Part shown: in pieces, positions 1 through 64,000 of the stretch
Position numbering within the stretch: the first letter of the stretch is position 1
Layout: the number at the start of each line of letters is the position of its first letter
NCBI RefSeq assembly: GCF_003722075.1
Contig: NZ_RDSK01000012.1
Coordinates: 124,001-188,000 of the forward strand
Reading direction: 5' to 3'
Length of the DNA: 64,000 nucleotides
From: Methanohalophilus sp. RSK
GTDB taxonomy: Archaea; Halobacteriota; Methanosarcinia; Methanosarcinales; Methanosarcinaceae
The notes under the pieces: model-generated
Told to the model about the DNA's origin: nothing
Database searches by the model: none
Seen by the model: the letters and a program-made list of their open reading frames with translations, nothing else
Program-made: the position numbers and the translations under genes

Positions 1-3000
1 TTGCAAAGGCACGGGTCACACCCGAAGGATACAATGTCGTAATGCAGGGAGACGTCACACGAATAATCACAATGACCGCCGGGGAGCGACGCAAGATCAT
101 AGATGAGATTGCAGGAGTAGCAGAGTTTGACAATAAGAAGGAGAGAGCCCTCAATGAACTTGAAGTTGTAAGGGAGCGCATTGAACGGGCAGATATCCTG
201 ATAGATGAAGTGGATAAGCAAAAGGAAAAACTCCAGGGAGAACGTGACCAGGCTGTCAAATATCAGTCCCTCAAGGAAGAAAAGATGAAGTTTGAGGGTT
301 TCGTGCTGCTCTCTAAACTCAAGGATGCCAAAACCGAACTTGAAGGAGTCAGTCAGGAATACGACGCCCAGCAGGAAAAATTGGAAGAAATCTCCTCAGA
401 ACTTAAACAGAAAAAAGATGTCCTGGAACAAAGGGAAGAAGAATTACGCTTGCTTAACCAGCGCATCCAGAAGATGGGCGAAGATGAGCAGATCGAGGTT
501 AAAAGACGAATTGAAGAGATTCGTGGAGAAATCTCGGGATGCAGCGATCGTATCGAATATGCAGGCCAGGAAATCGATGAGATCGATGCCGCAAGACGCA
601 GGTTTTTCCTGGAAATCGATGAATCAAAGGGCAAGGTAGATGGCATCGAGGAAAAGATAAAAGAACATAATTTCCAGAAGGAAACCCTGCAATCGGAAAT
701 TTCTGAAAAACGTACCCAGAGGATGTTACTGCAGAGCAGGATCGCCGGTGTGGATGAAAAATTTGCGCGAACAAGGGACGAACTTTCTGCAAATAAGGAC
801 GAACTGGAACAGCTAAAAACCCAGAAAAACGAGCTCATGCGTAACGAGGATAGATTGCTGGATTCCCTGCGTCGCAAATCCGCAGACGTAGCAGAAATAG
901 AAGATGAGATCAGGCAGGCAAAGGAGAAGGCCAAGTCCTCTGAAAGTGATACCAAATCCGTCCAGTATGATATTGACAAACTCAACGAAAAAATAGAAGG
1001 GTTGACAAAAGACCTGGATGACCTGGAAAGCAATCGTTCTCAGATAAAAAAAGTTGTCAGCGACCTTGAAAGTGACATACGCAGCAAACAACAGGACTAT
1101 GCAATGCTTGAAGCCCGTGTGAGGGCAGCAGAGGATACAAGCAGGTATTCCCGGGCAGTAGACGCGGTAATCAAAGAAAAAGACAAACATGGCCTGCCCG
1201 GTATTTATGGCACCATAGCAGAGCTGGGGAAAGTAAACCAGAAATATTCAACCGCCCTGGGAATAGCTGCAGGAGGACGAATGCAGGCTGTTGTGGTGGA
1301 TACGGACGAAGATGCTTCCCGGGCTATTGCTTACCTGAAACGCCAGAGATCAGGCAGGGCGACCTTCCTGCCCCTGAATAAGATGGAAGCACGCAGACCC
1401 TACAAAAACCTCTCCGACAGGGAAGGTGTAATCGGTTATGCTATTGATCTTATAGATTTTGACCCGAAGTTCGAAGCAGCCTTCTGGTATGTATTCCGGG
1501 ATACCCTTGTTGTTGATACCCTTGAAAACGCCCGAAAACTGATGGGCGGGCTGCGCATGGTGACCCTGGAGGGCGAGATCGTTGAAAAAAGCGGGGCAAT
1601 GAGCGGTGGCTCCCAGCGCAAGTCCGGCCTGTCATTTGCAGCATCTGAAAAAGATAAACTTGTCAGGATATCCGAGGAACTTACCAAACTGGAATCACGC
1701 AGAAGCAATGCGATCAATAAACTGGATACTACCGAGGGACATATTTCAAACACCAACAAGGAAATCCAGCAGTATGAGAACGAGATCGCGCGCAAACAGA
1801 TGCAATTCGAGGAGATTGGTAATCGCGGAGAGACGCTTGAAAAATTGCTCAATAGCAAGGACGAGGAACTCAGGCAGATCGAGGAAGAACGCCAGCAGAT
1901 GCGAACGGAGATGAATGAAACCGTTGAGAAGAAAGAGCATCTGGAAGAAAGGGAACAATCCCTGCAACAGAACATAACGCAGATCGAGGAAAAACTCGCC
2001 GATTCAGAAATTCCCGAGCTCAATAAGCAGGCAGAAGCCCTGGACGAGGAACTGCGCCGCCTGGACGGAAGGATAAGGGATATTGACGGGCAGATCAACG
2101 CTCTTGAACTCGATAAAAAATACGCAACCGAGAAAATGGAACAAAATCGGGAACAAATCGCCCAGATGGATGAGAAAAAGGGCACACTAAAAGAGCGCAT
2201 AGAAGAACTAAAGAATAAGATCACGTCCCTGGAAAGCGAACTGGAAGAAAAGAAACAACGTGAAGAAGAACTCACAGGTGAACTGCGCCAGCTTCAGGGA
2301 GAAAGGGAAAACAAGGAAATGGCCTACTCAACCCAACGTGATGAAGTTGACAGGGTCAAAAGCCGCTATGAGAAGGCAGAGAACCAGAAAATGGCACTTG
2401 AGGCCACACTGGATGCCGTGAAGGAACAAATTGAACAGCTCCGCGAAGAGATTACACGTCGCGGCCTTGAAGAGACTGATGAAGTCCCGGGTTACGAAAC
2501 CGTGCGTACAAGGATAACTTCGATTGAAAAGGCAATGGAAGCCCTGGAACCTGTGAATATGCGTGCAATAGATGAATATGAGGAAGTGGAGCAGAGAATT
2601 GTTGATCTCAAAAGCCGCAGGGCGATCCTGTTCAATGAAAGAGAGCAGATCCTGGATCGTATCGACCAGTATGATAACCTTAAAAAGGAGACATTCATGG
2701 AGACCTATAATGGCATCAATGATGCCTTCAAGGAAATCTTCAATGAGCTTTCCGATGGTGTCGGGGAACTTGTACTGGACAATGAGGAAGACCCTTTCTC
2801 CGGGGGCATGACCCTCAAAGCCCAGCCCCGGGACAAAACCCTGCAGCGGCTTGAAGCAATGTCGGGCGGAGAAAAAAGTCTCACTGCCCTTGCATTTTTG
2901 TTTGCTATCCAGCAATACCGTCCCGCACCATTCTATGCTTTTGATGAGATCGATATGTTCCTTGACGGAGCAAATGCTGAAAGGGTTGCCAGGCGTGTTA

Positions 3001-3134
3001 AAAAGGCGGCAAACAATGCCCAGTTCATAGTTGTCTCTTTGAGAAAACCGATGATAGAAGCTGCCGAGCGCACAATCGGTGTAACAATGCAGCAGGATAA
3101 TATCACAAGTATTACGGGTGTGAAAATACGGTGA
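1..3134 (+). CDS. smc: Chromosome segregation protein SMC (5' partial)
   Basis: ATPase of the condensin-like complex that compacts and segregates chromosomes. The reading frame is already open at base 3, so the N-terminal Walker A head lies outside the window and 1,043 residues remain. Visible parts are a long Glu/Lys/Arg-rich coiled coil, a hinge around residues 385-545 (GLPGIYGTIAEL onward), a second coiled coil, and the C-terminal head with the ABC signature MSGGEKSL and Walker B FYAFDEIDMFLDGAN. The stop overlaps the GTG start of scpA, so the two are translationally linked. Many long antisense frames here are shadows of the coiled coil. Identity is certain. Confidence 0.97.
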   Translation, partial: AKARVTPEGYNVVMQGDVTRIITMTAGERRKIIDEIAGVAEFDNKKERALNELEVVRERIERADILIDEVDKQKEKLQGERDQAVKYQSLKEEKMKFEGFVLLSKLKDAKTELEGVSQEYDAQQEKLEEISSELKQKKDVLEQREEELRLLNQRIQKMGEDEQIEVKRRIEEIRGEISGCSDRIEYAGQEIDEIDAARRRFFLEIDESKGKVDGIEEKIKEHNFQKETLQSEISEKRTQRMLLQSRIAGVDEKFARTRDELSANKDELEQLKTQKNELMRNEDRLLDSLRRKSADVAEIEDEIRQAKEKAKSSESDTKSVQYDIDKLNEKIEGLTKDLDDLESNRSQIKKVVSDLESDIRSKQQDYAMLEARVRAAEDTSRYSRAVDAVIKEKDKHGLPGIYGTIAELGKVNQKYSTALGIAAGGRMQAVVVDTDEDASRAIAYLKRQRSGRATFLPLNKMEARRPYKNLSDREGVIGYAIDLIDFDPKFEAAFWYVFRDTLVVDTLENARKLMGGLRMVTLEGEIVEKSGAMSGGSQRKSGLSFAASEKDKLVRISEELTKLESRRSNAINKLDTTEGHISNTNKEIQQYENEIARKQMQFEEIGNRGETLEKLLNSKDEELRQIEEERQQMRTEMNETVEKKEHLEEREQSLQQNITQIEEKLADSEIPELNKQAEALDEELRRLDGRIRDIDGQINALELDKKYATEKMEQNREQIAQMDEKKGTLKERIEELKNKITSLESELEEKKQREEELTGELRQLQGERENKEMAYSTQRDEVDRVKSRYEKAENQKMALEATLDAVKEQIEQLREEITRRGLEETDEVPGYETVRTRITSIEKAMEALEPVNMRAIDEYEEVEQRIVDLKSRRAILFNEREQILDRIDQYDNLKKETFMETYNGINDAFKEIFNELSDGVGELVLDNEEDPFSGGMTLKAQPRDKTLQRLEAMSGGEKSLTALAFLFAIQQYRPAPFYAFDEIDMFLDGANAERVARRVKKAANNAQFIVVSLRKPMIEAAERTIGVTMQQDNITSITGVKIR

Positions 3135-3949
3135 ACAGTACATCGGTAAAAAACGATGAAATCCCGTTGCTGGAAAACATGGGACAGGGTATTGACCCTG
3201 AATTCCTGAAAACGTTGAAAGAACTGGGTGTTGACGAAGCCGAGCTGGAATTATCAGATGATGTGCTCTGTGAACCTGTAGAAATCCTCGTAAATCTTGT
3301 AAAAAGTGAAAGTATCAATCCCTGGGATATTGATATTGTAGAGATTACAGATAAATTCCTGGAAAAAATAGAAGAAATGAAGATAATGGATCTCAGGATA
3401 TCAGGCAGGACACTGCTTTATGCTTCCATTCTCCTCAGGATGAAATCCACAGGTATCATACAGGAAGAAGATGAAGAACCCGATGAAGAGATACCTGATG
3501 ACGATCTCGAATTTCAGGATGAGGAAGACTACCCCGTACCCAAATTACCTATCCGCCGTGCTGCTACAAGACCTGTTACCCTGCAGGAACTTATAAACGA
3601 ATTGAAAAAGGCAGAAAACGTTGAATCCAGAAGAACCCAGAGGCGACAAAAACGTGTCCTCCACATGGAAGAGGAGCCTACCACTGAAGATGTACTCGGT
3701 ATTGCTCATGAGGAAGACATAAAGGGGCGTGTCGAAGACCTGGAAGAAATAATTGAAGAGATTCTGCACGGGAAAGAGAAGGTCAGTTTTACTGAGATCA
3801 CATATCCTATACCCTCCCGTTCAGAAAGGGTAATGACCTACCTATCCCTCCTTTTCATGGCTTCCCAGAGGAAAATCTGTTTGAGACAGGATGAACTCTT
3901 CGGAGAATTGTATATATACTCTTATGGAAATAAAGAGCAGTCTGTTTGA
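3131..3949 (+). CDS. scpA: Segregation and condensation protein A
   Basis: Kleisin subunit that bridges the SMC heads. The GTG start overlaps the SMC stop (GTGA). Of 272 residues, the N-terminal region contains the kleisin-type stretch around EPVEILVNLVKSESINPWDIDI, here seen as the SINPWDIDIVEITDKF segment near residue 60. A highly acidic linker follows (about residues 115-135), and a C-terminal winged-helix region ends near YSYGNKEQSV. Length is usual for the family. It is followed by scpB after 18 bases, which gives the smc-scpA-scpB order. Confidence 0.93.
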   Translation: MNSTSVKNDEIPLLENMGQGIDPEFLKTLKELGVDEAELELSDDVLCEPVEILVNLVKSESINPWDIDIVEITDKFLEKIEEMKIMDLRISGRTLLYASILLRMKSTGIIQEEDEEPDEEIPDDDLEFQDEEDYPVPKLPIRRAATRPVTLQELINELKKAENVESRRTQRRQKRVLHMEEEPTTEDVLGIAHEEDIKGRVEDLEEIIEEILHGKEKVSFTEITYPIPSRSERVMTYLSLLFMASQRKICLRQDELFGELYIYSYGNKEQSV

Positions 3950-3967
3950 AAGGGGTTGGTTTGAAAA

Positions 3968-5083
3968 ATGTCCGACAGGGAAATTGTTGAAGCTGCACTT
4001 TTTGCAGCAGGCAGTGCAGTTGAGATACAAAAGCTGCAAAAGATACTTGACAAAGATAAAAAACAGGTCACAAAAATTGTAGAAACCCTCCTCCGGGAAT
4101 ATGAAGAAAGAGAATCTGGACTGGAGATCGTGGATCTGGGTGAAAGATATGTCATGCAGGTCAGATCAAAGTATTCTGATACCATACGCCCTTTTGCACC
4201 CAGGGAACTGAGTTCTCCGATGCTACGCACCCTTTCCATGATAGCCTATCACCAGCCCGTAGTACAATCGGATATTGTGGATATGCGCGGCAACAAGGCA
4301 TATGATCATATCCAGGAATTACAAAATCGGGGATTTATTGAAAGCACCCCTCACGGCAGGACAAAACTACTCTCCACCACCCCTCTTTTTGCAGATTATT
4401 TCGGTCTTGAGGAAAATAAGCCCGAACTTATCCGCAACAAGATGATAGAACTTTCAAAACAACAAAGTGGCAAAGAAGGACTTGACCGCTGGCTTGGACG
4501 CAGGTTTGTCGGATTTACCCCAATGTATGAATCCCTGGCACAGATGTGTGGAATCAAAGATTATCGAATGGTAGATGCTTATAATCCTACCGAGGAAGAA
4601 CTTCAGACTCTTGATACGATTTACAAAATGGTTATTTCCCGGGGATATAAGGAAGATGTGGAAAAGCATTATTCAGGAGAGATAATCGAAGCCGGGTCCA
4701 CTACATTTGACGATCTTGCAGAAGCTGTTAATATACTGAAAAGTGAGGGAGATCCTGCCAGAGTAAAGGAAACCCTGGAGATGCTCGAGGAACTTAAGAA
4801 TGAATACCGATCAAAAGCCATGACCATAAGTGGCAGGGTCACCCCGGAAACCGAGATGGTGGCACGCATTGTTAAAGATCTGCACATCGGTGTTTCAAAA
4901 GATGGAATACTAATTGCCCCGGATTACGAAACAAACACTTCAGGCGAGGAAATCGGAAGGGAAGCGGATATCCTTGTCCCAAGCCATCGTAACCTGGAAG
5001 GTGGCCTTATAGAGAGAGTCAAAAGCAAGTATGATGCTGTTATCAAGGGTCTGCGGAAGGCAGAAGAAGGTAAAGCTATTTAA
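3968..5083 (+). CDS. scpB: Segregation and condensation protein B with long C-terminal extension
   Basis: Winged-helix (kite) partner of SMC-ScpA. Residues 1 to about 165 form the recognisable ScpB core: IVEAALFAAGSAV at the start, then RTLSMIAYHQPV and the G-F-I-E-S-x-P-H-G-R-T-K-L-L-S-T-T-P-L-F turn. The protein then runs about 200 residues further, ending AEEGKAI, roughly twice the usual ScpB length. I do not recognise the extension. It is mixed charged helix with no clear catalytic motif, and its last 60 residues look compact. There is no frameshift or internal stop, so the fusion looks genuine. It is the last gene of the smc operon. Confidence 0.88.
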   Translation: MSDREIVEAALFAAGSAVEIQKLQKILDKDKKQVTKIVETLLREYEERESGLEIVDLGERYVMQVRSKYSDTIRPFAPRELSSPMLRTLSMIAYHQPVVQSDIVDMRGNKAYDHIQELQNRGFIESTPHGRTKLLSTTPLFADYFGLEENKPELIRNKMIELSKQQSGKEGLDRWLGRRFVGFTPMYESLAQMCGIKDYRMVDAYNPTEEELQTLDTIYKMVISRGYKEDVEKHYSGEIIEAGSTTFDDLAEAVNILKSEGDPARVKETLEMLEELKNEYRSKAMTISGRVTPETEMVARIVKDLHIGVSKDGILIAPDYETNTSGEEIGREADILVPSHRNLEGGLIERVKSKYDAVIKGLRKAEEGKAI

Positions 5084-5112
5084 ATAGGTATTTAAATTAA
5101 GAAACTATAAGA

Positions 5113-5120
5113 ATATATAA
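5113..5120 (+). promoter_or_regulatory. A-box (TATA element) of the TBP gene
   Basis: ATATATAA lies about 45-50 bases before the ATG at 5164. That places transcription start near 5143 and leaves a short leader holding an AAGGACC-type ribosome site. Position and sequence fit archaeal A-boxes; the start point is inferred. Confidence 0.5.
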
Positions 5121-5163
5121 ACTATCTGGAATTATTTGCTTCAATTTTCAAGGACCTGAGAAT

Positions 5164-5715
5164 ATGACAGATTATAACATTAAAATAGAAAATGTGGTAG
5201 CTTCCACCAAACTTGCCGAGGAATTCGACCTTACAAAGATCGAAGCTGAATTTGAAGGAGCAGAATATAACAAGCAGAAATTCCCCGGTCTCGTATACCG
5301 CGTATCAAACCCAAAGGCGGCATTTCTTGTTTTCACTTCCGGGAAAGTGGTCTGTACAGGTGCCAAAAACGTAGATGATGTACACACAGTAATTGCGGAC
5401 ATGGCCAAAAAGCTCAACGGCATTGGCATAGATACCCTTGAAAAACCGGATATCACCGTACAGAACATTGTTGCATCCGCTGATCTCAAAGCTGTGCTCA
5501 ATCTGAATGCAATCGCAATCGGACTCGGTCTTGAGAATATCGAATATGAACCTGAACAGTTCCCCGGGCTCGTTTACAGGATCGATGAACCAAAAGTTGT
5601 CGTACTGATTTTCAGTTCCGGAAAACTGGTGGTTACCGGTGGCAAATCCCCGGAAAACTGCGAAGAAGGAGTAGAAGTAGTAAGACAACAGCTGGACAAT
5701 ATGGGCCTCCTTTAA
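5164..5715 (+). CDS. tbp: TATA-box-binding protein
   Basis: General archaeal transcription factor that binds the A-box and recruits TFB and RNA polymerase. The 183 residues are two direct repeats of about 90 residues. Each has a FPGLVYR motif (repeat 1 near residue 40, repeat 2 near residue 131) followed by [16 protein letters not shown] or [16 protein letters not shown]. Length and repeat structure are exactly those of archaeal TBP. The C-terminus is short and lacks the acidic tail of some relatives. It has its own A-box and is followed 10 bases later by a glycosyltransferase gene, which may be co-transcribed. Confidence 0.97.
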
Positions 5716-5725
5716 AGGGAATAAC

Positions 5726-6643
5726 GTGACTGAAGATTACAGGGAAGATGTTTGCATCCTCATCCCCACATTGAATGAGGGTGCCACCATCGGCCAGCTT
5801 ATTGAAGATTTCAATACCGAAGGTTTCGGGAATATTTTTGTTATTGATGGCAATAGCTCGGATGACACACAGGCAATTGCCAAAAATATGGGCGCAAGAG
5901 TTGTTGCCCAGACAGGGAAAGGAAAAGGCCAGGCTGTCCAGGACGCCCTTGCGATGATAGATGACCCTTATGTCATTATGATCGACGGGGACGGAACCTA
6001 TCTTGCAAAAGACGTTCATGCAATGCTTGAACCCCTGGGGACAGGAAGGGCAGACCATGTTATTGGCAACCGGTTTGCAGATTTTGATCCGGGTGCTTTT
6101 ACAAAACTGAACCTGATCGGCAACAAGATGCTTAATAAATTTTTTAGTATCATTTACAGGAAAAATCTTGTGGACATCCTGTCTGGCTACAGGGGATTCA
6201 CAAACCAGGCAATCCGGGAACTGGAACTCCATGAGACGGGTTTTGAGATCGAATCAGAGATTGCCGTTGACAGCATGAAAAAAGAGCATCGCGTAGAAGT
6301 CGTTCCAATCGCCTACAGGCCGCGTCCTGATGAAGGAGATACGAAACTCAACCCCCTGACTGATGGTTTTGGGATTGGCAGTACGATCTATAAAATGGCC
6401 AAGTTTCACAACCCGATGTTCTATTTCGGGATAATCGGTGCCATACTTACTCTTTGTGGCATATTACTGGGAATCTATGTCGTAAGCGAATGGATGATAG
6501 GTATTACCCATATACCGATGACCATCCTGACAGCATTGCTCATTATTTCGGGAATCCAGATGTTCATATTCGGAATGCTAAGTGATCTTGTAGTATCCCT
6601 CCACAGGGAGACAATGCGTACCCTTCGCCGCCAGCAAAGGTGA
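5726..6643 (+). CDS. Family 2 glycosyltransferase, dolichyl-phosphate sugar type, membrane anchored
   Basis: Probable transferase of a sugar from a nucleotide donor to a lipid (dolichol-type) phosphate, as in S-layer glycoprotein N-glycosylation (AglJ-like family). A GT-A domain spans residues 1-220, with ILIPTLNEGATIG at the start, the DGNSSDDT donor-binding segment and the DxD-like MIDGDGTY. Two membrane helices follow (FGIIGAILTLCGILLGIYVV and ILTALLIISGIQMFIFGML). Start is GTG at 5726 behind AAAGGGA. It sits 10 bases after tbp. The acceptor and sugar cannot be read from sequence. Confidence 0.85.
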   Translation: MTEDYREDVCILIPTLNEGATIGQLIEDFNTEGFGNIFVIDGNSSDDTQAIAKNMGARVVAQTGKGKGQAVQDALAMIDDPYVIMIDGDGTYLAKDVHAMLEPLGTGRADHVIGNRFADFDPGAFTKLNLIGNKMLNKFFSIIYRKNLVDILSGYRGFTNQAIRELELHETGFEIESEIAVDSMKKEHRVEVVPIAYRPRPDEGDTKLNPLTDGFGIGSTIYKMAKFHNPMFYFGIIGAILTLCGILLGIYVVSEWMIGITHIPMTILTALLIISGIQMFIFGMLSDLVVSLHRETMRTLRRQQR

Positions 6644-6756
6644 AACTGGCCAAAGGGGACTCTTAGACAAATACACTTTACTTTTGAGAAATATTAGTTT
6701 GATATTTACGTGAGAATTCCTTTTTATACTACTTGATTTAAAGGCAATACCGACAT

Positions 6757-6801
6757 GTTGCTAACTAATTGCACATTTGCAATCAAACCCGAACCAGCAA
6801 C
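6757..6801. promoter_or_regulatory. Nested inverted repeats upstream of thiC
   Basis: An outer pair GTTGCT (6757-6762) and AGCAAC (6796-6801) encloses an inner perfect pair TTGCA (6769-6773) and TGCAA (6778-6782). A probable A-box TTTAAATA (6849-6856) lies downstream, so the repeats sit upstream of the likely transcript start. That makes a protein-binding site likelier than a leader riboswitch. I found no TPP-riboswitch core. The rest of the 254-base gap shows no gene. Confidence 0.3.
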
Positions 6802-6897
6802 AAACTCAAACGTACTTTACATCAATACAACTTGATTTTTTAATAAGATTTAAATAAAATATGTACCCATTTCCCATCATTAAAACGAGGTAAAAAC

Positions 6898-8181
6898 ATG
6901 TCAATCGTAACAGATGCCAAGAACGGAACTATTACCGAAGAGATGAAGAAGGTTGCAGAAATCGAAGGTGTTGAGCCTGAACTTGTGCGCCGCGGAATTG
7001 CAGCCGGAAGAATCGTTATACCTGTTACCCCCTACAGGGACATCAGAGCGTGTGGTATTGGAGAAGGACTTACTACAAAAGTGAATGCTTCTATCGGAGC
7101 ATCTTCCGATATCGTCGACGATAATCTTGAAATTGAAAAAGCAAAGGCAGCACAGGCAGCCGGCGCAGACACCCTTATGGAACTGGGTACCGGCGGAGAT
7201 TTCCTCGGAATCAGGAAAAAGGTCTGTGACGCAATCGATCTGTCCGTAGGTTCAGTACCACTCTACCAGGCCTTTATCTCAGCAGCCAAGAGGGACGGTT
7301 CCATCGTCCACATGACAGAAGACGACCTGTGGAACGCAACCGAGGAACAGGCAAAACTCGGTACAAACTTCATGGCAATCCACACCGGTATCAACAACAT
7401 CGTACTGGACAGGCTTAAAGCCCATGGCCGCTATGGCGGACTTTGCTCCCGTGGCGGTGCTTTCATGAGTTCCTGGATGCTTCACAATGAAGCCGAAAAC
7501 CCCCTTTACAAGGACTTCGACTACCTCTGTGAAATCCTCAAGGAACACGAAGTAACCCTTTCAACAGGCAACGGAATGCGTGCGGGTGCTGTCCACGATG
7601 CAACCGACCGTGCACAGATCCAGGAACTGATCATCAACTCCGAATGTGCCCAGAGGGCCCACGACGAATATGATCTCCAGGTTATTGTAGAAGGTCCCGG
7701 CCACGTTCCACTGGACGAGGTGGATATGAACGTCAAACTCATGAAATCCATGAGTGACCACAAGCCATTCTATATGCTCGGACCACTTGTCACAGATGTT
7801 GCTCCGGGACGTGACCACATCGTTACCGCAATCGGTGCATCCCAGTCCGCAGCAGCTGGCTGTGACTTCCTGTGCTATGTAACTCCTGCAGAACACCTTG
7901 CCCTGCCAAATAAGGAAGATGTTATTGAAGGTGTCAAGACATCCAAGATCGCAGCCCACGTTGGTGACATGGTCAAACTCAACAAGCGTGATCAGGATCT
8001 GGCAATGGCAAGGGCACGCCGTGAACTTGACTGGGAGAAGATGTACAGTCTGGCACTCGATCCGGAACTTGCACGTGATGTCAGGAACAGCCGTGCACCG
8101 GAAGACACAGATGCATGTACCATGTGCGGAAACTTCTGCGCCCTGAAGATCGTAAACCAGAACTACGATCTTGCAAAGTAA
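6898..8181 (+). CDS. thiC: Phosphomethylpyrimidine synthase
   Basis: Radical-SAM enzyme that rearranges aminoimidazole ribotide to HMP-phosphate for thiamine synthesis. The 427 residues match the short archaeal ThiC form without the bacterial N-terminal extension. Conserved blocks include ASIGASSDIVDDNLEIEKA, TMELGTGGDFLGIR-like TLMELGTGGDFLGIR, VEGPGHVPLDEV and MLGPLVTDVAPGRDHI. The C-terminal cluster motif CTMCGNFCALK gives Cys407, Cys410 and Cys414, spaced CX2CX3C where the bacterial motif is CX2CX4C. The ATG follows GAGGT. It is monocistronic, with a strong hairpin directly at the stop codon. Confidence 0.96.
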   Translation: MSIVTDAKNGTITEEMKKVAEIEGVEPELVRRGIAAGRIVIPVTPYRDIRACGIGEGLTTKVNASIGASSDIVDDNLEIEKAKAAQAAGADTLMELGTGGDFLGIRKKVCDAIDLSVGSVPLYQAFISAAKRDGSIVHMTEDDLWNATEEQAKLGTNFMAIHTGINNIVLDRLKAHGRYGGLCSRGGAFMSSWMLHNEAENPLYKDFDYLCEILKEHEVTLSTGNGMRAGAVHDATDRAQIQELIINSECAQRAHDEYDLQVIVEGPGHVPLDEVDMNVKLMKSMSDHKPFYMLGPLVTDVAPGRDHIVTAIGASQSAAAGCDFLCYVTPAEHLALPNKEDVIEGVKTSKIAAHVGDMVKLNKRDQDLAMARARRELDWEKMYSLALDPELARDVRNSRAPEDTDACTMCGNFCALKIVNQNYDLAK

Positions 8182-8203
8182 TACCTCCGGGTATTACTTT
8201 TAT
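8176..8203 (+). terminator. Hairpin terminator of thiC
   Basis: A perfect 10-base stem AAGTAATACC / GGTATTACTT with loop TCCG (8176-8199) overlaps the thiC stop and is followed by TTT. The form is that of an intrinsic terminator. In archaea the oligo-T matters more than the stem, so its effect is inferred. Confidence 0.6.
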
Positions 8204-8376
8204 CTACTCTCCTTTCCATTTTCTTTTTTTATCCCGGCCATTATTTTGTGACCACTTCTCAAGCTTTGCATTCTTATTTTAATAGTATCTTTAAATATAA
8301 TAGAAGACAACATTGCTGTTACTGTATAATATTGCAGAGATGTCAATTATGTGGAGAGGGAGATAATTACAGACCG

Positions 8377-8478
8377 ATGAAAGCGGCGTATCGGATGTTG
8401 TGGGAACTGGAAGATGAGATTGTCCGGATCACAGGCCAGAAGGATTCCGATATCAATACAATAACATCAGCGAAATAA
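8377..8478 (+). CDS. Candidate small protein of 33 residues
   Basis: A short frame encodes MKAAYRMLWELEDEI followed by a polar tail ending TSAK. It looks like an amphipathic helix with good coding composition. An A-box-like TTTAAATATA lies near 8291, about 85 bases upstream. The purine-rich GGAGAGGGAGAT is 17 bases from the ATG, which is long for a ribosome site. The frame stays open upstream to 8248, but that part is rich in Cys and His and looks non-coding. I do not recognise the protein. The rest of the 8182-8529 gap holds only the thiC terminator and promoter-like AT-rich sequence. Confidence 0.35.
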   Translation: MKAAYRMLWELEDEIVRITGQKDSDINTITSAK

Positions 8479-8529
8479 CTATAAACCGATCATCCAAATC
8501 ACAAGATGAAATTAAAACGGAGTTTCAAA

Positions 8530-8955
8530 ATGAAAAAAGCCATTATCGAGACAGACAAGGGAGACATCGTGCTTGAATTATTCGAAAATGATGCACCCCG
8601 CACGGTTGCCAATTTTGAAAAACTTATCAAGCAGGGATTCTATAACGGCCTGAACTTTCACAGGGTTATCCCTGATTTTGTGATACAGGGAGGATGCCCC
8701 AAGGGCGATGGAACAGGTGGGCCGGGTTATACGATCAAATGTGAGATCAATCCCCGCAAGCATACAAAAGGTGCCCTGTCAATGGCCCATGCAGGCAAGG
8801 ATACCGGAGGAAGCCAATTCTTCATAACCCATTCCCCTCAATCCCACCTGGACGGTATGCACACGGTTTTCGGGAAGGTCATCGAGGGAATGGATGTCGC
8901 ATATAATATCAAGCCAGGCGATGTAATGAACCGCCTGCGTGTAGTGGAAGAGTGA
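8530..8955 (+). CDS. Cyclophilin-type peptidyl-prolyl cis-trans isomerase
   Basis: Cytoplasmic proline isomerase that assists protein folding. The 141 residues cover a small single-domain cyclophilin: [22 protein letters not shown]-type start, [13 protein letters not shown] with the catalytic Arg, then GSQFFIT and [13 protein letters not shown]. No signal peptide is present. The start at 8530 is chosen because GGAG lies 8 bases ahead; an in-frame ATG at 8506 adds a basic octapeptide and lacks a ribosome site. It appears to be a single gene. Confidence 0.93.
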
Positions 8956-8980
8956 AAACAATAGGTGGTATGGTGGTGGA

Positions 8981-9121
8981 ATGGATTTTATATTCAAAAT
9001 CGGCAAATCTGTCGGGTTTTTCTTTTGCAAAATGAAAAAACTGATCCTGCTGGCAATATTGATTCTGGTCCTCCTGTACATAATCAAGATTGCCTGGCTT
9101 CCTGAATTGGGCGGTATCTGA
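8981..9121 (+). CDS. Candidate single-span small membrane protein of 46 residues
   Basis: ATG follows GGTGGTGG, an acceptable ribosome site. The product has a basic N-terminus (MDFIFKIGKS), then MKKLILLAILILVLLYIIKIA, a clear membrane helix, and a short tail ending LPELGGI. It starts 26 bases after the cyclophilin gene and may share its transcript. I do not recognise it. The composition strongly suggests a real small membrane protein or a signal anchor. Confidence 0.45.
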   Translation: MDFIFKIGKSVGFFFCKMKKLILLAILILVLLYIIKIAWLPELGGI

Positions 9122-9195
9122 ATAGATACTTCCTTCTTTATATAATAGTATTACTAATATACCTGGTATAGAAAATATATCCAGGGGGTCGTACC

Positions 9196-9978
9196 TTAGC
9201 AGATCCGCAACCAATAAGAATAAGTGTCCTGTACAGCGGGGAATTCGGGAAAAAGGTGCTGGGCAATCTCATAAATTCCGATCAGTTCTGCGCATCCTGC
9301 GGGGAAGCCTGCGATCACTGTCGACAGGGACGCAAATCCTATTCCGGGTTCCTTACAGAAATCCATGAACTGCCCGCAGATCTGCCTGAATTTGTAGAAG
9401 AGCCGGAAGAATACCTGCCTGCTGACCTGAAACCCTGTGACCTGCTCCTTGCAATGGACCTGCATCCTGACCTGTTTGCTATCCTGCCAACAGTTGCGAA
9501 AAAAGCACATGCAAAAGGCGTGATTGCACCTGTTGAAAATCCCAAACTTGCCCCGGCAGGCCTTGTCCGCCAGGTTGCAGAAAAACTACAGAACGAGGGA
9601 ATCGAATATGCTTTCCCCAAGCCATTTTGCAGCCTTGAGAAAACAGGCCAACCTGTGATTGATAGATTCGTGGAGATGGGATTTGGTAAACCCAATATCG
9701 AAATAGTACTTGATAATGAGGAAATCACAACCGCACGGGTAATCAGGGATGCCCCCTGCGGATGCACATGGTTTGTTGCCCGTAAACTTGTCTATACCGA
9801 AGCTGTAGATTTCAAGGAGACAGTTTCCTCTGCCCACCATGCATATCCCTGTACTGCAAGTATGGATAATGATCCTGAAATCGGGGACACCATATTGCAC
9901 AAAGCAGGCTATATTATCCGGGAAAGTGTGGACTCTGCACTGGATAATGCACAAAAGGAGAATTCAAATGCCAGATAA
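9196..9978 (+). CDS. DUF166 family cysteine-rich protein; start codon unusual
   Basis: Member of the methanogen DUF166 family, some members of which carry an old thymidylate synthase label that I would not transfer. A CX2CX3CX2C cluster (CASCGEACDHC) lies near the N-terminus, with more Cys in APCGCTWF and AYPCTAS, which suggests an iron-sulfur or zinc protein. The frame encodes a plausible first beta strand (PIRISVLYSGEFGKK) upstream of the first ordinary start, GTG at 9256. No ATG/GTG/TTG exists between that point and the stop at 9169. AGGGGGT at 9183-9189 sits 6 bases before TTA at 9196, so I place the start there tentatively. First gene of a four-gene cluster; an A-box TTTATATAAT is near 9138. 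Confidence 0.75.
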   Translation, partial: LADPQPIRISVLYSGEFGKKVLGNLINSDQFCASCGEACDHCRQGRKSYSGFLTEIHELPADLPEFVEEPEEYLPADLKPCDLLLAMDLHPDLFAILPTVAKKAHAKGVIAPVENPKLAPAGLVRQVAEKLQNEGIEYAFPKPFCSLEKTGQPVIDRFVEMGFGKPNIEIVLDNEEITTARVIRDAPCGCTWFVARKLVYTEAVDFKETVSSAHHAYPCTASMDNDPEIGDTILHKAGYIIRESVDSALDNAQKENSNAR

Positions 9979-10300
9979 CAAGAAAATAGCAGTAGTTCGC
10001 TGTGCTATCGTTGCAGAAGCCTGCCCGGGAATAGGGTGTTTCAAGGCATTCAATGAAAAAACAGTTGCTTTTAGTGATTACGATGAAAATACAGAAATGA
10101 CCGCATTTTTCACATGCGGCGGATGCCCGGGGAGAAGGGTGTTCAGGCTTGCCCGGTCCCTGAAAAAATACGGAGTGGAAACAGTACATCTCAGTTCCTG
10201 TATGCAGATGGAAAATTATCCGCAATGTCCCCATGTGGACTCAATAAGGCAGACCCTGGAAAATGCAGGTATTGAAGTTGTGGAAGGTACACATCATTAA
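9968..10300 (+). CDS. CGGC domain protein
   Basis: Small (110 residues) cysteine-rich protein of the CGGC family, whose members are thought to bind metal. Function is unknown. Cysteines fall in RCAIVAEACPGIGCF, FFTCGGCPGRRVF, LSSCMQM and QCPHVDS. The C-terminal half resembles a Rossmann-like alternation ending GIEVVEGTHH. It overlaps the end of the DUF166 gene by 11 bases, which implies translational coupling. It is followed by a ferredoxin gene with a perfect AGGAGGT site. The set looks like a redox or metal-handling unit (inference). Confidence 0.85.
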   Translation: MPDNKKIAVVRCAIVAEACPGIGCFKAFNEKTVAFSDYDENTEMTAFFTCGGCPGRRVFRLARSLKKYGVETVHLSSCMQMENYPQCPHVDSIRQTLENAGIEVVEGTHH

Positions 10301-10313
10301 AGGAGGTTTGAAA

Positions 10314-10697
10314 ATGGTAAATCGGATGATAGTCAAAATCGATGAGGAAAAATGTAATGGTTGTGGAAAATGTGTCAGCCCCTGTGCCGAGGGTGCAATC
10401 CAGATAATAGACGGTAAGGCTAAAGTCGTATCTGAAGAACTGTGCGATGGCATGGGTTTTTGTATCGGAGTCTGTCCACAGGACGCAATATCAATTGAAG
10501 AAAGGCAGACCATGGATTTCAATCCACAGGCAGTCAAAGAAATGCAGGAGAAAAACCATAAAGACACCGAAGCCGGATCAATAAACTGCTTTAAGTGTGG
10601 CAAAGATGAAAACGAGAGATACCTGATGCCCCTGAGACATGGAAAAGAAAGCATCTGGGTCTGTACCCGCTGTCTGCCTGCACTCATTCATGGTTAA
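10314..10697 (+). CDS. Ferredoxin-type 4Fe-4S protein with C-terminal CxxC pair
   Basis: Electron-transfer protein of 127 residues. The first cluster motif is complete (CNGCGKCVSPC). The second reads CDGMGFCIGVCP, where Met occupies the usual second cysteine position, a known subfamily pattern that may hold an incomplete or unusual cluster. The C-terminal third adds CFKCG and CTRCLP, a zinc-ribbon-like or further metal site. Start ATG 10314 is set by AGGAGGT 7 bases upstream. It lies between the CGGC gene and the GXGXG protein gene and is probably a partner of both. Confidence 0.9.
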   Translation: MVNRMIVKIDEEKCNGCGKCVSPCAEGAIQIIDGKAKVVSEELCDGMGFCIGVCPQDAISIEERQTMDFNPQAVKEMQEKNHKDTEAGSINCFKCGKDENERYLMPLRHGKESIWVCTRCLPALIHG

Positions 10698-10707
10698 AGG
10701 TGGAAAC

Positions 10708-11670
10708 ATGATCACGATCGAACTATCAAATCAGCCGGACAACCTCTGTGACTATACTTACAACTTTTGCTGGAATAGTGATTTCAACCCGGATTCTCTC
10801 ATCCCCTACCAGCAAGGCACAGATTACACATACAGGGAAATAGTCGATCATCTCAAAAAGGAAGGTACTGTACAGATTATAGGTGATGTCGGAAAAAGGT
10901 TTGCACAGGGAATGGGCACCAGCATATCCCATCTTGGAGGCAACGGTAAGACAGAAAATGCAGGCAACATCATAATCGACGGTAACGTTGGCGCTGAAGC
11001 AGGGATGGGGATGGTAGCCGGCAACCTATACATAAAGGGCGACATCAGGGAACCCATGGGAAATATAGTGGAAGTGGAATCCGATAGGGAAGGATATCGC
11101 AAATTCGTGTCAATCACGGAATTGGTCTGCAAGGAATTGCAGGAAAAACTTCTGCTAAACAAACTGGAAGGAAATAATCTCCTGCTCAATGATGGAATCC
11201 TGCGCAATACCCTGGCAGCCCGTTGCAACTGTGAATCCAGCATAACAGTAGAAGGAAATACAGGCAACGGAAGCGGATTGCTGATGGAAAGAGGAATGTT
11301 GCTAATCAAAGGGGATAGCGGCATGAATACTGCAGCCCATCTCAATGGTGGAACAGTTTACGTAGAGGGTAAATGTGAAGCCTTTGCCGGTGCATACATG
11401 AAAAACGGAATACTGCTGACAGAGGATGCAGGCAGCCATGTCGGGGCGGATATGAAAGGCGGGACCATATATTCAAAGAAAAAGGCCAATATTGACCCAC
11501 CTGCAAATAAAGGGAAAATCGGCCGCGAAGATATACGCACAATAAGGAAACTCACAGATGCCGGCAGATTCGAGGTTTTGCGTTACAACAAATATGAAAC
11601 CGGGGAAGAAGGCAAATATATAACGATCAAGATGCGTGACGGCTCCCTGGTCAGAAGACCCGTGGATTAA
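10708..11670 (+). CDS. GXGXG-repeat protein related to FwdC / glutamate synthase alpha C-terminus
   Basis: 320-residue protein with repeated Gly-Asn-x-Gly turns typical of the right-handed beta helix shared by formylmethanofuran dehydrogenase subunit C and the GltB C-terminal domain (for example IIGDVGKRFAQGMG, GNVGAEAGMGMVAG, GNTGNGSGLLMERG). Two helical-repeat blocks flank a middle segment rich in Leu and Asn (about residues 140-185). It is longer than FwdC, and no FwdA, FwdB or FwdD gene is nearby, so it is probably not FwdC itself. Start ATG follows AAAGGTGGA. Last gene of the DUF166 cluster. Confidence 0.82.
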   Translation: MITIELSNQPDNLCDYTYNFCWNSDFNPDSLIPYQQGTDYTYREIVDHLKKEGTVQIIGDVGKRFAQGMGTSISHLGGNGKTENAGNIIIDGNVGAEAGMGMVAGNLYIKGDIREPMGNIVEVESDREGYRKFVSITELVCKELQEKLLLNKLEGNNLLLNDGILRNTLAARCNCESSITVEGNTGNGSGLLMERGMLLIKGDSGMNTAAHLNGGTVYVEGKCEAFAGAYMKNGILLTEDAGSHVGADMKGGTIYSKKKANIDPPANKGKIGREDIRTIRKLTDAGRFEVLRYNKYETGEEGKYITIKMRDGSLVRRPVD

Positions 11671-11842
11671 AACTTTTCAACTTTCGACCGGATCGATCAA
11701 TTGGGATCTGATACAGCAGATTCTCCATCCTTTATAGGTCAACTGTAAATTATGTAAAATCCCACTTTTGCAACAGTTACATCGAATGAAGACTCCAGAA
11801 TTATTATAAAATAAAAGCAAACAATAAAAGCAGGTGATAATA

Positions 11843-12256
11843 ATGGAATGCTTATTTTGCAGGATCATAAATGGAGAAGTTCCCTCACATAAAGTGTATG
11901 AAGATGAACATTCCTATGCTTTTTTGGACATCTATCCGACATCCAGAGGCCATACCGTCGTCCTGCCAAAGGAACACATAACCAGTTTTCTGGAAATGAA
12001 CGAGGAAAACACAGCCGAATTATTCGCTTCTGTCAACAGGATCGCTAAAAAAGTCATCGCAGTTACTGATGCACCAGGAGTTAATATTGGGATTAACAAT
12101 GGTCTGGTCGCCGGGCAAACTGTACCTCATGTCCATGTGCATATAATACCCCGTTATGAAAATGATGGTGGGGGGTCAATGCATACCATCGTAGATTCCA
12201 ACCCTGACAGAGAGGAACTCGAACAACTGGCAGCCAGTATATATTCCAGATTTTGA
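11843..12256 (+). CDS. HIT family nucleotide hydrolase/transferase
   Basis: Histidine-triad protein that hydrolyses nucleoside phosphoramidates or dinucleoside polyphosphates. The 137 residues include N-terminal CLFCRIINGEVP, the conserved YAFLDIYPTSRGHTVVLPK segment and the catalytic triad in HVHVHIIPR near residue 100. Cys pairs near the N-terminus may bind zinc with a later His. The start at 11843 follows GGTGA; an in-frame start at 11834 is less well placed. It stands alone after a 172-base gap in which I see only AT-rich promoter-like sequence. Confidence 0.93.
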   Translation: MECLFCRIINGEVPSHKVYEDEHSYAFLDIYPTSRGHTVVLPKEHITSFLEMNEENTAELFASVNRIAKKVIAVTDAPGVNIGINNGLVAGQTVPHVHVHIIPRYENDGGGSMHTIVDSNPDREELEQLAASIYSRF

Positions 12257-12300
12257 AAAAGAAAGAGAAAAGGCAATAAACAAGCCCAACGGTATACCTA

Positions 12301-13467
12301 ATGATGCAATTTTCAACTTCGTTGCTTAAGGAGGAAAGGGGGAGTACACTACCCCTGATAGCAATATTATTCCTCCTGATTGGTTTTGTTCTCGGGATCA
12401 GCCTGACTACCGTGCTTTATGATGAGGCAAGTCTGGGAAGCACACAAATTAATGAACATGAGAGTGATGTTACCGGCGTAATCAATATCAATGGCACCGC
12501 CGAGGAGACCTATGAAGAACTTTACAAACTTGTTTTTGACTCGGTCGTCTCCATAAGGGCTGAAGGGGAAATCGACGGAGACCAATTCAGAAGTGGCGGA
12601 TCGGGGTTTCTTTATGATGCAGAAGGCCATATCATAACGAACCAGCATGTCGTGGAAAATGCTGATTCCGTAGAAGTATATTTCAGCAACGGGGTTGCAA
12701 TGGATGCTGAGATCACGGGTACCGATATATATTCTGATATTGCGGTATTAAAGGTCGATGAAGTACCTTCTGATGATAACTGCCAACCCTATCCTCTGCC
12801 AATGGCCAACTCATCCAGGATAAATCCTGCCCAGATGGTGATGGCTATAGGTACGCCTTTCGGACTTGAGGGGAGTGTGACTCATGGAATCGTCAGTGCC
12901 ACGGGCAGGACAATGCCGACAACAAACGGATTTTCCATTCCCAACGTGATACAAACTGATGCACCGTTAAATCCGGGGAATTCGGGAGGTCCCCTCATTG
13001 ATCTATCAGGGGAAGTGATTGGGGTCAACCGTGCACGTAGCGGAGATAATCTGGGTTTTGCTATACCTTCCAATAAAGCCCGGATGGTTGCCGATGCCAT
13101 AATAGAAGAAGGAGAATATGAACATTCCTGGATCGGTATACAGATGCTACCTGTAAGTCCCCGAGCAGCAGATTTCATGGACCTTAATGATGAGGCAGCC
13201 AGAGGAGTAATGGTCGTGGTTGTTGTGGAAGACGGACCTGCCGAGGATACCGGGCTGAAAAGTGCAGAAGAAGTAAAGATCAATGACGAAATAATCTTCA
13301 TCAACGGGGATATCATCGTAGGAGTCGACGGGGTTGAAGTCTACAACAGTGACCAGATCATAGCACATATAAGTGAGAAACAGCCGGGTGACGAGATAGA
13401 ACTTGAGTATTACAGGGATGGGGAAAAAATGACAACACAACTTGAACTTGGCGCGCGCCCGGAATGA
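12301..13467 (+). CDS. Membrane-anchored HtrA/DegP-like serine protease with PDZ domain
   Basis: Quality-control protease facing the cell exterior. A single N-terminal membrane helix (LPLIAILFLLIGFVLGISL, residues 17-35) is followed by a trypsin-like domain. The triad is His in IITNQHVVENAD, Asp in SDIAVLKVD and Ser in NPGNSGGPL. One PDZ domain occupies roughly residues 270-388, ending in ELELGARPE. Length (388 residues) fits a one-PDZ DegS-like form. The two consecutive ATG codons leave the exact start open by one residue. It converges with the flavoprotein gene across a 103-base gap. Confidence 0.93.
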   Translation: MMQFSTSLLKEERGSTLPLIAILFLLIGFVLGISLTTVLYDEASLGSTQINEHESDVTGVININGTAEETYEELYKLVFDSVVSIRAEGEIDGDQFRSGGSGFLYDAEGHIITNQHVVENADSVEVYFSNGVAMDAEITGTDIYSDIAVLKVDEVPSDDNCQPYPLPMANSSRINPAQMVMAIGTPFGLEGSVTHGIVSATGRTMPTTNGFSIPNVIQTDAPLNPGNSGGPLIDLSGEVIGVNRARSGDNLGFAIPSNKARMVADAIIEEGEYEHSWIGIQMLPVSPRAADFMDLNDEAARGVMVVVVVEDGPAEDTGLKSAEEVKINDEIIFINGDIIVGVDGVEVYNSDQIIAHISEKQPGDEIELEYYRDGEKMTTQLELGARPE

Positions 13468-13570
13468 ATAAGTCAAATAATGCTTGTTTAGACTGGAAAA
13501 AATAGAGTTGATGAATACGCATTTTCATACGCTGGAAATGCACATCCAAAAGCCGGAAATTAATGGCTGC

Positions 13571-14146
13571 TCAACCATTAATCTTTTTCATAATCCAGGC
13601 CATGTTCTGCCCAAGGTTTTGCATCGTCTGCATTCCTTCTGTATCAGACTCTACATCCCCGGGGGCAAGCCCCATACCTATATTCCAGTAACTTGAACCC
13701 GGTACAACCATCTGGGAGATTAAGAAAAAATGGTTGATGGAATCAAATACATGAAGGGCGCCTGCTCTCCTGACAGCCACAACCGCTGCTGCGACCTTAT
13801 GTTTGAAAAGTTCATCATTTGCTTTCCCGACAAAACCCGCCCTGTCAATCAGGGCTTTTGTTTCCGTAGTCAGATCAGCAAAGTATGTAGGGCTTGCAAT
13901 AATTATGCCATCAGCCTCAATCATCTTTTCGATACATTCATTGATCAGGTCACTGGATATGACACATCGGCGGTCCTTGTTCTCAAAACACTTCATGCAG
14001 GCAGTACACCCCATTACAGGGATGCCTCCCAGCTGAATCAGTTCGGTCTCAATTCCTTGTTTTTCGAGTTGTGAAAATACATTTTTGACGAGCTTTGCGG
14101 TGTTCCCGTCTTCCCTGGGACTTCCATTGAATGCTACAACCTTCAT
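13571..14146 (-). CDS. Iron-sulfur flavoprotein (Isf-like), NADPH-dependent FMN reductase fold
   Basis: Flavodoxin-like redox protein of 191 residues. The FMN phosphate loop is GSPREDGNT (residues 8-16). A compact cysteine motif C47-X2-C50-X2-C53-X7-C61 ([15 protein letters not shown]) binds a 4Fe-4S cluster in Methanosarcina Isf proteins, which use it in oxidative-stress electron transfer. [10 protein letters not shown] is the usual second flavin contact. Start ATG 14146 follows GAGGGT. It is divergent from the ArsR gene, with A-box-like sequence TTATATAG on this strand near 14200. Confidence 0.92.
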
Positions 14147-14290
14147 TATAATACCCTCTTTGCCTTTAGACAATATATTTCCAATATTCACCCACCTATA
14201 TAACAACTATACTCTATTCACCCGAATCATTTAGATAAGTAATGGAGAAGGAACTTTAAGGTTCGTTTTTCCATGCTGCAGAGAAAAAGA

Positions 14291-14304
14291 TTCATATATA
14301 TGAA
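14291..14304. promoter_or_regulatory. Perfect 14-base palindrome before the ArsR gene
   Basis: TTCATATATATGAA lies 12 bases before the ATG at 14316. It could serve as an autoregulatory site for the ArsR-type repressor or as a symmetric A-box; the sequence alone does not decide. Confidence 0.4.
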
Positions 14305-14315
14305 GGATTGATCAT

Positions 14316-14669
14316 ATGTTCATGGATAATTCAGCCTGCAAACGCGTGGATAAGAACCAGATTGAAAAACTCACAATTCCCCCGCCTGAAACGATTACCC
14401 GCATGTCTGCCATATTTCAGGCACTGCAATCATCCGCACGTCTGAATATCCTGTTCTTACTCAAAGACAGGGATATGTGCGTATGTGAACTCAGTGAAGC
14501 ACTGGAAGCCTCACAGTCTGCAATATCCCATAACCTGCGGGTACTACGCCAGCTAGACCTTGTGAGGGTCAGGAAAGAGGGACGTTTTGCGGTCTACTAC
14601 ATTGCAGATGAACATGTCAGGCTGTTGATAGAAATGTGCAGACAGCATATTATCGAGGAATACCGATGA
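14316..14669 (+). CDS. ArsR/SmtB-family winged-helix metal-responsive regulator
   Basis: Transcriptional repressor released by metal or metalloid binding. The 117 residues have the ArsR HTH with the metal motif DMCVCELSEAL (alpha3-type CxC) and recognition helix SQSAISHNLRVLRQLDLV, followed by the wing VRKEGRFAVYYIAD. A second possible site is the C-terminal MCRQHIIEEY. The stop overlaps the ATG of the permease gene (ATGA), so it is co-translated with its probable target. A perfect palindrome lies just upstream. Confidence 0.92.
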   Translation: MFMDNSACKRVDKNQIEKLTIPPPETITRMSAIFQALQSSARLNILFLLKDRDMCVCELSEALEASQSAISHNLRVLRQLDLVRVRKEGRFAVYYIADEHVRLLIEMCRQHIIEEYR

Positions 14670-15772
14670 GCGTTGCACAGAGCTTTATGGAAGTTCTGGC
14701 AGGAATAATACATGAGACCTGGTACCTTTTCGAAGAGGCTGCACCCTATCTTTTCCTCGGCTTTGGGATTGCGGGGCTGCTGGAACTTGTGGTTTCCAAT
14801 GAGAAGATTATCGGGCATCTCGGCAAAGGGGCCGGGAAATTCAGTTCGGTCCTCAAAGCTTCGATTGCCGGTATTCCCCTGCCCCTATGTTCCTGTGGTG
14901 TGATACCTGCGGCAATGTCCCTGAAAAAGAGAGGGGCAAATAATGGTGCCACCCTGTCCTTTTTGATTTCGACTCCCCAGACCGGAGCTGACTCAATCGC
15001 AATCACCTATGCCCTGCTCGATCCCATTATGACAGTATTCAGGCCTGTTGCTACCTTCATAACCGCGGTAGGAGCAGGAATTACAAGCAATATTATGGAA
15101 AAGGACAGGACAAATACGCTCTCAAATCCCATTATGCTTTCAAAAAAGGAAGATGCAACAAATCAGGGTTGTGATTGCTGCGGTGATGATTGCGGGCAAG
15201 CATCCCTGAAAGAGCGAGCCATTGATGCCATAAAATATGCTTACGTGGAACTGCTGGGAGATATTGCAAAGTGGCTCATTGTGGGGCTGCTGATAGCAGG
15301 AGTGATTTCCTATATCGTCCCGGAGGAAGTTGTGGGAGGCTACCTTGGAGGCGGGATCGGTTCCATGATCTTGATGCTTTTTGTAGGGATCCCCCTTTAC
15401 ATATGCGCCACCGCTTCCACACCCCTGGCAGCCGCCCTTATCGCCAAAGGGATGAGCCCGGGTACCGCTTTTGTGTTCCTGCTTGCAGGGCCGGCTACCA
15501 ATGCTGCAACCATTACAATGGTTACGAAGTTTTTGGGCAAAAAGGCTGTTACCATTTATCTTGCAATGATAGCCCTCTTTGCGCTGGTATTTGGGATGTT
15601 GCTCGACCTCATATACATTAGATTGGGAATAGAGGCAACGACCATTGCGGGAAGTGCAAGTGACCTGCTGCCTGCAGAAGTGAAAACATTCTTTGCGTTG
15701 CTCCTGGCAATAATGATCACCTATTCCCTGATACAGAGAAGGGAAAATGATGAATGCCAGGATTGCTCCTGA
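14666..15772 (+). CDS. Permease of the SO_0444-like Cu/Zn efflux family (DUF318/ArsP superfamily)
   Basis: Inner-membrane metal exporter of 368 residues with about ten hydrophobic helices. Hallmarks are LPLCSCGVIPAAMSLKKRG near residue 75 and FLISTPQTGADSI just after. A central hydrophilic loop carries the Cys/Asp-rich GCDCCGDDCGQ, a likely metal-binding stretch. Its mirror half has ICATASTPLAAALIAKG and GPATNAATITMV. It overlaps the ArsR gene by 4 bases, which supports metal- or metalloid-dependent control. The substrate (Cu, Zn or an arsenical) is not settled. Confidence 0.88.
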   Translation: MSVAQSFMEVLAGIIHETWYLFEEAAPYLFLGFGIAGLLELVVSNEKIIGHLGKGAGKFSSVLKASIAGIPLPLCSCGVIPAAMSLKKRGANNGATLSFLISTPQTGADSIAITYALLDPIMTVFRPVATFITAVGAGITSNIMEKDRTNTLSNPIMLSKKEDATNQGCDCCGDDCGQASLKERAIDAIKYAYVELLGDIAKWLIVGLLIAGVISYIVPEEVVGGYLGGGIGSMILMLFVGIPLYICATASTPLAAALIAKGMSPGTAFVFLLAGPATNAATITMVTKFLGKKAVTIYLAMIALFALVFGMLLDLIYIRLGIEATTIAGSASDLLPAEVKTFFALLLAIMITYSLIQRRENDECQDCS

Positions 15773-15825
15773 AACGCCGAGGTAATTATAAAGCATCTTA
15801 ACCCAATCTTAAAATGGGGTTTTGT

Positions 15826-17604
15826 ATGGATAAAGAGGATAACACAATCGAATCCAAATTGTCCGCCAATGGAAAAACATTGCTGGAAAAGCGCTACCTT
15901 TTAAGGGATGCACAAGGCAAAATCGCAGAAGAGCCCGGCGAGTTGTTCCGCAGAGTTGCAAAGGCTATTGCCAGAGTTGACAGCAGCTACGGATACAGTG
16001 TGGAAAGGACTGAAGATAATTTTTATCAGGTAATGGCAGATCTGGAATTTCTTCCCAATTCCCCAACCCTCATGAACGCGGGCACCGAACTGGGGCAACT
16101 GAGTGCGTGTTTTGTGCTGCCTGTGGAAGATTCCCTGAAAAGTATCTTCAAGTCCCTGCAGGATATGAGCCTCATCCACCAATCCGGCGGTGGCACAGGA
16201 TTTTCCTTTTCAGACCTGCGACCGGAGGGGGATCCTGTGCGCTCCACAGAAGGCGTGGCTTCCGGGCCCCTTTCCTTTATGACGATCTTTGATAAAGCAA
16301 CGGATGTGATCAAGCAGGGCGGCAGGCGCAGGGGAGCCAATATGGGGGTGCTGAGAGTTGACCATCCGGATATTTTCAAGTTCATCGGGGCCAAGGAAAA
16401 GGAGGAAATGCTGCACAATTTCAATCTCTCAGTGGGCGTGACGGATGAATTTATGGAGGCTGTCAGCCAGGACAGGGATTATGCCCTTGTAAATCCCCGA
16501 ACAGGTAAAGTTGAGAAGAGATTAAAGGCACGGGATGTGTTTGACCGGATAGTGACCTGCGCCTGCCAGACCGGAGATCCCGGCCTGCTTTTCCTGGATG
16601 AGATCAACCGCAGACATCCCATGAGTGCAATCGGCACAATCGAGAGTACAAACCCCTGCGGAGAGGTGCCTCTTTTGCCCTATGAATCCTGCAACCTCGG
16701 CTCGATCAACCTGGCACGGATGGTTAAGGAAGGGGCTATCGACTGGGACAAATTGAAGAAAACTGTCCATACAGGAGTGCATTTCCTGGATAATGTGATC
16801 GATGCCAACAAATACCCCCTCCCGGAAATCGAGCAGAGGACAAAACAAAACCGAAAGATAGGCCTGGGTGTTATGGGATTTGCCGCCATGCTGGCACGCC
16901 TGGGCATTCCTTATGATTGTGAGGAAGGAATTGAGACAGCGGAAGAAGTGATGAAGTTCATCCGGGCAGAAGCCGTGCAAAAATCTGTGGAACTCGGTGA
17001 GAATCGGGGCAGTTTCCCGAATTTCCACAGGAGTGCTCTTGCAAAGGATTATCCTGCAATGCGCAATGCAACGGTGAATACAGTGGCCCCCACAGGCAGC
17101 CTGAGCATAATTGCAAATACTACGTCAGGAATTGAGCCGATGTTTGCCCTCACCTACCAGCGCAATGTAATGGGAACCCGGCTGACAGAGATTGATCCTG
17201 TTTTTGAGGAGATGGCAAGGAGACATGGATTCTACAGCAAACAGTTGATGGAGGAAATCGCCGAAACCGGATCTCTCCAGAACAGCCCGAATGTCCCCAA
17301 AGAGACCAGACAGGTCTTTGCCACCGCCCTGGAGATCCAACCCCGGTGGCATGTGAGGATGCAGGCGGCTTTCCAGAAGCATGTGGATAATGCTGTTGCC
17401 AAGACCGTGAACCTGCCCAATGAGGCCACGGTGGAAGCTTTCCGGGAGATCTACATGCTGGCCTACCGGTTGAAGTGCAAGGGAATTGCTGCTTACCGTT
17501 ATGGAAGCAAGGCAGAGCAGGTGCTGGAGATCGGGGGGACCGGGAAGAATAGGGATGACAACAATGGAACAGTAAAGGCCTGTACGAAAAACGGATGTGA
17601 ATAA
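15826..17604 (+). CDS. nrdJ: Adenosylcobalamin-dependent ribonucleoside-diphosphate reductase (class II)
   Basis: Oxygen-independent enzyme making deoxyribonucleotides with a B12-derived radical. It is about 592 residues. The active-site loop has STNPCGEVPLLPYESCNLGSIN with radical-carrying Cys and Glu, LSACFVLPVEDS supplies a redox Cys, and NTVAPTGSLSII binds substrate phosphate. The C-terminus ACTKNGCE supplies the swinging cysteine pair. No ATP-cone is present. ATG 15826 is preferred over 15814 because an A-box AATTATAAAG near 15784 puts transcription start close to 15815 and GGGG lies 7 bases before it. Confidence 0.94.
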   Translation: MDKEDNTIESKLSANGKTLLEKRYLLRDAQGKIAEEPGELFRRVAKAIARVDSSYGYSVERTEDNFYQVMADLEFLPNSPTLMNAGTELGQLSACFVLPVEDSLKSIFKSLQDMSLIHQSGGGTGFSFSDLRPEGDPVRSTEGVASGPLSFMTIFDKATDVIKQGGRRRGANMGVLRVDHPDIFKFIGAKEKEEMLHNFNLSVGVTDEFMEAVSQDRDYALVNPRTGKVEKRLKARDVFDRIVTCACQTGDPGLLFLDEINRRHPMSAIGTIESTNPCGEVPLLPYESCNLGSINLARMVKEGAIDWDKLKKTVHTGVHFLDNVIDANKYPLPEIEQRTKQNRKIGLGVMGFAAMLARLGIPYDCEEGIETAEEVMKFIRAEAVQKSVELGENRGSFPNFHRSALAKDYPAMRNATVNTVAPTGSLSIIANTTSGIEPMFALTYQRNVMGTRLTEIDPVFEEMARRHGFYSKQLMEEIAETGSLQNSPNVPKETRQVFATALEIQPRWHVRMQAAFQKHVDNAVAKTVNLPNEATVEAFREIYMLAYRLKCKGIAAYRYGSKAEQVLEIGGTGKNRDDNNGTVKACTKNGCE

Positions 17605-17613
17605 ACGATATCC

Positions 17614-17619
17614 AAAAAA
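17614..17619 (-). terminator. Oligo-T terminator of tRNA-Gln
   Basis: Six T residues on the minus strand lie directly after the tRNA 3' end, the usual archaeal RNA polymerase stop signal for a tRNA. Confidence 0.45.
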
Positions 17620-17623
17620 GTAA

Positions 17624-17699
17624 TGGTAGTCCCGCCCGGATTCGAACCAGGGTCTTCGGCTCCAAAGGCCGAAAGGATTGACCACTACCCTACGGGACT
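17624..17699 (-). tRNA. tRNA-Gln (anticodon TTG)
   Basis: Read on the minus strand, the acceptor stem AGTCCCG/CGGGACT pairs fully and the D-arm contains TAGGGTAGTGG. The anticodon stem TTCGGC/GCCGAA holds loop CTTTGGA, so the anticodon is TTG. The T-arm is CCTGGTTCGAATCCGGG. Discriminator A is followed by a genome-encoded CCA (17624-17626). No intron. Confidence 0.95.
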
Positions 17700-17836
17700 G
17701 CTACTGTTCACTGTGATAATCGCATAATCCTACTTAATTTTTATGTAAGAGGGGGTGCTTATTTCCTGATATAAGGTTAAATTTGCGGCTATTCTGCCCG
17801 GCGGTTGCCAGCAGATCATTGTGTGGGAGGGAATAC

Positions 17837-18268
17837 ATGCCAGGAAGATTGCCTGATTCGGATAACCCGGTGTTTGCCCGCTGGATGAAAGGGGAAATGG
17901 GCAAGATCAACAGGACAATAGTGGCGCAGAGAATGACACTGGCCCGGTTGCTTGAGGAAGAGGTGCCACACTCCAGAACCTGGTCAGGGGACAGGTACGT
18001 ATTCGACAGACATGTAATCGGGATGCTGGGAGATAAGCTGCCCACTGAATTGCATGACAGGCTGAAACTGCCCATCCTCTTTTTCTTTGATTTCCGTGTG
18101 GAAGACAGCTGTTTCCTCAATGACAAACATGCCCTCCGGGCCCTGCAAATACTCTCGGAATTGGGAGAAATGTACCGCATGCGTCAGGGCAAGGTCTGGG
18201 TCGGCAAAAGCATGGCCTACTCGATCATGCGCAAATACCCAACTGCCATCCAGATAACAATGGGCTGA
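17837..18268 (+). CDS. DUF61 (UPF0216) family protein
   Basis: Conserved euryarchaeal protein of unknown function, 143 residues. Recognisable by MKGEMGKINRTIVAQRMTLARLLEEEVP at the N-terminal end and by the terminal KSMAYSIMRKYPTAIQI segment. Mostly mixed alpha/beta with no cysteine motif and no membrane helix. The start is ATG 17837 because GGGAGG lies 7 bases ahead; the frame stays open upstream to 17783 but without a ribosome site. It converges with the DRG GTPase gene, 10 bases between stops. Confidence 0.85.
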   Translation: MPGRLPDSDNPVFARWMKGEMGKINRTIVAQRMTLARLLEEEVPHSRTWSGDRYVFDRHVIGMLGDKLPTELHDRLKLPILFFFDFRVEDSCFLNDKHALRALQILSELGEMYRMRQGKVWVGKSMAYSIMRKYPTAIQITMG

Positions 18269-18278
18269 AAAAATAAGT

Positions 18279-19370
18279 TCACGTCTGTATGATCACGGTC
18301 AGGATATCCTCATCCTCGAGCACATGCTCCAGCCCTGCACGCTGGCCCGGGTGTTTGGCCGATTCACCCCATACCTGGGCATACCTGAACTTATCCCGGA
18401 AATCGCGATGCAGGTGATCACACACATCTCCCACCGTGCTTCTTTTACGGATAATAAGCGGCTCCTCCATATCCGCAGCCTCACCCTGCGGTTTGAGGTA
18501 TATCCGTATGAAATCCAGGGAATTGAAGATCATGTCCTTTACCTCTTCCAGATGAGTGCCCTTATTGGCAGAGATCAGCAGGGAATCCGGGAATTTTTCT
18601 CTCACTTTAGGCAGGGTGTTTTCGTCCGCCAGGTCCACCTTATTGATGACAGTCACATCGGGAATGTAGACACGGTTGCCCATAATCACATCGATCAGCT
18701 GGTCCACATCTATATCATCCCTGATAAGCACATGGGCATTGTTTATCTTATAATCATCCAGGATTGCCTTGATAAGATCCTCCGAAAGATCCAGGTCGAG
18801 GGTGCTGCTCACAGTGATTCCACCGCGATCTTTCCTCTTGATCACGACATCAGGCGGTTGCTGGCCCAGCCTAATACCGGCATCATAAAGCTCCTTTTTG
18901 AGAACCTCGAAGTGTTCTGTCTGGAAAACGTCAAGCATGAAAACTACCAGGTCACTGTTACGCACAACTGCGATAACTTCCTTACCCCGGCCACGTCCGC
19001 TGGCCGCACCCCTGACAAGACCCGGCACATCCAGGATCTGTATGGCTGCACCTTTGTGTTCCATTACACCGGGAATAACATCCAGGGTTGTGAATTCATA
19101 AGCACCGATTTCAGAGTTTGCCCCGGTAAGCCGGTTCAGGAGAGTGGATTTACCAACTGAAGGAAAACCTACCAGTGTAACCGTAGCATTTCCAGATTTA
19201 CGTACTCCGTAACCTTCCCCGCCGGATTTGGCAGAAGCTTTCTTCTGGAGATCCTCACGCAACCGGGCAATCTTGGCCTTCAGTTTACCTACATGATGAG
19301 ATGTTGCTTTGTTATAAGGAGTGTCTCGAATCTCTTTTTCAATATTGGCAATATCGTCCTCGACGCTCAT
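18279..19370 (-). CDS. DRG-type OBG GTPase with TGS domain
   Basis: Archaeal relative of eukaryotic developmentally regulated GTP-binding proteins, linked to ribosome function. Of 363 residues: an N-terminal helical hairpin, G1 GFPSVGKST (about 70), the G2/switch region around FTTLDVIPG, G3 DVPGLVRGAASGRGRG, an S5D2L-like insert, G4 NKVD, and a C-terminal TGS domain (EPLIIRKRSTVGDVC to ILTVIIQT). ATG 19370 follows GGTGG; an in-frame GTG two codons earlier overlaps that site. Confidence 0.95.
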   Translation of the reverse strand: MSVEDDIANIEKEIRDTPYNKATSHHVGKLKAKIARLREDLQKKASAKSGGEGYGVRKSGNATVTLVGFPSVGKSTLLNRLTGANSEIGAYEFTTLDVIPGVMEHKGAAIQILDVPGLVRGAASGRGRGKEVIAVVRNSDLVVFMLDVFQTEHFEVLKKELYDAGIRLGQQPPDVVIKRKDRGGITVSSTLDLDLSEDLIKAILDDYKINNAHVLIRDDIDVDQLIDVIMGNRVYIPDVTVINKVDLADENTLPKVREKFPDSLLISANKGTHLEEVKDMIFNSLDFIRIYLKPQGEAADMEEPLIIRKRSTVGDVCDHLHRDFRDKFRYAQVWGESAKHPGQRAGLEHVLEDEDILTVIIQT

Positions 19371-19454
19371 CGCCACCTACCACCACTTCAATGTTAAAAA
19401 GACTTTCCCGTTTCCGCAATCCCATAAATTTTTTGTTGATTTTACCCGCTGTAT

Positions 19455-20567
19455 TTAATCGGCAGGCTCCTCTCGTACAAACACAAGTACATCCCGGGGA
19501 TCGATTTCCACCAGGCATTCTGAACCCGGCCCGATATCCAGTTTCCCGAAGGTACGGTTATCCATTTCCGACAGCAGTACAGATCTGCCATCTGGAATAT
19601 CCACAGCCACAACCCTGCTTGCCCCCCTGTTGACAACACTGCGCACATTTGTGGAAAAAACATTGCAGCCACAAATATCTTCCCGGGCCGGATGGAGATG
19701 CACATTCTCCGGCCGCACACCCCAGGAATAACTGCCAGCCGCATCAACATTCGTTGTAGTGGTTATTGAGATCGAATCCGTATCCAGGACAAAACCATTC
19801 TCAGACTTGCCTGCAAAATCGGCATCAAAAATATTCGATACACCTACAATTTCTGCCACATGCCTGTTACACGGATTATAGAAAACGTCCTCAGGCCTGC
19901 CCTCCTGCTGCACCGAACCCTCATGCAATACCACTACTTTATCGGCCAGCGTGAAGGCTTCAACCGGATTGTGAGTGATGAACAACACAGGGATATCCAG
20001 TGTCTCCTGGATACTGTGTATCCTCTCCCTCAGGCGCATCCGGACGACCATATCGAGTGCTGAAAAAGGTTCATCCAGAAGTAATATGTCAGGATTGGGA
20101 GCCAGGGCACGGGCCAGGGCAACTCGCTGTTTCTGTCCTCCCGATAGCCGGGAAGGATACTGGTCCTGCAGACCCGTTATGTGCAGAAGTTCCAGCATCT
20201 CATGTAACCTTTGTTCTTTTGCAGCATCCGATTTGCCTTTTAACCCATAAGTGATGTTTTTGGCCACACTCATATGCGGAAAAAGGGCATAATTCTGGAA
20301 AACATAGCCCGGCCTGCGGTCCTGGGGAGACAGGTTCTTTTTTGAACCGCTGTCAAAATAGACCTTGCCATTAACGTCAATAAAACCCCTATCAGGTTTC
20401 CCCAACCCTGCGATACACCTCAGGGTTGTGGTTTTCCCCGAACCGGAACGCCCAAACAGAACAACCAGTTCATTTGAAGCAGTAAAATTAACATCCAGAT
20501 TAAAATCCGGGGCTTGCTTCTGCCCTGAATATCTTTTTTTTATATCAACCTGAATATTACCAGTCAT
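19455..20567 (-). CDS. modC: Molybdate/tungstate ABC transporter ATP-binding protein
   Basis: ATPase of the oxyanion importer. Walker A is GRSGSGKTT (about 39-47), the Q-loop is in VFQNYALFPHMSV, the signature is LSGGQKQRVALARALA, Walker B is ILLLDEPFSALD and the switch His is in FITHNP. The C-terminal 130 residues form a TOBE-type region (ENVHLHPAR and onward) that binds oxyanion in some ModC proteins. Last gene of modA-modB-modC, only 3 bases after modB. Tungstate versus molybdate preference cannot be read here. Confidence 0.93.
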   Translation of the reverse strand: MTGNIQVDIKKRYSGQKQAPDFNLDVNFTASNELVVLFGRSGSGKTTTLRCIAGLGKPDRGFIDVNGKVYFDSGSKKNLSPQDRRPGYVFQNYALFPHMSVAKNITYGLKGKSDAAKEQRLHEMLELLHITGLQDQYPSRLSGGQKQRVALARALAPNPDILLLDEPFSALDMVVRMRLRERIHSIQETLDIPVLFITHNPVEAFTLADKVVVLHEGSVQQEGRPEDVFYNPCNRHVAEIVGVSNIFDADFAGKSENGFVLDTDSISITTTTNVDAAGSYSWGVRPENVHLHPAREDICGCNVFSTNVRSVVNRGASRVVAVDIPDGRSVLLSEMDNRTFGKLDIGPGSECLVEIDPRDVLVFVREEPAD

Positions 20568-20570
20568 GTC

Positions 20571-21248
20571 TCACACCTTCCACCGGTTAACAAGTTTTGC
20601 CGTTGCAGCCATGGAAACAAGGGACATTATTACAAGGATTACAACAAGAATATTGGCAAGACTGTCATTGCCTGACTGGAAGGCAGTGTAAATAGAAAGC
20701 GACATGGTATTCGTTTTTCCGGGAATGTTACCCGCAACCATAAGGGTCGCACCGAATTCCCCCACAGCCCTTGCAAAACTCAACACCAGCCCTGCTATAA
20801 TTCCTTTTTTCGCAAGGGGCAGGGTCACAAAAAGGGCAGTTTCCAGTTCACTGTGCCCCAGCGTATAAGCCACATATTCCAGCTCCCGATCCACACTTCC
20901 TATCGCAGCGGATGTGGTTTTAACCATCAATGGCAGGGATACCACAAATGCAGCGATCACGGCTGCCTGCCATGTGAAAAGAATGCCAAAACCCGTAATT
21001 TCAAAAATATACTGACCCAGCACACCATTCTTCCCGAGCAATATGACAAGCAAGTACCCGGTTACCGTGGGAGGTAACACAAGGGGCAGGGTCACCAGAA
21101 TGTCCACAAGGTTTTTGCCCGTAAAATCACGGCGTGCCAGCAGGTAGGAAATGAGCAGGCCTATCAGTACCACCAGTATCGTTGACAGGGTGGCTATCTT
21201 CAGGGTTATATACAGGGGATAAATGGCCTGCTCAAGCACAAAACTCAC
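20571..21248 (-). CDS. modB: Molybdate/tungstate ABC transporter permease
   Basis: Membrane subunit, 225 residues with about five or six helices. The BPD-type EAA loop is near YVAYTLGHSELETALFVTLPLAKKGIIAGLVLSFARAVGEFGATLMVAGN, where the AVGEFGATLM segment is characteristic of ModB. PLVLPPTVTGYLLVILLG is also typical. It overlaps the modA stop by 4 bases, so the operon is tightly coupled. Confidence 0.93.
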   Translation of the reverse strand: MSFVLEQAIYPLYITLKIATLSTILVVLIGLLISYLLARRDFTGKNLVDILVTLPLVLPPTVTGYLLVILLGKNGVLGQYIFEITGFGILFTWQAAVIAAFVVSLPLMVKTTSAAIGSVDRELEYVAYTLGHSELETALFVTLPLAKKGIIAGLVLSFARAVGEFGATLMVAGNIPGKTNTMSLSIYTAFQSGNDSLANILVVILVIMSLVSMAATAKLVNRWKV

Positions 21249-22042
21249 TCTACCTTAAATCCATATTCTTCCAGAATACGCTTACCCTCAGAACCTGTTA
21301 CAAAATCAATGAATTTCCGGGATGCTTCCTTTGCCTCAGAATCTGCCAGGATTGCCACCGGATAACTTATATCGGCATCTACCGGCACCTCTCCTACAAT
21401 CCTTATATTGTCGCTCTCAGAAGTTTGTGCATCCGTCATATATACAAATCCTGCATCCACTTCCCCGCGTTCCACATACACAAGGACCTGTTTCACATTT
21501 TCCGCAAATATTGTCTTGCCTTCAATAGCCTGCCAGAGCCCTGCCTCTTCAAGTCCCTGTTTTGCATAACGTCCTACAGGTGCAGTTTCAGGATTGCCCA
21601 GGGCGATCTTTGTGATCTCCTCTGAATCCAGATCCTCAAGAGTTTCGATCTGGTTTGTACCTGCAGGTACTATCATAACAAGACTATTACGGGCAAAATC
21701 CCGTCTTGAATCAGCATCTATCATATCCTTCGTATCCAGAATATCCATGTGTTTCTGGGATGCTGAAGCAAAAACATCGATCGGTGCTCCTCCCTCAATC
21801 TGCATTCTCAGGGAACCTGAACTTGCAAGGTTGAGATTGACCTCAATATCAGGATTATCAGCCTCGAACTGTTTTACTATCTCACGGTAACTTTCCGTCA
21901 AACTGGCAGCCGCAGATACCGTGATTTGCTCACTGTCAGTTTCTTGTGCAGATGATGCAGCGGAATTGGCCAGATATGCACCGACCACAGTTAAGACTGC
22001 TATTGTTGCTACCAGAAGTATTATCTGATTGTTTCGTTTCAT
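21245..22042 (-). CDS. modA: Molybdate/tungstate-binding lipoprotein-type protein
   Basis: Extracellular oxyanion-binding subunit. A membrane anchor or signal peptide (IILLVATIAVLTVVGAYLA) starts the protein; there is no lipobox cysteine, so an N-terminal anchor is likely. The mature domain has VSAAASLTESYREIV, NLNLASSGSLRMQIEGGAPIDVFASAS and GFVYMTDAQTSESDN, all standard ModA blocks. 265 residues. First gene of modABC, with a ModE-like site 20 bases upstream of the start codon. Confidence 0.93.
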   Translation of the reverse strand: MKRNNQIILLVATIAVLTVVGAYLANSAASSAQETDSEQITVSAAASLTESYREIVKQFEADNPDIEVNLNLASSGSLRMQIEGGAPIDVFASASQKHMDILDTKDMIDADSRRDFARNSLVMIVPAGTNQIETLEDLDSEEITKIALGNPETAPVGRYAKQGLEEAGLWQAIEGKTIFAENVKQVLVYVERGEVDAGFVYMTDAQTSESDNIRIVGEVPVDADISYPVAILADSEAKEASRKFIDFVTGSEGKRILEEYGFKVE

Positions 22043-22061
22043 TCAACCACCTTATGCCCTG

Positions 22062-22085
22062 CGATATGTTCGGACATGCATAACG
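22062..22085. promoter_or_regulatory. ModE-like operator upstream of modA
   Basis: Arms CGATATG (22062-22068) and CATAACG (22079-22085) are an inverted repeat with one mismatch and a 10-base spacer, 24 bases overall. I judge 16 of 24 positions equal to the Escherichia coli modA operator as I remember it. The site lies 20 bases before modA. On the minus strand an A-box-like TTATTTATG (about 22104-22114) would start transcription inside it, as expected for repression. A second dyad GTGCAT (22086-22091) / ATGCAC (22100-22105) adjoins it. Confidence 0.55.
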
Positions 22086-22140
22086 GTGCATTGATACATA
22101 TGCACATAAATAAGTTTCTAAAAGAGCCAATGAAACGAAA

Positions 22141-23361
22141 TCAATTCTCAAAGAAAGTGACTTCAACCTCATTCCCGGCTTTTACAAAAGTGATTTGCGG
22201 TTCGATTACAATGAAACCATCGGCCTTTGCCAGTGTTGTTATTGAAGCAGAGGTTTTATCCACCGAATAGGCACAGCCATCAATTACTTCCACACAATGG
22301 TATTCCAGCCTGTTATCAGAATACACGTCATCCATAAGGGTTGCTTTCACCCGTTGTCTTGCAGGCGCAGAGATCCCCAGCCCCTTTCTTACAAGCGAGG
22401 ACACGATCTCATTGAATACCATCAGGGATGCTGTGGGATTACCGGGCAATCCAATCACGGGAATGTTCCTGACCGATGCAATAATTACCGGTTTGCCGGG
22501 TTTGAACTTTAAGCCATGCATCCGGATTTGCCCTTCTTCTTCCATTAACCGGTACATGAAATCATCCGAACCCGCCGATGTGCTGCCGGTTGTCAATACG
22601 ATATCACATTCAGAAACTGCCTCCAAAAGGAGAGAACGGGCTTTTTCAGGTTCATCCCCAACTATACCATAGACCACAGGAGTTGCCGACAAACGTCTGA
22701 TAGCGGTTGACAGTGTATAGGAATTGGCATCATAGATCCTTCCCGGGCCGAGAGGATCGCCAGGCTCGGTCAATTCATTCCCTGTAGAGATAATGCCCAC
22801 TTTCAGATTTTTCACAATTGTATTATTGATGCCCAGCGCCGCAAGGATACCAATCTTTGCAGGAGACAGCATTTGCCCTGCTTCAAGAACAGTTTCCTCT
22901 CTGGAAATATCAGTGCCTGCATCAAGGATGTGCTGTCCCTGACGCACCTCACTATGGATACACACTTTCCCCTCTTCAAGAGTGGTATCTTCCACCATAA
23001 CAACAGAATCACTTTCCTGTGGAATCGGGGCCCCGGTGGAAATTTCCACAGCTTCCCCTTTTTCAAGGGATAGGCTATCCCCTCTGCCCGCAGGGACATA
23101 GGCTTTCAGTAACAAACATGTGCCCGGCGTAGGTACATCTTCGGCACGGATAGCATAACCATCCTTGAGTGCCTTGGCAAAGGGTGGAACATTGATGGCA
23201 GATACTATATTTTCTGCAAGTATGCGACCATCGGCATGTTCAAGTGAAACATGCTCCACTCCGCAATTTACGGGCAAGGCGTCCAGGATTTGCCTGGCCT
23301 CATCCAGCGATGTTAGATCGTTGAGTATTTTGCGCATCTTCGTTTGTGCAACCTTCAACAC
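22141..23361 (-). CDS. moeA: Molybdopterin molybdenumtransferase
   Basis: Inserts molybdenum or tungsten into adenylylated molybdopterin. The 406-residue form includes the MoeA N-terminal domain (TSLDEARQIL, VPPFAKALKDGYAIRAED), the MoCF domain (GIISTGNELTEPGD, TTGSTSAGSDDF, KFKPGKPVII, GLPGNPTASLMVF) and a C-terminal barrel. The start may be GTG 23361, right after the ilvE stop, or ATG 23337, which begins closer to family homology. No metal-binding C-terminal extra domain is present. It lies between ilvE and modABC. Confidence 0.94.
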   Translation of the reverse strand: MLKVAQTKMRKILNDLTSLDEARQILDALPVNCGVEHVSLEHADGRILAENIVSAINVPPFAKALKDGYAIRAEDVPTPGTCLLLKAYVPAGRGDSLSLEKGEAVEISTGAPIPQESDSVVMVEDTTLEEGKVCIHSEVRQGQHILDAGTDISREETVLEAGQMLSPAKIGILAALGINNTIVKNLKVGIISTGNELTEPGDPLGPGRIYDANSYTLSTAIRRLSATPVVYGIVGDEPEKARSLLLEAVSECDIVLTTGSTSAGSDDFMYRLMEEEGQIRMHGLKFKPGKPVIIASVRNIPVIGLPGNPTASLMVFNEIVSSLVRKGLGISAPARQRVKATLMDDVYSDNRLEYHCVEVIDGCAYSVDKTSASITTLAKADGFIVIEPQITFVKAGNEVEVTFFEN

Positions 23362-24240
23362 TTATTCGTAGATCGGAGTACCGGTAGTACCTGTGATCTG
23401 CTCGAAAGCCTTTACCATTTCCCCGGTAATGGGCCCTGGTTTTCCATCTCCGATAAGCCTTCCGTCAACTTTTGTAATGGGGGCGGCTTCTGCAGCAGTG
23501 CCGGTTACAAAAACCTCATCTGCTGTGAATAAATCAAAGAGCCCTACATTTTCCTCAAGTACCTCATAACCCCTTTCCACAAGTAACTCAATCGCTGTTG
23601 CACGGGTAATACCCTTCAGATTGGAAATCGTTGGAGGAGTATAGACTTTGCCATTCTTTATGATGAAGATATTATCCCCGGAACCTTCACAGATATAGCC
23701 GTTGCTGTCCAGGAATATCGCTTCGTCACCACCCTTGGCATTGGCCTCGATCTTGGCCAGGATGTTATTCAGGTAGTTCAGGGATTTGATATTAGGGGAG
23801 AGGGCATCGGGAGCATTGCGCCGGGTTGCTACCATGACTGCTTTCAAACCAACCTCATAGAGATCTCCGTACATTGCCCCCCATTCCTGGGTAATGATGA
23901 ATATATTGGGAGTTTTGCATTTGCGGGGGTCAAGACCAAGGTCCCCTACACCACGGGATACGATGGGTCTTATGTATGCATCACTGAGATTATTTTTCCT
24001 CAGGGTTTCCAGGATTGCCTGACTCATCTCTTCCCTGCTGAGAGGAATTTCCATTGCGATCGCCTTTGCAGAATCAAATAAACGATCTATGTGCTCTTTT
24101 AACTTGAATACCCTGCCATTGTATGCCCTGATCCCTTCAAAGACACCGTCACCATAGAGGAAACCATGGTCATAGACAGAAGTGGTTGCTTCGGATTTAG
24201 GGACGTAATCACCGTTATAATAAACCAGAACTTCACTCAT
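23362..24240 (-). CDS. ilvE: Branched-chain amino acid aminotransferase
   Basis: PLP enzyme (fold IV) for the last step of Ile, Leu and Val synthesis. 292 residues with [21 protein letters not shown] at the N-terminus, the catalytic Lys in [40 protein letters not shown] and [17 protein letters not shown]. Length and motifs are standard. A 24-base dyad and an A-box-like CATATATATT lie 55-80 bases upstream. Confidence 0.95.
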
Positions 24241-24298
24241 TTTCAGCCCTCTTAATATGACTTATCAGTATTAAGATGGACAAATGTAATCATAATAT

Positions 24299-24322
24299 AT
24301 ATGAATATTTGTAAATTCATAT
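24299..24322. promoter_or_regulatory. Dyad operator candidate upstream of ilvE
   Basis: Perfect arms ATATGAAT (24299-24306) and ATTCATAT (24315-24322) with an 8-base spacer. On the minus strand the likely A-box (CATATATAT) overlaps the left arm, so a protein bound here could help or block TBP at ilvE. Confidence 0.4.
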
Positions 24323-24382
24323 CCAACAGTTGACAAAAGGCTTTTATGCACCAAATCCTATTTCATGTCGCTTCACTATCCT

Positions 24383-24457
24383 GGGCCCGTGGCTTAGCCA
24401 GGATATAGCACCGGGCTTCTAACCCGGTGGTCGTGGGTTCAAATCCCACCGGGTCCG
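24383..24457 (+). tRNA. tRNA-Arg (anticodon TCT)
   Basis: Acceptor stem GGGCCCG/CGGGTCC pairs with one G-U. The D-arm holds GGCTTAGCCAGGATATAGC. The anticodon stem CCGGG/CCCGG carries loop CTTCTAA, so the anticodon is TCT. The T-arm is GTGGGTTCAAATCCCAC. Discriminator G is followed by CATCA, so CCA is not encoded. No intron. Confidence 0.95.
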
Positions 24458-24464
24458 CATCAAC

Positions 24465-24477
24465 TTTTTTTTATTTT
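24465..24477 (+). terminator. Oligo-T terminator of tRNA-Arg
   Basis: Eight T residues followed by ATTTTA start 7 bases after the tRNA, the usual archaeal stop signal. The remaining bases to 24584 show only a short AT-rich leader for the next gene. Confidence 0.6.
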
Positions 24478-24584
24478 ATTGCCACCGGTTGAGTTATCAA
24501 TCCCTCAGTTTATAGTCTATATTGCTGACAACAGCAAGAACGAAACTATTGTAATCTCCATGTTTTATCCAAGGAGAAGAAAAC

Positions 24585-24812
24585 ATGATCATCCTGGAAA
24601 AATGGTACAAAAACCAGATTGAAAAGATCGATGACGCTGAACTCAAGGGAGTCGAGCTGAATACTATCATGGATAGAAAAGTCTGCTGCGGTAAAAAGGC
24701 TACAAAAAAGAAGCGTCTGGGTTACATACATTTACCTGCTGATATGGAATTGACTAATGTCAGGGAATACAACATCGAAGAGGGAATACTGAAAGTCTGG
24801 ATACAATTATAA
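24585..24812 (+). CDS. Small uncharacterised protein with CCGKK motif
   Basis: 75-residue protein behind a good AAGGAG site. The N-terminal half is charged and helical (LEKWYKNQIEKIDDAELKG). The centre has KVCCGKKATKKKRLG, a basic stretch with a vicinal Cys pair that could bind nucleic acid or metal. The C-terminus ends in beta-like ILKVWIQL. I do not recognise it. It precedes the thioesterase gene by 19 bases with an AGGAGG site between, so the pair is probably co-transcribed. Confidence 0.6.
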   Translation: MIILEKWYKNQIEKIDDAELKGVELNTIMDRKVCCGKKATKKKRLGYIHLPADMELTNVREYNIEEGILKVWIQL

Positions 24813-24831
24813 TACAGGAGGAGTATGAAAT

Positions 24832-25236
24832 ATGAAAGATGCAGAAGAATTGCTAAAAAAAGACCTGTTTGCCCGGTATATCGGAATCGAGTTGCTGGAA
24901 GTTGCAAAAGGCTATGCAAAAGCTTCCATGAAAATAGAAGACAAGCACAAGAATGGCCTTGGTACAGTACAGGGAGGTGCCATATTCACCCTTGCAGACT
25001 TCACATTTGCCGCAGCAGCAAATTCCCATGGACGAGTGGCTGTTGCCATCAATGCCAACATAAGCTATCCAAAGGCTGCAACAGAGGGCATCCTTAAAGC
25101 AGAAGCTTTCGAAACATCCCTGAATCCCAAAATCGCAACCTACACTGTAACTGTCACAGATGAAAGGGCAGAAACTGTTGCCCGTTTTGAAGGACTTGCA
25201 TACCGGAAAAGAAACCTAATTGAAGATATTATCTGA
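24832..25236 (+). CDS. PaaI-like hotdog-fold thioesterase
   Basis: 134-residue acyl-CoA thioesterase candidate. The hotdog signature is NGLGTVQGGAIFTLADFTFAAAANSHG, which matches the PaaI/YbgC-type active-site helix, followed by beta strands AVAINANISYPKAATEGILKAEA and TYTVTVTDE. A phenylacetate pathway is not expected in a methanogen, so the true substrate is unknown. It converges with the HAD gene with 2 bases between stops. Confidence 0.85.
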   Translation: MKDAEELLKKDLFARYIGIELLEVAKGYAKASMKIEDKHKNGLGTVQGGAIFTLADFTFAAAANSHGRVAVAINANISYPKAATEGILKAEAFETSLNPKIATYTVTVTDERAETVARFEGLAYRKRNLIEDII

Positions 25237-25238
25237 AC

Positions 25239-25880
25239 TTATTTCAATGATAAAAGGTACCGTACCAGTTCCCCGTGGTTATCAAATACCCTATCCGCCC
25301 TCTCCAGTTTATCCGGGGACACATAAGTAGGGACAGCCACACAATACATCCCTGCTCTTTTGGCCGCTTCTACACCTTTTTTTGCATTCTCCACCACGAC
25401 ACAATCCGCAGGATTTACTTCAAGCATACGGGCAGCTTTTAAGAATGGTTCCGGTTCGGGTTTGCCCTTGCTGACATCCTCCCCGCTGATGACCGCATCA
25501 AAGATGCCCGGGAAAAAATCATCCACTATATGATTTACAATTGATCTGTCGGCACCCGAAACCATGGCCAGCAGGAAACTTTTCTTTAGTTCTGGTAAAA
25601 TCGCACGTATCTCTTCAAAAGGTTTGAATTTGGCTGTCCTTTTGAATTCCCCCTGATATTGTGCAAGAAGGCCTTCAATGTCCAGAGATGCAGGATCGAT
25701 ATTTTTGCGTTTTAATATGTGAGTTACAATGTCAACTGTCCTGGAACCTTCCATGTCATAGATGGTTTGTTCATCAAGATGTATTCCCACAGCACCGAAT
25801 ACCCGATTAATTGTTTTGACATGGTGGGGCATTGAGTCAATGAGAATGCCATCCATATCGAAAATCAAAGCCTTCACCAT
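25239..25880 (-). CDS. HAD-superfamily phosphatase/phosphomutase (beta-PGM-like)
   Basis: 213-residue hydrolase with motif I FDMDGILIDS (nucleophile and acid/base Asp), a helical cap, motif II in AMVSGADRS, motif III Lys in GKPEPEPFLKAA and motif IV VVVENAKKGVEAAKRAG, where the usual D-S is replaced by N-A. The overall form resembles beta-phosphoglucomutase or phosphoglycolate phosphatase. It may be a housekeeping phosphatase. The altered motif IV makes metal binding a point to check. Confidence 0.85.
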   Translation of the reverse strand: MVKALIFDMDGILIDSMPHHVKTINRVFGAVGIHLDEQTIYDMEGSRTVDIVTHILKRKNIDPASLDIEGLLAQYQGEFKRTAKFKPFEEIRAILPELKKSFLLAMVSGADRSIVNHIVDDFFPGIFDAVISGEDVSKGKPEPEPFLKAARMLEVNPADCVVVENAKKGVEAAKRAGMYCVAVPTYVSPDKLERADRVFDNHGELVRYLLSLK

Positions 25881-25901
25881 GTATAAAAATACTCCCTGAT
25901 G

Positions 25902-26291
25902 TCAGGAATCATCAGATGCGTTATGTTTGTGCAGAGCAATCTCAATATTGGTATGGAGGTCTTCTACTTTGAAAGGTTTGGAGATATAACCGGCAGGGTC
26001 TGTTAATTTCGCCCTTTCAAGGGTATCTTCATCAGTATAAGCAGTCAGATATATTACAGGAATGTTAAAATTTTTCCTGATATAATCTCCTGCCTCAATC
26101 CCGTCACCTTCTCCTTTCAGCAAAATATCCATCAACACCAGATCAGGATAAAAAAGATCAGCTTTGCGTATAGCATCCTCTGCAGAAGAGGCCTTACAGG
26201 GAATGGAATAGCCTAAAGATTCAAGTTTGCTTTTAATTGCCATAGCAACTATATTTTCGTCTTCGACTATCATTATTTGTGCATTTTTCAT
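25902..26291 (-). CDS. Stand-alone response regulator receiver protein
   Basis: A single CheY-like domain of 129 residues without an output domain. Acidic pocket Glu10/Asp11 in IVEDENIV, phosphoacceptor Asp55 in [10 protein letters not shown], and the conserved Lys in GYISKPF. Methanosarcinales have many orphan receiver proteins with histidine kinases elsewhere; no kinase lies in this window. Start ATG 26291 follows AAGG; a TTG one codon earlier is possible. Confidence 0.9.
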
Positions 26292-26463
26292 CAAAGGACC
26301 TTCATAAATTTACAGTTTATATAATAAATCCTTACCGATAACACTTGCACATAAAAATTACAGGTGTTGTAATGAGAGAATTATTGAACTAGTTACTCAT
26401 CAACTGTCACTTAATATAAATTTATTGTTGTGATTTATATAGCATAAAAGCATGGGTGAAAGC

Positions 26464-28008
26464 ATGACATCGACCCGAAAACCTCTCTTGTTAATGATAC
26501 TGGATGGATGGGGATACTCACCCACAAGAAAAGGAAATGCTGTGGCACAGGCCAGAACCCCTGTTCTTGACAGGCTAGAAAAAGAGAACCCAACCTCCCT
26601 CTTGCAGGCTGCAGGCAAATCTGTGGGCCTTCCACAGGGACAGATGGGAAACTCCGAAGTAGGCCATCTAAACATCGGTGCAGGCAGAATTGTTTACCAG
26701 GACCTGACCCGGATAAACCTGGCAATCAAAAATGGGGAGATCTACGAAAACCAGGTTCTGCGTGATGCCATAAAGAATGTGAAGGAAAAAAATTCAAAAC
26801 TGCATATCATGGGCCTGTTTTCCCGCGGAGGAGTCCACAGTCACATAGAACACATGCGTGCCCTGATAGAGCTGGCTAAAAGGGAAGCCTTAAGTGAAGT
26901 ATTCATCCATACTTTCCTTGACGGCAGGGATGTACCCCCCCGGGCCGCTCTTGAGGATATGAAAGAGCATGAAGTATTCTGCAGGGAAAATGGTATCGCA
27001 AAGACTGCCAGTGTATCCGGCAGATACTATGCAATGGATCGTGACCAACGGTGGGAACGCACCCGACTTGCCTATGACGCCCTGACACTGGGAGAGGGAA
27101 TAACTGCTAAAGACCCTGTGGAAGCGGTACAGCTTGCCTACGACAGAGGAGAAAATGACGAATTTGTCAAACCCACTGTTATTCAGGAGAAGGGCAAACC
27201 TGTAGCCACGATTGAGGATAACGATTCTGTGATCATGTTCAATTTCCGCCCTGACAGGGCAAGGCAGCTTACCTATGCATTTGTGGAAGATGGATTCGAA
27301 GGATTCGAGAGGAAAAAGCATCCACAGGTGCATTATGTCTGTATGACCCGGTATGATGAAAAACTGGACGTACCTGTTGCCTATCCCCCCAAAGAAATAA
27401 AAAATACACTTGGCGAAGTGTTGAGCATGGAAAATATATCCCAGTTGCGTATCGCTGAAACTGAAAAGTATGCCCATGTCACCTTTTTCTTCAACGGTGG
27501 GGCGGAAAAAAAATTCAAAGGAGAAGAAAGATGTCTCATTCCCTCACCCAGAGTTGCAACCTATGACCTCAAACCTGAAATGAGTGCCTATGAAGTTGCT
27601 GAAGAGCTCACCGAAAAGATCGAATCAGCAAACTATGATGTGATCATACTCAATTTTGCCAACATGGATATGGTGGGACATACCGGTTTCTTTGAGCCGA
27701 CGATCAAAGCCGTAGAGGCCGTGGATGAATGTGTGGGAAAGGTAATAACTAAAATACAACATAAAGGTGGTGAAGCATTGATAATCGCCGACCACGGAAA
27801 TGCGGAGCAAATGGAAGAAGCCCATGGAGACCAGCCCCATACAGCCCACACAAGCAATCCGGTTAAATGCATATGCATCTCAGAAAGACAAAATATTAAA
27901 ATGAGAAACGGAATCCTTGCCGATGTTGCACCGACTGTCCTGCAAATGCTTGCAATAAAGCAACCCGAAGAAATGACAGGTAAGTCCCTGATTGTTCAAA
28001 ACCATTGA
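26464..28008 (+). CDS. gpmI: 2,3-bisphosphoglycerate-independent phosphoglycerate mutase
   Basis: Interconverts 3- and 2-phosphoglycerate in gluconeogenesis/glycolysis. Of the bacterial-type two-domain GpmI form (514 residues): LILDGWG metal site, catalytic Ser64 in [15 protein letters not shown], phosphate-binding [13 protein letters not shown], and the metal ligands [12 protein letters not shown] and [10 protein letters not shown]. The start at 26464 follows GGGTGA; an A-box TTTATATA (26434-26441) gives a nearly leaderless transcript at this ATG. Its 3' end overlaps the convergent FEN1 gene by 13 bases. Confidence 0.95.
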
Positions 28009-29015
28009 TCCAGGGTTTGCTGACTTCGCTGTTTGCCGGCTTTTTCAAGCCGATCTACAGCTTTGAGAACTCGCTCCTCAGAGAAATCATGTTGTTTGCA
28101 AAGGAAATCCACTATTTTTTCCTTTTGTGGAGATTTCCATTTCAGTTCATAAGCATCCGTTACAGGCGGATTCAGGAAAAAATCGATCTTTGCATCAAGC
28201 TCATCAATGGCTTCACCCCTGTGCTCCAGAACCTTATGAATACTGCCATGTTGTTTTATTAATTTAAGGGCGGTTTTGGGGCCGACTTTCTCCAGCCCTT
28301 TATTATAATCAGTACCCACACACAGGGCAATACCGATCAGTTGCTGACGGTCTATATCCAGTAACTTGATATTTTGCATAAGATCAATCGATTCGGGTTC
28401 TACATCAATGTAAACATTCTTGCCCGGCAATTTGCGTTTACCCGTAATTGTAAGATTGCGCACTACCCTCGGAGCACCGAAAAGCAGGGAATCGTAATCC
28501 TGGGAAGCACTATAATCTGCATCACCTTTGTTCACCATATAGGCTGCCTGTGCTTCCCCTTCAGAAGGAGCCTGTACACAGGGAATTCCCATGAAATCCA
28601 GAAGTTGCATGGAATCCTCCACTATCCGGGCATCGACCTTTGAGGAGGCCTGTGCATATTTGTAAGCTTCCTCTGACAGGCCTTTTTCTTTTGCTTCATC
28701 CCATTTTGTACGGGCCTCTGCCCTGGACTTTTTACGCTGGCTAATTGTATCTGCCTTGAAATCAGGAGGTTTGCCATCAAAAACAAAAACAGGTTTTATA
28801 CCGGCTTCAAAAAGATTGGCCATCCTGTACAGGATACCGGAGAGATGGGATGTGATATTGTCCTTAGAATCCTTCAGGGGAGTACCATCACGTTGCCTGA
28901 TGATGCTTAAAAACTGGTAAAGGGTATTATATCCGTCAATCGCCACAATCCTGTGAGCAAGATCATCAAATCCAACCTGTCTTTTTTCCAGTATGTCCCC
29001 TATATCTACACCCAT
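27996..29015 (-). CDS. fen: Flap endonuclease 1
   Basis: Structure-specific 5' nuclease that trims Okazaki flaps in replication and repair. 339 residues with N-terminal MGVDIGDIL, the metal Asp of VFVFDGKPP, catalytic acidic residues in [11 protein letters not shown] and [15 protein letters not shown], and an H3TH region. The C-terminus QQTLDQWF is a PIP box that docks on PCNA. The start follows the stop of the upstream small gene directly (TGAATG), so the two share a transcript. Confidence 0.97.
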
Positions 29016-29339
29016 TCAGTGTCCTCTTACATTGGTTTGATGAATTTGAATATCCGTATCGAGGCGTATATCCAGCACCGAGTCATCATCGGCTTTCATC
29101 CGCCCTACCTTCAGTATATTACCTGCCCTTTCAAGGAGAGTTGTTCTGGAAACCTGTAACTGATGCCCATCCTTCTTGTCACCTTTATGGACAACCAGCA
29201 CATCATTTCCTTCAACAGCGGTCTTACCTGTCCTGGAGAGCATATTCCTGATTACCTGCTCAAATTCCGAATATATCAGAATTTCTGAATTTTTCCCGGA
29301 TTTTTTTATGACACCAATTGGTTTAAGATTAATTTGCAT
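29016..29339 (-). CDS. Conserved hypothetical protein upstream of FEN1
   Basis: 107 residues, basic and beta-rich: MQINLKPIGVIKKSGKNSEIL, then IYSEFEQVIRNML, DVLVVHKGDKKDGHQLQVSRTTLLERAG, and an acidic C-terminal part DSVLDIRLDTDIQIH. The first residues resemble the TsaA/TrmO opening, but the rest does not, so I do not assign that function. ATG 29339 follows GGTGG; a GTG three codons earlier is disfavoured. Its stop abuts the FEN1 start. Confidence 0.75.
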   Translation of the reverse strand: MQINLKPIGVIKKSGKNSEILIYSEFEQVIRNMLSRTGKTAVEGNDVLVVHKGDKKDGHQLQVSRTTLLERAGNILKVGRMKADDDSVLDIRLDTDIQIHQTNVRGH

Positions 29340-29449
29340 TGAGCCCACCCACCATTATGAAACTTGTTGATAATTGCCCATACAAACCATCACATTAATA
29401 TTGTTTTCGGCAGATGTCGATGATTAAAAATAATGAAGAATAGAAAAGA

Positions 29450-29773
29450 TTAACGATAATTTCTTCTGTTAAAGGTTTCCATGGCATCATCCACCACATT
29501 GGTGACAGTATCCATTTTTTTACCCATGTTGTCTTCAACACTCTGAATATTAATCCGAAGAGAGCGTTCTCTTAGATCGAGCTGCTGCTCAATCTTACGC
29601 ATCCGCATGTCCAGGGAAAGGAGCATCGCTGCAAGGGCTCCTACCATTACAATGGCAGCAAGAACTATCAATGAGTTAGCCGGACTGTATTTGAACCTAC
29701 CCAGCCATACATATGTCAACACAAAAGCTGATACAACCATAACGATAGAAAAAACAATGTCCCTTGTTTCCAT
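29450..29773 (-). CDS. Two-span membrane protein with coiled-coil tail
   Basis: 107-residue protein with two membrane helices (IVFSIVMVVSAFVLTYVWLG and SLIVLAAIVMVGALAAMLLSL), then an amphipathic region MRMRKIEQQLDLRERSLRINIQSVED and a short helix to the end. The layout suggests an oligomeric membrane scaffold. Unrecognised. A good AGGT site precedes the ATG. Divergent from the presenilin-like gene with about 107 bases between. Confidence 0.7.
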   Translation of the reverse strand: METRDIVFSIVMVVSAFVLTYVWLGRFKYSPANSLIVLAAIVMVGALAAMLLSLDMRMRKIEQQLDLRERSLRINIQSVEDNMGKKMDTVTNVVDDAMETFNRRNYR

Positions 29774-29880
29774 GGTAAGACCTCTATTTTACTTAATCCA
29801 TGTTACTACTTAAGTATTACATAAACTTAATTAGTGGATATTGCATTAGGTTCTGTATCATACAAACAGGATGAGAAATT

Positions 29881-30780
29881 TTGAGTGAAAATGAAAACGG
29901 AATCAAGGAATCCTTCCCGATGATTGTAATGGCCGGCTTTATACTGGTCATCCAGATCATTGCACTTACCCTTGCACAACCAATGAACGATCTGGGTATG
30001 CAGGCAGTAGAGAACCCCCAGTCAGCAGCCAATTCCATATACTACATAATCGCAATTCTCATATTCACCCTGTTTTTACTTTTCGCTATCAAGAAAGAAA
30101 TACAATGGGTTATCCAGATGAGTATCCTTGTTGCTGTTGCTTCTACCATGTATTACGGATTCTATCCCCTCTTCCACCTTACAGGATTGGGAGGAGAAGG
30201 ACCGGTAATCGGGGGGCTGTTAATGGCAACTGTTTTCACCATCCTGCTTTACGTCCATCCTGAATGGTACATAATAGATTTTGTAGGAATCATTGTGGGA
30301 GCAGCGGCAAGTTCAATATTTGGAATATCATTTGGCATTTTACCTGCAATTGTGCTGCTGGGTCTGCTTGCAGCCTACGATGCGATCTCGGTGTATAAGA
30401 CAAAACATATGATTGCCCTTGCAGAGGGCGTGATGGATCTAAAGCTGCCAATCCTGTTTGTTATACCCAAAAAAAGAAATTACTCATTTATTGAGGACAC
30501 ACCCTCAACAGATGGAGAAAAAGAAGCTTTCTACATGGGATTAGGGGATGCCATAATGCCAACAATAATAGTCGTTTCTGCAAACGTATTCCTTCCCCAT
30601 GAAGGCTTCATAGGATTTCCCGCTATCGGAGCAATGATCGGCACCCTTATCGGATTTTTTGCCCTGACAATCCTGGTCATGAAAGGAAAACCCCAGGCAG
30701 GCCTCCCATTCTTAAACAGCGGAGCGATTCTGGGTTACGTGGCTGGTGCCTTAATAACCGGGATGCCGCTTCTGGGATAA
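29881..30780 (+). CDS. Presenilin-family intramembrane aspartyl protease
   Basis: GxGD-type protease (A22 family) that cleaves proteins inside the membrane. 299 residues with about nine helices. The catalytic pair is Asp167 in AAYDAIS and Asp223 in GLGDAIM, the expected YD and GxGD motifs. The PAL motif region reads AGLPFLN, with Pro-Ala of the usual PALP replaced by Ala-Gly. A hydrophilic loop lies between the two aspartates. Start is TTG 29881 behind GGATGA. Substrates unknown. Confidence 0.92.
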   Translation: MSENENGIKESFPMIVMAGFILVIQIIALTLAQPMNDLGMQAVENPQSAANSIYYIIAILIFTLFLLFAIKKEIQWVIQMSILVAVASTMYYGFYPLFHLTGLGGEGPVIGGLLMATVFTILLYVHPEWYIIDFVGIIVGAAASSIFGISFGILPAIVLLGLLAAYDAISVYKTKHMIALAEGVMDLKLPILFVIPKKRNYSFIEDTPSTDGEKEAFYMGLGDAIMPTIIVVSANVFLPHEGFIGFPAIGAMIGTLIGFFALTILVMKGKPQAGLPFLNSGAILGYVAGALITGMPLLG

Positions 30781-30782
30781 AA

Positions 30783-31235
30783 TTACCTGTCCGAACCTGT
30801 GATGTTGCATGAATCGCAGTCACCCTCACAGGAAGGGGAATTATCATTTACCTCGTCATCAAGGGCCCGTGTGCCTTCTGCAAGCACCGAGGCATTGGAG
30901 AGAGACCCGCCTATAAGAATAGCATCAAATATCTGTTCCCTTGTCAAACCAAGCCTGCGGGCAACCCTGATATGCATCTTGAGACAATGATCACATCTCA
31001 GTGCAGAAGCAACCCCCACACAGATAAGTTCAATTGTTTCAGGATCGAGTCTTTCAAACTCCCGCATTATAGAATTATCATACATTACTTTAGGGATTAA
31101 CAGCTCCGGCATATCTTTCATGAAATTGAGAATATAGGGCACTTCCCCATATCGTTCCTCAACCGTTGAAAGCACATCGGAAACCGCTTCATCTTCACCC
31201 TTTTCAAGAATTTCCTTGATATTTTCCAGATCCAT
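30783..31235 (-). CDS. Carboxymuconolactone decarboxylase/AhpD-like protein
   Basis: 150 residues with the AhpD-like motif SALRCDHCLKMHIRVARRLG, where the CxxC plus His forms a peroxidase or disulfide active site. The C-terminal tail adds CEGDCDSCN, a possible metal site. In anaerobes such proteins often reduce peroxides or alkylhydroperoxides (inference). It lies just downstream of the MCR activation block on the same strand, 15 bases after mmp7, and could be the last gene of that operon. Confidence 0.85.
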   Translation of the reverse strand: MDLENIKEILEKGEDEAVSDVLSTVEERYGEVPYILNFMKDMPELLIPKVMYDNSIMREFERLDPETIELICVGVASALRCDHCLKMHIRVARRLGLTREQIFDAILIGGSLSNASVLAEGTRALDDEVNDNSPSCEGDCDSCNITGSDR

Positions 31236-31250
31236 TACACACCCTCTGTA

Positions 31251-32195
31251 TCATACAGTAAATCCGGTCTCTGAGCGGCGGCGAATCTTTATGAGAATAT
31301 AGTCCTTCATTTTTGAAGGCATGATATTTGCCACATCCGAGAGGGAGATATTTTCATCCAATTCCAGCTGTTCCAGCTTTTCGTGGAATTGCCCAAAGGG
31401 AAGTTTTACCCTCGTACCATCCAGTTGAAGGGTTATGGGGGCAGGAGTTAACACATCATTAATTTCAGGCACCTGCTCTTTAATCTCCTTCATCACTCTT
31501 GCAGGCAATACTGCAAGAGGATCCCGGGATATTTCTTCACGTAATTTATCCACAACTTCCCCGACAGTTTTATTCAATACATCAAGGCGGTCCATTTCAC
31601 CTTCATTACGCAGCCTGTGAGATACACGTCCGATGCCTCCAACATAAACATCGGCCCCTTCTACATCGTCAGTACTGAGGTCCGGGCCTCCTGTAGCCAC
31701 AATCGGAACGTCAACACCCGAGAAAAGTTTGGGCTTCTTATTAATTATACAGTCACTGAAATTTCCAAAACTGTAAACGGCAATGTCATGTTCGTTGATT
31801 AGCCTTCTTTCATAATCCTGGGAAAGAGCCACTCTCCGACCCATACCACGTGCAAGGCCCAGCATATTGGTATTAGCACCATCCCTGCGCAGGTGTTCGG
31901 CAACATCACATGCAGAATGAGGTAGATGATGGTAGGCAAGGGTTGGGGATACTACAGCTATCTCGGTACCTGTTAAGGGAGCTCGCGTGAGTTTGCCCAG
32001 TATTTTCTTTGCAAGTTCTTCCATCAGGGGGACATCTTTACGGGGAATCAACATCACAAGATTTATTTCCGTTGCAGCCGGCGTACTCTGTACAAGATAG
32101 CCGCCCAGGTCTTCCAGGAGTTCAATAATAAGGCCGTGTTTGTGCACACCGCCTTCATAGACGTAGGGTTCAAGCACTGCTGCCACTGGCATCAT
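31251..32195 (-). CDS. Methanogenesis marker protein 7
   Basis: Component of the ATP-driven machinery that activates methyl-coenzyme M reductase. It has been reported with Mmp3, Mmp17, McrC and A2 in the activation complex. 314 residues, alpha/beta. Candidate ligand cysteines are in LPHSACDVAEHL and FSDCIINKKP. The block VPIVATGGPDLSTDDVEGADVYVGGIGRVSHRLR is family-typical. The start overlaps mmp17 by 26 bases; GGGAG touches the first ATG, so an internal GTG at 32186 is possible. Last Mmp gene of the operon. Confidence 0.88.
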   Translation of the reverse strand: MMPVAAVLEPYVYEGGVHKHGLIIELLEDLGGYLVQSTPAATEINLVMLIPRKDVPLMEELAKKILGKLTRAPLTGTEIAVVSPTLAYHHLPHSACDVAEHLRRDGANTNMLGLARGMGRRVALSQDYERRLINEHDIAVYSFGNFSDCIINKKPKLFSGVDVPIVATGGPDLSTDDVEGADVYVGGIGRVSHRLRNEGEMDRLDVLNKTVGEVVDKLREEISRDPLAVLPARVMKEIKEQVPEINDVLTPAPITLQLDGTRVKLPFGQFHEKLEQLELDENISLSDVANIMPSKMKDYILIKIRRRSETGFTV

Positions 32196-32781
32196 CTCCC
32201 TTTAGTTCTTCCAGCATCGTATGTGCTTCATCAATCCATTCTTTTTGCATCGTATCTTCCGATGCTACAAATATGAAATCATTACCGTTCAACGAATGAT
32301 ACCGTACCCTGAATCCTTCAGGGGCAACCCTGATAGCCATATCCGCCAGATTGGACTTGAGTGTGCGCCGCGGGTCATCCACAACAAGATTTTCGAGAGA
32401 GCCTATCTCCTCCTCCGGATTATCCACAATCAGGGAAATAGTCCACCTGTCCGGTTGCTCAAGGCTGTCACGCCCATACCGATCCCAGAGCATCTGCAAC
32501 AGGCGGGGAAGATGTTTTTCTACAGAGATCGTGATCAAAATTTCTCCTTCACTGCCCCCCTTTTGTATTTCGGCAAAATCTTTCAATATCACCTGTGGAA
32601 GGACACCGCGCACAACTGCCACCAGCTGGAAAAGAGAATCTTCGGGCCTTATTGCTACTTTGATTTTTGCGATCCTGCCCGCCATGCCCAGATCGGAGAT
32701 AATATCTGATACAATCTTTCGATAGGGAGCGGCTTCCTCTTCAACAGTGGTTTCAACCACGAACTTTTCAAGGGTTGCCAA
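32170..32781 (-). CDS. Methanogenesis marker protein 17
   Basis: Partner of Mmp7 in MCR activation. 203 residues without cysteine, so probably structural rather than cofactor-bearing. Beta-rich ends (FVVETTVEEEAAPYRKIV and WTISLIVDNPEEEIG) are joined by helices. The TTG start follows AAGGAG. It begins 6 bases after mmp15 ends and overlaps mmp7. Confidence 0.86.
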   Translation of the reverse strand: MATLEKFVVETTVEEEAAPYRKIVSDIISDLGMAGRIAKIKVAIRPEDSLFQLVAVVRGVLPQVILKDFAEIQKGGSEGEILITISVEKHLPRLLQMLWDRYGRDSLEQPDRWTISLIVDNPEEEIGSLENLVVDDPRRTLKSNLADMAIRVAPEGFRVRYHSLNGNDFIFVASEDTMQKEWIDEAHTMLEELKGDDASGSSA

Positions 32782-32787
32782 TTCTAA

Positions 32788-34032
32788 TCACTCCTTATCC
32801 ACAAAGCCGGAAACAAGCAAAGCAGCACCCACTGCACCGATATGTTGAGAATGAGGAGGAACAACGACATCGATCTTGAGCAGTTCTTCCAGAGCTTTGG
32901 GCACACCTGCGATCAGAGATGAACCACCCACCAGGACAAGAGGTTCTTTAACTTCAACTTCCTGAAGCTGCTGTTCAAATATTTGTTCTACAACACTGTG
33001 ACAGGCAGCAGCAGCCACGTCTTCAGGTGTAGCTCCCTTGGCAAGGGAATTTACAAGGGACTGGATTCCGAAAACAATACAATAACTGTTCATTTCTACA
33101 TTTTTCTGCATTCCCTTGATTGCAAGATCCCCGAGTTCCGTGATATCCACACCCAGTCTCTTGGAAGTCATTTCGAGGAATCTGCCCGAAGCACCTGCAC
33201 ACACGCCTCCCATGGTGAACATACCGGGAATCCCATCCTGTACGGAAATGGCTTTGTTATCCATTCCACCAATATCGATTACAGTGGCATCACCCTGCTG
33301 TGTCTTTGCAAGGTAGACTGCGCCTTTGGAATTTACCGTGATTTCTTCCTGCATAAGGTCGGCATTAAAGTGATCGCCTATAAGGAAACGTCCGTAGCCT
33401 GTTGTACCAATTGCCTGCAGGTCCTCTCTATTGACATCGGCCTGGTCCAGTGCCTGCTGAAGGGCTTTTTCAGCACTTTCAATCACTTTGATGGTGGGCA
33501 CCCAGCCTTCACCGATTATCTCATCATCCCTCATAACTACAGCTTTGGTAGTGGTTGAACCAGAGTCAATACCCGCAGTCAATCCTTCCTGATTCTCTCT
33601 TGCAAGTAAATGTTTGCTCTTTGCAATGGTTGTCAGGGCTTCCATACGTGTCAGCAAAGTTGCTGCAGTCGTTCGCTCGGTAAAAGAATAACTTATAACC
33701 GGCAGACCCGAATCTTCAAATATATAACGGCGAACTTCATTACGAACTATTGCAGCTTCAGCACATCTAAAACAGGTAGCAACAAACACAGCGTCCACTT
33801 CAGCCACACCTTCTACTACAGCTTTTGCCCGGGCCATCATGAGACGCAGATCAGGACTTGCAACTTCCAGTCCGAATTCCTGCCCTATGGTGTCCAGTGA
33901 TGCCACATCCATCTCCGGATAGACAAGTTCAGCATTCAAGGAAGATGCTGCCGATTCCAGTTCCTTCTGGACACCGGCATATTCAGAACCGCACGAAACC
34001 AGTGCTATTTTTACCTTATCCGAATTACTCAT
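32788..34032 (-). CDS. Methanogenesis marker protein 15, ASKHA-type activase
   Basis: 414-residue ATPase related to the 2-hydroxyacyl-CoA dehydratase activator (HgdC/BcrAD fold). The N-terminal 150 residues are specific to this family. The phosphate loop is [12 protein letters not shown] (154-165), followed by AIGTTGYGR and [12 protein letters not shown]. Cys278 in [13 protein letters not shown] and Cys318 in NSYCIVFG align with the two cysteines that hold a bridging 4Fe-4S cluster in HgdC dimers. An ATP-dependent electron donor for MCR reduction is therefore plausible (inference). ATGA overlap with mmp5. Confidence 0.93.
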
Positions 34033-34481
34033 TCTTCATCCTCCTTGGGAAGGGATTTCAGGAATTCAGCAATCTGGTATACAAAATCTTTACCTTCTTC
34101 TTCGGTGCGGGGATATTTGACTTCAAGACGGGGAATATCCCTTTGGCGTGCAAGGAACTTTGTAAGTTCATTGGTACGTGCACAACCCATGCAACCAAAA
34201 GCAGATGCCGAATCCAGCACGATAATCGCAGCTTCGGCTTCATCAATCTGGGGGCCCACTATGGACATACGGCCCCTCACACCGGCAGGAACTTCCACTG
34301 CAGCATATTTCAAACCATGTTTGGGATCTTCGGGAGTAATATTGATCGGTGGGGAATCCACACCTACTGTAGTGATTTTTTCCCGGATCTTCTCCATCAT
34401 TGCAAGGGGTTTGTGACCAAACCTTTCCACAAGATCAGAAAGGATAAGGCTGTTAGTGGGGTAGATGAAAATTTTTGCCAA
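34029..34481 (-). CDS. Methanogenesis marker protein 5
   Basis: 150 residues, TTG start behind GAGGTGA. The centre carries a CMGC pair (Cys97, Cys100) in [16 protein letters not shown], a probable metal or redox site. The stop overlaps mmp15 (ATGA). Exact role unknown; its fixed place in the operon suggests MCR maturation. Confidence 0.88.
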
Positions 34482-34490
34482 GGTGTCACC

Positions 34491-34925
34491 TCATAATTCG
34501 GATTCAATAATATCTTTAAGTTTGGACGGTGAAATTTTGTCAGGAGATTCTTTCTTTTCAGCCGGATTATATGCCTCATACTCATCAAGAGCTCTGCTGA
34601 TTATGGGCAATGTTGCTACTTCATTTCTAAGGTAATGGAAACCCGGACGAGGACCTCCGCCTCTGGAAGCCCTGCAGCGACGTTCATCACCTGGCGGGAA
34701 ACCCCGTTGTTTCACAAAAACATGATTCGGATCAAGGGCCCTTACTTCGGCTACTACCTTTTCCACCGAATCACGCGGACCTGTTACCATTGTGCCGAAA
34801 CAGGTTTCCTTGATGGTTATATCTACATCGGACTCATAGATTTTCATCGCAGCATCAGAAGGAAGTACACTGTCTGAGTCAATCACCACGATCTTTGTAA
34901 TCTCATCAACATCCTCCCCGCTCAT
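34491..34925 (-). CDS. Methanogenesis marker protein 6
   Basis: 144 residues. The family hallmark is RGFPPGDERRCRASRGGGPRPGFHYL (given as two parts, QRGFPPGDERRC and RASRGGGPRPGF), a Gly/Pro/Arg-rich patch about residue 80-100. A second Cys is in ETCFGTMV. Its ATG overlaps the mmp3 stop. Role unknown, inferred from operon. Confidence 0.9.
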   Translation of the reverse strand: MSGEDVDEITKIVVIDSDSVLPSDAAMKIYESDVDITIKETCFGTMVTGPRDSVEKVVAEVRALDPNHVFVKQRGFPPGDERRCRASRGGGPRPGFHYLRNEVATLPIISRALDEYEAYNPAEKKESPDKISPSKLKDIIESEL

Positions 34926-36484
34926 TCAATCTCCTCCTTGTTACTTTCCAGCACGTACATGGTATCCTTTTCGGTTAATGCCTTGAATTTGTCGGGCTCA
35001 AGGATTTTGCCTATTATATTGGTACTTGAAAATTTCTCTCCGGTGGGACCAAACAGATCGTCATCCTCTGTTTTGACCCCCACAATACCCATTCTTTTGG
35101 CGGCCTGGTTAGTAATTCCGATCTCAAAGGCTTTGGTTTTGTCCACAAGCACGTTTTCCGGCAATATTTCCTTATATTTTTCAGCGGACTTTGCGGCTTT
35201 AAATAAGTATGTATTCTCATATATCATCATAACAGGCAGCGTACCTATCGGCCTGAAAGTAAGACCTACAGCGTGCCTGAAGAAATCCAGGGTTTTGGGA
35301 GCGAGTTCATCATACAGTTCAACACGGATAACCAGGGAATCCGGTGCCCCGGTTGCGATTACTTTTTTTGCCAGCAGGATATCGATAGTACTGGAGGGGT
35401 TTAATTTCACAATATTGGCATCGTCTTCTTTATACCCTTCACGTACCAGTTCAACCCCCAGTCCTTCAAGGTGTTTTTCAGCTTCATTAAAGCCCATCCC
35501 AAGTATATTAATGGGAGCAGGATCCGTCTTTACAAATATAGAGTGGCCTTTTCCTGCCATGTGGATAAGTTCAATACCTTGTTCTATATGGCCAATTACC
35601 GAATGTACAACACTGGCGGCTCTTTCATCACGGGAAATGAACACTTTACCGGTGCCATAACCTGCAGTTCGTACCCATACTGCACCATCCTTTCGTGTTT
35701 CAAAGTTTTCAAAGGAGCAAATCTCACCTTTTAAGCTACTGTCACTGATAAAAGAACTTGATTCATAGTCAACTTCGAAAAAACCATCCTTAATTAGACC
35801 AAAGAAATATTCGGTTCCTTCAGGGGATTCAAGAGCAAGTTTTACTTTTACAAAGGTAAAGAGACCATCGCCATCCTCTAAGATTGTGTTTGTATCAGCT
35901 GTGACCAGATGTTTTGCAGATTCCTGCCATTCTATTACGGGTTCAATTTCAAGAATGCGATCAGAACGCTCAAAGTTGGTCAGAAGTTTCTTGCCACCCA
36001 CGACCCTGGCAAAGGGACCATCTGCAGGTGCACCGTAATCTGCAGAATGCTCTGCAAGGGAAAAAAGAAGATGGAAATTAGAAGGGTTATAGCCACCCGC
36101 TGAAAATAATACATCATATTTGTCCAGCTTTGTGGGATTTCTTTCCGGTTTCAGAGATTCAGAGAAAGGGCCAAAGGCGGTGGCATCCTTGCTATCCCAG
36201 TGCAGGGAAATTCCTTCATATTGCTTGAAACCTTCCATCCACCTCCGGGCAGAAGCGGAAAGATGATCAATTATTTCAAGACGTAATTCTCCTTTTGTGG
36301 TCTTGACCCGATACTCTTTTACACTTTCAGAACGGACACTTTCTGATTTTTTGAGAATGCCCACGGATGCACCTTTTTTGTAGGGTGCCTCTGCTGTATC
36401 GATGGCTTTCTGTACTGTAGCACCATCCGGGAGAGATAACTTCTCGCCGTTAACAAGCACTTGAATCGTCCCAAATTCCTCCAA
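34922..36484 (-). CDS. Methanogenesis marker protein 3 (UPF0288)
   Basis: 520-residue scaffold-like subunit of the MCR activation complex. The N-terminus (IQVLVNGEKLSLPDGATV) looks like a ubiquitin/TGS-type fold. The C-terminal region from about residue 380 (LVIRVELYDELAPKTLDFFRHAVG) resembles a cyclophilin-like domain. One cysteine is seen in LKGEICSF. The TTG at 36484 overlaps a GGAGG ribosome site, so translation may start at ATT 36469 or GTG 36463 instead. Directly after the A2 gene. Confidence 0.9.
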   Translation of the reverse strand: MEEFGTIQVLVNGEKLSLPDGATVQKAIDTAEAPYKKGASVGILKKSESVRSESVKEYRVKTTKGELRLEIIDHLSASARRWMEGFKQYEGISLHWDSKDATAFGPFSESLKPERNPTKLDKYDVLFSAGGYNPSNFHLLFSLAEHSADYGAPADGPFARVVGGKKLLTNFERSDRILEIEPVIEWQESAKHLVTADTNTILEDGDGLFTFVKVKLALESPEGTEYFFGLIKDGFFEVDYESSSFISDSSLKGEICSFENFETRKDGAVWVRTAGYGTGKVFISRDERAASVVHSVIGHIEQGIELIHMAGKGHSIFVKTDPAPINILGMGFNEAEKHLEGLGVELVREGYKEDDANIVKLNPSSTIDILLAKKVIATGAPDSLVIRVELYDELAPKTLDFFRHAVGLTFRPIGTLPVMMIYENTYLFKAAKSAEKYKEILPENVLVDKTKAFEIGITNQAAKRMGIVGVKTEDDDLFGPTGEKFSSTNIIGKILEPDKFKALTEKDTMYVLESNKEEIE

Positions 36485-36514
36485 TCACTACATAGAGAGC
36501 ACTTAATGATAAAG

Positions 36515-38128
36515 TTACTGTTGAGGAACTTCTTCAAGTTCCTTTTCAGTAAGCTGGGAAAGGACCGTTTCTGGCTCTCCTATATCAACTATCTTTGAAT
36601 CCCTCATTAGTGCTACACGGTCACAGATATCAGTAAGGAAATCCATATCATGGGACACGATCACAAATGTATTGCCCATCTCTTCCCTTGCCTTTAGGAT
36701 GGATTTGGTTACCTCGGTCCTTGTAATCGGGTCCATGGTACCGGTAGGCTCATCCATTAGAATGATATTTGGCTCTTTCATTAAAATCTGGGCCAGAGCA
36801 ACCCTGTGCCTCTCTCCTTCACTTATCTCATCGGCCATTTTAGGAAGGATGTGTTTGGCTTTGTTATCATTAAAACCGGTTGTCACAAGAGTATTGATGG
36901 CCTTCCTGGTAGCAAGTTCGTAGGGAAGATCAATCCCGATTGATTCGGTCAGATTATCGATGATTGTTCGGTGTGTGTACAGACCATATTCCTGATGCAG
37001 GATACCCATGTAGCGAACCGCACGCCCCCTGTTGTCAGCTCCGGGTTGTCTCATATTCACCCACTCATCACCAACGCGAACATGCACTGCCCCGCTTGTT
37101 GGTTGTACATTGCCCATGAGCATTTCAGAAGTAGTTGTCTTCCCTGCACCGCTGGTACCTGCAAGCCCGAATATCTCACCTTCCTTCACATTAAAACTCA
37201 CACCGCCTACGGCATAAACCACACCCCTTGAAACGGAGATGTATTTTTTCACAAGGTCCTCCACCCTGATGATATCTTCGCCTACATTGGCTTTTTCCCA
37301 TTCACCAATGTCAGTAACCATTTTCATAAAGTCGCGGGAAACATCACAGGCATCACCCTCACATACAATTTCCCCTTCCTCGAGGAGAATTGCCCTATCG
37401 GCCAGGTCCTCAATGACATCTGACCAGTGAGAAGTGATCACCATTGTCATATTGTGGGATGAAACCGTATCCTCTACAACATCATGTACCACTTTTGCTG
37501 TCCTGGGATCAAGGGTTCCTGTCGGCTCGTCGGCAAGCAACAACATGGGATCCCTCACAAGCTGGCGTGCAAGAACTACCCTCTGTTTCTCCCCCCCGCT
37601 TAAATCACGGGCCACATGCATCATCCTGTGGGAGAGACGGACCTCTTCAAGAAGTTGTACAGCATGCTCCATTGCATCGGGGCCGCTATAACCAATCTCT
37701 GTCAGGGAATTTACTACATTGGCAATTACCCTGTCATCTCCATAAAGGGCAAAGGTCCTCTGGAGCATAATCGCAACCCTGCGGGATACTGCCCTGCGTT
37801 CGTTATTATGAATGCCAAGTTTTGCAAAATCCGCTTCGAAGGCTTCAAATTTACCGTTTTCGCAATGTGAACAGGCCTTCCCTACCATACTGGGCGGTTC
37901 TATATAACCACATTTTTCACAACGTGCAACGTGATAGATTATTGAACCTGTGATTTCGTCCAATTCCTCGGCACCGCGTAGCGCATGCATCAATACCGTT
38001 TTACCGGAACCGCTTTTTCCCAGGATTCCGACAACTTCACCTTCATTTATGTTGAGATTGATATTCTTTAAGACCACTGCACCATTATAAGAGATGGTAA
38101 GGTCTTTGATCTCGATGAATAATGACAT
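36515..38128 (-). CDS. atwA: Methyl-coenzyme M reductase activation component A2
   Basis: Double ABC ATPase that drives MCR activation. Domain 1 has Walker A GKSGSGKT (37-44), signature [12 protein letters not shown] and Walker [13 protein letters not shown]. Domain 2 has GTSGAGKTT near residue 325, [11 protein letters not shown] and [13 protein letters not shown] four-Cys zinc-ribbon-like insert (Cys70, Cys73, Cys86, Cys89) lies between Walker A and the signature of domain 1. No membrane helix, so it is a soluble ABC protein. GGAGGT precedes the ATG by 6 bases. First gene of the block, with about 220 bases of leader upstream that show only A-box-like sequence. Confidence 0.95.
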
Positions 38129-38350
38129 TTGAGTACCTCCAACATGGATATTATCAGACCTGGTTTGAGATTATACAGTAAATGTACTTAATATTTTGCG
38201 CGGTATGCACAAAACCATAAACCTGTGAGCAGGCCCAACATCACCAAAAATTTAAATCTGGTATTTTATAACTGGATTACATTAAACACTACATAAACGT
38301 AACGCATAATTATATCGCTGTTAACTTTAGAAAAACGGCTGCTGGTAGTG

Positions 38351-39160
38351 TTAAGATAGAATTGCCTCATCTGCAAGCCTGACAACCTCGGCAATATTGC
38401 CTACCACAACATCGGCAGATTCCTGCAATCTGGAAGGCCGGGAATCTCCCTGTTGAATTGTAAGAATTCCTAGATCAGCCGATCTTAATGCCAGCATGTC
38501 GTTCATTCCGTCCCCTACCATAATGACTTTATCGTACTGTTTTTTGAGATCCTGAACTATCCTTTCCTTGTCAAATGTAGAAGCAATATCAAAAACCCCA
38601 TCAATAGGAACACCGATGCAGCGGGAGAGCCTGCTCAGGTTTTTCATGCTATCTCCAGAGGCAATATAAAGCCCAACTCCCCTTTGGTAAAGAGCTTGCA
38701 AAGTATCCTTACTTTCAGGATAAAGGCGCCCCCCGGTACTGACTACATAGGTTACTGACTGCTCAACAACATCTACTATCAAGCCACACGCCAGGTAAAA
38801 TATATTGGGACAGCGAGTCTTTACCCTGCAAAATACTTCCTGAACGTCCCCGAGAGCCACATCACCCTGCTTTACTATTTTTGAAATATCGGATGGAGAG
38901 GTCTCCCCGTTGGAACAACTCACATCCATCCCTACGTGTTCTTTTTCCATGAAATCCGAAAGTAACCGGTGGGGTTGTGACTCCAGTATCATTTCCATGT
39001 CGGCATGGAGCACTACGAGTGCCCTGCCTTTGCGACCTGCCACCAGCATCGTGCTTTCTATATCTTCCAGCATCATCCCGTTAGACATATCCCTGGCAAC
39101 ACGATACATATGCAACAATGTTCCCGCACTGTCAAAGACCACTGCCAGTTTGTTTTCCAT
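38351..39160 (-). CDS. HAD phosphatase related to soluble P-type ATPase domains
   Basis: 269 residues. Motif I reads FDSAGTLL: the nucleophile Asp is kept but the second Asp of DxD is Ala, as in phosphonatase (DxAGT) rather than ordinary phosphatases. Later motifs are IASGDSMKNLSRLS (motif II) and VGDGMNDMLALRSADLGI, typical of P-type ATPase phosphorylation domains and Cof-type HADs. Start M at 39160 begins right at the HAD core; the frame is open upstream to 39202 but encodes hydrophobic residues with no ribosome site. Upstream of the MCR block, same strand, 222 bases away. Confidence 0.82.
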   Translation of the reverse strand: MENKLAVVFDSAGTLLHMYRVARDMSNGMMLEDIESTMLVAGRKGRALVVLHADMEMILESQPHRLLSDFMEKEHVGMDVSCSNGETSPSDISKIVKQGDVALGDVQEVFCRVKTRCPNIFYLACGLIVDVVEQSVTYVVSTGGRLYPESKDTLQALYQRGVGLYIASGDSMKNLSRLSRCIGVPIDGVFDIASTFDKERIVQDLKKQYDKVIMVGDGMNDMLALRSADLGILTIQQGDSRPSRLQESADVVVGNIAEVVRLADEAILS

Positions 39161-39212
39161 ACTGGATAATAGTAAAATACAAAACATTAAAAGATTATCC
39201 AATCAAGAAAAT

Positions 39213-39980
39213 TCACCCCACAATTTCAATCTGTGAAACTCCACTTATCTCAATCTCAGGTGTGCCCTTGTAATCCTTGACCTTGCCTGTCACCAGCACG
39301 TCCTTACCTTCATAGTAAGTATCAGGAGATTGAGGAAAGTTTGACCAGCTGTCCTGCCATATAAGTACAGTGAAGTAACCCTTGTAAGGATCATGGAAAT
39401 TCAGATAGATTATGCCATCCTCCTTATTTTTAGCTGTTGATACCACCCTACCTTCAACCGTTTTCACCTCGCCTGTATGACTGCCTGCTTCCCGATAAGA
39501 AATAACTGCAGTATTGTTATTTTTCAAATAGGACCAGAACCCTGATTTCTCAGCTCTTGCATGTTGCTGGGCTTCAGCAAAAATATGCTGATACTTCGTG
39601 TCGGGCTCATAGGCCCTGGACAGAGCCAGTCCTTCTTCCACAAGCTCCCTGTTTACCAGTTCACCGTCAAGCCAGACGTATCTCAACAGACGGCCATATG
39701 TATCCCGGTTACTGCTATCCCCTTCCATCAAAACCTGCTTACCTTCGATCCGGGTGGACAAATAATCTTTTGCCTCAGTATAATAGGGTTCATCTACCTC
39801 CGGTGTATCTATCCCGATTAGTCTCACATACTCCCCGGAATCCGTCACAAAAGTATCCCCATCTATCACGCTGGCAACCGTTGTGGTCGAATTTACGATC
39901 TGGTTTTCATCCGCAGAAAGACATCCACATGAAATAAGTATGAGAAAAGCAACGCCTAGGATTAATGACTTTTTAAACAT
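39213..39980 (-). CDS. Secreted lipoprotein thermonuclease with C-terminal OB fold
   Basis: 255 residues. A signal peptide with lipobox-like ISCGCLSA (lipidated Cys likely) leads to a staphylococcal nuclease domain: DGDTF, VRLIGIDTPE and RDTYGRLLRYV supply the catalytic Arg-Glu-Arg residues and Ca ligands. Residues 170-255 look like an OB fold (VTGKVKDYKGTPEIEISG). Probable outer-surface nuclease for DNA uptake or nutrient scavenging (inference). Divergent from the matrixin gene. Confidence 0.9.
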   Translation of the reverse strand: MFKKSLILGVAFLILISCGCLSADENQIVNSTTTVASVIDGDTFVTDSGEYVRLIGIDTPEVDEPYYTEAKDYLSTRIEGKQVLMEGDSSNRDTYGRLLRYVWLDGELVNRELVEEGLALSRAYEPDTKYQHIFAEAQQHARAEKSGFWSYLKNNNTAVISYREAGSHTGEVKTVEGRVVSTAKNKEDGIIYLNFHDPYKGYFTVLIWQDSWSNFPQSPDTYYEGKDVLVTGKVKDYKGTPEIEISGVSQIEIVG

Positions 39981-40062
39981 AGGAAGAAAATAATTCTACT
40001 ACTATTAAAATATAATTGTACCCCGGGCAATCTTTATTTTTGATGGGAGATTACTGGTTGGT

Positions 40063-40758
40063 ATGAAAATACCGGCTAGAAAAATCCTTTTCGTACTACT
40101 TGCCGTCATGATATTTTTCACTGGCACATCCCTTGCAGATATTGAAAAAATATCAGACAAACCCTGGGACCACAGCCCCATAACAGTATATATAGATGAT
40201 AAGGATACGCCTCAACACTACAGTCCCACCTACAGAGAACAGGTTGAAATTGCTCTGGATTACTGGGAAAAAGGTGGCAACGAGGCCCTCAGTTACCAGC
40301 CGGTATTCAAGGTCATCGATGATCCTGACGCTGACATAAATGTTCGCTGGGTTGAAAATCTTGAAAAGGTAGAAGGAGCCGGTGAAGGAGTAGCTGGATA
40401 CTGTAGACCCACCATTGTCGGGAACAAATACCTGCATGCTGAAATTGTGCTTGAAGTGGGAAATTACCAGGGTTTTTCCTGGGTACAATATGGCGATGCA
40501 AATATGCAGGAGGTTTCCAAACACGAAATAGGACATGCCCTGGGACTGGGACATAGCACAGACAGAGGAGATATCATGTATCCCAGTTATGAACAACGTG
40601 ACAACATCAATCCCCTCCTCTTGAAATCCACTTTCCCCTACCTGATAGGTGCAATCATATTAATCGTAACCATAATCGGATACCATGGGATTGGCTGGAG
40701 GAAGATGCGCAAGCAGCGCAAACAAATCGAGAAGGAAGTTTTTGAAGGCAAAAAATGA
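40063..40758 (+). CDS. Membrane-anchored matrixin-type zinc metalloprotease
   Basis: 231 residues. A signal peptide (ILFVLLAVMIFFTGTSLA) is followed by a catalytic domain with HEIGHALGLGHS (zinc ligands His154, His158, His164; Glu155 acid/base) and a Met-turn Met172 in GDIMYPS. A C-terminal helix (LIGAIILIVTIIGYHGI) anchors the protein, with a short basic cytoplasmic tail. Extracellular protease; the substrate is probably a surface protein. Cys114 near the domain start could act as a cysteine switch, though no classical prodomain is seen. Its stop overlaps the MGMT start. Confidence 0.9.
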   Translation: MKIPARKILFVLLAVMIFFTGTSLADIEKISDKPWDHSPITVYIDDKDTPQHYSPTYREQVEIALDYWEKGGNEALSYQPVFKVIDDPDADINVRWVENLEKVEGAGEGVAGYCRPTIVGNKYLHAEIVLEVGNYQGFSWVQYGDANMQEVSKHEIGHALGLGHSTDRGDIMYPSYEQRDNINPLLLKSTFPYLIGAIILIVTIIGYHGIGWRKMRKQRKQIEKEVFEGKK

Positions 40759-41117
40759 ATATGCAGCAGCTGTGTTGCGACATTATGAAATATCTCGCAG
40801 GCGAGCATGTGGATTTCCTCAAATATGACCCGGACCTTACACACCTTACAAAGTTCCAGAGGGAAGTCCTGGAAGCCACCCGTAGGATTCCTTACGGACA
40901 AACACGCACCTATGGACAACTGGCAAAAGACATTGGTAAAAGCAAAGCCAGTCGAGCAGTTGGCCGGGCGCTTAACAAAAATCCCTATCCCCTGGTAATA
41001 CCCTGCCACAGGGTAGTTGCTAAAAATGGCATAGGTGGCTATGCAGGCGGCACAGAATTAAAGAAAAAATTACTGGAAATGGAAAAACCCATTGATTATG
41101 ATGAATCAGTTCGTTAA
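40755..41117 (+). CDS. ogt: Methylated-DNA--protein-cysteine methyltransferase
   Basis: Suicide repair enzyme that moves O6-alkyl groups from guanine to Cys84 in IPCHRVVAK. Only the C-terminal DNA-binding/active domain is present (120 residues; RIPYGQTRTYGQLAKDIGKSKASRAVG before the active site), as in small archaeal forms. ATG overlaps the matrixin stop (ATGA), an odd pairing; a second ATG at 40761 is possible. Confidence 0.95.
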   Translation: MNMQQLCCDIMKYLAGEHVDFLKYDPDLTHLTKFQREVLEATRRIPYGQTRTYGQLAKDIGKSKASRAVGRALNKNPYPLVIPCHRVVAKNGIGGYAGGTELKKKLLEMEKPIDYDESVR

Positions 41118-41189
41118 GTTGATATAAGGGAACTGAAAATTATACCCCTGATTATTAATGTTCATATTTTATCAAAGGAGTATAATCGC

Positions 41190-41573
41190 ATGAAACAACA
41201 GGTTGAAGTAAAGGAACTCAAGGAAGGCAAATACGTAATTATCGATGACGAACCATGCATTATCAAGGGCCTGTCAAAATCCAAACCCGGAAAACACGGT
41301 TCTGCTAAAGCAAGGATTGACGCAGTTGGTATCTTCGATGGTCAAAAACGTTCAATCGTAAGTTCCGTTTCCTCAAAGACCTTTGTACCTATTGTCGAAA
41401 GGAAAAGTGCACAGGTTCTTTCCGTCACAGGAGACATCGCCCAGCTCATGGACATGGAAGACTACTCTACCTTCGAAATGAAGATCCCTGATGAATACAA
41501 GGACAGGGTGAACGAAGGAGGAGACATTTCATACATAACCGCCATGGGTAAAATGAAGATTGACCTGCGTTAA
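41190..41573 (+). CDS. Translation factor aIF5A (hypusinated)
   Basis: Archaeal homologue of eIF5A, which relieves ribosome stalling. 127 residues with the hypusine loop SKPGKHGSAK, where Lys35 is modified by deoxyhypusine synthase (gene at 62652). Beta-barrel plus OB fold (SVTGDIAQLMDMEDYSTFEM). AAAGGAG precedes the ATG. It is followed 8 bases later by agmatinase, which supplies putrescine for the spermidine that donates the aminobutyl group. Confidence 0.97.
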   Translation: MKQQVEVKELKEGKYVIIDDEPCIIKGLSKSKPGKHGSAKARIDAVGIFDGQKRSIVSSVSSKTFVPIVERKSAQVLSVTGDIAQLMDMEDYSTFEMKIPDEYKDRVNEGGDISYITAMGKMKIDLR

Positions 41574-41581
41574 ATAACGAA

Positions 41582-42451
41582 ATGTTCTACCAGCCCCTTA
41601 TGATGGACGCCCTGTGGGATTACGGGGCTGCAAAATATGTTATATTCGGAGTCCCTTTTGATGGGACTTCCTCCTACAGGCCGGGAAGTCGCAGGGCTCC
41701 GGATGCTATGAGACAGGCGTCTGAAAATTTTGAAAGTTACAACTCTTTTTTTGATATCGACCTCGCATCAATTCCAATTCATGATGCAGGTAATCTTGAA
41801 GCTTATTCTTCAGTTGATGAAAACCTCAGGGACCTTTACTATGATGCAAGGGACATCGTAAAAAATGAAAAGATTCCCATCATGATGGGCGGGGAACACT
41901 CCCTTACTCTTTCCACCGTTAAAGCCTGTGCAAAAGACAATGATGACATTGGAGTGATCGCACTGGATGCCCATTTTGACCTGCGGGAAGAGTTTGGCGG
42001 AGTGAGAAATAACCATGCATGCGTCAGCCGGCATATCTTAGAAGAGGTCACCGACAGGTATGTATCCATTGGAACAAGGAGCGGACCCCGGGATGAATGG
42101 GATTTTGCAAACGATAACAACATATCCTATTACACACCGGAAAATGTGAAAGAATACTCTGCCAAAAAACTTGCTACAAAGGTTATGAAAGAAATAGGCA
42201 CCTCACAATTCTACCTTTCCCTGGATATGGACTGTTTAGACCCTGCTTATGCCCCTGCAACAGGCACTCCTGAACCCTTTGGTCTTGACCCCTGGCAGGT
42301 CAGGGACCTGATACATGCTTTTGCCCCACACACCGTTGGTTTTGATATTATGGAAATTGCACCGGACTATGACAGTGGACAGACAGCCCTGCTCGGTACA
42401 AAACTACTAAGGGAATTCATAGCCGCACATGCAGCCGGCAATACCCAATAA
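41582..42451 (+). CDS. speB: Agmatinase
   Basis: Binuclear Mn ureohydrolase, agmatine to putrescine and urea. 289 residues. Metal ligands sit in GGEHSLT, DAHFDLREEFGG, and SLDMDCLDPAYAPATGTPEPFG. MGGEH and the DMDxxDP block are full. Its place behind aIF5A links polyamine synthesis with hypusine formation. Standard length for the archaeal agmatinase family. Confidence 0.95.
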   Translation: MFYQPLMMDALWDYGAAKYVIFGVPFDGTSSYRPGSRRAPDAMRQASENFESYNSFFDIDLASIPIHDAGNLEAYSSVDENLRDLYYDARDIVKNEKIPIMMGGEHSLTLSTVKACAKDNDDIGVIALDAHFDLREEFGGVRNNHACVSRHILEEVTDRYVSIGTRSGPRDEWDFANDNNISYYTPENVKEYSAKKLATKVMKEIGTSQFYLSLDMDCLDPAYAPATGTPEPFGLDPWQVRDLIHAFAPHTVGFDIMEIAPDYDSGQTALLGTKLLREFIAAHAAGNTQ

Positions 42452-42491
42452 GCATCAATTAGATATATACCCTCAAACCTAACTGGCAATC

Positions 42492-43145
42492 ATGAGTGAA
42501 GAGATCGAGACCACATGCCCTGCATGCTCACCACAGGAATTCGTGTGGCACGACATACTGAAGGATGGACAGAACATGCTTGTCCGGTGCCAGGTTTGCG
42601 GTGATGTACATCCCACAGAGATTGAGACAGAGAAGACCATCCCGGTAAGAATCGTAATCAGTCGAGGGGATGAATCATTCAAGACAAATGCACTTTTTGA
42701 AGAGAAACAGGTAGTCACAACAAACGAAGAATTGGTTGTGGAAGACCAGAACGGTGAAGACGTATACCCCATACAGATCACTTCCATCGAAACACCTACA
42801 AAACGTGAAGAACACGCAAAGATTGCAGACGTTGAAACCATCTGGGCACGTGCAATTGATGAAGTCGATGTAAAAATATCCGTACAATCCATAGGAAATA
42901 CCAATCCCCACACAAAAAGAGTACCAGGAGAGGAAATTTTCGAGGTCGGTCTGGAATACGAAGCTGGAGGAGAGCGCTTCAGGATCACAAGAATAAAGAT
43001 ACGTGGAGGCAAATTCAGGTTTAAAAGGGGAGACAAAGTAGAGGCCAAATATATAAAAAGAATCTTCGGCAGGGTGGCATATAAGAAAGGCTGGGGTGGA
43101 GGCAGGACCGCTTGGAGTATGAAGAGAAACGTAAGGAACTGGTAA
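42492..43145 (+). CDS. HVO_0476-family zinc finger protein
   Basis: 217 residues. N-terminal zinc ribbon CPAC...CQVCG (TTCPACSPQ and RCQVCGDVH), then a beta-rich domain with [14 protein letters not shown] and a basic C-terminal half ([33 protein letters not shown]) suggestive of RNA or ribosome contact. Archaeal family of unknown function. Its end overlaps the pcm start by 34 bases, so the two are coupled. Confidence 0.85.
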
Positions 43146-43765
43146 ATCAGATCAAGGAAGAAGGAATCAAAAAGCAGGTGCTTGAAGCTATGGGGAAAGT
43201 CCCCAGGCACCTTTTTGTTCCAAAATATCTTAAGAATTCTGCATATATTGATTCCCCTTTACCGATAGGGAACAAGCAAACTATTTCTGCACCACACATG
43301 GTAGCCATAATGTGTGATGTCCTGGATATAGATAAAGGCATGAAGATCCTTGAAATCGGAGCCGGTTCTGGATACAATGCTGCTGTGATGGCCGAAATGG
43401 TAGGCAAAGAGGGACATATATACAGCATTGAAAGAATACCTTTTTTAAAGCAATTTGCCGAAAATAATCTTAGGGAAGCGGGTTACACCAATGTTACTGT
43501 CATCGAAGCCGACGGCACCCTCGGTTATCCCCCCCAGGCTCCATATGAACGTATGTGCGTAACCTCCGCAGCTCCATCTATTCCTCTACCTCTCAAAGAG
43601 CAACTTTCAGCGGGCGGAATTATGGTGATACCGGTTGGCAAATACATGCAGAACCTGATTCTTGCCCACAAACTTGATGACGGGACCTTCAGAGAGGAAA
43701 AACTCGGCGGCGTCATTTTTGTACCCCTTATTGGAAAATACGGGTACAGAGAAGCTATTGAATGA
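43112..43765 (+). CDS. pcm: Protein-L-isoaspartate O-methyltransferase
   Basis: Repairs isoaspartyl residues in aged proteins with SAM. 217 residues; [35 protein letters not shown] is the N-terminal substrate region and [15 protein letters not shown] the SAM loop. The TTG start lies inside the preceding gene, with GGTGGAGG upstream; there is no better start nearer. Length fits the archaeal family. Confidence 0.93.
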
Positions 43766-43768
43766 AAA

Positions 43769-43795
43769 ATATATACAATGGACATATATACAATG
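43769..43795 (+). repeat. Direct repeat before the AbrB-PhoU gene
   Basis: ATATATACAATG occurs twice with a 15-base period (43769-43780 and 43784-43795), followed by AT-rich ATATATAG near 43813. The copies lie 47-73 bases before ATG 43842 and may contain a promoter or a regulator site. Confidence 0.4.
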
Positions 43796-43841
43796 AATCC
43801 ATCTATATACGCATATATAGTGAAGACGAATTGACCGAGGG

Positions 43842-44855
43842 ATGGATATAGAAACAAGAAAAGTACAGCAAACCGGAGGTTCTACATACATTATTTCCCT
43901 CCCAAAACCCTGGGCACAGAGAATGGGAGTTGAAGCCGGCTCCAGAGTATCCGTCAGAAACCAACCTGATGGATCCCTTAATATAGCCACTCTGGACACC
44001 ACAACAAAACCCAAAAAACGCAAGATGGAGATTACCAATTACAAGGGAGAAGGCCTGATACGTAACATAATTGCCGCCTATGTTGCCGGCTATGACCTTA
44101 TCGAACTTGTTTCCCCAAGAATACTTGCCGAACAGAAAACAATAATACGAGAAGTTTGCCACAAATTAATCGGCCCTGAAATCATCGAGGAAACCTCCAA
44201 AGGTGTTCTCATACAGGATTTGCTAAACCCTGAAGAAGTTTCCATCAAAAAAAGTATTCGCAGGATGTACCTAATTTCCACTTCAATGCACAAGGACGCC
44301 ATCCAATCTCTCAAGACCGGTGAAAAAGACCTTGCACTTGATGTGATGCTCAGGGATGATGAAGTGGACCGATTGTTTTTGCTTATCTCAAAACAGTTCC
44401 GCTCCCTGTTCAGAGGTACACGTCTTGCCGATACCACAGAGACATCCATTGATGAATATCATGATTTCCGACTTGTTGCAAGTTCCCTGGAAAGGATTGC
44501 AGACCATGCCCACAGAATCGCAGGAGTGACCAGAAAACTGCAAGGACCCGTTCCCGAAGAAATAATGGAGCCTATAGAAAAGGCGAGTGAGGATGCACGC
44601 AGTACCGTGGAAAAAGCAATTGATGCCCTCTATGGTTGTGATGTTAAACTTGCGAATAAAACCATTGAGAACATACAGCACATAAAAACCGATGTTGACA
44701 AACTCAATGCATCCTTTATGAAACTAAAAGATGTAGGGACTGTAGTCGGGCTGGGAACTGTGGCCGATAGTATAGAGAGGACAGCAGAATACGGGACAAA
44801 TATTGCTGAGACTGCTATAAATATGGCCATTGCCACTACAGAGGAAAGTGCCTGA
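43842..44855 (+). CDS. AbrB-PhoU fusion, phosphate uptake regulator-like
   Basis: 337 residues. N-terminal SpoVT/AbrB DNA-binding domain (QQTGGSTYIISLPKPWAQRMG, SRVSVR) and a long helical region with two PhoU-like repeats (about residues 115-330). This archaeal arrangement suggests a DNA-binding regulator of phosphate uptake. It lacks a neighbouring pst operon in this window. Tandem repeats upstream might be its own binding site. Confidence 0.88.
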   Translation: MDIETRKVQQTGGSTYIISLPKPWAQRMGVEAGSRVSVRNQPDGSLNIATLDTTTKPKKRKMEITNYKGEGLIRNIIAAYVAGYDLIELVSPRILAEQKTIIREVCHKLIGPEIIEETSKGVLIQDLLNPEEVSIKKSIRRMYLISTSMHKDAIQSLKTGEKDLALDVMLRDDEVDRLFLLISKQFRSLFRGTRLADTTETSIDEYHDFRLVASSLERIADHAHRIAGVTRKLQGPVPEEIMEPIEKASEDARSTVEKAIDALYGCDVKLANKTIENIQHIKTDVDKLNASFMKLKDVGTVVGLGTVADSIERTAEYGTNIAETAINMAIATTEESA

Positions 44856-44937
44856 ATTGAAAAACAGACGCTTATTTATATAATGATAATATCAGAAATC
44901 AAGAGGACAATTCCCACATTAGAAATGGAGGAAATAG

Positions 44938-45573
44938 ATGGGAGTAATAAGATCATTAAAAAGAAACTTCACAGGTCTTCTGAAGAAACTGCTCAATAAA
45001 AAAAGTGCAAGGATTGGCATTTATGGACCCCCAAATGCAGGAAAGACCACCCTTGCAAATCGCATACTACGTGACTGGACAGGAGATGCCATGGGTTCAG
45101 TATCCAATGTTGCGCATGAAACACGCCGTGCCAGGAGAAGAGAAGGAGTAACAATCAAAGGCAATGGTAATTCATTATCACTTGATATTATAGACACTCC
45201 CGGTCTTGCCACAAAGATAGATTTCCATGAATTCATGGAGCAGGGGATGAGTGAAGCAGAATCTAAACGCAGAGCAAAGGAAGCCACTGAAGGGGTTATT
45301 GAAGCGGTCAAATGGCTGGAAAACCTTGACGGTATAATCCTTGTAATGGATGCAACCGAAGACCCGTTTACCCAGGTAAATGTCACGGTCATCGGAAATA
45401 TGGAAGCTCGTGGTCTTCCGCTCTTAATCGCTGCCAACAAGATTGATCGTGAAGATTCATCGCCTTCAACAATTAGGGAAGCGTTCCCCCAGCATCCACT
45501 CGTTGCCATATCTGCCCTTGAAGGAAAGAACATTGATACTCTTTATGAGGAAATTGCAAAAAGATTCGGGTGA
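44938..45573 (+). CDS. Era-like small GTPase
   Basis: 211 residues with a basic amphipathic N-terminus (GVIRSLKRNFTGLLKKLLNKK). G1 is GPPNAGKTT, G3 is DTPGLATK, and G4 NKID lies in AANKIDRED. There is no KH domain, so this is not bacterial Era. Its stop overlaps the GTG of the DUF2073 gene, the conserved archaeal partner. Ribosome or replication role has been proposed for relatives; not decided by sequence. Confidence 0.9.
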   Translation: MGVIRSLKRNFTGLLKKLLNKKSARIGIYGPPNAGKTTLANRILRDWTGDAMGSVSNVAHETRRARRREGVTIKGNGNSLSLDIIDTPGLATKIDFHEFMEQGMSEAESKRRAKEATEGVIEAVKWLENLDGIILVMDATEDPFTQVNVTVIGNMEARGLPLLIAANKIDREDSSPSTIREAFPQHPLVAISALEGKNIDTLYEEIAKRFG

Positions 45574-45938
45574 TTGAAATGCAGGGAATTCAAATGGATT
45601 TACTTTCAGAGGATCGGCTTGCAAGGATGAAACCTGTGGAAAAGGTTCGTTTCATTATTGATGAAGTGAAAAATGGCAAAATCCTTGTACTCGAAAGGGG
45701 ACTCAGTCCTGAAGAGGAAGCCAACCTTATCGAGATGACAATGACACATATTGCACCTGATGAATTCTCAGGTATCGAAATGGAGACGTATCCAGCCCAT
45801 GAAACAAAGTCATTTTTGGGAAAACTTTTCAACAAGGGCCCAAAAGGCAGACTGACCCTTATTGGTCCGGCCGATCAGCTCAAGACCCTCAAGAAAGACA
45901 GGGATATGATTACAGCATTGGTATCCTCAAACAGATAA
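45570..45938 (+). CDS. DUF2073 family protein
   Basis: 122 residues, unknown function, conserved beside the Era-like GTPase in Euryarchaeota. Sequence: N-terminal QMDLLSEDRLARMKPVEKVRFIIDEV, a helix-beta pattern and ending LTLIGPADQLKTLKKDRD. GTG start at 45570 overlaps the GTPase stop (GTGA). No cysteine or membrane segment. Likely binds the GTPase. Confidence 0.9.
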   Translation: MIEMQGIQMDLLSEDRLARMKPVEKVRFIIDEVKNGKILVLERGLSPEEEANLIEMTMTHIAPDEFSGIEMETYPAHETKSFLGKLFNKGPKGRLTLIGPADQLKTLKKDRDMITALVSSNR

Positions 45939-45952
45939 GTGTTGTTTAACCT

Positions 45953-46462
45953 ATGGAATCCATAGAAAGAGACATTAAGGAAAATACCAGCAACCAGTCC
46001 CTTTCATCTTATGAAATGGGAAGAGACGATGTCAATGTCATTTGCACCTATGGGAAAATATCGGCGTGGTTTGGCAGGCAAACTCCTGAAGTCGTAGTTG
46101 GAAGAATCCTTATTTCTATTTCCCGGATTGATAAATCCGCTGTCCATGAAGTGGAAATTGTTTGTCCTTTTGAGAAAATAACAGAATATGAAAGTCATGG
46201 ATATGTATTGGTATCCTATGCTAAATGTGAAGGTGGTTACAGGGCTACATTCCACATCCCCTTCTATAACAAAAAGGCCCTTTTCTTTTTTGCAGAGCAT
46301 ATCGTCAGAAAATTGCAGCAGAGAGATGTGAAAATTGATATATACTGGTATGGGGATGATTCAGACATTACCCGATTAACCGAGCATCTCAAAGAAATTG
46401 ATGACTGGAAAGTAAAAAACATAAATTACAAGGATAGCAGTAAAGAAAAACAGGAGAAATAA
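45953..46462 (+). CDS. Uncharacterised protein downstream of DUF2073
   Basis: 169 residues, mixed alpha/beta, with KISAWFGRQTPEVVVGRILISIS, VHEVEIVCPFEKITEYESHGYVLV, and a Lys-rich C-terminus KDSSKEKQEK. Three cysteines do not form a motif. I do not recognise it. The ribosome site is weak. Tightly packed between DUF2073 and the PHI gene, so probably in the same transcript. Confidence 0.7.
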   Translation: MESIERDIKENTSNQSLSSYEMGRDDVNVICTYGKISAWFGRQTPEVVVGRILISISRIDKSAVHEVEIVCPFEKITEYESHGYVLVSYAKCEGGYRATFHIPFYNKKALFFFAEHIVRKLQQRDVKIDIYWYGDDSDITRLTEHLKEIDDWKVKNINYKDSSKEKQEK

Positions 46463-46467
46463 AGAGA

Positions 46468-47070
46468 ATGAATACCTGTAATGAATGTGAACACCTCACA
46501 TTATCCATGGAATTGATGGCCGATCACATAAAGAACATAGCACAGAGGCTTGACACGGAAAGTATTAAGAAAACTATTGATTATATAATGGATGCAGGTT
46601 CCATTTTTATAATGGGAGCGGGAAGATCAGGCCTTGTCGGGAAAGCTTTTGCTATGCGCCTCATGCACCTGGGATTTACAAGTTATGTAGTAGGAGAATC
46701 TACAACCCCATCTGTGCACAAAAACGATGTGATAATTGCCATTTCCGGATCAGGTGAAACGCGTTCAGTTTCCGACCTGGGAAGGATTGCAAAAGATATC
46801 GGAGCAACCCTGATAACAGTAACCTCCAACAAAGATTCCACACTTGGCCATATATCAGATGCAACCCTGGAAATACAGGGACGCAGCAAGGATGACGCCG
46901 GTGGTTATCTTGAAAGACATATGAGAGGAGAATATTCCCACCTCACACCCCTGGGCACTTCCTTTGAAATTTCCTCCCTTGTCTTCCTTGATGCTCTTGT
47001 CGCAGAACTCATCTTTATCACAGGTGCATCAGAAGCGGACCTTAAATCGCGCCACGCCAAACTGGAGTGA
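46468..47070 (+). CDS. hxlB: 6-phospho-3-hexuloisomerase (SIS domain)
   Basis: Isomerises hexulose-6-phosphate to fructose-6-phosphate in the ribulose monophosphate route, which archaea use in reverse to make pentose phosphate. 200 residues with SIS motifs IMGAGRSGLVGKAFAMRL, AISGSGETRSV, ITVTSNKDSTLG and LTPLGTSFEISSLVFLDA. The hexulose-phosphate synthase partner is not in this window. Prs (56891) would consume the ribose phosphate. Confidence 0.9.
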   Translation: MNTCNECEHLTLSMELMADHIKNIAQRLDTESIKKTIDYIMDAGSIFIMGAGRSGLVGKAFAMRLMHLGFTSYVVGESTTPSVHKNDVIIAISGSGETRSVSDLGRIAKDIGATLITVTSNKDSTLGHISDATLEIQGRSKDDAGGYLERHMRGEYSHLTPLGTSFEISSLVFLDALVAELIFITGASEADLKSRHAKLE

Positions 47071-47073
47071 AAC

Positions 47074-48180
47074 ATGTTTGCCGGGAAATTCTCGCAGAGG
47101 GTACAGGACATCGACATATCCGGCATCCGCAAGATATTCGAAGCGGCCGGCTCGGATGCCATCAATCTTGGATTGGGGCAGCCGGATTTTGACACACCCG
47201 AACATGTAAAAAAGGGTGCTATAGATGCCATAAATGAAGGATTTACAGGCTATACCGTGGGACCCGGCATCATAGAACTCAGGGAGGCGTTGAGCAAAAA
47301 GTTCCGGGAAGAAAATGCAATTGCCACCACACCGGATGATATAATCATAACATCCGGTGCCTCAGAGGCCCTGGAAATAGCACTTGCATCACTGGTAAAC
47401 CCGGGGGGTGAAGTTCTTCTTGCAGATCCGGGTTTCGTATCATACGCATCTCTTGCAGGAATTATGGGAGGAAAAGGAATCGGTGTGTCCCTGTCCGATG
47501 ACCTGAGAATGCAACCCGAAGACGTGATGGAAAAGATTACGTCAAAAACCAAAGCTTTTATCGTGAATTCCCCTTCCAATCCCACAGGGGCCGTCCAGAC
47601 GAAAAAAGATATGAAAGGATTTGCCGAGATTGCAGATGACTATGACCTTACACTGATTTCTGATGAGGTCTATGAGCATTTTATCTATGAAGGAGAACAT
47701 GTCAGCCCCGCCCAATATTCAGACAATGTAATTACCGTGAATGCAACATCAAAAACCTATTCGATGACCGGCTGGAGACTGGGATACGTAACCGCTTCTT
47801 CAGAATACATCCAGCAAATGTTAAAAGTTCATCAATATGTACAGGCGTGTGCATGTTCCATTTCCCAGAGGGCTGCCCTTGCTGCCATTCAGGGACCACT
47901 TGACCCGGTTGTGCAGATGCGCGAAGAATTTAAAAAACGCAGGGATGTGCTCATAGAAGGGCTCAATGGGATGGGTATCAAATGCCACAAGCCCGCAGGT
48001 GCATTTTATGCATTCCCCGAGGTCGAACCTGAATATGCCCGGCAACTTATCGCAAACGGAGTAGTGGTCGTGCCGGGTGAAGCATTCGGTGAAGGGGGAA
48101 CAGGACATATGCGCATATCATACGCCACCTCAATGCAAAACATAAAAAGAGCAATGGAAATTATGAAGGAAACACTTTAA
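47074..48180 (+). CDS. PLP-dependent class I/II aminotransferase
   Basis: 368 residues of the aspartate-aminotransferase type. GLGQPDFDTPEHVKKGAID, NSPSNPTGAV and the PLP Lys in ATSKTYSMTGWRLGY are clear. The substrate (aspartate, alanine or aromatic acid) cannot be fixed. Begins 3 bases after hxlB. Converges with the NOG1 gene, stops separated by 1 base. Confidence 0.93.
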   Translation: MFAGKFSQRVQDIDISGIRKIFEAAGSDAINLGLGQPDFDTPEHVKKGAIDAINEGFTGYTVGPGIIELREALSKKFREENAIATTPDDIIITSGASEALEIALASLVNPGGEVLLADPGFVSYASLAGIMGGKGIGVSLSDDLRMQPEDVMEKITSKTKAFIVNSPSNPTGAVQTKKDMKGFAEIADDYDLTLISDEVYEHFIYEGEHVSPAQYSDNVITVNATSKTYSMTGWRLGYVTASSEYIQQMLKVHQYVQACACSISQRAALAAIQGPLDPVVQMREEFKKRRDVLIEGLNGMGIKCHKPAGAFYAFPEVEPEYARQLIANGVVVVPGEAFGEGGTGHMRISYATSMQNIKRAMEIMKETL

Positions 48181-48181
48181 A

Positions 48182-49132
48182 TCATTCTTCCAGGCGCTCG
48201 AGTAACAATGAAAGCGCCTCGTCTATTCCTTCACCGGAGAGAGTAGACATTTCAATATCCACTTTAACCGTGTTGTTTTCACAAAGGTCCAGTTTATTTG
48301 CAGCGACCAGCACAGGCAATCCAAAATTATCCCGTACATCATCAAGCAATTTTACCTGCTGGGATATTTCATAGCCACACGTTTCGCTGGGATCAAGGAT
48401 AAAAATTACCACTGCATCAAGATATTTCAGAGCAGTAATAGCCTGCATCTCCACTTCGTTGCGATCCGACATCGGGCGATCGAGCAGACCGGGAGTATCG
48501 ATTACCTGATAACGGTTATATCCGCGCATAAAGTGACCGATCGTAACACCCTTGGTTGTAAAGGGGTATGAAGCAACCTCTGGTCTTGCATCGGTGACAG
48601 CAGCCACAAAACTCGACTTGCCCACATTAGGATAACCTGCCACCACGATGGTGGGTTCTTCCCTCACATCCGGCAGTTTACGGAGCTTGTTGCGGGCTTC
48701 GTTCAGATACAAAAGATCCTTCTTGATGGATGAAATAACGGAAGCCATCCTGCCAAACGCTTCTTTTCTCACCTGTGGTGATGAAGGGGTACCCCTCATT
48801 TTCTGGACATATTCCCGGGAAAGGTCATGGATTTTATAAGAGGCCCAGTCAAGCCTGGACAGGGATTGCCTCATCCTGTCAACATCCACAAGTATCTGTG
48901 CCAGTTCATAATAAAAAGGTGGTATGGTTTCAAAACTGGGGAATCTCCTCACAATGTTGGAGAGATTATCTGTCAGGATATTGCCTGCAGTAAGTACCAT
49001 TGATTCATCTGCTTTCAGAGCAGCCTCCCTACCTCCTCTCTCCTTACCTGCATTTGCACGACTGGCCCGCCTGAAAGCCTTGTCCACAAGTTCATCTTCT
49101 GTAGGTACTGTACTAATCTTCTCAAATATCAT
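48182..49132 (-). CDS. NOG1-family GTPase
   Basis: Archaeal relative of the eukaryotic 60S biogenesis GTPase Nog1. 316 residues: N-terminal four-helix domain (MIFEKISTVPTEDELVDKAF-like to DLLYLNEARNKLRKLP), G1 GYPNVGKSS, G2 region YPFTTKG, G3 DTPGLLDRP, G4 ANKLD. Start ATG 49132 follows GGAAGG; the frame is open upstream to 49198 without a site. Confidence 0.93.
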   Translation of the reverse strand: MIFEKISTVPTEDELVDKAFRRASRANAGKERGGREAALKADESMVLTAGNILTDNLSNIVRRFPSFETIPPFYYELAQILVDVDRMRQSLSRLDWASYKIHDLSREYVQKMRGTPSSPQVRKEAFGRMASVISSIKKDLLYLNEARNKLRKLPDVREEPTIVVAGYPNVGKSSFVAAVTDARPEVASYPFTTKGVTIGHFMRGYNRYQVIDTPGLLDRPMSDRNEVEMQAITALKYLDAVVIFILDPSETCGYEISQQVKLLDDVRDNFGLPVLVAANKLDLCENNTVKVDIEMSTLSGEGIDEALSLLLERLEE

Positions 49133-49198
49133 GATACGATTACCTTCCGATTGCGACAAACACAAGTAAGATATATAGTCTTTATTCTGCAAAAACAC

Positions 49199-49210
49199 TA
49201 TTTATAAATA
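49199..49210. promoter_or_regulatory. Symmetric TATA element between divergent genes
   Basis: TATTTATAAATA is a perfect palindrome 66 bases from the NOG1 ATG and 39 bases from the CBS-protein ATG. As an A-box it reads the same on both strands and could drive both genes. Confidence 0.45.
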
Positions 49211-49249
49211 CAGCTTTTGATTATTTCTTACTATAAAACGGTGGTCATC

Positions 49250-50125
49250 ATGGAACTTACTCCAATCCAGAAAGAAATACTAATTGCATTGATAAATTTA
49301 CAGCGCCAGAAAGATTCGGCCGTTAAAGGGGAAGAGATCGCCTATCTGATTGACCGCAATCCAGGGACAGTCCGCAACCAGATGCAGTCCCTGAAAATGC
49401 TGGGACTTGTAGAAGGAGTCCCCGGTCCCAAGGGAGGATACCGTGCAACGGGTACCGCCTATGAAGCCCTTTGTGTCACATCCATGGAACATGAAGCAAA
49501 TGTGCCCATTTATCGTAACGGGGAACTTGTACAGGGAGCTACAGCTGCGGAGATCATATTCACAACAGTCAGGCATCCAGACCTTTGCAATGGCAGGATC
49601 AAAGTAATAGGCAATGTCCGCAGTTTCCTCGAAGGAGACCAGGTACAGGTCGGCCCAACCCCTGTAAACAGGCTGACAGTTCGCGGGGAAATCGTAGGCA
49701 GGGATGATACCGAAAATTCCCTTCTATTCTCAATAAACGAAATGGTTTCACTACCCAAAAAATCCGTCAAACATTACATAACTCACCAGCCAATTTATGT
49801 AAGTGTTAATTCAACCATCCAGGAAGCTGCCAGAATACTGGTAAGCAACAATATACATGGTGCGCCCGTGGAAGATAACGGCAAGATGGTCGGGATTGTG
49901 ACATTCACAGATATAGGAGAAGCTCTTGCGAGCGGAAAAATGACCCTCAAAGTTAAAGATATTATGACAAAGGACCTTATCACCATTAACGGGAATTCTT
50001 CCCTCAGTGATGCAGTCCAGATGTTCAACAAGCACGATATCGGAAGACTTGTGGTGACACTCAGCGACGAGCCGGCAGGACTGTTATCAAAAACCGATGT
50101 ACTGCACGAACTTGCCGTTTACTAA
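49250..50125 (+). CDS. HTH-CBS transcriptional regulator-like protein
   Basis: 291 residues. N-terminal winged helix (LTPIQKEILIALINL, AVKGEEIAYLIDRNPGTVRNQMQSLK), a middle DUF293-type domain and two C-terminal CBS modules (YVSVNSTIQEAARILVSNNIHGAPV and TINGNSSLSDAVQMFNKHDIGRLVV). CBS pairs bind adenosyl ligands, so it may sense energy or SAM. Start 49250 follows GGTGG; the GTG-open extension to 49217 is dismissed. Confidence 0.88.
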   Translation: MELTPIQKEILIALINLQRQKDSAVKGEEIAYLIDRNPGTVRNQMQSLKMLGLVEGVPGPKGGYRATGTAYEALCVTSMEHEANVPIYRNGELVQGATAAEIIFTTVRHPDLCNGRIKVIGNVRSFLEGDQVQVGPTPVNRLTVRGEIVGRDDTENSLLFSINEMVSLPKKSVKHYITHQPIYVSVNSTIQEAARILVSNNIHGAPVEDNGKMVGIVTFTDIGEALASGKMTLKVKDIMTKDLITINGNSSLSDAVQMFNKHDIGRLVVTLSDEPAGLLSKTDVLHELAVY

Positions 50126-50129
50126 ATTA

Positions 50130-50423
50130 TCAGTGACGTCTGCCTTTCATCTCAGCAGATATCTCATCCAGGGTAATGTTGTTGGCTGAAAGCATAACCA
50201 GCATGTGGAAAAATAAATCGCAGGATTCCTCAATGATCCTGTCTTTTTGTCCATTTTTTGCGGCAAGGATTACTTCTGTGGATTCTTCGCCTATCTTTTC
50301 CAGAATCTTATCCATTCCTTTATTGTGCTTCAAAAGAGAGCATACATAAGAACCTTCAACTGCGTTTTCTTTGCGATCTTCTATAACATCATATACATCT
50401 TCTAGAACTGAAATTGAACTCAT
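50130..50423 (-). CDS. hisE: Phosphoribosyl-ATP diphosphatase
   Basis: Second step of histidine synthesis. 97 residues with SYVCSLLKHNKGMDKILEKIGEESTEVILAAKNGQ (all-alpha NTP pyrophosphatase fold) and the metal-binding EESCDLFFHMLVML. Stand-alone form, not fused to HisI. It lies between two CBS-protein genes. GGAG precedes the ATG. Confidence 0.94.
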   Translation of the reverse strand: MSSISVLEDVYDVIEDRKENAVEGSYVCSLLKHNKGMDKILEKIGEESTEVILAAKNGQKDRIIEESCDLFFHMLVMLSANNITLDEISAEMKGRRH

Positions 50424-50578
50424 TGGTAATCACTCCCTGAAGAAAGGAATACAGGTTTTCCAAAGGATATATGATTTTATATGATTTTCCCTTCTTCAAT
50501 GACCAATGCCTATATATGCCTGCAAAAAATAAATTAAATGAGGAAGAGGTAAATGATACCTTTCCAAGGAGTCGGAAA

Positions 50579-50983
50579 ATGATAGGGGAAAATATGCAGG
50601 TAAAAGATGCAATGAGCAGAGGAGTGGTTACAGTGCCAATGGATGCAACCGCAGCAGAGGTAGCAGAAACAATGGCAAATCGTGATGTTTCTGCTGTTGT
50701 AGCAGTTGACGAAAATGGTGAAACCTTTGGATTTGTTTCCGAAATGGATATTCTCTCCAGACTCGGAGACAAAAACTGGGAAATTGCCTCAATAGAAGAT
50801 TTGATGGCATCATCTGTTGAAACCGTGAATCCTAGTACGAAACTAAAGGATGCGGCAAAGCAGATGGCTGAAAAGCACATACATCGCCTGATAGTAATGT
50901 CAGAGGATCAAGTTGGTGCATCATACAGGCCAATCGGGATACTGAGTCCGGTAGATGTAATAAAATATCTTGTCCAAAAATAA
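50579..50983 (+). CDS. CBS-domain pair protein
   Basis: 134-residue protein consisting of two CBS motifs (VTVPMDATAAEVAETMANRDVSAVVAV and VETVNPSTKLKDAAKQMAEKHIHRLIVM). Adenosyl-nucleotide sensor, unknown target. ATG 50579 chosen because AAGGAG lies 7 bases ahead; ATG 50594 behind GGGGAA is also possible. The frame is open upstream to 50471 without support. Confidence 0.87.
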   Translation: MIGENMQVKDAMSRGVVTVPMDATAAEVAETMANRDVSAVVAVDENGETFGFVSEMDILSRLGDKNWEIASIEDLMASSVETVNPSTKLKDAAKQMAEKHIHRLIVMSEDQVGASYRPIGILSPVDVIKYLVQK

Positions 50984-50990
50984 ATAGGAT

Positions 50991-51046
50991 GACGTTGGAA
51001 GAAAAACCAATATGATGGGATACCTTTAAGCTTTTCAGCCAACGTC
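50991..51046. other. Spaced inverted repeat between convergent genes
   Basis: GACGTTGG (50991-50998) and CCAACGTC (51039-51046) pair over 8 bases with a 40-base spacer, and ATGAC/GTCAT continue the pairing after a small bulge. It lies between the stops of two converging genes and may be a bidirectional 3' end structure or a small RNA. Confidence 0.35.
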
Positions 51047-51104
51047 TTGTCATTCAATTAACATCGATAAATATATTTTTTGTGGTCTCCCGTCTACTGC
51101 TTAC

Positions 51105-52391
51105 TTATATTTTTCTGGGATCGGTAATTTCACCTGTCAGTGCAGCAGCTGCAGCTGTCGCAGGGGAGCCCAGATAAACAAAGGATTCAGCGCTTCCTTC
51201 CCTGCCACGGAAATTCCTGTTGGAGGTTGCCAGACCGACTTCACCGTCACCCAGAAGGCCAAACGAGCCCCCCATGCACGGCCCACAACATGCAGATTCC
51301 ACAATGGCACCGGCTTCCATGAACTGTTCTATATAGCCGGCCCTGAGGGCTTTCATGTATTCAGTCCTTGAAGCAGGGATAACCAGCAGCCTGACACCCT
51401 CTGCAACGGGTTCATCACCCATCATATTGGCAACAATTTCAAGATCCTCGAACCTGCCGTTGGTACAGGAACCCACAAATACCTGATCCACTTTTGTTCC
51501 TTCTACTTCTGAAACGGGCTTTACATTGTCAACATTATGAGGACAGGCAAGTTGTGGTTCCAGGTTCGATACATCGTAGTGACGGACGTCCAGATAGTCT
51601 GCACCGTCATCAGAAGTCCAATAGGGATCAAGTTTATAGTCAGGAATCCTTTCCTGCAGGTATTTTTCGGTAACAATATCCGGTTCAATGATACCTGCCT
51701 TTCCTCCCATCTCTATGGCCATGTTGGACATGGTCATCCTTTCAGAGATAGAAAGGGAATGTACTGTAGAGCCTGCATATTCCGCAGCCATGTATCTTGC
51801 ACCTTCAACACCCACATCTCCTATCAGGTGAAGGATGAGGTCCTTCGAATAAACCCTCTCGGGCAGTTTTCCTTCAACCTCAAAACGGATGGTCGGGGGA
51901 ACGCGGAACCAGAGTTTGCCTGAAGCAAGTACCGCTGCCATATCCGTAGAGCCCACACCTGTGGAAAAAGCACCCAGGGAACCATAAGCACATGTATGTG
52001 AATCTGAACCCACTACAAGGTCACCGGGTTTCACATGTCCCTTTTCGGGCACCACCTGATGGCAGACCCCTTCATAAACGTCATAATTGAGAATATTCTG
52101 TTCCTGTGCAAACTCACGTAGCATAATGTGATTCTTTGCTGCATGGAGAGAATCAGCCGGAACCTGATGATCAAACAGGATTACAATCTTGCTGGGATCC
52201 CACACTTTTTTCTCTTCCTTGCCTTCCATGATTTTATAGAAACCATCAACAGCCAGTGGACCGGTGATGTCATGGGTCATTGCAAGGTCAATATTTGCAA
52301 GGACGAATTCCCCGGCTTTGACTTCCTTGCCCGAGGCACGGGAAAATATCTTTTCTGAAATAGTCATTGGATGAGAGTCATTGGCAGACAT
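51105..52391 (-). CDS. 3-isopropylmalate/homoaconitate dehydratase large subunit
   Basis: Aconitase-family hydro-lyase with a 4Fe-4S cluster held by Cys in VGSCTNGR and [10 protein letters not shown]. 428 residues; [25 protein letters not shown] is typical. It acts in leucine synthesis or in 2-oxosuberate formation for coenzyme B, and methanogens have paralogues for each. The small subunit gene is not adjacent. Start ATG 52391 is chosen; 52367 (MTISEKIF) is close to family starts and also possible. Confidence 0.92.
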
Positions 52392-52442
52392 GATAACCAG
52401 CAAAAATAATGTGTGATATAATAAATAAACCAATCGATAGAA

Positions 52443-53078
52443 TCATTTGTCATCGAGTATCCATTTACCCCTGCTATCATGTACAATCAACTTATAATCA
52501 GAAGCAGATTGGGAAGCCAGAAATAATGGACCCTCCTTAAAATGCCTGTATGTCATAATGGTATCCCGAAGTTCAATAATATAGCGTTGTAACACTTCAT
52601 TTGCAAGCCTGTGTGCATGATAAAACGGCAAAATCCTGCCCTGACCAACGCATTCAGAAATTTCCAGTTTGCCTTCTGCGATATAGAAAGGATAGGTCCT
52701 GCAGAGAAGGGGCCTGAATGGATATATGGTACATCCGGCCTCACTCAAGAAAACACACTCTCCGTTTGTTTTCCTTTTAAGCCTCCAGCCGAATGTATGT
52801 ACATTGCCCTCAGTATCTGCCAGAAACATATCCTCTTCTGCTACCGTCGGTTCAATCGCATTTATATTGCCGCTTTTTTTCAAATTATCAATATCAAAAT
52901 AGGTCAGCAGTACGCTGTTATCTCCTGTGGAAAACTTGCAGCATCTACCACATCCACTGCATCTGAAACCGGTACGGACTATTTCCACGGCAAGATCATG
53001 AAGGGATATGGAAATAGACTCCAATAACTGTTTTTCCAAATCCTTTAAAATAAGTGAACGATATTCTTTTTCTTTCAT
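52443..53078 (-). CDS. YkgJ-family cysteine cluster protein
   Basis: 211 residues. Fe or Zn cluster CSGCGRCCKF near residue 40, with CVFLSEAGCTIYPFRPLLCRTYPF and SECVGQGR supplying further cysteines. Family of unknown function, related to flagellin N-methylase-type proteins. Starts 7 bases after the DHH gene stop, so co-transcribed. Confidence 0.88.
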   Translation of the reverse strand: MKEKEYRSLILKDLEKQLLESISISLHDLAVEIVRTGFRCSGCGRCCKFSTGDNSVLLTYFDIDNLKKSGNINAIEPTVAEEDMFLADTEGNVHTFGWRLKRKTNGECVFLSEAGCTIYPFRPLLCRTYPFYIAEGKLEISECVGQGRILPFYHAHRLANEVLQRYIIELRDTIMTYRHFKEGPLFLASQSASDYKLIVHDSRGKWILDDK

Positions 53079-53085
53079 TCAGATC

Positions 53086-54552
53086 TTATTCATCTACTTC
53101 CTCTACCCCGACGGCCTTGAGGAATTTCTTAACGACTGCCTCATCCACAAGTTTTAGTAAAGTCTGACGGTCTTTTATGTCACTGAAAACACCCAGAGCA
53201 ATCTGTGCACCTGCAGCTGTGGAGTGGCCACCGGCAGAGCCCTCACCAAAGGCCTTTTTCAGTATGGCACCCAGATTGACACGGATATCATTGCTGCGTC
53301 CTGAGACATAGATAACTTCATCACTTACACCAAAAACTATTGTGGTAAATATACCCTCAAGATTGAGTAAATAATCGGCTGCCTGAGGAAGGGTATCCCT
53401 GTCCCGGATGTTTCCCACATTGGAAAGCAGGTAGCTACCAAAGACCTGCCGATTCTTGATAGCCTGGCCGAGTACATCGAGGGTTTCGATAGACATTGAC
53501 GGTCTTTCAAGCTGATCCAGAACTTCATGGTCGGCCATCGGATAAAGAAAAGAAGCAGCTGAAAGATCATTGGGATCGGTGTTGCGTTTAAAATCCAGCG
53601 TATCGGTACGAATGCCATACAGCAGAGCTGTGGCGATTTCACTGCTGATATCTATATTCAATTCCTGCAGGTACTTGGTCATTATAGTAGCCGAAGCCCC
53701 CACATTGGGGCGAACATCAATAAAATCAGCATCTATTTCAGCATCACCCACAGGATGGTGGTCTATTACCACACCAATATGTGTTCCTTCTGGAAGCATA
53801 TTGTTTGACCCTGGCACCGCACAATCGACAAGGACAATCTCATCAAATTCAGATATATCCCGACCTTCCATATGCTCAAGATTGATACCCAGCAGGTTTA
53901 CAAATGCCTTGTTCTCCTGATGGCCTATTTCACCATTATAGAGAATCGTGGGATGCAGGCCATAATTTTCGGCCATGAGTTTAAGGGCCAGGGCACCTGC
54001 TATAGCATCAGGATCCGGGTTGTCATGAACCACTACAGCAAGGGTTTTACCAGTATTTTTGCTGAACCACTGGGAAAGCTGGTTCCCGATTCGCACAGAT
54101 TCAGCACGTTCAAGGGACCTTGTAAGGGATTTTGATACTATCCGGGATGGCATGAACACAAAATCCGCACCGATTTCTTCCATTTCCTGCAGATTAATTA
54201 CATCTGATGCCCTTGCAACACAGTATAAAGAAGGACGGAAATGTTTTTTCACATTCCTGAGAGCCTGTTTATTGGCCTCGTTGTCTGAACTGACAATCAA
54301 TACACCGGAGAGTTTTTTAGTCTGAAGGCCACGTAGAGTTTCAATCTCAGAAATATCACCCACTATCGCCTCATAGGCTTCCTCACGCAGAGTTTCAACT
54401 TTTTGTGGGTCCTTATCTACTATGATAAGGTCTTTTCCTAATTCCCTCAATGCCTTTGCTGTGGCAAAACCAATACTCCCACTTCCGAGTATCAGATAGG
54501 TAGGTTTAAAACGTGTCCTTTCAGGTTCATTTTCTTTTGGTGTGGCGGGAAT
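53086..54552 (-). CDS. TrkA_N-DHH-DHHA1 phosphoesterase, probable ATT start
   Basis: Likely cyclic-dinucleotide or oligonucleotide phosphodiesterase. A Rossmann (TrkA_N) domain, then DHH catalytic motifs NPDPDAIAGALAL, VDCAVPG and DHHPVGD, and a DHHA1 end with SAGGHSTAAGAQ. The first conventional start (TTG 54450) would cut away the Rossmann loop GSGSIG, which is encoded in frame upstream. No ATG/GTG/TTG is available between it and the stop at 54610. A perfect GGGAGGT is 8 bases before ATT at 54552, which gives 488 residues and restores the loop (YLILGSGSIGFATAKAL). Confidence 0.88.
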   Translation of the reverse strand: MPATPKENEPERTRFKPTYLILGSGSIGFATAKALRELGKDLIIVDKDPQKVETLREEAYEAIVGDISEIETLRGLQTKKLSGVLIVSSDNEANKQALRNVKKHFRPSLYCVARASDVINLQEMEEIGADFVFMPSRIVSKSLTRSLERAESVRIGNQLSQWFSKNTGKTLAVVVHDNPDPDAIAGALALKLMAENYGLHPTILYNGEIGHQENKAFVNLLGINLEHMEGRDISEFDEIVLVDCAVPGSNNMLPEGTHIGVVIDHHPVGDAEIDADFIDVRPNVGASATIMTKYLQELNIDISSEIATALLYGIRTDTLDFKRNTDPNDLSAASFLYPMADHEVLDQLERPSMSIETLDVLGQAIKNRQVFGSYLLSNVGNIRDRDTLPQAADYLLNLEGIFTTIVFGVSDEVIYVSGRSNDIRVNLGAILKKAFGEGSAGGHSTAAGAQIALGVFSDIKDRQTLLKLVDEAVVKKFLKAVGVEEVDE

Positions 54553-54683
54553 GAGAATATACCTCCCTGTAGAAGATGGAATATCCCAAACTATTAAGAC
54601 ATTTTCGTTTCAAAATGGTGAATAAAAGGTAAAACAGCAGAAATTTCATTAACTCAGAAGAATAATAAATAACAGGGGAAAGA

Positions 54684-56150
54684 ATGCAATCAATTACACC
54701 TAACAGAATGAAAGCCATAGACACAAACTGCACACATCTGGGATTGAAAGGAATACAGCTTATGGAAAATGCAGGAGCTGCAATTGCACGTAAAGTGTTA
54801 TCCCTGGATGTTCACAACAATGTATTGATCGTAGCAGGAAGGGGAAATAATGGCGGCGATGCATTTGTTGCCGCCCGTCATTTAAGTTATTATGATAATA
54901 TTAGAGTAAGGGTGATCCTGGCGGGGAAAGCAAGCGGCATAAGAACAAAGGACGCATTGGAAAATTTCAATTTATTGAAACATTGTGGTATAAAGGGCCT
55001 GGCTGAAATTACGGATTCCACACAATCCGATGTTTTCCAATGGTTCAAAGAAGCGGATGTCATTGTAGATGGTCTGCTTGGCACGGGCATCCGGGGGCAT
55101 GTCAGGGAACCTGAATCTACATTGATAGATGCCATAAATACCGGCAACTCCTATGTGGTTGCAGTAGACTCCCCCTCAGGTCTCGATCCTGCTACTGGAG
55201 AGAGGGAGAATACTGTCATGGCAGATACAACCCTGACATTCCACAGAATGAAAACCGGACTCGAAAACCAGGGTGAATTTACAGGAGATGTCGAAGTTGT
55301 CAATATCGGTGTTTGCAGGGACGCAGAAGATGCTGTAAACAGGGGGGACCTGGAACCTCTGCTCAAACGTCGTATTGATTCACATAAAGGACAGTCCGGC
55401 AGGGTACTTATTATCGGGGGAGGGGGATATTCCGGAGCGCCGGCCCTTTCAGCAATGGCTGCCCTGCGCAGCGGTGCAGACATCGTGACCGTTGCCTGCC
55501 CTGCAAATGTGTCAGATACAATTGCCTCATTTTCCCCCAATCTCATTGTCAGAAAATTATCCTCCGACATCCTGCAGACAAACGATATTGAAATCTTAAA
55601 AGACCTTATTCATGCACACGATGTGGTGGTTATTGGAATGGGAGTGGGTAATGAAGAAACAATAAGACAGACAATACACCAAATCCTTCCCCTCTGCAAA
55701 AAAGTTGTTGTGGACGCAGATGCTCTTAATGAATTACAACTACCCTCTCCAGAAAATTGTGAAATGATACTGACCCCCCATCCAGGGGAATTCGCTAAAC
55801 TCACAGGAAAGGAAGTTGGAAAAGAATTGCTTGCAAGAGCCAAAATGTTACAGGATTTTTCCCAAGAAAACAAAGTTGTAACCATCCTAAAGGGAAAAAC
55901 CGATATAATTTCTGACGGCAGATACATAAGACAAAACAATAGCGGAAATGCCGGCATGTCCGTTGGCGGTACAGGAGATGTACTCGCGGGAATAGTGGGT
56001 GCCCTGTTCTGTCGCACGGATGCATTTAATGCCGCTTGCTGTGGGGCATTTGTTAATGGGGAGGCAGGAGATGTGGCTTTTGCAAAAGAGGGGCATGGAT
56101 TACTGGCAACCGATGTGATCGAACATATTACAGACATTATGAGACAATAA
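54684..56150 (+). CDS. nnr: Bifunctional NAD(P)H-hydrate epimerase/dehydratase
   Basis: Repairs damaged NAD(P)HX. 488 residues. Epimerase part (residues 1-210) has GRGNNGGDAFVAARHL and DGLLGTGIRGHV; dehydratase part has GHKGQSGRVLIIGGGG-like SHKGQSGRVLIIGGGGYSGAP, LTPHPGEFAKLTG and NSGNAGMSVGGTGDVLAGIVGAL. The full fusion is intact. It begins a probable operon with the 61-residue gene and moaC. Divergent from the DHH gene. Confidence 0.95.
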   Translation: MQSITPNRMKAIDTNCTHLGLKGIQLMENAGAAIARKVLSLDVHNNVLIVAGRGNNGGDAFVAARHLSYYDNIRVRVILAGKASGIRTKDALENFNLLKHCGIKGLAEITDSTQSDVFQWFKEADVIVDGLLGTGIRGHVREPESTLIDAINTGNSYVVAVDSPSGLDPATGERENTVMADTTLTFHRMKTGLENQGEFTGDVEVVNIGVCRDAEDAVNRGDLEPLLKRRIDSHKGQSGRVLIIGGGGYSGAPALSAMAALRSGADIVTVACPANVSDTIASFSPNLIVRKLSSDILQTNDIEILKDLIHAHDVVVIGMGVGNEETIRQTIHQILPLCKKVVVDADALNELQLPSPENCEMILTPHPGEFAKLTGKEVGKELLARAKMLQDFSQENKVVTILKGKTDIISDGRYIRQNNSGNAGMSVGGTGDVLAGIVGALFCRTDAFNAACCGAFVNGEAGDVAFAKEGHGLLATDVIEHITDIMRQ

Positions 56151-56161
56151 AAGGTGATTAA

Positions 56162-56347
56162 ATGACACATACAAAAGACAGGAATGTTGTAGTGGATATT
56201 GAAAGGAACAGACTGAGAGTTATAATCAGCCACGGGGAAGACGAGGAAATTATCAAATTAAGTGTTAGTGAAGCCCGGACACTGCACCAAGCCCTCGGGG
56301 AAAAACTTGAGGATTATGAGCAGCGCCAGAACCTCAGAATAGACTAA
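56162..56347 (+). CDS. Small conserved protein between nnr and moaC
   Basis: 61 residues, very charged: beta hairpin NVVVDIERNRLRVIISHGEDEE, then helix VSEARTLHQALGEKLEDYEQRQ. AAGGTGA precedes the ATG. No cysteine or motif; I do not recognise it. Co-directional and close to both neighbours (12 and 13 bases), so part of the same transcript. Confidence 0.75.
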   Translation: MTHTKDRNVVVDIERNRLRVIISHGEDEEIIKLSVSEARTLHQALGEKLEDYEQRQNLRID

Positions 56348-56360
56348 ACGGGGCGAATCC

Positions 56361-56828
56361 GTGAGAGAATTCACTCACATCAAAGATGGCCATGTCCATA
56401 TGGTCGACGTATCCGAAAAAAGCGAGGTCAAACGCACTGCTCTTGCCCGGGGTAGTATATTCCTTTGTGAAGAAACTATTGGAGAAATCCAAAAGGGAGA
56501 TGTCGAGAAGGGCAATGTACTGGCCACCGCCCGTATTGCCGCCATAATGGCTGTCAAAAAGACTCCGGAACTTATTCCGATGTGCCACCAGATCCCGATA
56601 ACCGGTATAGACATGGATTTTGAGATATGCAAAGACAGGATTACTGTTGACCTATCCGTCAAATCCAGAGGCCAGACCGGGGTGGAAATGGAGGCAATTA
56701 CAGGCGTAAGCTGTGCCCTCCTTGCAATATGGGACATGGTCAAGGCACTTGAGAAGGATGAAGCCGGAAACTATCCCCATACCCGGATCACTGATATTGA
56801 GGTAATCCGTAAAGTGAAAGAAAGCTGA
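56361..56828 (+). CDS. moaC: Cyclic pyranopterin monophosphate synthase
   Basis: Second step of molybdopterin synthesis. 155 residues. Family blocks are MVDVSEKSEVKRTALARG, GNVLATARIAAIMAVKKTPELIPMCHQIPI and the catalytic region TGVEMEAITGVSCALLAIWDMVKA. GTG start at 56361. It supplies the pterin for MoeA (22141) and the formylmethanofuran dehydrogenase cofactor. Confidence 0.95.
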   Translation: MREFTHIKDGHVHMVDVSEKSEVKRTALARGSIFLCEETIGEIQKGDVEKGNVLATARIAAIMAVKKTPELIPMCHQIPITGIDMDFEICKDRITVDLSVKSRGQTGVEMEAITGVSCALLAIWDMVKALEKDEAGNYPHTRITDIEVIRKVKES

Positions 56829-56890
56829 TACCCAATTCTTATAAGTCACCAATACATTCATAGCCATTATCAAAAAAGCGAGGGAATGAT

Positions 56891-57739
56891 GTGAAAATAA
56901 TAGCCGGACCAGCTTCCCAATTGCTTGCCTCTAAAGTGGCACAGCAACTCAATACGCCTCCCACAATATGTGATTATAAAAGATTCCCTGACGGGGAACT
57001 GTATACCCGCATCCGGGATGACAGTATCGATGATGTTACTATCATACAGAGTACGCCTACAGATGGCGATTATATAGCCCTGCTGCAATTAATAGATGCT
57101 TGTGAGGAAGCACCGACCATCAACGTGGTGATACCCTATATGGGATATGCCAGACAGGACAAAGTCTTCAACCAGGGAGAACCCGTCAGTGCGCGCGCAA
57201 TTGCCAGAACCATAAACGCCGACAGGGTATTCACGGTAAACATACATGAGAAAAGCATACTTGAACATTTCAATGCCGATTCCTTTGACCTTGACGCTTC
57301 ACACTTAATCGGAAATCATATACGTTCTATGAACCTGACAGATCCGCTAATAATCTCCCCGGATGCCGGTGCCCTCGAAATTGCAAAAAGTGCATCTGCA
57401 GATATAGGCATTCCCTATGAGCAACTTGAAAAAACAAGGCACAGCGGAGAAAGTGTAACGATTGCTGAAAAAGAGATTGATGTGAGCGGAAGGGATCTGA
57501 TACTACTGGACGACATGATTGCAACCGGTGGTACCATGGCAGAATCCATCCGGATGCTCAAAGAGCAAGGTGCTGCAGACATATATGTTGCCTGTATACA
57601 CCCGGTACTTGCACGCAATGCTGTGGTGCGTCTTTACAATGCTGGTGTCAAGGAGATTATATCCACTGATACCCTTGAAAAACCACAGAGCAGCATCTCG
57701 GTAGCCCCCCTGATAGCCGATACCCTTAAAAGCCTCTAA
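56891..57739 (+). CDS. prs: Ribose-phosphate pyrophosphokinase
   Basis: Makes PRPP from ribose-5-phosphate and ATP. 282 residues, the short archaeal form. FPDGELYTRI, VIPYMGYARQDKVF, and PRPP loop DDMIATGGTMAES are clear. GTG start at 56891 behind GAGGGAATGAT. Begins a run with the 126-residue gene, glycosylase and CDIN1-like gene. Confidence 0.95.
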   Translation: MKIIAGPASQLLASKVAQQLNTPPTICDYKRFPDGELYTRIRDDSIDDVTIIQSTPTDGDYIALLQLIDACEEAPTINVVIPYMGYARQDKVFNQGEPVSARAIARTINADRVFTVNIHEKSILEHFNADSFDLDASHLIGNHIRSMNLTDPLIISPDAGALEIAKSASADIGIPYEQLEKTRHSGESVTIAEKEIDVSGRDLILLDDMIATGGTMAESIRMLKEQGAADIYVACIHPVLARNAVVRLYNAGVKEIISTDTLEKPQSSISVAPLIADTLKSL

Positions 57740-57766
57740 TATTCACCTATATGAGGAGTGTTATGA

Positions 57767-58147
57767 ATGTCTTTACCGGAAATATGTCCCCTCGATGGGA
57801 CGCAGGTGTGCAAGAAAAGAAAGTGTCACCTCTACCATGTGGATTGGCGTACCGGTGATGAAAACTGTTCCGTTGGGTATAATCAGACCACAAAAATGAG
57901 AAAGAGTTCCGAATCTGTAGTGGATGAATATGCTCAACGTGTGAAGGAAAAACTAAAGAACAGGACAGAACCACCGGTAGATTCCAGAGAACCCACAGAG
58001 GAAATCCCACACCCAAAGGGCGACAAGGCTCCCACGAAAGAAAAAACCAGTGAGATATCCACAGAAGGAAAAAGGAAAAGTATAGACAAAGCAATGGAAC
58101 TTGACCTTCCAGATGATTATGAAGAAGAGTTCTGGTCCGACAGATAA
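57767..58147 (+). CDS. Uncharacterised protein with Cys-rich N-terminus and disordered charged tail
   Basis: 126 residues. The N-terminal 40 residues have CPLDGTQVCKKRKCHLYHVD and a Cys in DENCSVGY, likely one small metal site. The remainder (residues 45-126) is Lys/Glu/Pro-rich and looks disordered, ending DDYEEEFWSDR. I do not recognise it. GAGGAG precedes the ATG. It ends 10 bases before the glycosylase start. Confidence 0.75.
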   Translation: MSLPEICPLDGTQVCKKRKCHLYHVDWRTGDENCSVGYNQTTKMRKSSESVVDEYAQRVKEKLKNRTEPPVDSREPTEEIPHPKGDKAPTKEKTSEISTEGKRKSIDKAMELDLPDDYEEEFWSDR

Positions 58148-58157
58148 AGCAGAAAAT

Positions 58158-58799
58158 ATGCATGCAGAGATGCTGCAATCTGTTTATAACATACTCATAC
58201 GGGAATTTGGTTCACAGCATTGGTGGCCTGCTGAGACCCCTTTTGAAGTTATCGTGGGAGCAATACTTACACAGCAGACAAAATGGACTAATGTGGAAAA
58301 AGCTATCGATAACCTCAAACAGAAAAATATGCTTGAGGCCGACAAACTGGCAGGGATGGATCTGCAGGAACTTGAAGAAGATGTAAAATGTACCGGATTT
58401 TACAGGCAAAAGGCCAGCAGATTACAGGGAATATCCAGCTATTTTGATCATCACGGAGAAGAAGTACTTTTCTCCCTTCCAGCAGAAAAACTACGCAGGC
58501 GTTTACTTGAATTAAAGGGTATCGGACCTGAAACCGCAGATAGCATCCTGTTATATGCTGCCGGAAAACCCTGTTTTGTAATTGATGCATATACAACCAG
58601 AATAATGCGATGCATAGGAGTTGAGGGTAATTACCACCAGCTGCAGGAAATGTTTGTGAAAAATATTCCAGATGATGTAGAAATGTATAAGGAATACCAC
58701 GCCCTGATAGTGGAGTATGCGAAAAATTACTGTGTAACCAGGCAGTGCGACAAATGTCTCCTGCAGGGGAACAAGGATGGACAAAACAGAATACAATGA
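58158..58799 (+). CDS. Endonuclease III-related HhH-GPD DNA glycosylase
   Basis: 213-residue base-excision enzyme of the COG2231 type. TPFEVIVGAILTQQTKWTNVEKAI is the family opening. The HhH is LKGIGPETADSILL, where Glu125 sits at the position of EndoIII catalytic Lys; the conserved Asp143 is in FVIDAYTTR. The C-terminal Cys loop has only three of four ligands (CVTRQCDKC), so a 4Fe-4S cluster may be missing. A monofunctional glycosylase is likely (inference). ATG 58158 chosen; it overlaps the next gene by 23 bases. Confidence 0.88.
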   Translation: MHAEMLQSVYNILIREFGSQHWWPAETPFEVIVGAILTQQTKWTNVEKAIDNLKQKNMLEADKLAGMDLQELEEDVKCTGFYRQKASRLQGISSYFDHHGEEVLFSLPAEKLRRRLLELKGIGPETADSILLYAAGKPCFVIDAYTTRIMRCIGVEGNYHQLQEMFVKNIPDDVEMYKEYHALIVEYAKNYCVTRQCDKCLLQGNKDGQNRIQ

Positions 58800-59568
58800 G
58801 ATACACCGAAGCGTCAGGGAGGCTTCAGACTTCGAAAAACTGGCCCTGGATTACTGCCAGCCCGTAGGCGTAGTCGCTTCCATCCTGCACCAGAAAATTA
58901 TCGATCATGTAAAGAAAAATTACTATATTATCCAGAATAAAAGTGCTTTACTGCTCAAAAAATGGAAAAGAGGCAGCAGTATAATTCAACTTTCAGAAGA
59001 ATACAAATTCCCTCCTGCACTTATAGCCACAACACTGCTAAAAGAGTTGGGCATGTCCAAGAAATATGTATTCAACCACCTCGATGAAATAGAAGACAGC
59101 CGGCTGGCAGCTGAAATAAAGGAAGCCCTTGAAACAGATCTCTATTTTTCACCTGAAGCCCACTCTTTCCAGGCCAGGAAAGGAATATTAGGGGAAATGA
59201 TCGTAGCCAGGTGGCTTGAATACAGAAATATCGAATATCTGACAGAAGAAGAATTGAGAAAGCAAAGTGCAGAAAAGACACCTGATTTTCTCCTTCCAAG
59301 TCCTGTTGAGATCCGGGGCCAACAGGTAAACTGGGTCGAAAGCAAAGCCGTATTTGGTAACGAGGCCGAACACCAGGCCTATCTCAAAAAGCAGTATTCC
59401 CGCTATGAAGAATTGTACGGCAGTGGAATGGTGATCTACTGGTACGGTTACGTGGACGGAATCAGCCTGGAAGGCCATATAATAAGTGACTACAGGATAG
59501 ATGATGAGTTTGATCCTGACATCCTGCGAGATATAGTAGAATTACTCAATCTCACGCCTGACTGGTAA
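58777..59568 (+). CDS. CDIN1 (C15orf41)-like protein with TPD motif
   Basis: 263 residues related to human CDIN1, whose mutations cause congenital dyserythropoietic anaemia. N-terminal helical region (residues 1-120), then GILGEMIVARWLEYRNIEYLTEEE and a PD-(D/E)xK-like core: Thr168-Pro169-Asp170 in EKTPDFLL and Glu188-Ser-Lys190 in WVESKAVFG. A nuclease is predicted; activity not shown. Its start lies inside the glycosylase gene, so the two are coupled, which points to DNA processing. Confidence 0.88.
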   Translation: MDKTEYNEIHRSVREASDFEKLALDYCQPVGVVASILHQKIIDHVKKNYYIIQNKSALLLKKWKRGSSIIQLSEEYKFPPALIATTLLKELGMSKKYVFNHLDEIEDSRLAAEIKEALETDLYFSPEAHSFQARKGILGEMIVARWLEYRNIEYLTEEELRKQSAEKTPDFLLPSPVEIRGQQVNWVESKAVFGNEAEHQAYLKKQYSRYEELYGSGMVIYWYGYVDGISLEGHIISDYRIDDEFDPDILRDIVELLNLTPDW

Positions 59569-59788
59569 AATTACATTCCTTCATGGCTCTCAGTGGCAAA
59601 TCGGTGACTGTATCACTAAAATCTTCTTTTAATAAAACACCTTCCTCTACGAGACTGGCATGTGTGCCCATGGTTTCGAGCAATGAATCCACCTCTTCTC
59701 CTACAGGTTCTCTCATATTGTTCATTTCAAAAATATCTTGTAAAACAGATATTGCATTTCTTTTGCGGGAATCAGTGATGCGTGTCAT
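59552..59788 (-). CDS. Small uncharacterised protein
   Basis: 78 residues: MTRITDSRKRNAISVLQDIF, then acidic GEEVDSLLETMGTHASLVEEG and a short end CNFTSQA. Looks helical and soluble. Start ATG 59788 behind GGTG; the frame is open to 59800. It overlaps the 3' end of the CDIN1-like gene by 17 bases. I do not recognise it. Confidence 0.55.
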   Translation of the reverse strand: MTRITDSRKRNAISVLQDIFEMNNMREPVGEEVDSLLETMGTHASLVEEGVLLKEDFSDTVTDLPLRAMKECNFTSQA

Positions 59789-59839
59789 TAAGGTTAACAC
59801 CGTTGATTGTTTTTAAAAATCTGTCGATTTTTACCTGTT

Positions 59840-61813
59840 TTACAGGAGCATTCCAATCTGGTAGATTACTGCACCCACTGTGAATGCAAGGAGTATCGTA
59901 AATGTGGAAATCATAACAGTATCCCTTGTGCCCAGCTCATGTCTCAGTATTGCAATGGTTGCAACACATGGAATATATATTGTTGTAATTACAGCAAACA
60001 CATACATCTGCAGAGGCGTCAATACCATTGCAAAATTAGAAGTACCAGCAAGCACCGCCAGAATCTCAAGCGCCATTTCTTTGCGCAGGATACCGAATAC
60101 AAGTGCTGTAGCAGCAAAAGCAGGCAGACCCAGAATCCCTACAGATATAGGAGATACGGCATTCTCAAAAATATCCAGAATGCCCAGAGTATCCAGCCCA
60201 CCCAGTAATGCACTCCCCACTATCAGTAGAGGGAAAGCGATATAGACAAACTCACGTATCCTAAGCCAGGTTTTTTTAAGAATGGATACAACGTCAGGAT
60301 GTCTCAACGGACCCATTTCCATAATAAAACCGGTCCGCTCCCCGGGAAGACCCCTGCCCAGTATCCAGCCGGTAATGAAAATTATGAAAATCTCCAGCAC
60401 ATAGATTGATACCGCAGCCCAATAACCTACAAAGGTACCTACAAGTCCCAGAATAATAACAGTCCTTGCAGAACAGGGGATAAGGGATATGAGAACCGAA
60501 GCGATACGCCTCTCCCTCAATGTATTCAATGCACGGGTAGCCATGATTGCCGGTACATTACAACCCAGCCCCAGTATCAGAGGAATCACTGCCCTGCCAT
60601 GCAAACCCATCCTGTGAGTGAGATTATCCAGAAGAAAGGCTGCACGGGTCAGGTATCCCGAATCCTCGAAAATGGAGAGGATAATATAAAAAATCCCTAT
60701 GTAGGGAATTGCAATGGCAAACCCGGCCTCTATGCCCATCAGGGAGTAAAGAATTACATTGCGCACAAGAGGGTTGCTTGTTGCAAGCTCCGTTTCAACC
60801 GGAGCTATCAGGTAGGTTTCGAAAAGATGGACGATTCCCTCTTCCAGGAATCCTCCAACCCTGAAAACCAGAAGGAAAGTAAGTAAAAGGGCTGCTGCAA
60901 GACCCACGACACCCACATATTCAGATGTGAGCATATCATCAATACGATGTTTTAGAGAAGTGTCCTTTTCTACAATTGACTGGACCGAGTCTGTAATCTG
61001 GCCGGCTTCCCCATAGAGGTCCCTTGCCAGGGTATCTGAAATAGCCATATTGTGGGCATCTTCGATCTCTGAAGCCATTTCTGAAGCCTTTGATAAAAGC
61101 AGGTCTGCCTCATGGGGTCTGCAGCACATGCGTACAAAATCAGTGTCATTTTCAAGAGCTCGCAATCTTATTACAGAGGCAGTATCCGGAAAATCCGCAC
61201 CAAGATCCTTGATAGCGTTAGTTATATGATGATCATAATGAACACGGATTCGCCCTGCTGTTGAAAGGGATGGATCAACTGCTTCTTTCAGGACCTCATC
61301 AAGCCCGATTCCCTTGGTAGCAACAGTAGGTACAACCGGCACACCCAGAATCCGGGACAATTGGACAGCATCAATATCAATTCCCATTTCCCTAGCGGCA
61401 TCCAGCTGATTGAGGGCAATTACCACAGGTACACCGAGTTCCAGTATCTGGAGGGTAAGATACAGGTTACGTTCCAGTCTTGTTGCATCCACCACATTTA
61501 CGATCACATCGGGATATTCACGCAGCAGGTATTCCTTTGAGACCCGTTCATCCTCTGTGGAAGTACCCAGTGAATAAATACCCGGCAAATCCACAATATC
61601 TATTTTCTTCTGGCCAACCTTTACAGTCCCGCGTGTCATTTCCACAGTGGTTCCCGGATAATTGGAAACCATGACACCCACACCGGTGACCCTGGAAAAA
61701 AAAGCACTTTTACCTACACTGGGATTGCCAACAAAGGCAATTGTCATGTCATGATCGCCGTCATGCATGCGTTTTTCGGCTGCCCCGCAGCAAGAATCAG
61801 GAATGACTACCAC
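59840..61813 (-). CDS. feoB: Ferrous iron transporter B
   Basis: 657 residues. N-terminal G domain with GNPSVGKSAFFSRVTG, DLPGIYSLG and ALNQLD (in VIALNQLDAAREMG), a GDI-like helical region, then a membrane domain with two Gate motifs (LGLGCNVPAIMATRAL and IPCSARTVIILGL). Start GTG 61813 gives a short N-terminal CCGAAEKR peptide; ATG 61768 or 61747 would begin nearer the G domain. It overlaps the DtxR-FeoA gene by 17 bases, forming a compact iron operon. Confidence 0.94.
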   Translation of the reverse strand: MVVIPDSCCGAAEKRMHDGDHDMTIAFVGNPSVGKSAFFSRVTGVGVMVSNYPGTTVEMTRGTVKVGQKKIDIVDLPGIYSLGTSTEDERVSKEYLLREYPDVIVNVVDATRLERNLYLTLQILELGVPVVIALNQLDAAREMGIDIDAVQLSRILGVPVVPTVATKGIGLDEVLKEAVDPSLSTAGRIRVHYDHHITNAIKDLGADFPDTASVIRLRALENDTDFVRMCCRPHEADLLLSKASEMASEIEDAHNMAISDTLARDLYGEAGQITDSVQSIVEKDTSLKHRIDDMLTSEYVGVVGLAAALLLTFLLVFRVGGFLEEGIVHLFETYLIAPVETELATSNPLVRNVILYSLMGIEAGFAIAIPYIGIFYIILSIFEDSGYLTRAAFLLDNLTHRMGLHGRAVIPLILGLGCNVPAIMATRALNTLRERRIASVLISLIPCSARTVIILGLVGTFVGYWAAVSIYVLEIFIIFITGWILGRGLPGERTGFIMEMGPLRHPDVVSILKKTWLRIREFVYIAFPLLIVGSALLGGLDTLGILDIFENAVSPISVGILGLPAFAATALVFGILRKEMALEILAVLAGTSNFAMVLTPLQMYVFAVITTIYIPCVATIAILRHELGTRDTVMISTFTILLAFTVGAVIYQIGMLL

Positions 61814-62486
61814 GTCTCCGCTGTCTGTGGTCGTTTTCTGCAGGTTTTACAAAGATTTTTTCCGCCACTTCATTTCCCAGGGCTATTTCCGTACCCTTGG
61901 TGATTATAGAAATGCATCCCTGTTTCTGTTTTCTTTTGATTTCAATATCCTCACCTGCAACCATCCCCAGGGACGTAAGCCTATCCTTGGTCTCTTTTGG
62001 CAGGGCAACCATTACCACTTTTCCTTTAGCCTTTTCATTCATTTCTATAAGAGAAATATAATGATCCCTGCTCAAACTACATTTAGAAAGCAGAGTGGTT
62101 TCAGAAATATCACAGAGACCTTTTTCTGCCAGGTAAGAGCACATTCTTTCAAGTACAACATCTGACATGACATGTTCGAGCGCACAGGCTTCCTGGTCCG
62201 CTACTTCTTCATTTATATCAAGTACCCTGATGAAAAAGTTCCTGAGCACCAGATGTTTTCGCTGGAGATTGTTGGCCTGCATAATTCCGGATTCGGTCAA
62301 TTCAACCCCGCGATAAGGAGCATGAGTCACAAGGCCTTCATCCGAGAGGCGCTGTATCATTTCAGTAACTGTTGCAGGAGCGATTTCAAGTTCCTTTGCT
62401 ATATCCTTGTTCTTGGCCGGGGAACTGGTGCGGTTGATCAAACCCTGTATGGTTTCCAGATATTCTTCGGTTCTCTCGATATGCAT
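61797..62486 (-). CDS. DtxR/MntR-family iron regulator with FeoA domain
   Basis: 229 residues. Winged helix (YLETIQGLINR, IAPATVTEMIQRLSDEGLV), dimer domain with metal ligands in EEVADQEACALEHVMSDVVLERMC, and a C-terminal SH3-like FeoA domain (KVVMVALPKETKDRLTSLGMVAGEDIEIKRKQKQG in two pieces). The FeoA domain fused to a regulator replaces a separate FeoA gene. The start has GGAG. It controls or senses iron for FeoB, which overlaps its end. Confidence 0.92.
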   Translation of the reverse strand: MHIERTEEYLETIQGLINRTSSPAKNKDIAKELEIAPATVTEMIQRLSDEGLVTHAPYRGVELTESGIMQANNLQRKHLVLRNFFIRVLDINEEVADQEACALEHVMSDVVLERMCSYLAEKGLCDISETTLLSKCSLSRDHYISLIEMNEKAKGKVVMVALPKETKDRLTSLGMVAGEDIEIKRKQKQGCISIITKGTEIALGNEVAEKIFVKPAENDHRQRRRGSHS

Positions 62487-62527
62487 GAATGATCCACTCC
62501 TGGAGGAAAATTAGAATACATATTATA

Positions 62528-62535
62528 TTAGGTTA
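62528..62535. promoter_or_regulatory. DtxR-box-like half-site
   Basis: TTAGGTTA (plus) equals TAACCTAA on the regulator strand, the half of the DtxR/IdeR consensus. It would lie near the transcript start of the iron operon given the A-box at 62560-62573. The second half is not recognisable. Confidence 0.3.
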
Positions 62536-62559
62536 TGCGAAAGTGAAGTAGAGAATCTA

Positions 62560-62573
62560 TAAATATATATTTA
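62560..62573. promoter_or_regulatory. Palindromic TATA element between the iron operon and dys
   Basis: TAAATATATATTTA is a perfect 14-base palindrome about 75 bases from either start codon (62486 and 62652). It can serve as an A-box for both divergent transcripts. Confidence 0.45.
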
Positions 62574-62651
62574 ACCCCCCGTACACAAATGCCGAACAAC
62601 TTTTTAAGTGAATAAGGACATGAATTGTTTCCTAAAAAGTCGTGATATACA

Positions 62652-63602
62652 ATGGTTCAGGTAAAGGATCTCCACTGGAAAAAAGACATGAGGGTATCAG
62701 AACTCGTTAATTCCTATGAGAATGTAGGTTTTCAGAGTGTAGAACTGCATCGGGCATCCGAAGTAATAGTCAAGATGAAAAAGGATTCAGCAAAGGTATT
62801 CCTTACATTTACCTCTAACATGGTTACTTCCGGGTTGAGAGGATTTTTTGCTCAGCTCATTGAATTGGGAATTGCAGATGTACTTGTTACAACAGTCGGG
62901 GGCCTTGAAGAAGATATAATGAAGGCTACAGGGGAAGTTTTTTCCATCGGCAATTTCAATACCGACGATGTGGAACTCCATGAGAGAGGAATTAACAGAG
63001 TCGGGAACCTCCTGATCCAGAATCAAAGTTACATGAATTTCGAGGATATGATCATGGATATTCTCAGGAAACTCTACGCAAAACAAAAACGATGGTCTGT
63101 ATCAGAGATGCTGCGGGAAATCGGCCTGCTTTTGGATGACCAAAACTCAATCCTGTACCAGGCAGCAAAGCATGATGTGCCTGTTTTCTGTCCCGCCATA
63201 ACCGATGGTGCCTTCGGATTTCACCTGTATCTTTTCCAGCAGGAAAACCCGGATTTCATAGTTGATGTCGTGAAAGATTTCGGCAACATTCTCCTTACCA
63301 CCAGTTATGATGACAGGAAGGGAGTAATCGCCCTGGGTGGTTCAATATCCAAACACCATGCAATACTGGCTACATTGCTCAACGGAGGGGCGGAATACGC
63401 TATATACATGACCACGGCCCACCGCACTTCCGGCAGCATGTCCGGTGCCAATACAAGTGAAGCAAAATCCTGGGGCAAGGTAAAGGATGAAAGTGATATT
63501 GCCACAGTTATCGGTGATGTCAGCATAACCTTCCCTATGGCTATGACTCGGGCACTGGATGAACTGTACGAAGAAGGATTACTGAATATAGAAAATAAAT
63601 AA
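62652..63602 (+). CDS. dys: Deoxyhypusine synthase
   Basis: Transfers the aminobutyl group of spermidine to Lys35 of aIF5A (41190). 316 residues. VFLTFTSNMVTSGLRGFFAQLIE, VTTVGGLEEDIMK and NAD-binding DRKGVIALGGSISKHHAI are typical, with YAIYMTTAHRTSGSMSGANTSEAKSWGK near the end. The catalytic Lys region is the SKHHAIL/EAKSWGKVK part. It ends 13 bases before a PLP decarboxylase. Confidence 0.95.
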   Translation: MVQVKDLHWKKDMRVSELVNSYENVGFQSVELHRASEVIVKMKKDSAKVFLTFTSNMVTSGLRGFFAQLIELGIADVLVTTVGGLEEDIMKATGEVFSIGNFNTDDVELHERGINRVGNLLIQNQSYMNFEDMIMDILRKLYAKQKRWSVSEMLREIGLLLDDQNSILYQAAKHDVPVFCPAITDGAFGFHLYLFQQENPDFIVDVVKDFGNILLTTSYDDRKGVIALGGSISKHHAILATLLNGGAEYAIYMTTAHRTSGSMSGANTSEAKSWGKVKDESDIATVIGDVSITFPMAMTRALDELYEEGLLNIENK

Positions 63603-63615
63603 AGAGATTTATAAA

Positions 63616-64000
63616 ATGACTGTCCCTGAACCCAAATTTATTCTTTCAAAAAATGTGATTATGCAGCAGTACAGTCTGGTGGAAGATATTGCTGACATTG
63701 TCTCATATAGTTCCAAGACGAACCCAAAAATCACTCCCGTACTTGAAGATATGACGAATTGTCTTTTCAGTGTCCATATGGAGAACGAACTGAAACATAT
63801 ACGAGACCTATCCCGGGCGGTATTTCTGGCACAGGGGTGGAGCAGTGCCCAGGCAAAGGACCTCTACGACATGGGCATCCGGAATTTCATCCTGGACAAT
63901 GAGCACGACCTGGACGTCCTGCTTGAAACCCTTAAGGACACAAACCACAAGGTCAACCTTATGCTCAGGCTCAAACTGAGGGAAAATTCCATCCGTACCG
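63616..64000 (+). CDS. PLP-dependent fold-III decarboxylase, 3' cut by window end
   Basis: The first 128 residues are visible. PLP-binding Lys is in SYSSKTNPKITPVLE, the alanine-racemase-fold opening of ornithine, diaminopimelate and carboxynorspermidine decarboxylases. LSRAVFLAQGWSSAQAKDLYDMG follows. The position after deoxyhypusine synthase suggests a polyamine role, but DapDC-like activity cannot be excluded without the C-terminus. Confidence 0.8.
   Translation, partial: MTVPEPKFILSKNVIMQQYSLVEDIADIVSYSSKTNPKITPVLEDMTNCLFSVHMENELKHIRDLSRAVFLAQGWSSAQAKDLYDMGIRNFILDNEHDLDVLLETLKDTNHKVNLMLRLKLRENSIRT

Follow-up and report, generated by a model that had tools for sequence, protein, structure and literature searches.

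Genes encoding a MagIII-like DNA glycosylase and a putative nuclease related to human CDIN1 overlap in the window, the whole 64,000-nucleotide stretch analysed here from Methanohalophilus sp. RSK (family Methanosarcinaceae; genome size 1.97 Mb). With modest confidence, we favour the reading that both belong to a lineage-specific operon combining an alkylpurine glycosylase with a CDIN1-type nuclease, and that they do not constitute an obligate base-excision unit. The parts of this operon belong to known families, and their arrangement is lineage-specific. The genes form a same-strand run in which the successive gaps measure 27 and 10 bases and the last two genes overlap by 23:

56891..57739, + strand: Prs, ribose-phosphate diphosphokinase (NF002095, 387 bits, above cut-off; order kept in relatives)
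57767..58147, + strand: UP, a 126-aa protein of unassigned family (alignment A6; no Pfam match)
58158..58799, + strand: MagIII-like HhH-GPD DNA glycosylase, 213 aa (PF00730, alignment and structural model)
58777..58799, + strand: 23-base overlap between the 3' end of the glycosylase gene and the 5' end of the TPD gene
58777..59568, + strand: CDIN1-like putative nuclease with a TPD domain (PF14811), 263 aa (PF14811, alignment and structural model)

The gene overlap reported in the preliminary description agrees with these coordinates (58158-58799 and 58777-59568), and the start of the TPD gene at 58777 is backed by N-terminal alignment with its relatives. The glycosylase and TPD genes are under purifying selection, with dN values of 0.03-0.05 against dS values of 0.19-0.45 among congeners, and this evidence, together with their conservation, ruled out chance open reading frames. 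The overlapping pair is best explained as the 3' half of an operon of the Methanosarcinaceae in Prs, UP, glycosylase, TPD order. In this family, the two genes would share a transcript, and their translation is probably coupled. The TPD gene is followed by a FeoB gene on the opposite strand. A short conserved open reading frame on the minus strand (59552-59800) converges on the TPD 3' end, overlapping it here by 17 bases, and a converging frame of this kind, encoding as a rule 74-92 aa, was seen in eight of the Methanosarcinaceae loci examined.

The glycosylase belongs to the HhH-GPD superfamily (PF00730, E=2.2e-16). Its top NCBIfam model was that of 3-methyladenine DNA glycosylase (NF010494, 121.6 bits against a cut-off of 192), followed by the nth model (TIGR01083, 70 bits against a cut-off of 211.7). 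Since the NF010494 cut-off was missed, the protein is designated here as MagIII-like rather than MagIII, its substrate identity being uncertified. The nearest solved protein was Helicobacter pylori MagIII (1pu6), with E=1.9e-26 in phmmer and 1e-33 in profile searches, and the best endonuclease III match reached 5e-14 with the single sequence and 7e-14 with the profile. The predicted structure (pLDDT 91) matched 1pu7 with a TM of 0.78 and 31% identity; the best Foldseek E-value was obtained for Deinococcus radiodurans EndoIII-1, slightly ahead of MagIII.

An alignment of 16 orthologues revealed that Glu125 (codon 58530-58532), which occupies the lyase Lys position, and Asp143 (58584-58586) are invariant. 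Cys192, Cys197 and Cys200 are likewise invariant, and the fourth cluster cysteine is missing throughout the set, so that both the replacement of the lyase Lys and the incomplete cluster noted in the preliminary description are upheld. The MagIII residues Trp24, Trp25, Pro26, Glu132, Asp150 and Lys211 correspond to Trp22, Trp23, Pro24, Glu125, Asp143 and Lys189 and are conserved. The archaeal protein differs from MagIII in the alignment of Phe45 with Trp43 and in its three C-terminal cysteines. The MagIII residues aligned to Trp22, Trp23, Pro24, Trp43 and Lys189 presumably line the base pocket. The protein was also described as related to endonuclease III, which holds at the level of the superfamily; by score, however, it is MagIII-like, and its identification as a true endonuclease III was rejected given the absence of the lyase Lys, the presence of three of the four cluster cysteines, a TIGR01083 score below cut-off and a match far weaker than that to MagIII.

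From its sequence, we expect the protein to be a MagIII-like alkylpurine glycosylase, predicted to be monofunctional. An alkylated purine would be flipped into the aromatic pocket, 3-methyladenine being the likeliest substrate; there Asp143 would hydrolyse the glycosidic bond, and the resulting abasic site would be passed to a general AP endonuclease, exonuclease III. The earlier proposal that the enzyme leaves abasic sites uncut is nonetheless uncertain. Sis-HhH-GPD from Saccharolobus islandicus, an alkylated-base glycosylase near the MagIII/MpgII/Mja-UDG group, also carries Glu at the lyase position, and AP lyase activity has been reported for it, which means that a missing Lys is no proof against strand cleavage (PMC11754123). 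Sis-HhH-GPD differs from the protein studied here in having four cysteines of its own and Ser in place of the Asp, and in being reported as bifunctional (PMC11754123). The point would be of minor consequence for the cell, since the genome harbouring the window encodes exonuclease III (E=6e-97, above cut-off; Nfo was matched below cut-off only). Abasic sites could thus be processed without dependence on the TPD protein, and the notion that a lacking AP endonuclease might force such a role on it was discarded.

The TPD protein matched PF14811 with E=1.7e-48 and 164.4 bits, against a cut-off of 27. An alignment comprising sequences from Methanosarcinaceae, ANME-2 and Archaeoglobaceae and from two Hydrothermarchaeota-group loci outlined a set of invariant residues: Gly139-Glu140, Thr168-Pro169-Asp170, Trp186, Glu188-Ser-Lys190, Gln206 and Tyr210. 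The PD-(D/E)xK core proposed in the preliminary description (Asp170, Glu188 and Lys190) is hence invariant, as are Glu140, Gln206 and Tyr210, which were absent from that proposal. The codons of the core residues lie at the following positions:

59194-59196, + strand: Glu140
59284-59286, + strand: Asp170
59338-59340, + strand: Glu188
59344-59346, + strand: Lys190
59392-59394, + strand: Gln206

In the congener G197, the TPD gene (L064, 4251-3391, minus strand) carries a TAG codon, in frame, where the window protein has Leu155, with conserved sequence intact on both sides; the codon may be read through as pyrrolysine, or it may be a nonsense mutation of recent date.

The AlphaFold2 model of the TPD protein (mean pLDDT 95.4) presents helices up to approximately residue 120, a helix at 126-149, strands at 171-179 and 182-190, a helix at 196-214 and a strand at 217-221. 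In this model, the order of elements is that expected for a PD-(D/E)xK core, and the protein is thus predicted to combine an N-terminal helical, HTH-like region with an intact core that would be metal-dependent. The succession of a GxxGE helix, Asp, ExK and QxxxY is that of RecB-like PD-(D/E)xK nucleases (Cas4, AddB and RecB), but no solved protein of that group was matched significantly by the TPD protein, either in sequence or in fold. Searches of the PDB returned no solved structure related to it by sequence, and the best fold match had E=0.06, with BbvCI, AF1548, DdmD, BamHI and MUS81-EME1 among the upper ranks. Foldseek searches against predicted giant-virus structures returned a top match of E=1.3e-16 (TM 0.79 over 273 columns) to an unnamed protein, followed by a Powai lake megavirus 'TPD domain-containing protein' (1.8e-11) and a mimivirus 'CDAN1-interacting nuclease 1' (8.6e-10). 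CDIN1/TPD-type proteins whose predicted fold is that of the archaeal protein are encoded by giant viruses (BFVD A0A8F8SNR0, A0A167RJG3 and A0A2L2DJP4); no TPD relatives were confirmed in IMG/VR viral contigs. Through the Pfam and giant-virus fold matches, the TPD protein is best explained as the archaeal counterpart of CDIN1.

Mammals cannot do without CDIN1, which is mutated in congenital dyserythropoietic anaemia I. The human protein, C15ORF41, has been predicted to be a PD-(D/E)xK enzyme, with Asp196 named as the active-site Asp (PMC7261414); this residue is taken here, without an alignment, to be the equivalent of Asp170. When human CDIN1 was tried on DNA in linear, branched and circular form and on several RNAs, no nuclease activity was observed (PMC7261414), and none is reported in either PMC7261414 or PMC13370696. 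Together with the lack of a significant nuclease match in the PDB fold search, this inactivity across many DNA and RNA substrates would fit a catalytically idle scaffold or nucleic-acid binder that has kept a nuclease fold. The invariance of the core catalytic residues across distant archaeal groups is, however, hard to explain without catalysis, and we regard an idle TPD protein as very doubtful.

The distribution of both genes was surveyed in 393 genomes of the phylum, with other phyla represented by Hydrothermarchaeota-group genomes only. The TPD gene was detected in 116 genomes (61 Methanosarcinaceae, 4 ANME-2 and 51 Archaeoglobaceae). The MagIII-type glycosylase is far more widely distributed and is common in families without TPD. 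The two genes are not linked wherever both occur: among the Methanosarcinaceae and ANME-2 genomes encoding both, they are adjacent in 41 and apart in 23, the latter being three ANME-2 genomes and 20 of the Methanosarcina type, whose MagIII-like gene is a different one located elsewhere. Adjacency is kept in 41 of the 61 TPD-bearing Methanosarcinaceae genomes. Methanolobus, Methanococcoides and Methanohalobium present the full Prs-UP-glycosylase-TPD order, ANME-3-like genomes keep the glycosylase-TPD pair and lack UP, and Methanosarcina presents Prs-UP-TPD with no adjacent glycosylase. In Methanosarcina, a search for traces of a glycosylase gene in the stretch separating UP from TPD returned nothing better than E=0.5, leaving a recent loss of the gene from this gap unsupported. 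Conversely, in the Methanosarcinaceae genome G217 Prs-UP-glycosylase is kept and the TPD gene has been lost. No pair of a MagIII-type glycosylase and TPD was found in the Archaeoglobaceae.

Within one family the pairing is thus old and stable, and the 41 adjacent and 23 separate cases, together with G217, make it optional in both directions. The preliminary description had anticipated linkage in other genomes, and this is what we observe in 41 Methanosarcinaceae genomes, and in ANME-3 too, but not in the 20 Methanosarcina-type genomes, in ANME-2 or in the Archaeoglobaceae. It also proposed an archaeal base-excision unit. Spelled out, the TPD protein of such a unit would incise or trim the abasic site made by its partner, as a dedicated alternative to exonuclease III, and human CDIN1 would have a related activity. 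The gene overlap and the 41 adjacencies would also be given by a functional pair of this kind, and the retention of both genes in ANME-3-like genomes despite the absence of UP points in the same direction. Yet each gene persists without the other, which argues against an obligate two-enzyme pathway, and the genome encodes exonuclease III. We thus consider such a unit unlikely, and in its obligate form it is contradicted by the Methanosarcina nuclease without an adjacent glycosylase, by the reverse situation in G217 and by the separate location of the genes in ANME-2.

The neighbours of the TPD gene in other lineages, which are mostly unrelated to repair, also argue against an obligate unit. 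In ANME-2, the gene encoding the release factor aRF1 (TIGR03676, 588 bits) lies directly upstream of TPD in all seven loci. In the Archaeoglobaceae, 25 of 37 loci have an NMD3-domain open reading frame immediately before TPD, which it often overlaps, and two of the three such frames tested matched the Pfam domain (E values of 1e-9 and 2e-8). These NMD3-domain genes are stand-alone and encode approximately 90 aa (e.g. L046:2956-3237 and L051:2903-3175), and genomes with one also have a separate full-length NMD3 gene. Two Archaeoglobaceae loci present a canonical nth gene before the NMD3-domain gene, that is, two genes before TPD, and this second glycosylase in the vicinity speaks for a base-excision role. 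Two Hydrothermarchaeota-group genomes present the order DUF655-KsgA-Mtq2-TPD; relatives of Mtq2 methylate release factor. Other loci of this group have a divergent DUF192 gene by TPD and a gene for the CCA-adding enzyme nearby. A DUF488 gene was observed downstream of TPD in one of the KsgA-Mtq2 genomes and in three others, on the same strand and mostly end-to-end or overlapping (L177, L178, L180 and L181).

These arrangements suggest that the TPD protein might cut ribosome- or termination-linked RNA, with the glycosylase as an operon passenger in the Methanosarcinaceae. The reported likeness of Codanin-1, the partner of CDIN1, to the mRNA-decay scaffold CNOT1 is in line with such a role (PMC7092493, PMC11911400). 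Codanin-1 is found in eukaryotes, and C15orf41 has been called the older of the two (PMC7092493). Translation genes are nevertheless common neighbours in archaea, which makes their recurrence in three lineages merely suggestive; the Methanosarcinaceae neighbourhood contains no translation gene, and RNA substrates were left uncut by human CDIN1-Codanin-1 (PMC7261414). A function in translation or RNA processing is consequently a tentative and somewhat improbable possibility, although the TPD neighbours and the Codanin-1/CNOT1 likeness back it at least as much as base excision.

The genomic context of the glycosylase provides a control for the weight of adjacency. In lineages lacking the pair, among them ANME-2 and the families f3, f4 and f13, the glycosylase gene lies directly after npdG, the gene for the NADPH-dependent F420 reductase (all four cases tested scored above the TIGR01915 cut-off), and the two genes frequently overlap or abut; in several further families it adjoins an aldolase gene. 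The loci with this arrangement are:

L195, L197, L198, L199, L200, L203, L204 and L213: glycosylase gene and npdG

This packing, which would not be taken for a repair unit, is as close as that with TPD, and overlapping or adjacent genes are therefore weak evidence in these genomes, to the detriment of the base-excision proposal.

The UP protein, encoded in nearly all Methanosarcinaceae and in three of the four ANME-2 genomes, has a Cys-rich N-terminus with invariant Cys7, Cys15, Cys20 and Cys34. A linker that differs greatly in length between relatives connects it to the C-terminal peptide LPxxYEEEFW, whose strong conservation makes it resemble a docking motif. UP was rejected as an obligate partner of either enzyme: it is kept without TPD in G217 and without the glycosylase in Methanosarcina, and it is missing from the ANME-3-like genomes that retain the pair.

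The locus had also been put forward as a clue to human CDIN1. The relationship itself stands, with PF14811, the giant-virus fold matches and an intact PD-(D/E)xK core in common, but the clue is weak, as the pairing is confined to the Methanosarcinaceae, and the archaeal context contrasts in being formed by Prs, UP and the glycosylase here and by translation genes elsewhere. Abasic DNA is not named among the substrates tried on human CDIN1 (PMC7261414), which leaves some room for base excision. One could thus conceive, as a distinctly unlikely scenario, that nucleases of the CDIN1 type cleave DNA at abasic or alkylated sites or next to them, and that the Methanosarcinaceae deliver the TPD protein together with the glycosylase that makes such sites; if so, human CDIN1 would have seemed inactive because abasic DNA was not among the reported substrates. 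More generally, the lineage-specific operon that we favour here and the TPD neighbours in other archaea narrow the candidate substrates of CDIN1 to abasic or alkylated DNA and ribosome- or termination-linked RNA, and the archaeal relatives of CDIN1, being small, may express more easily than the human complex.
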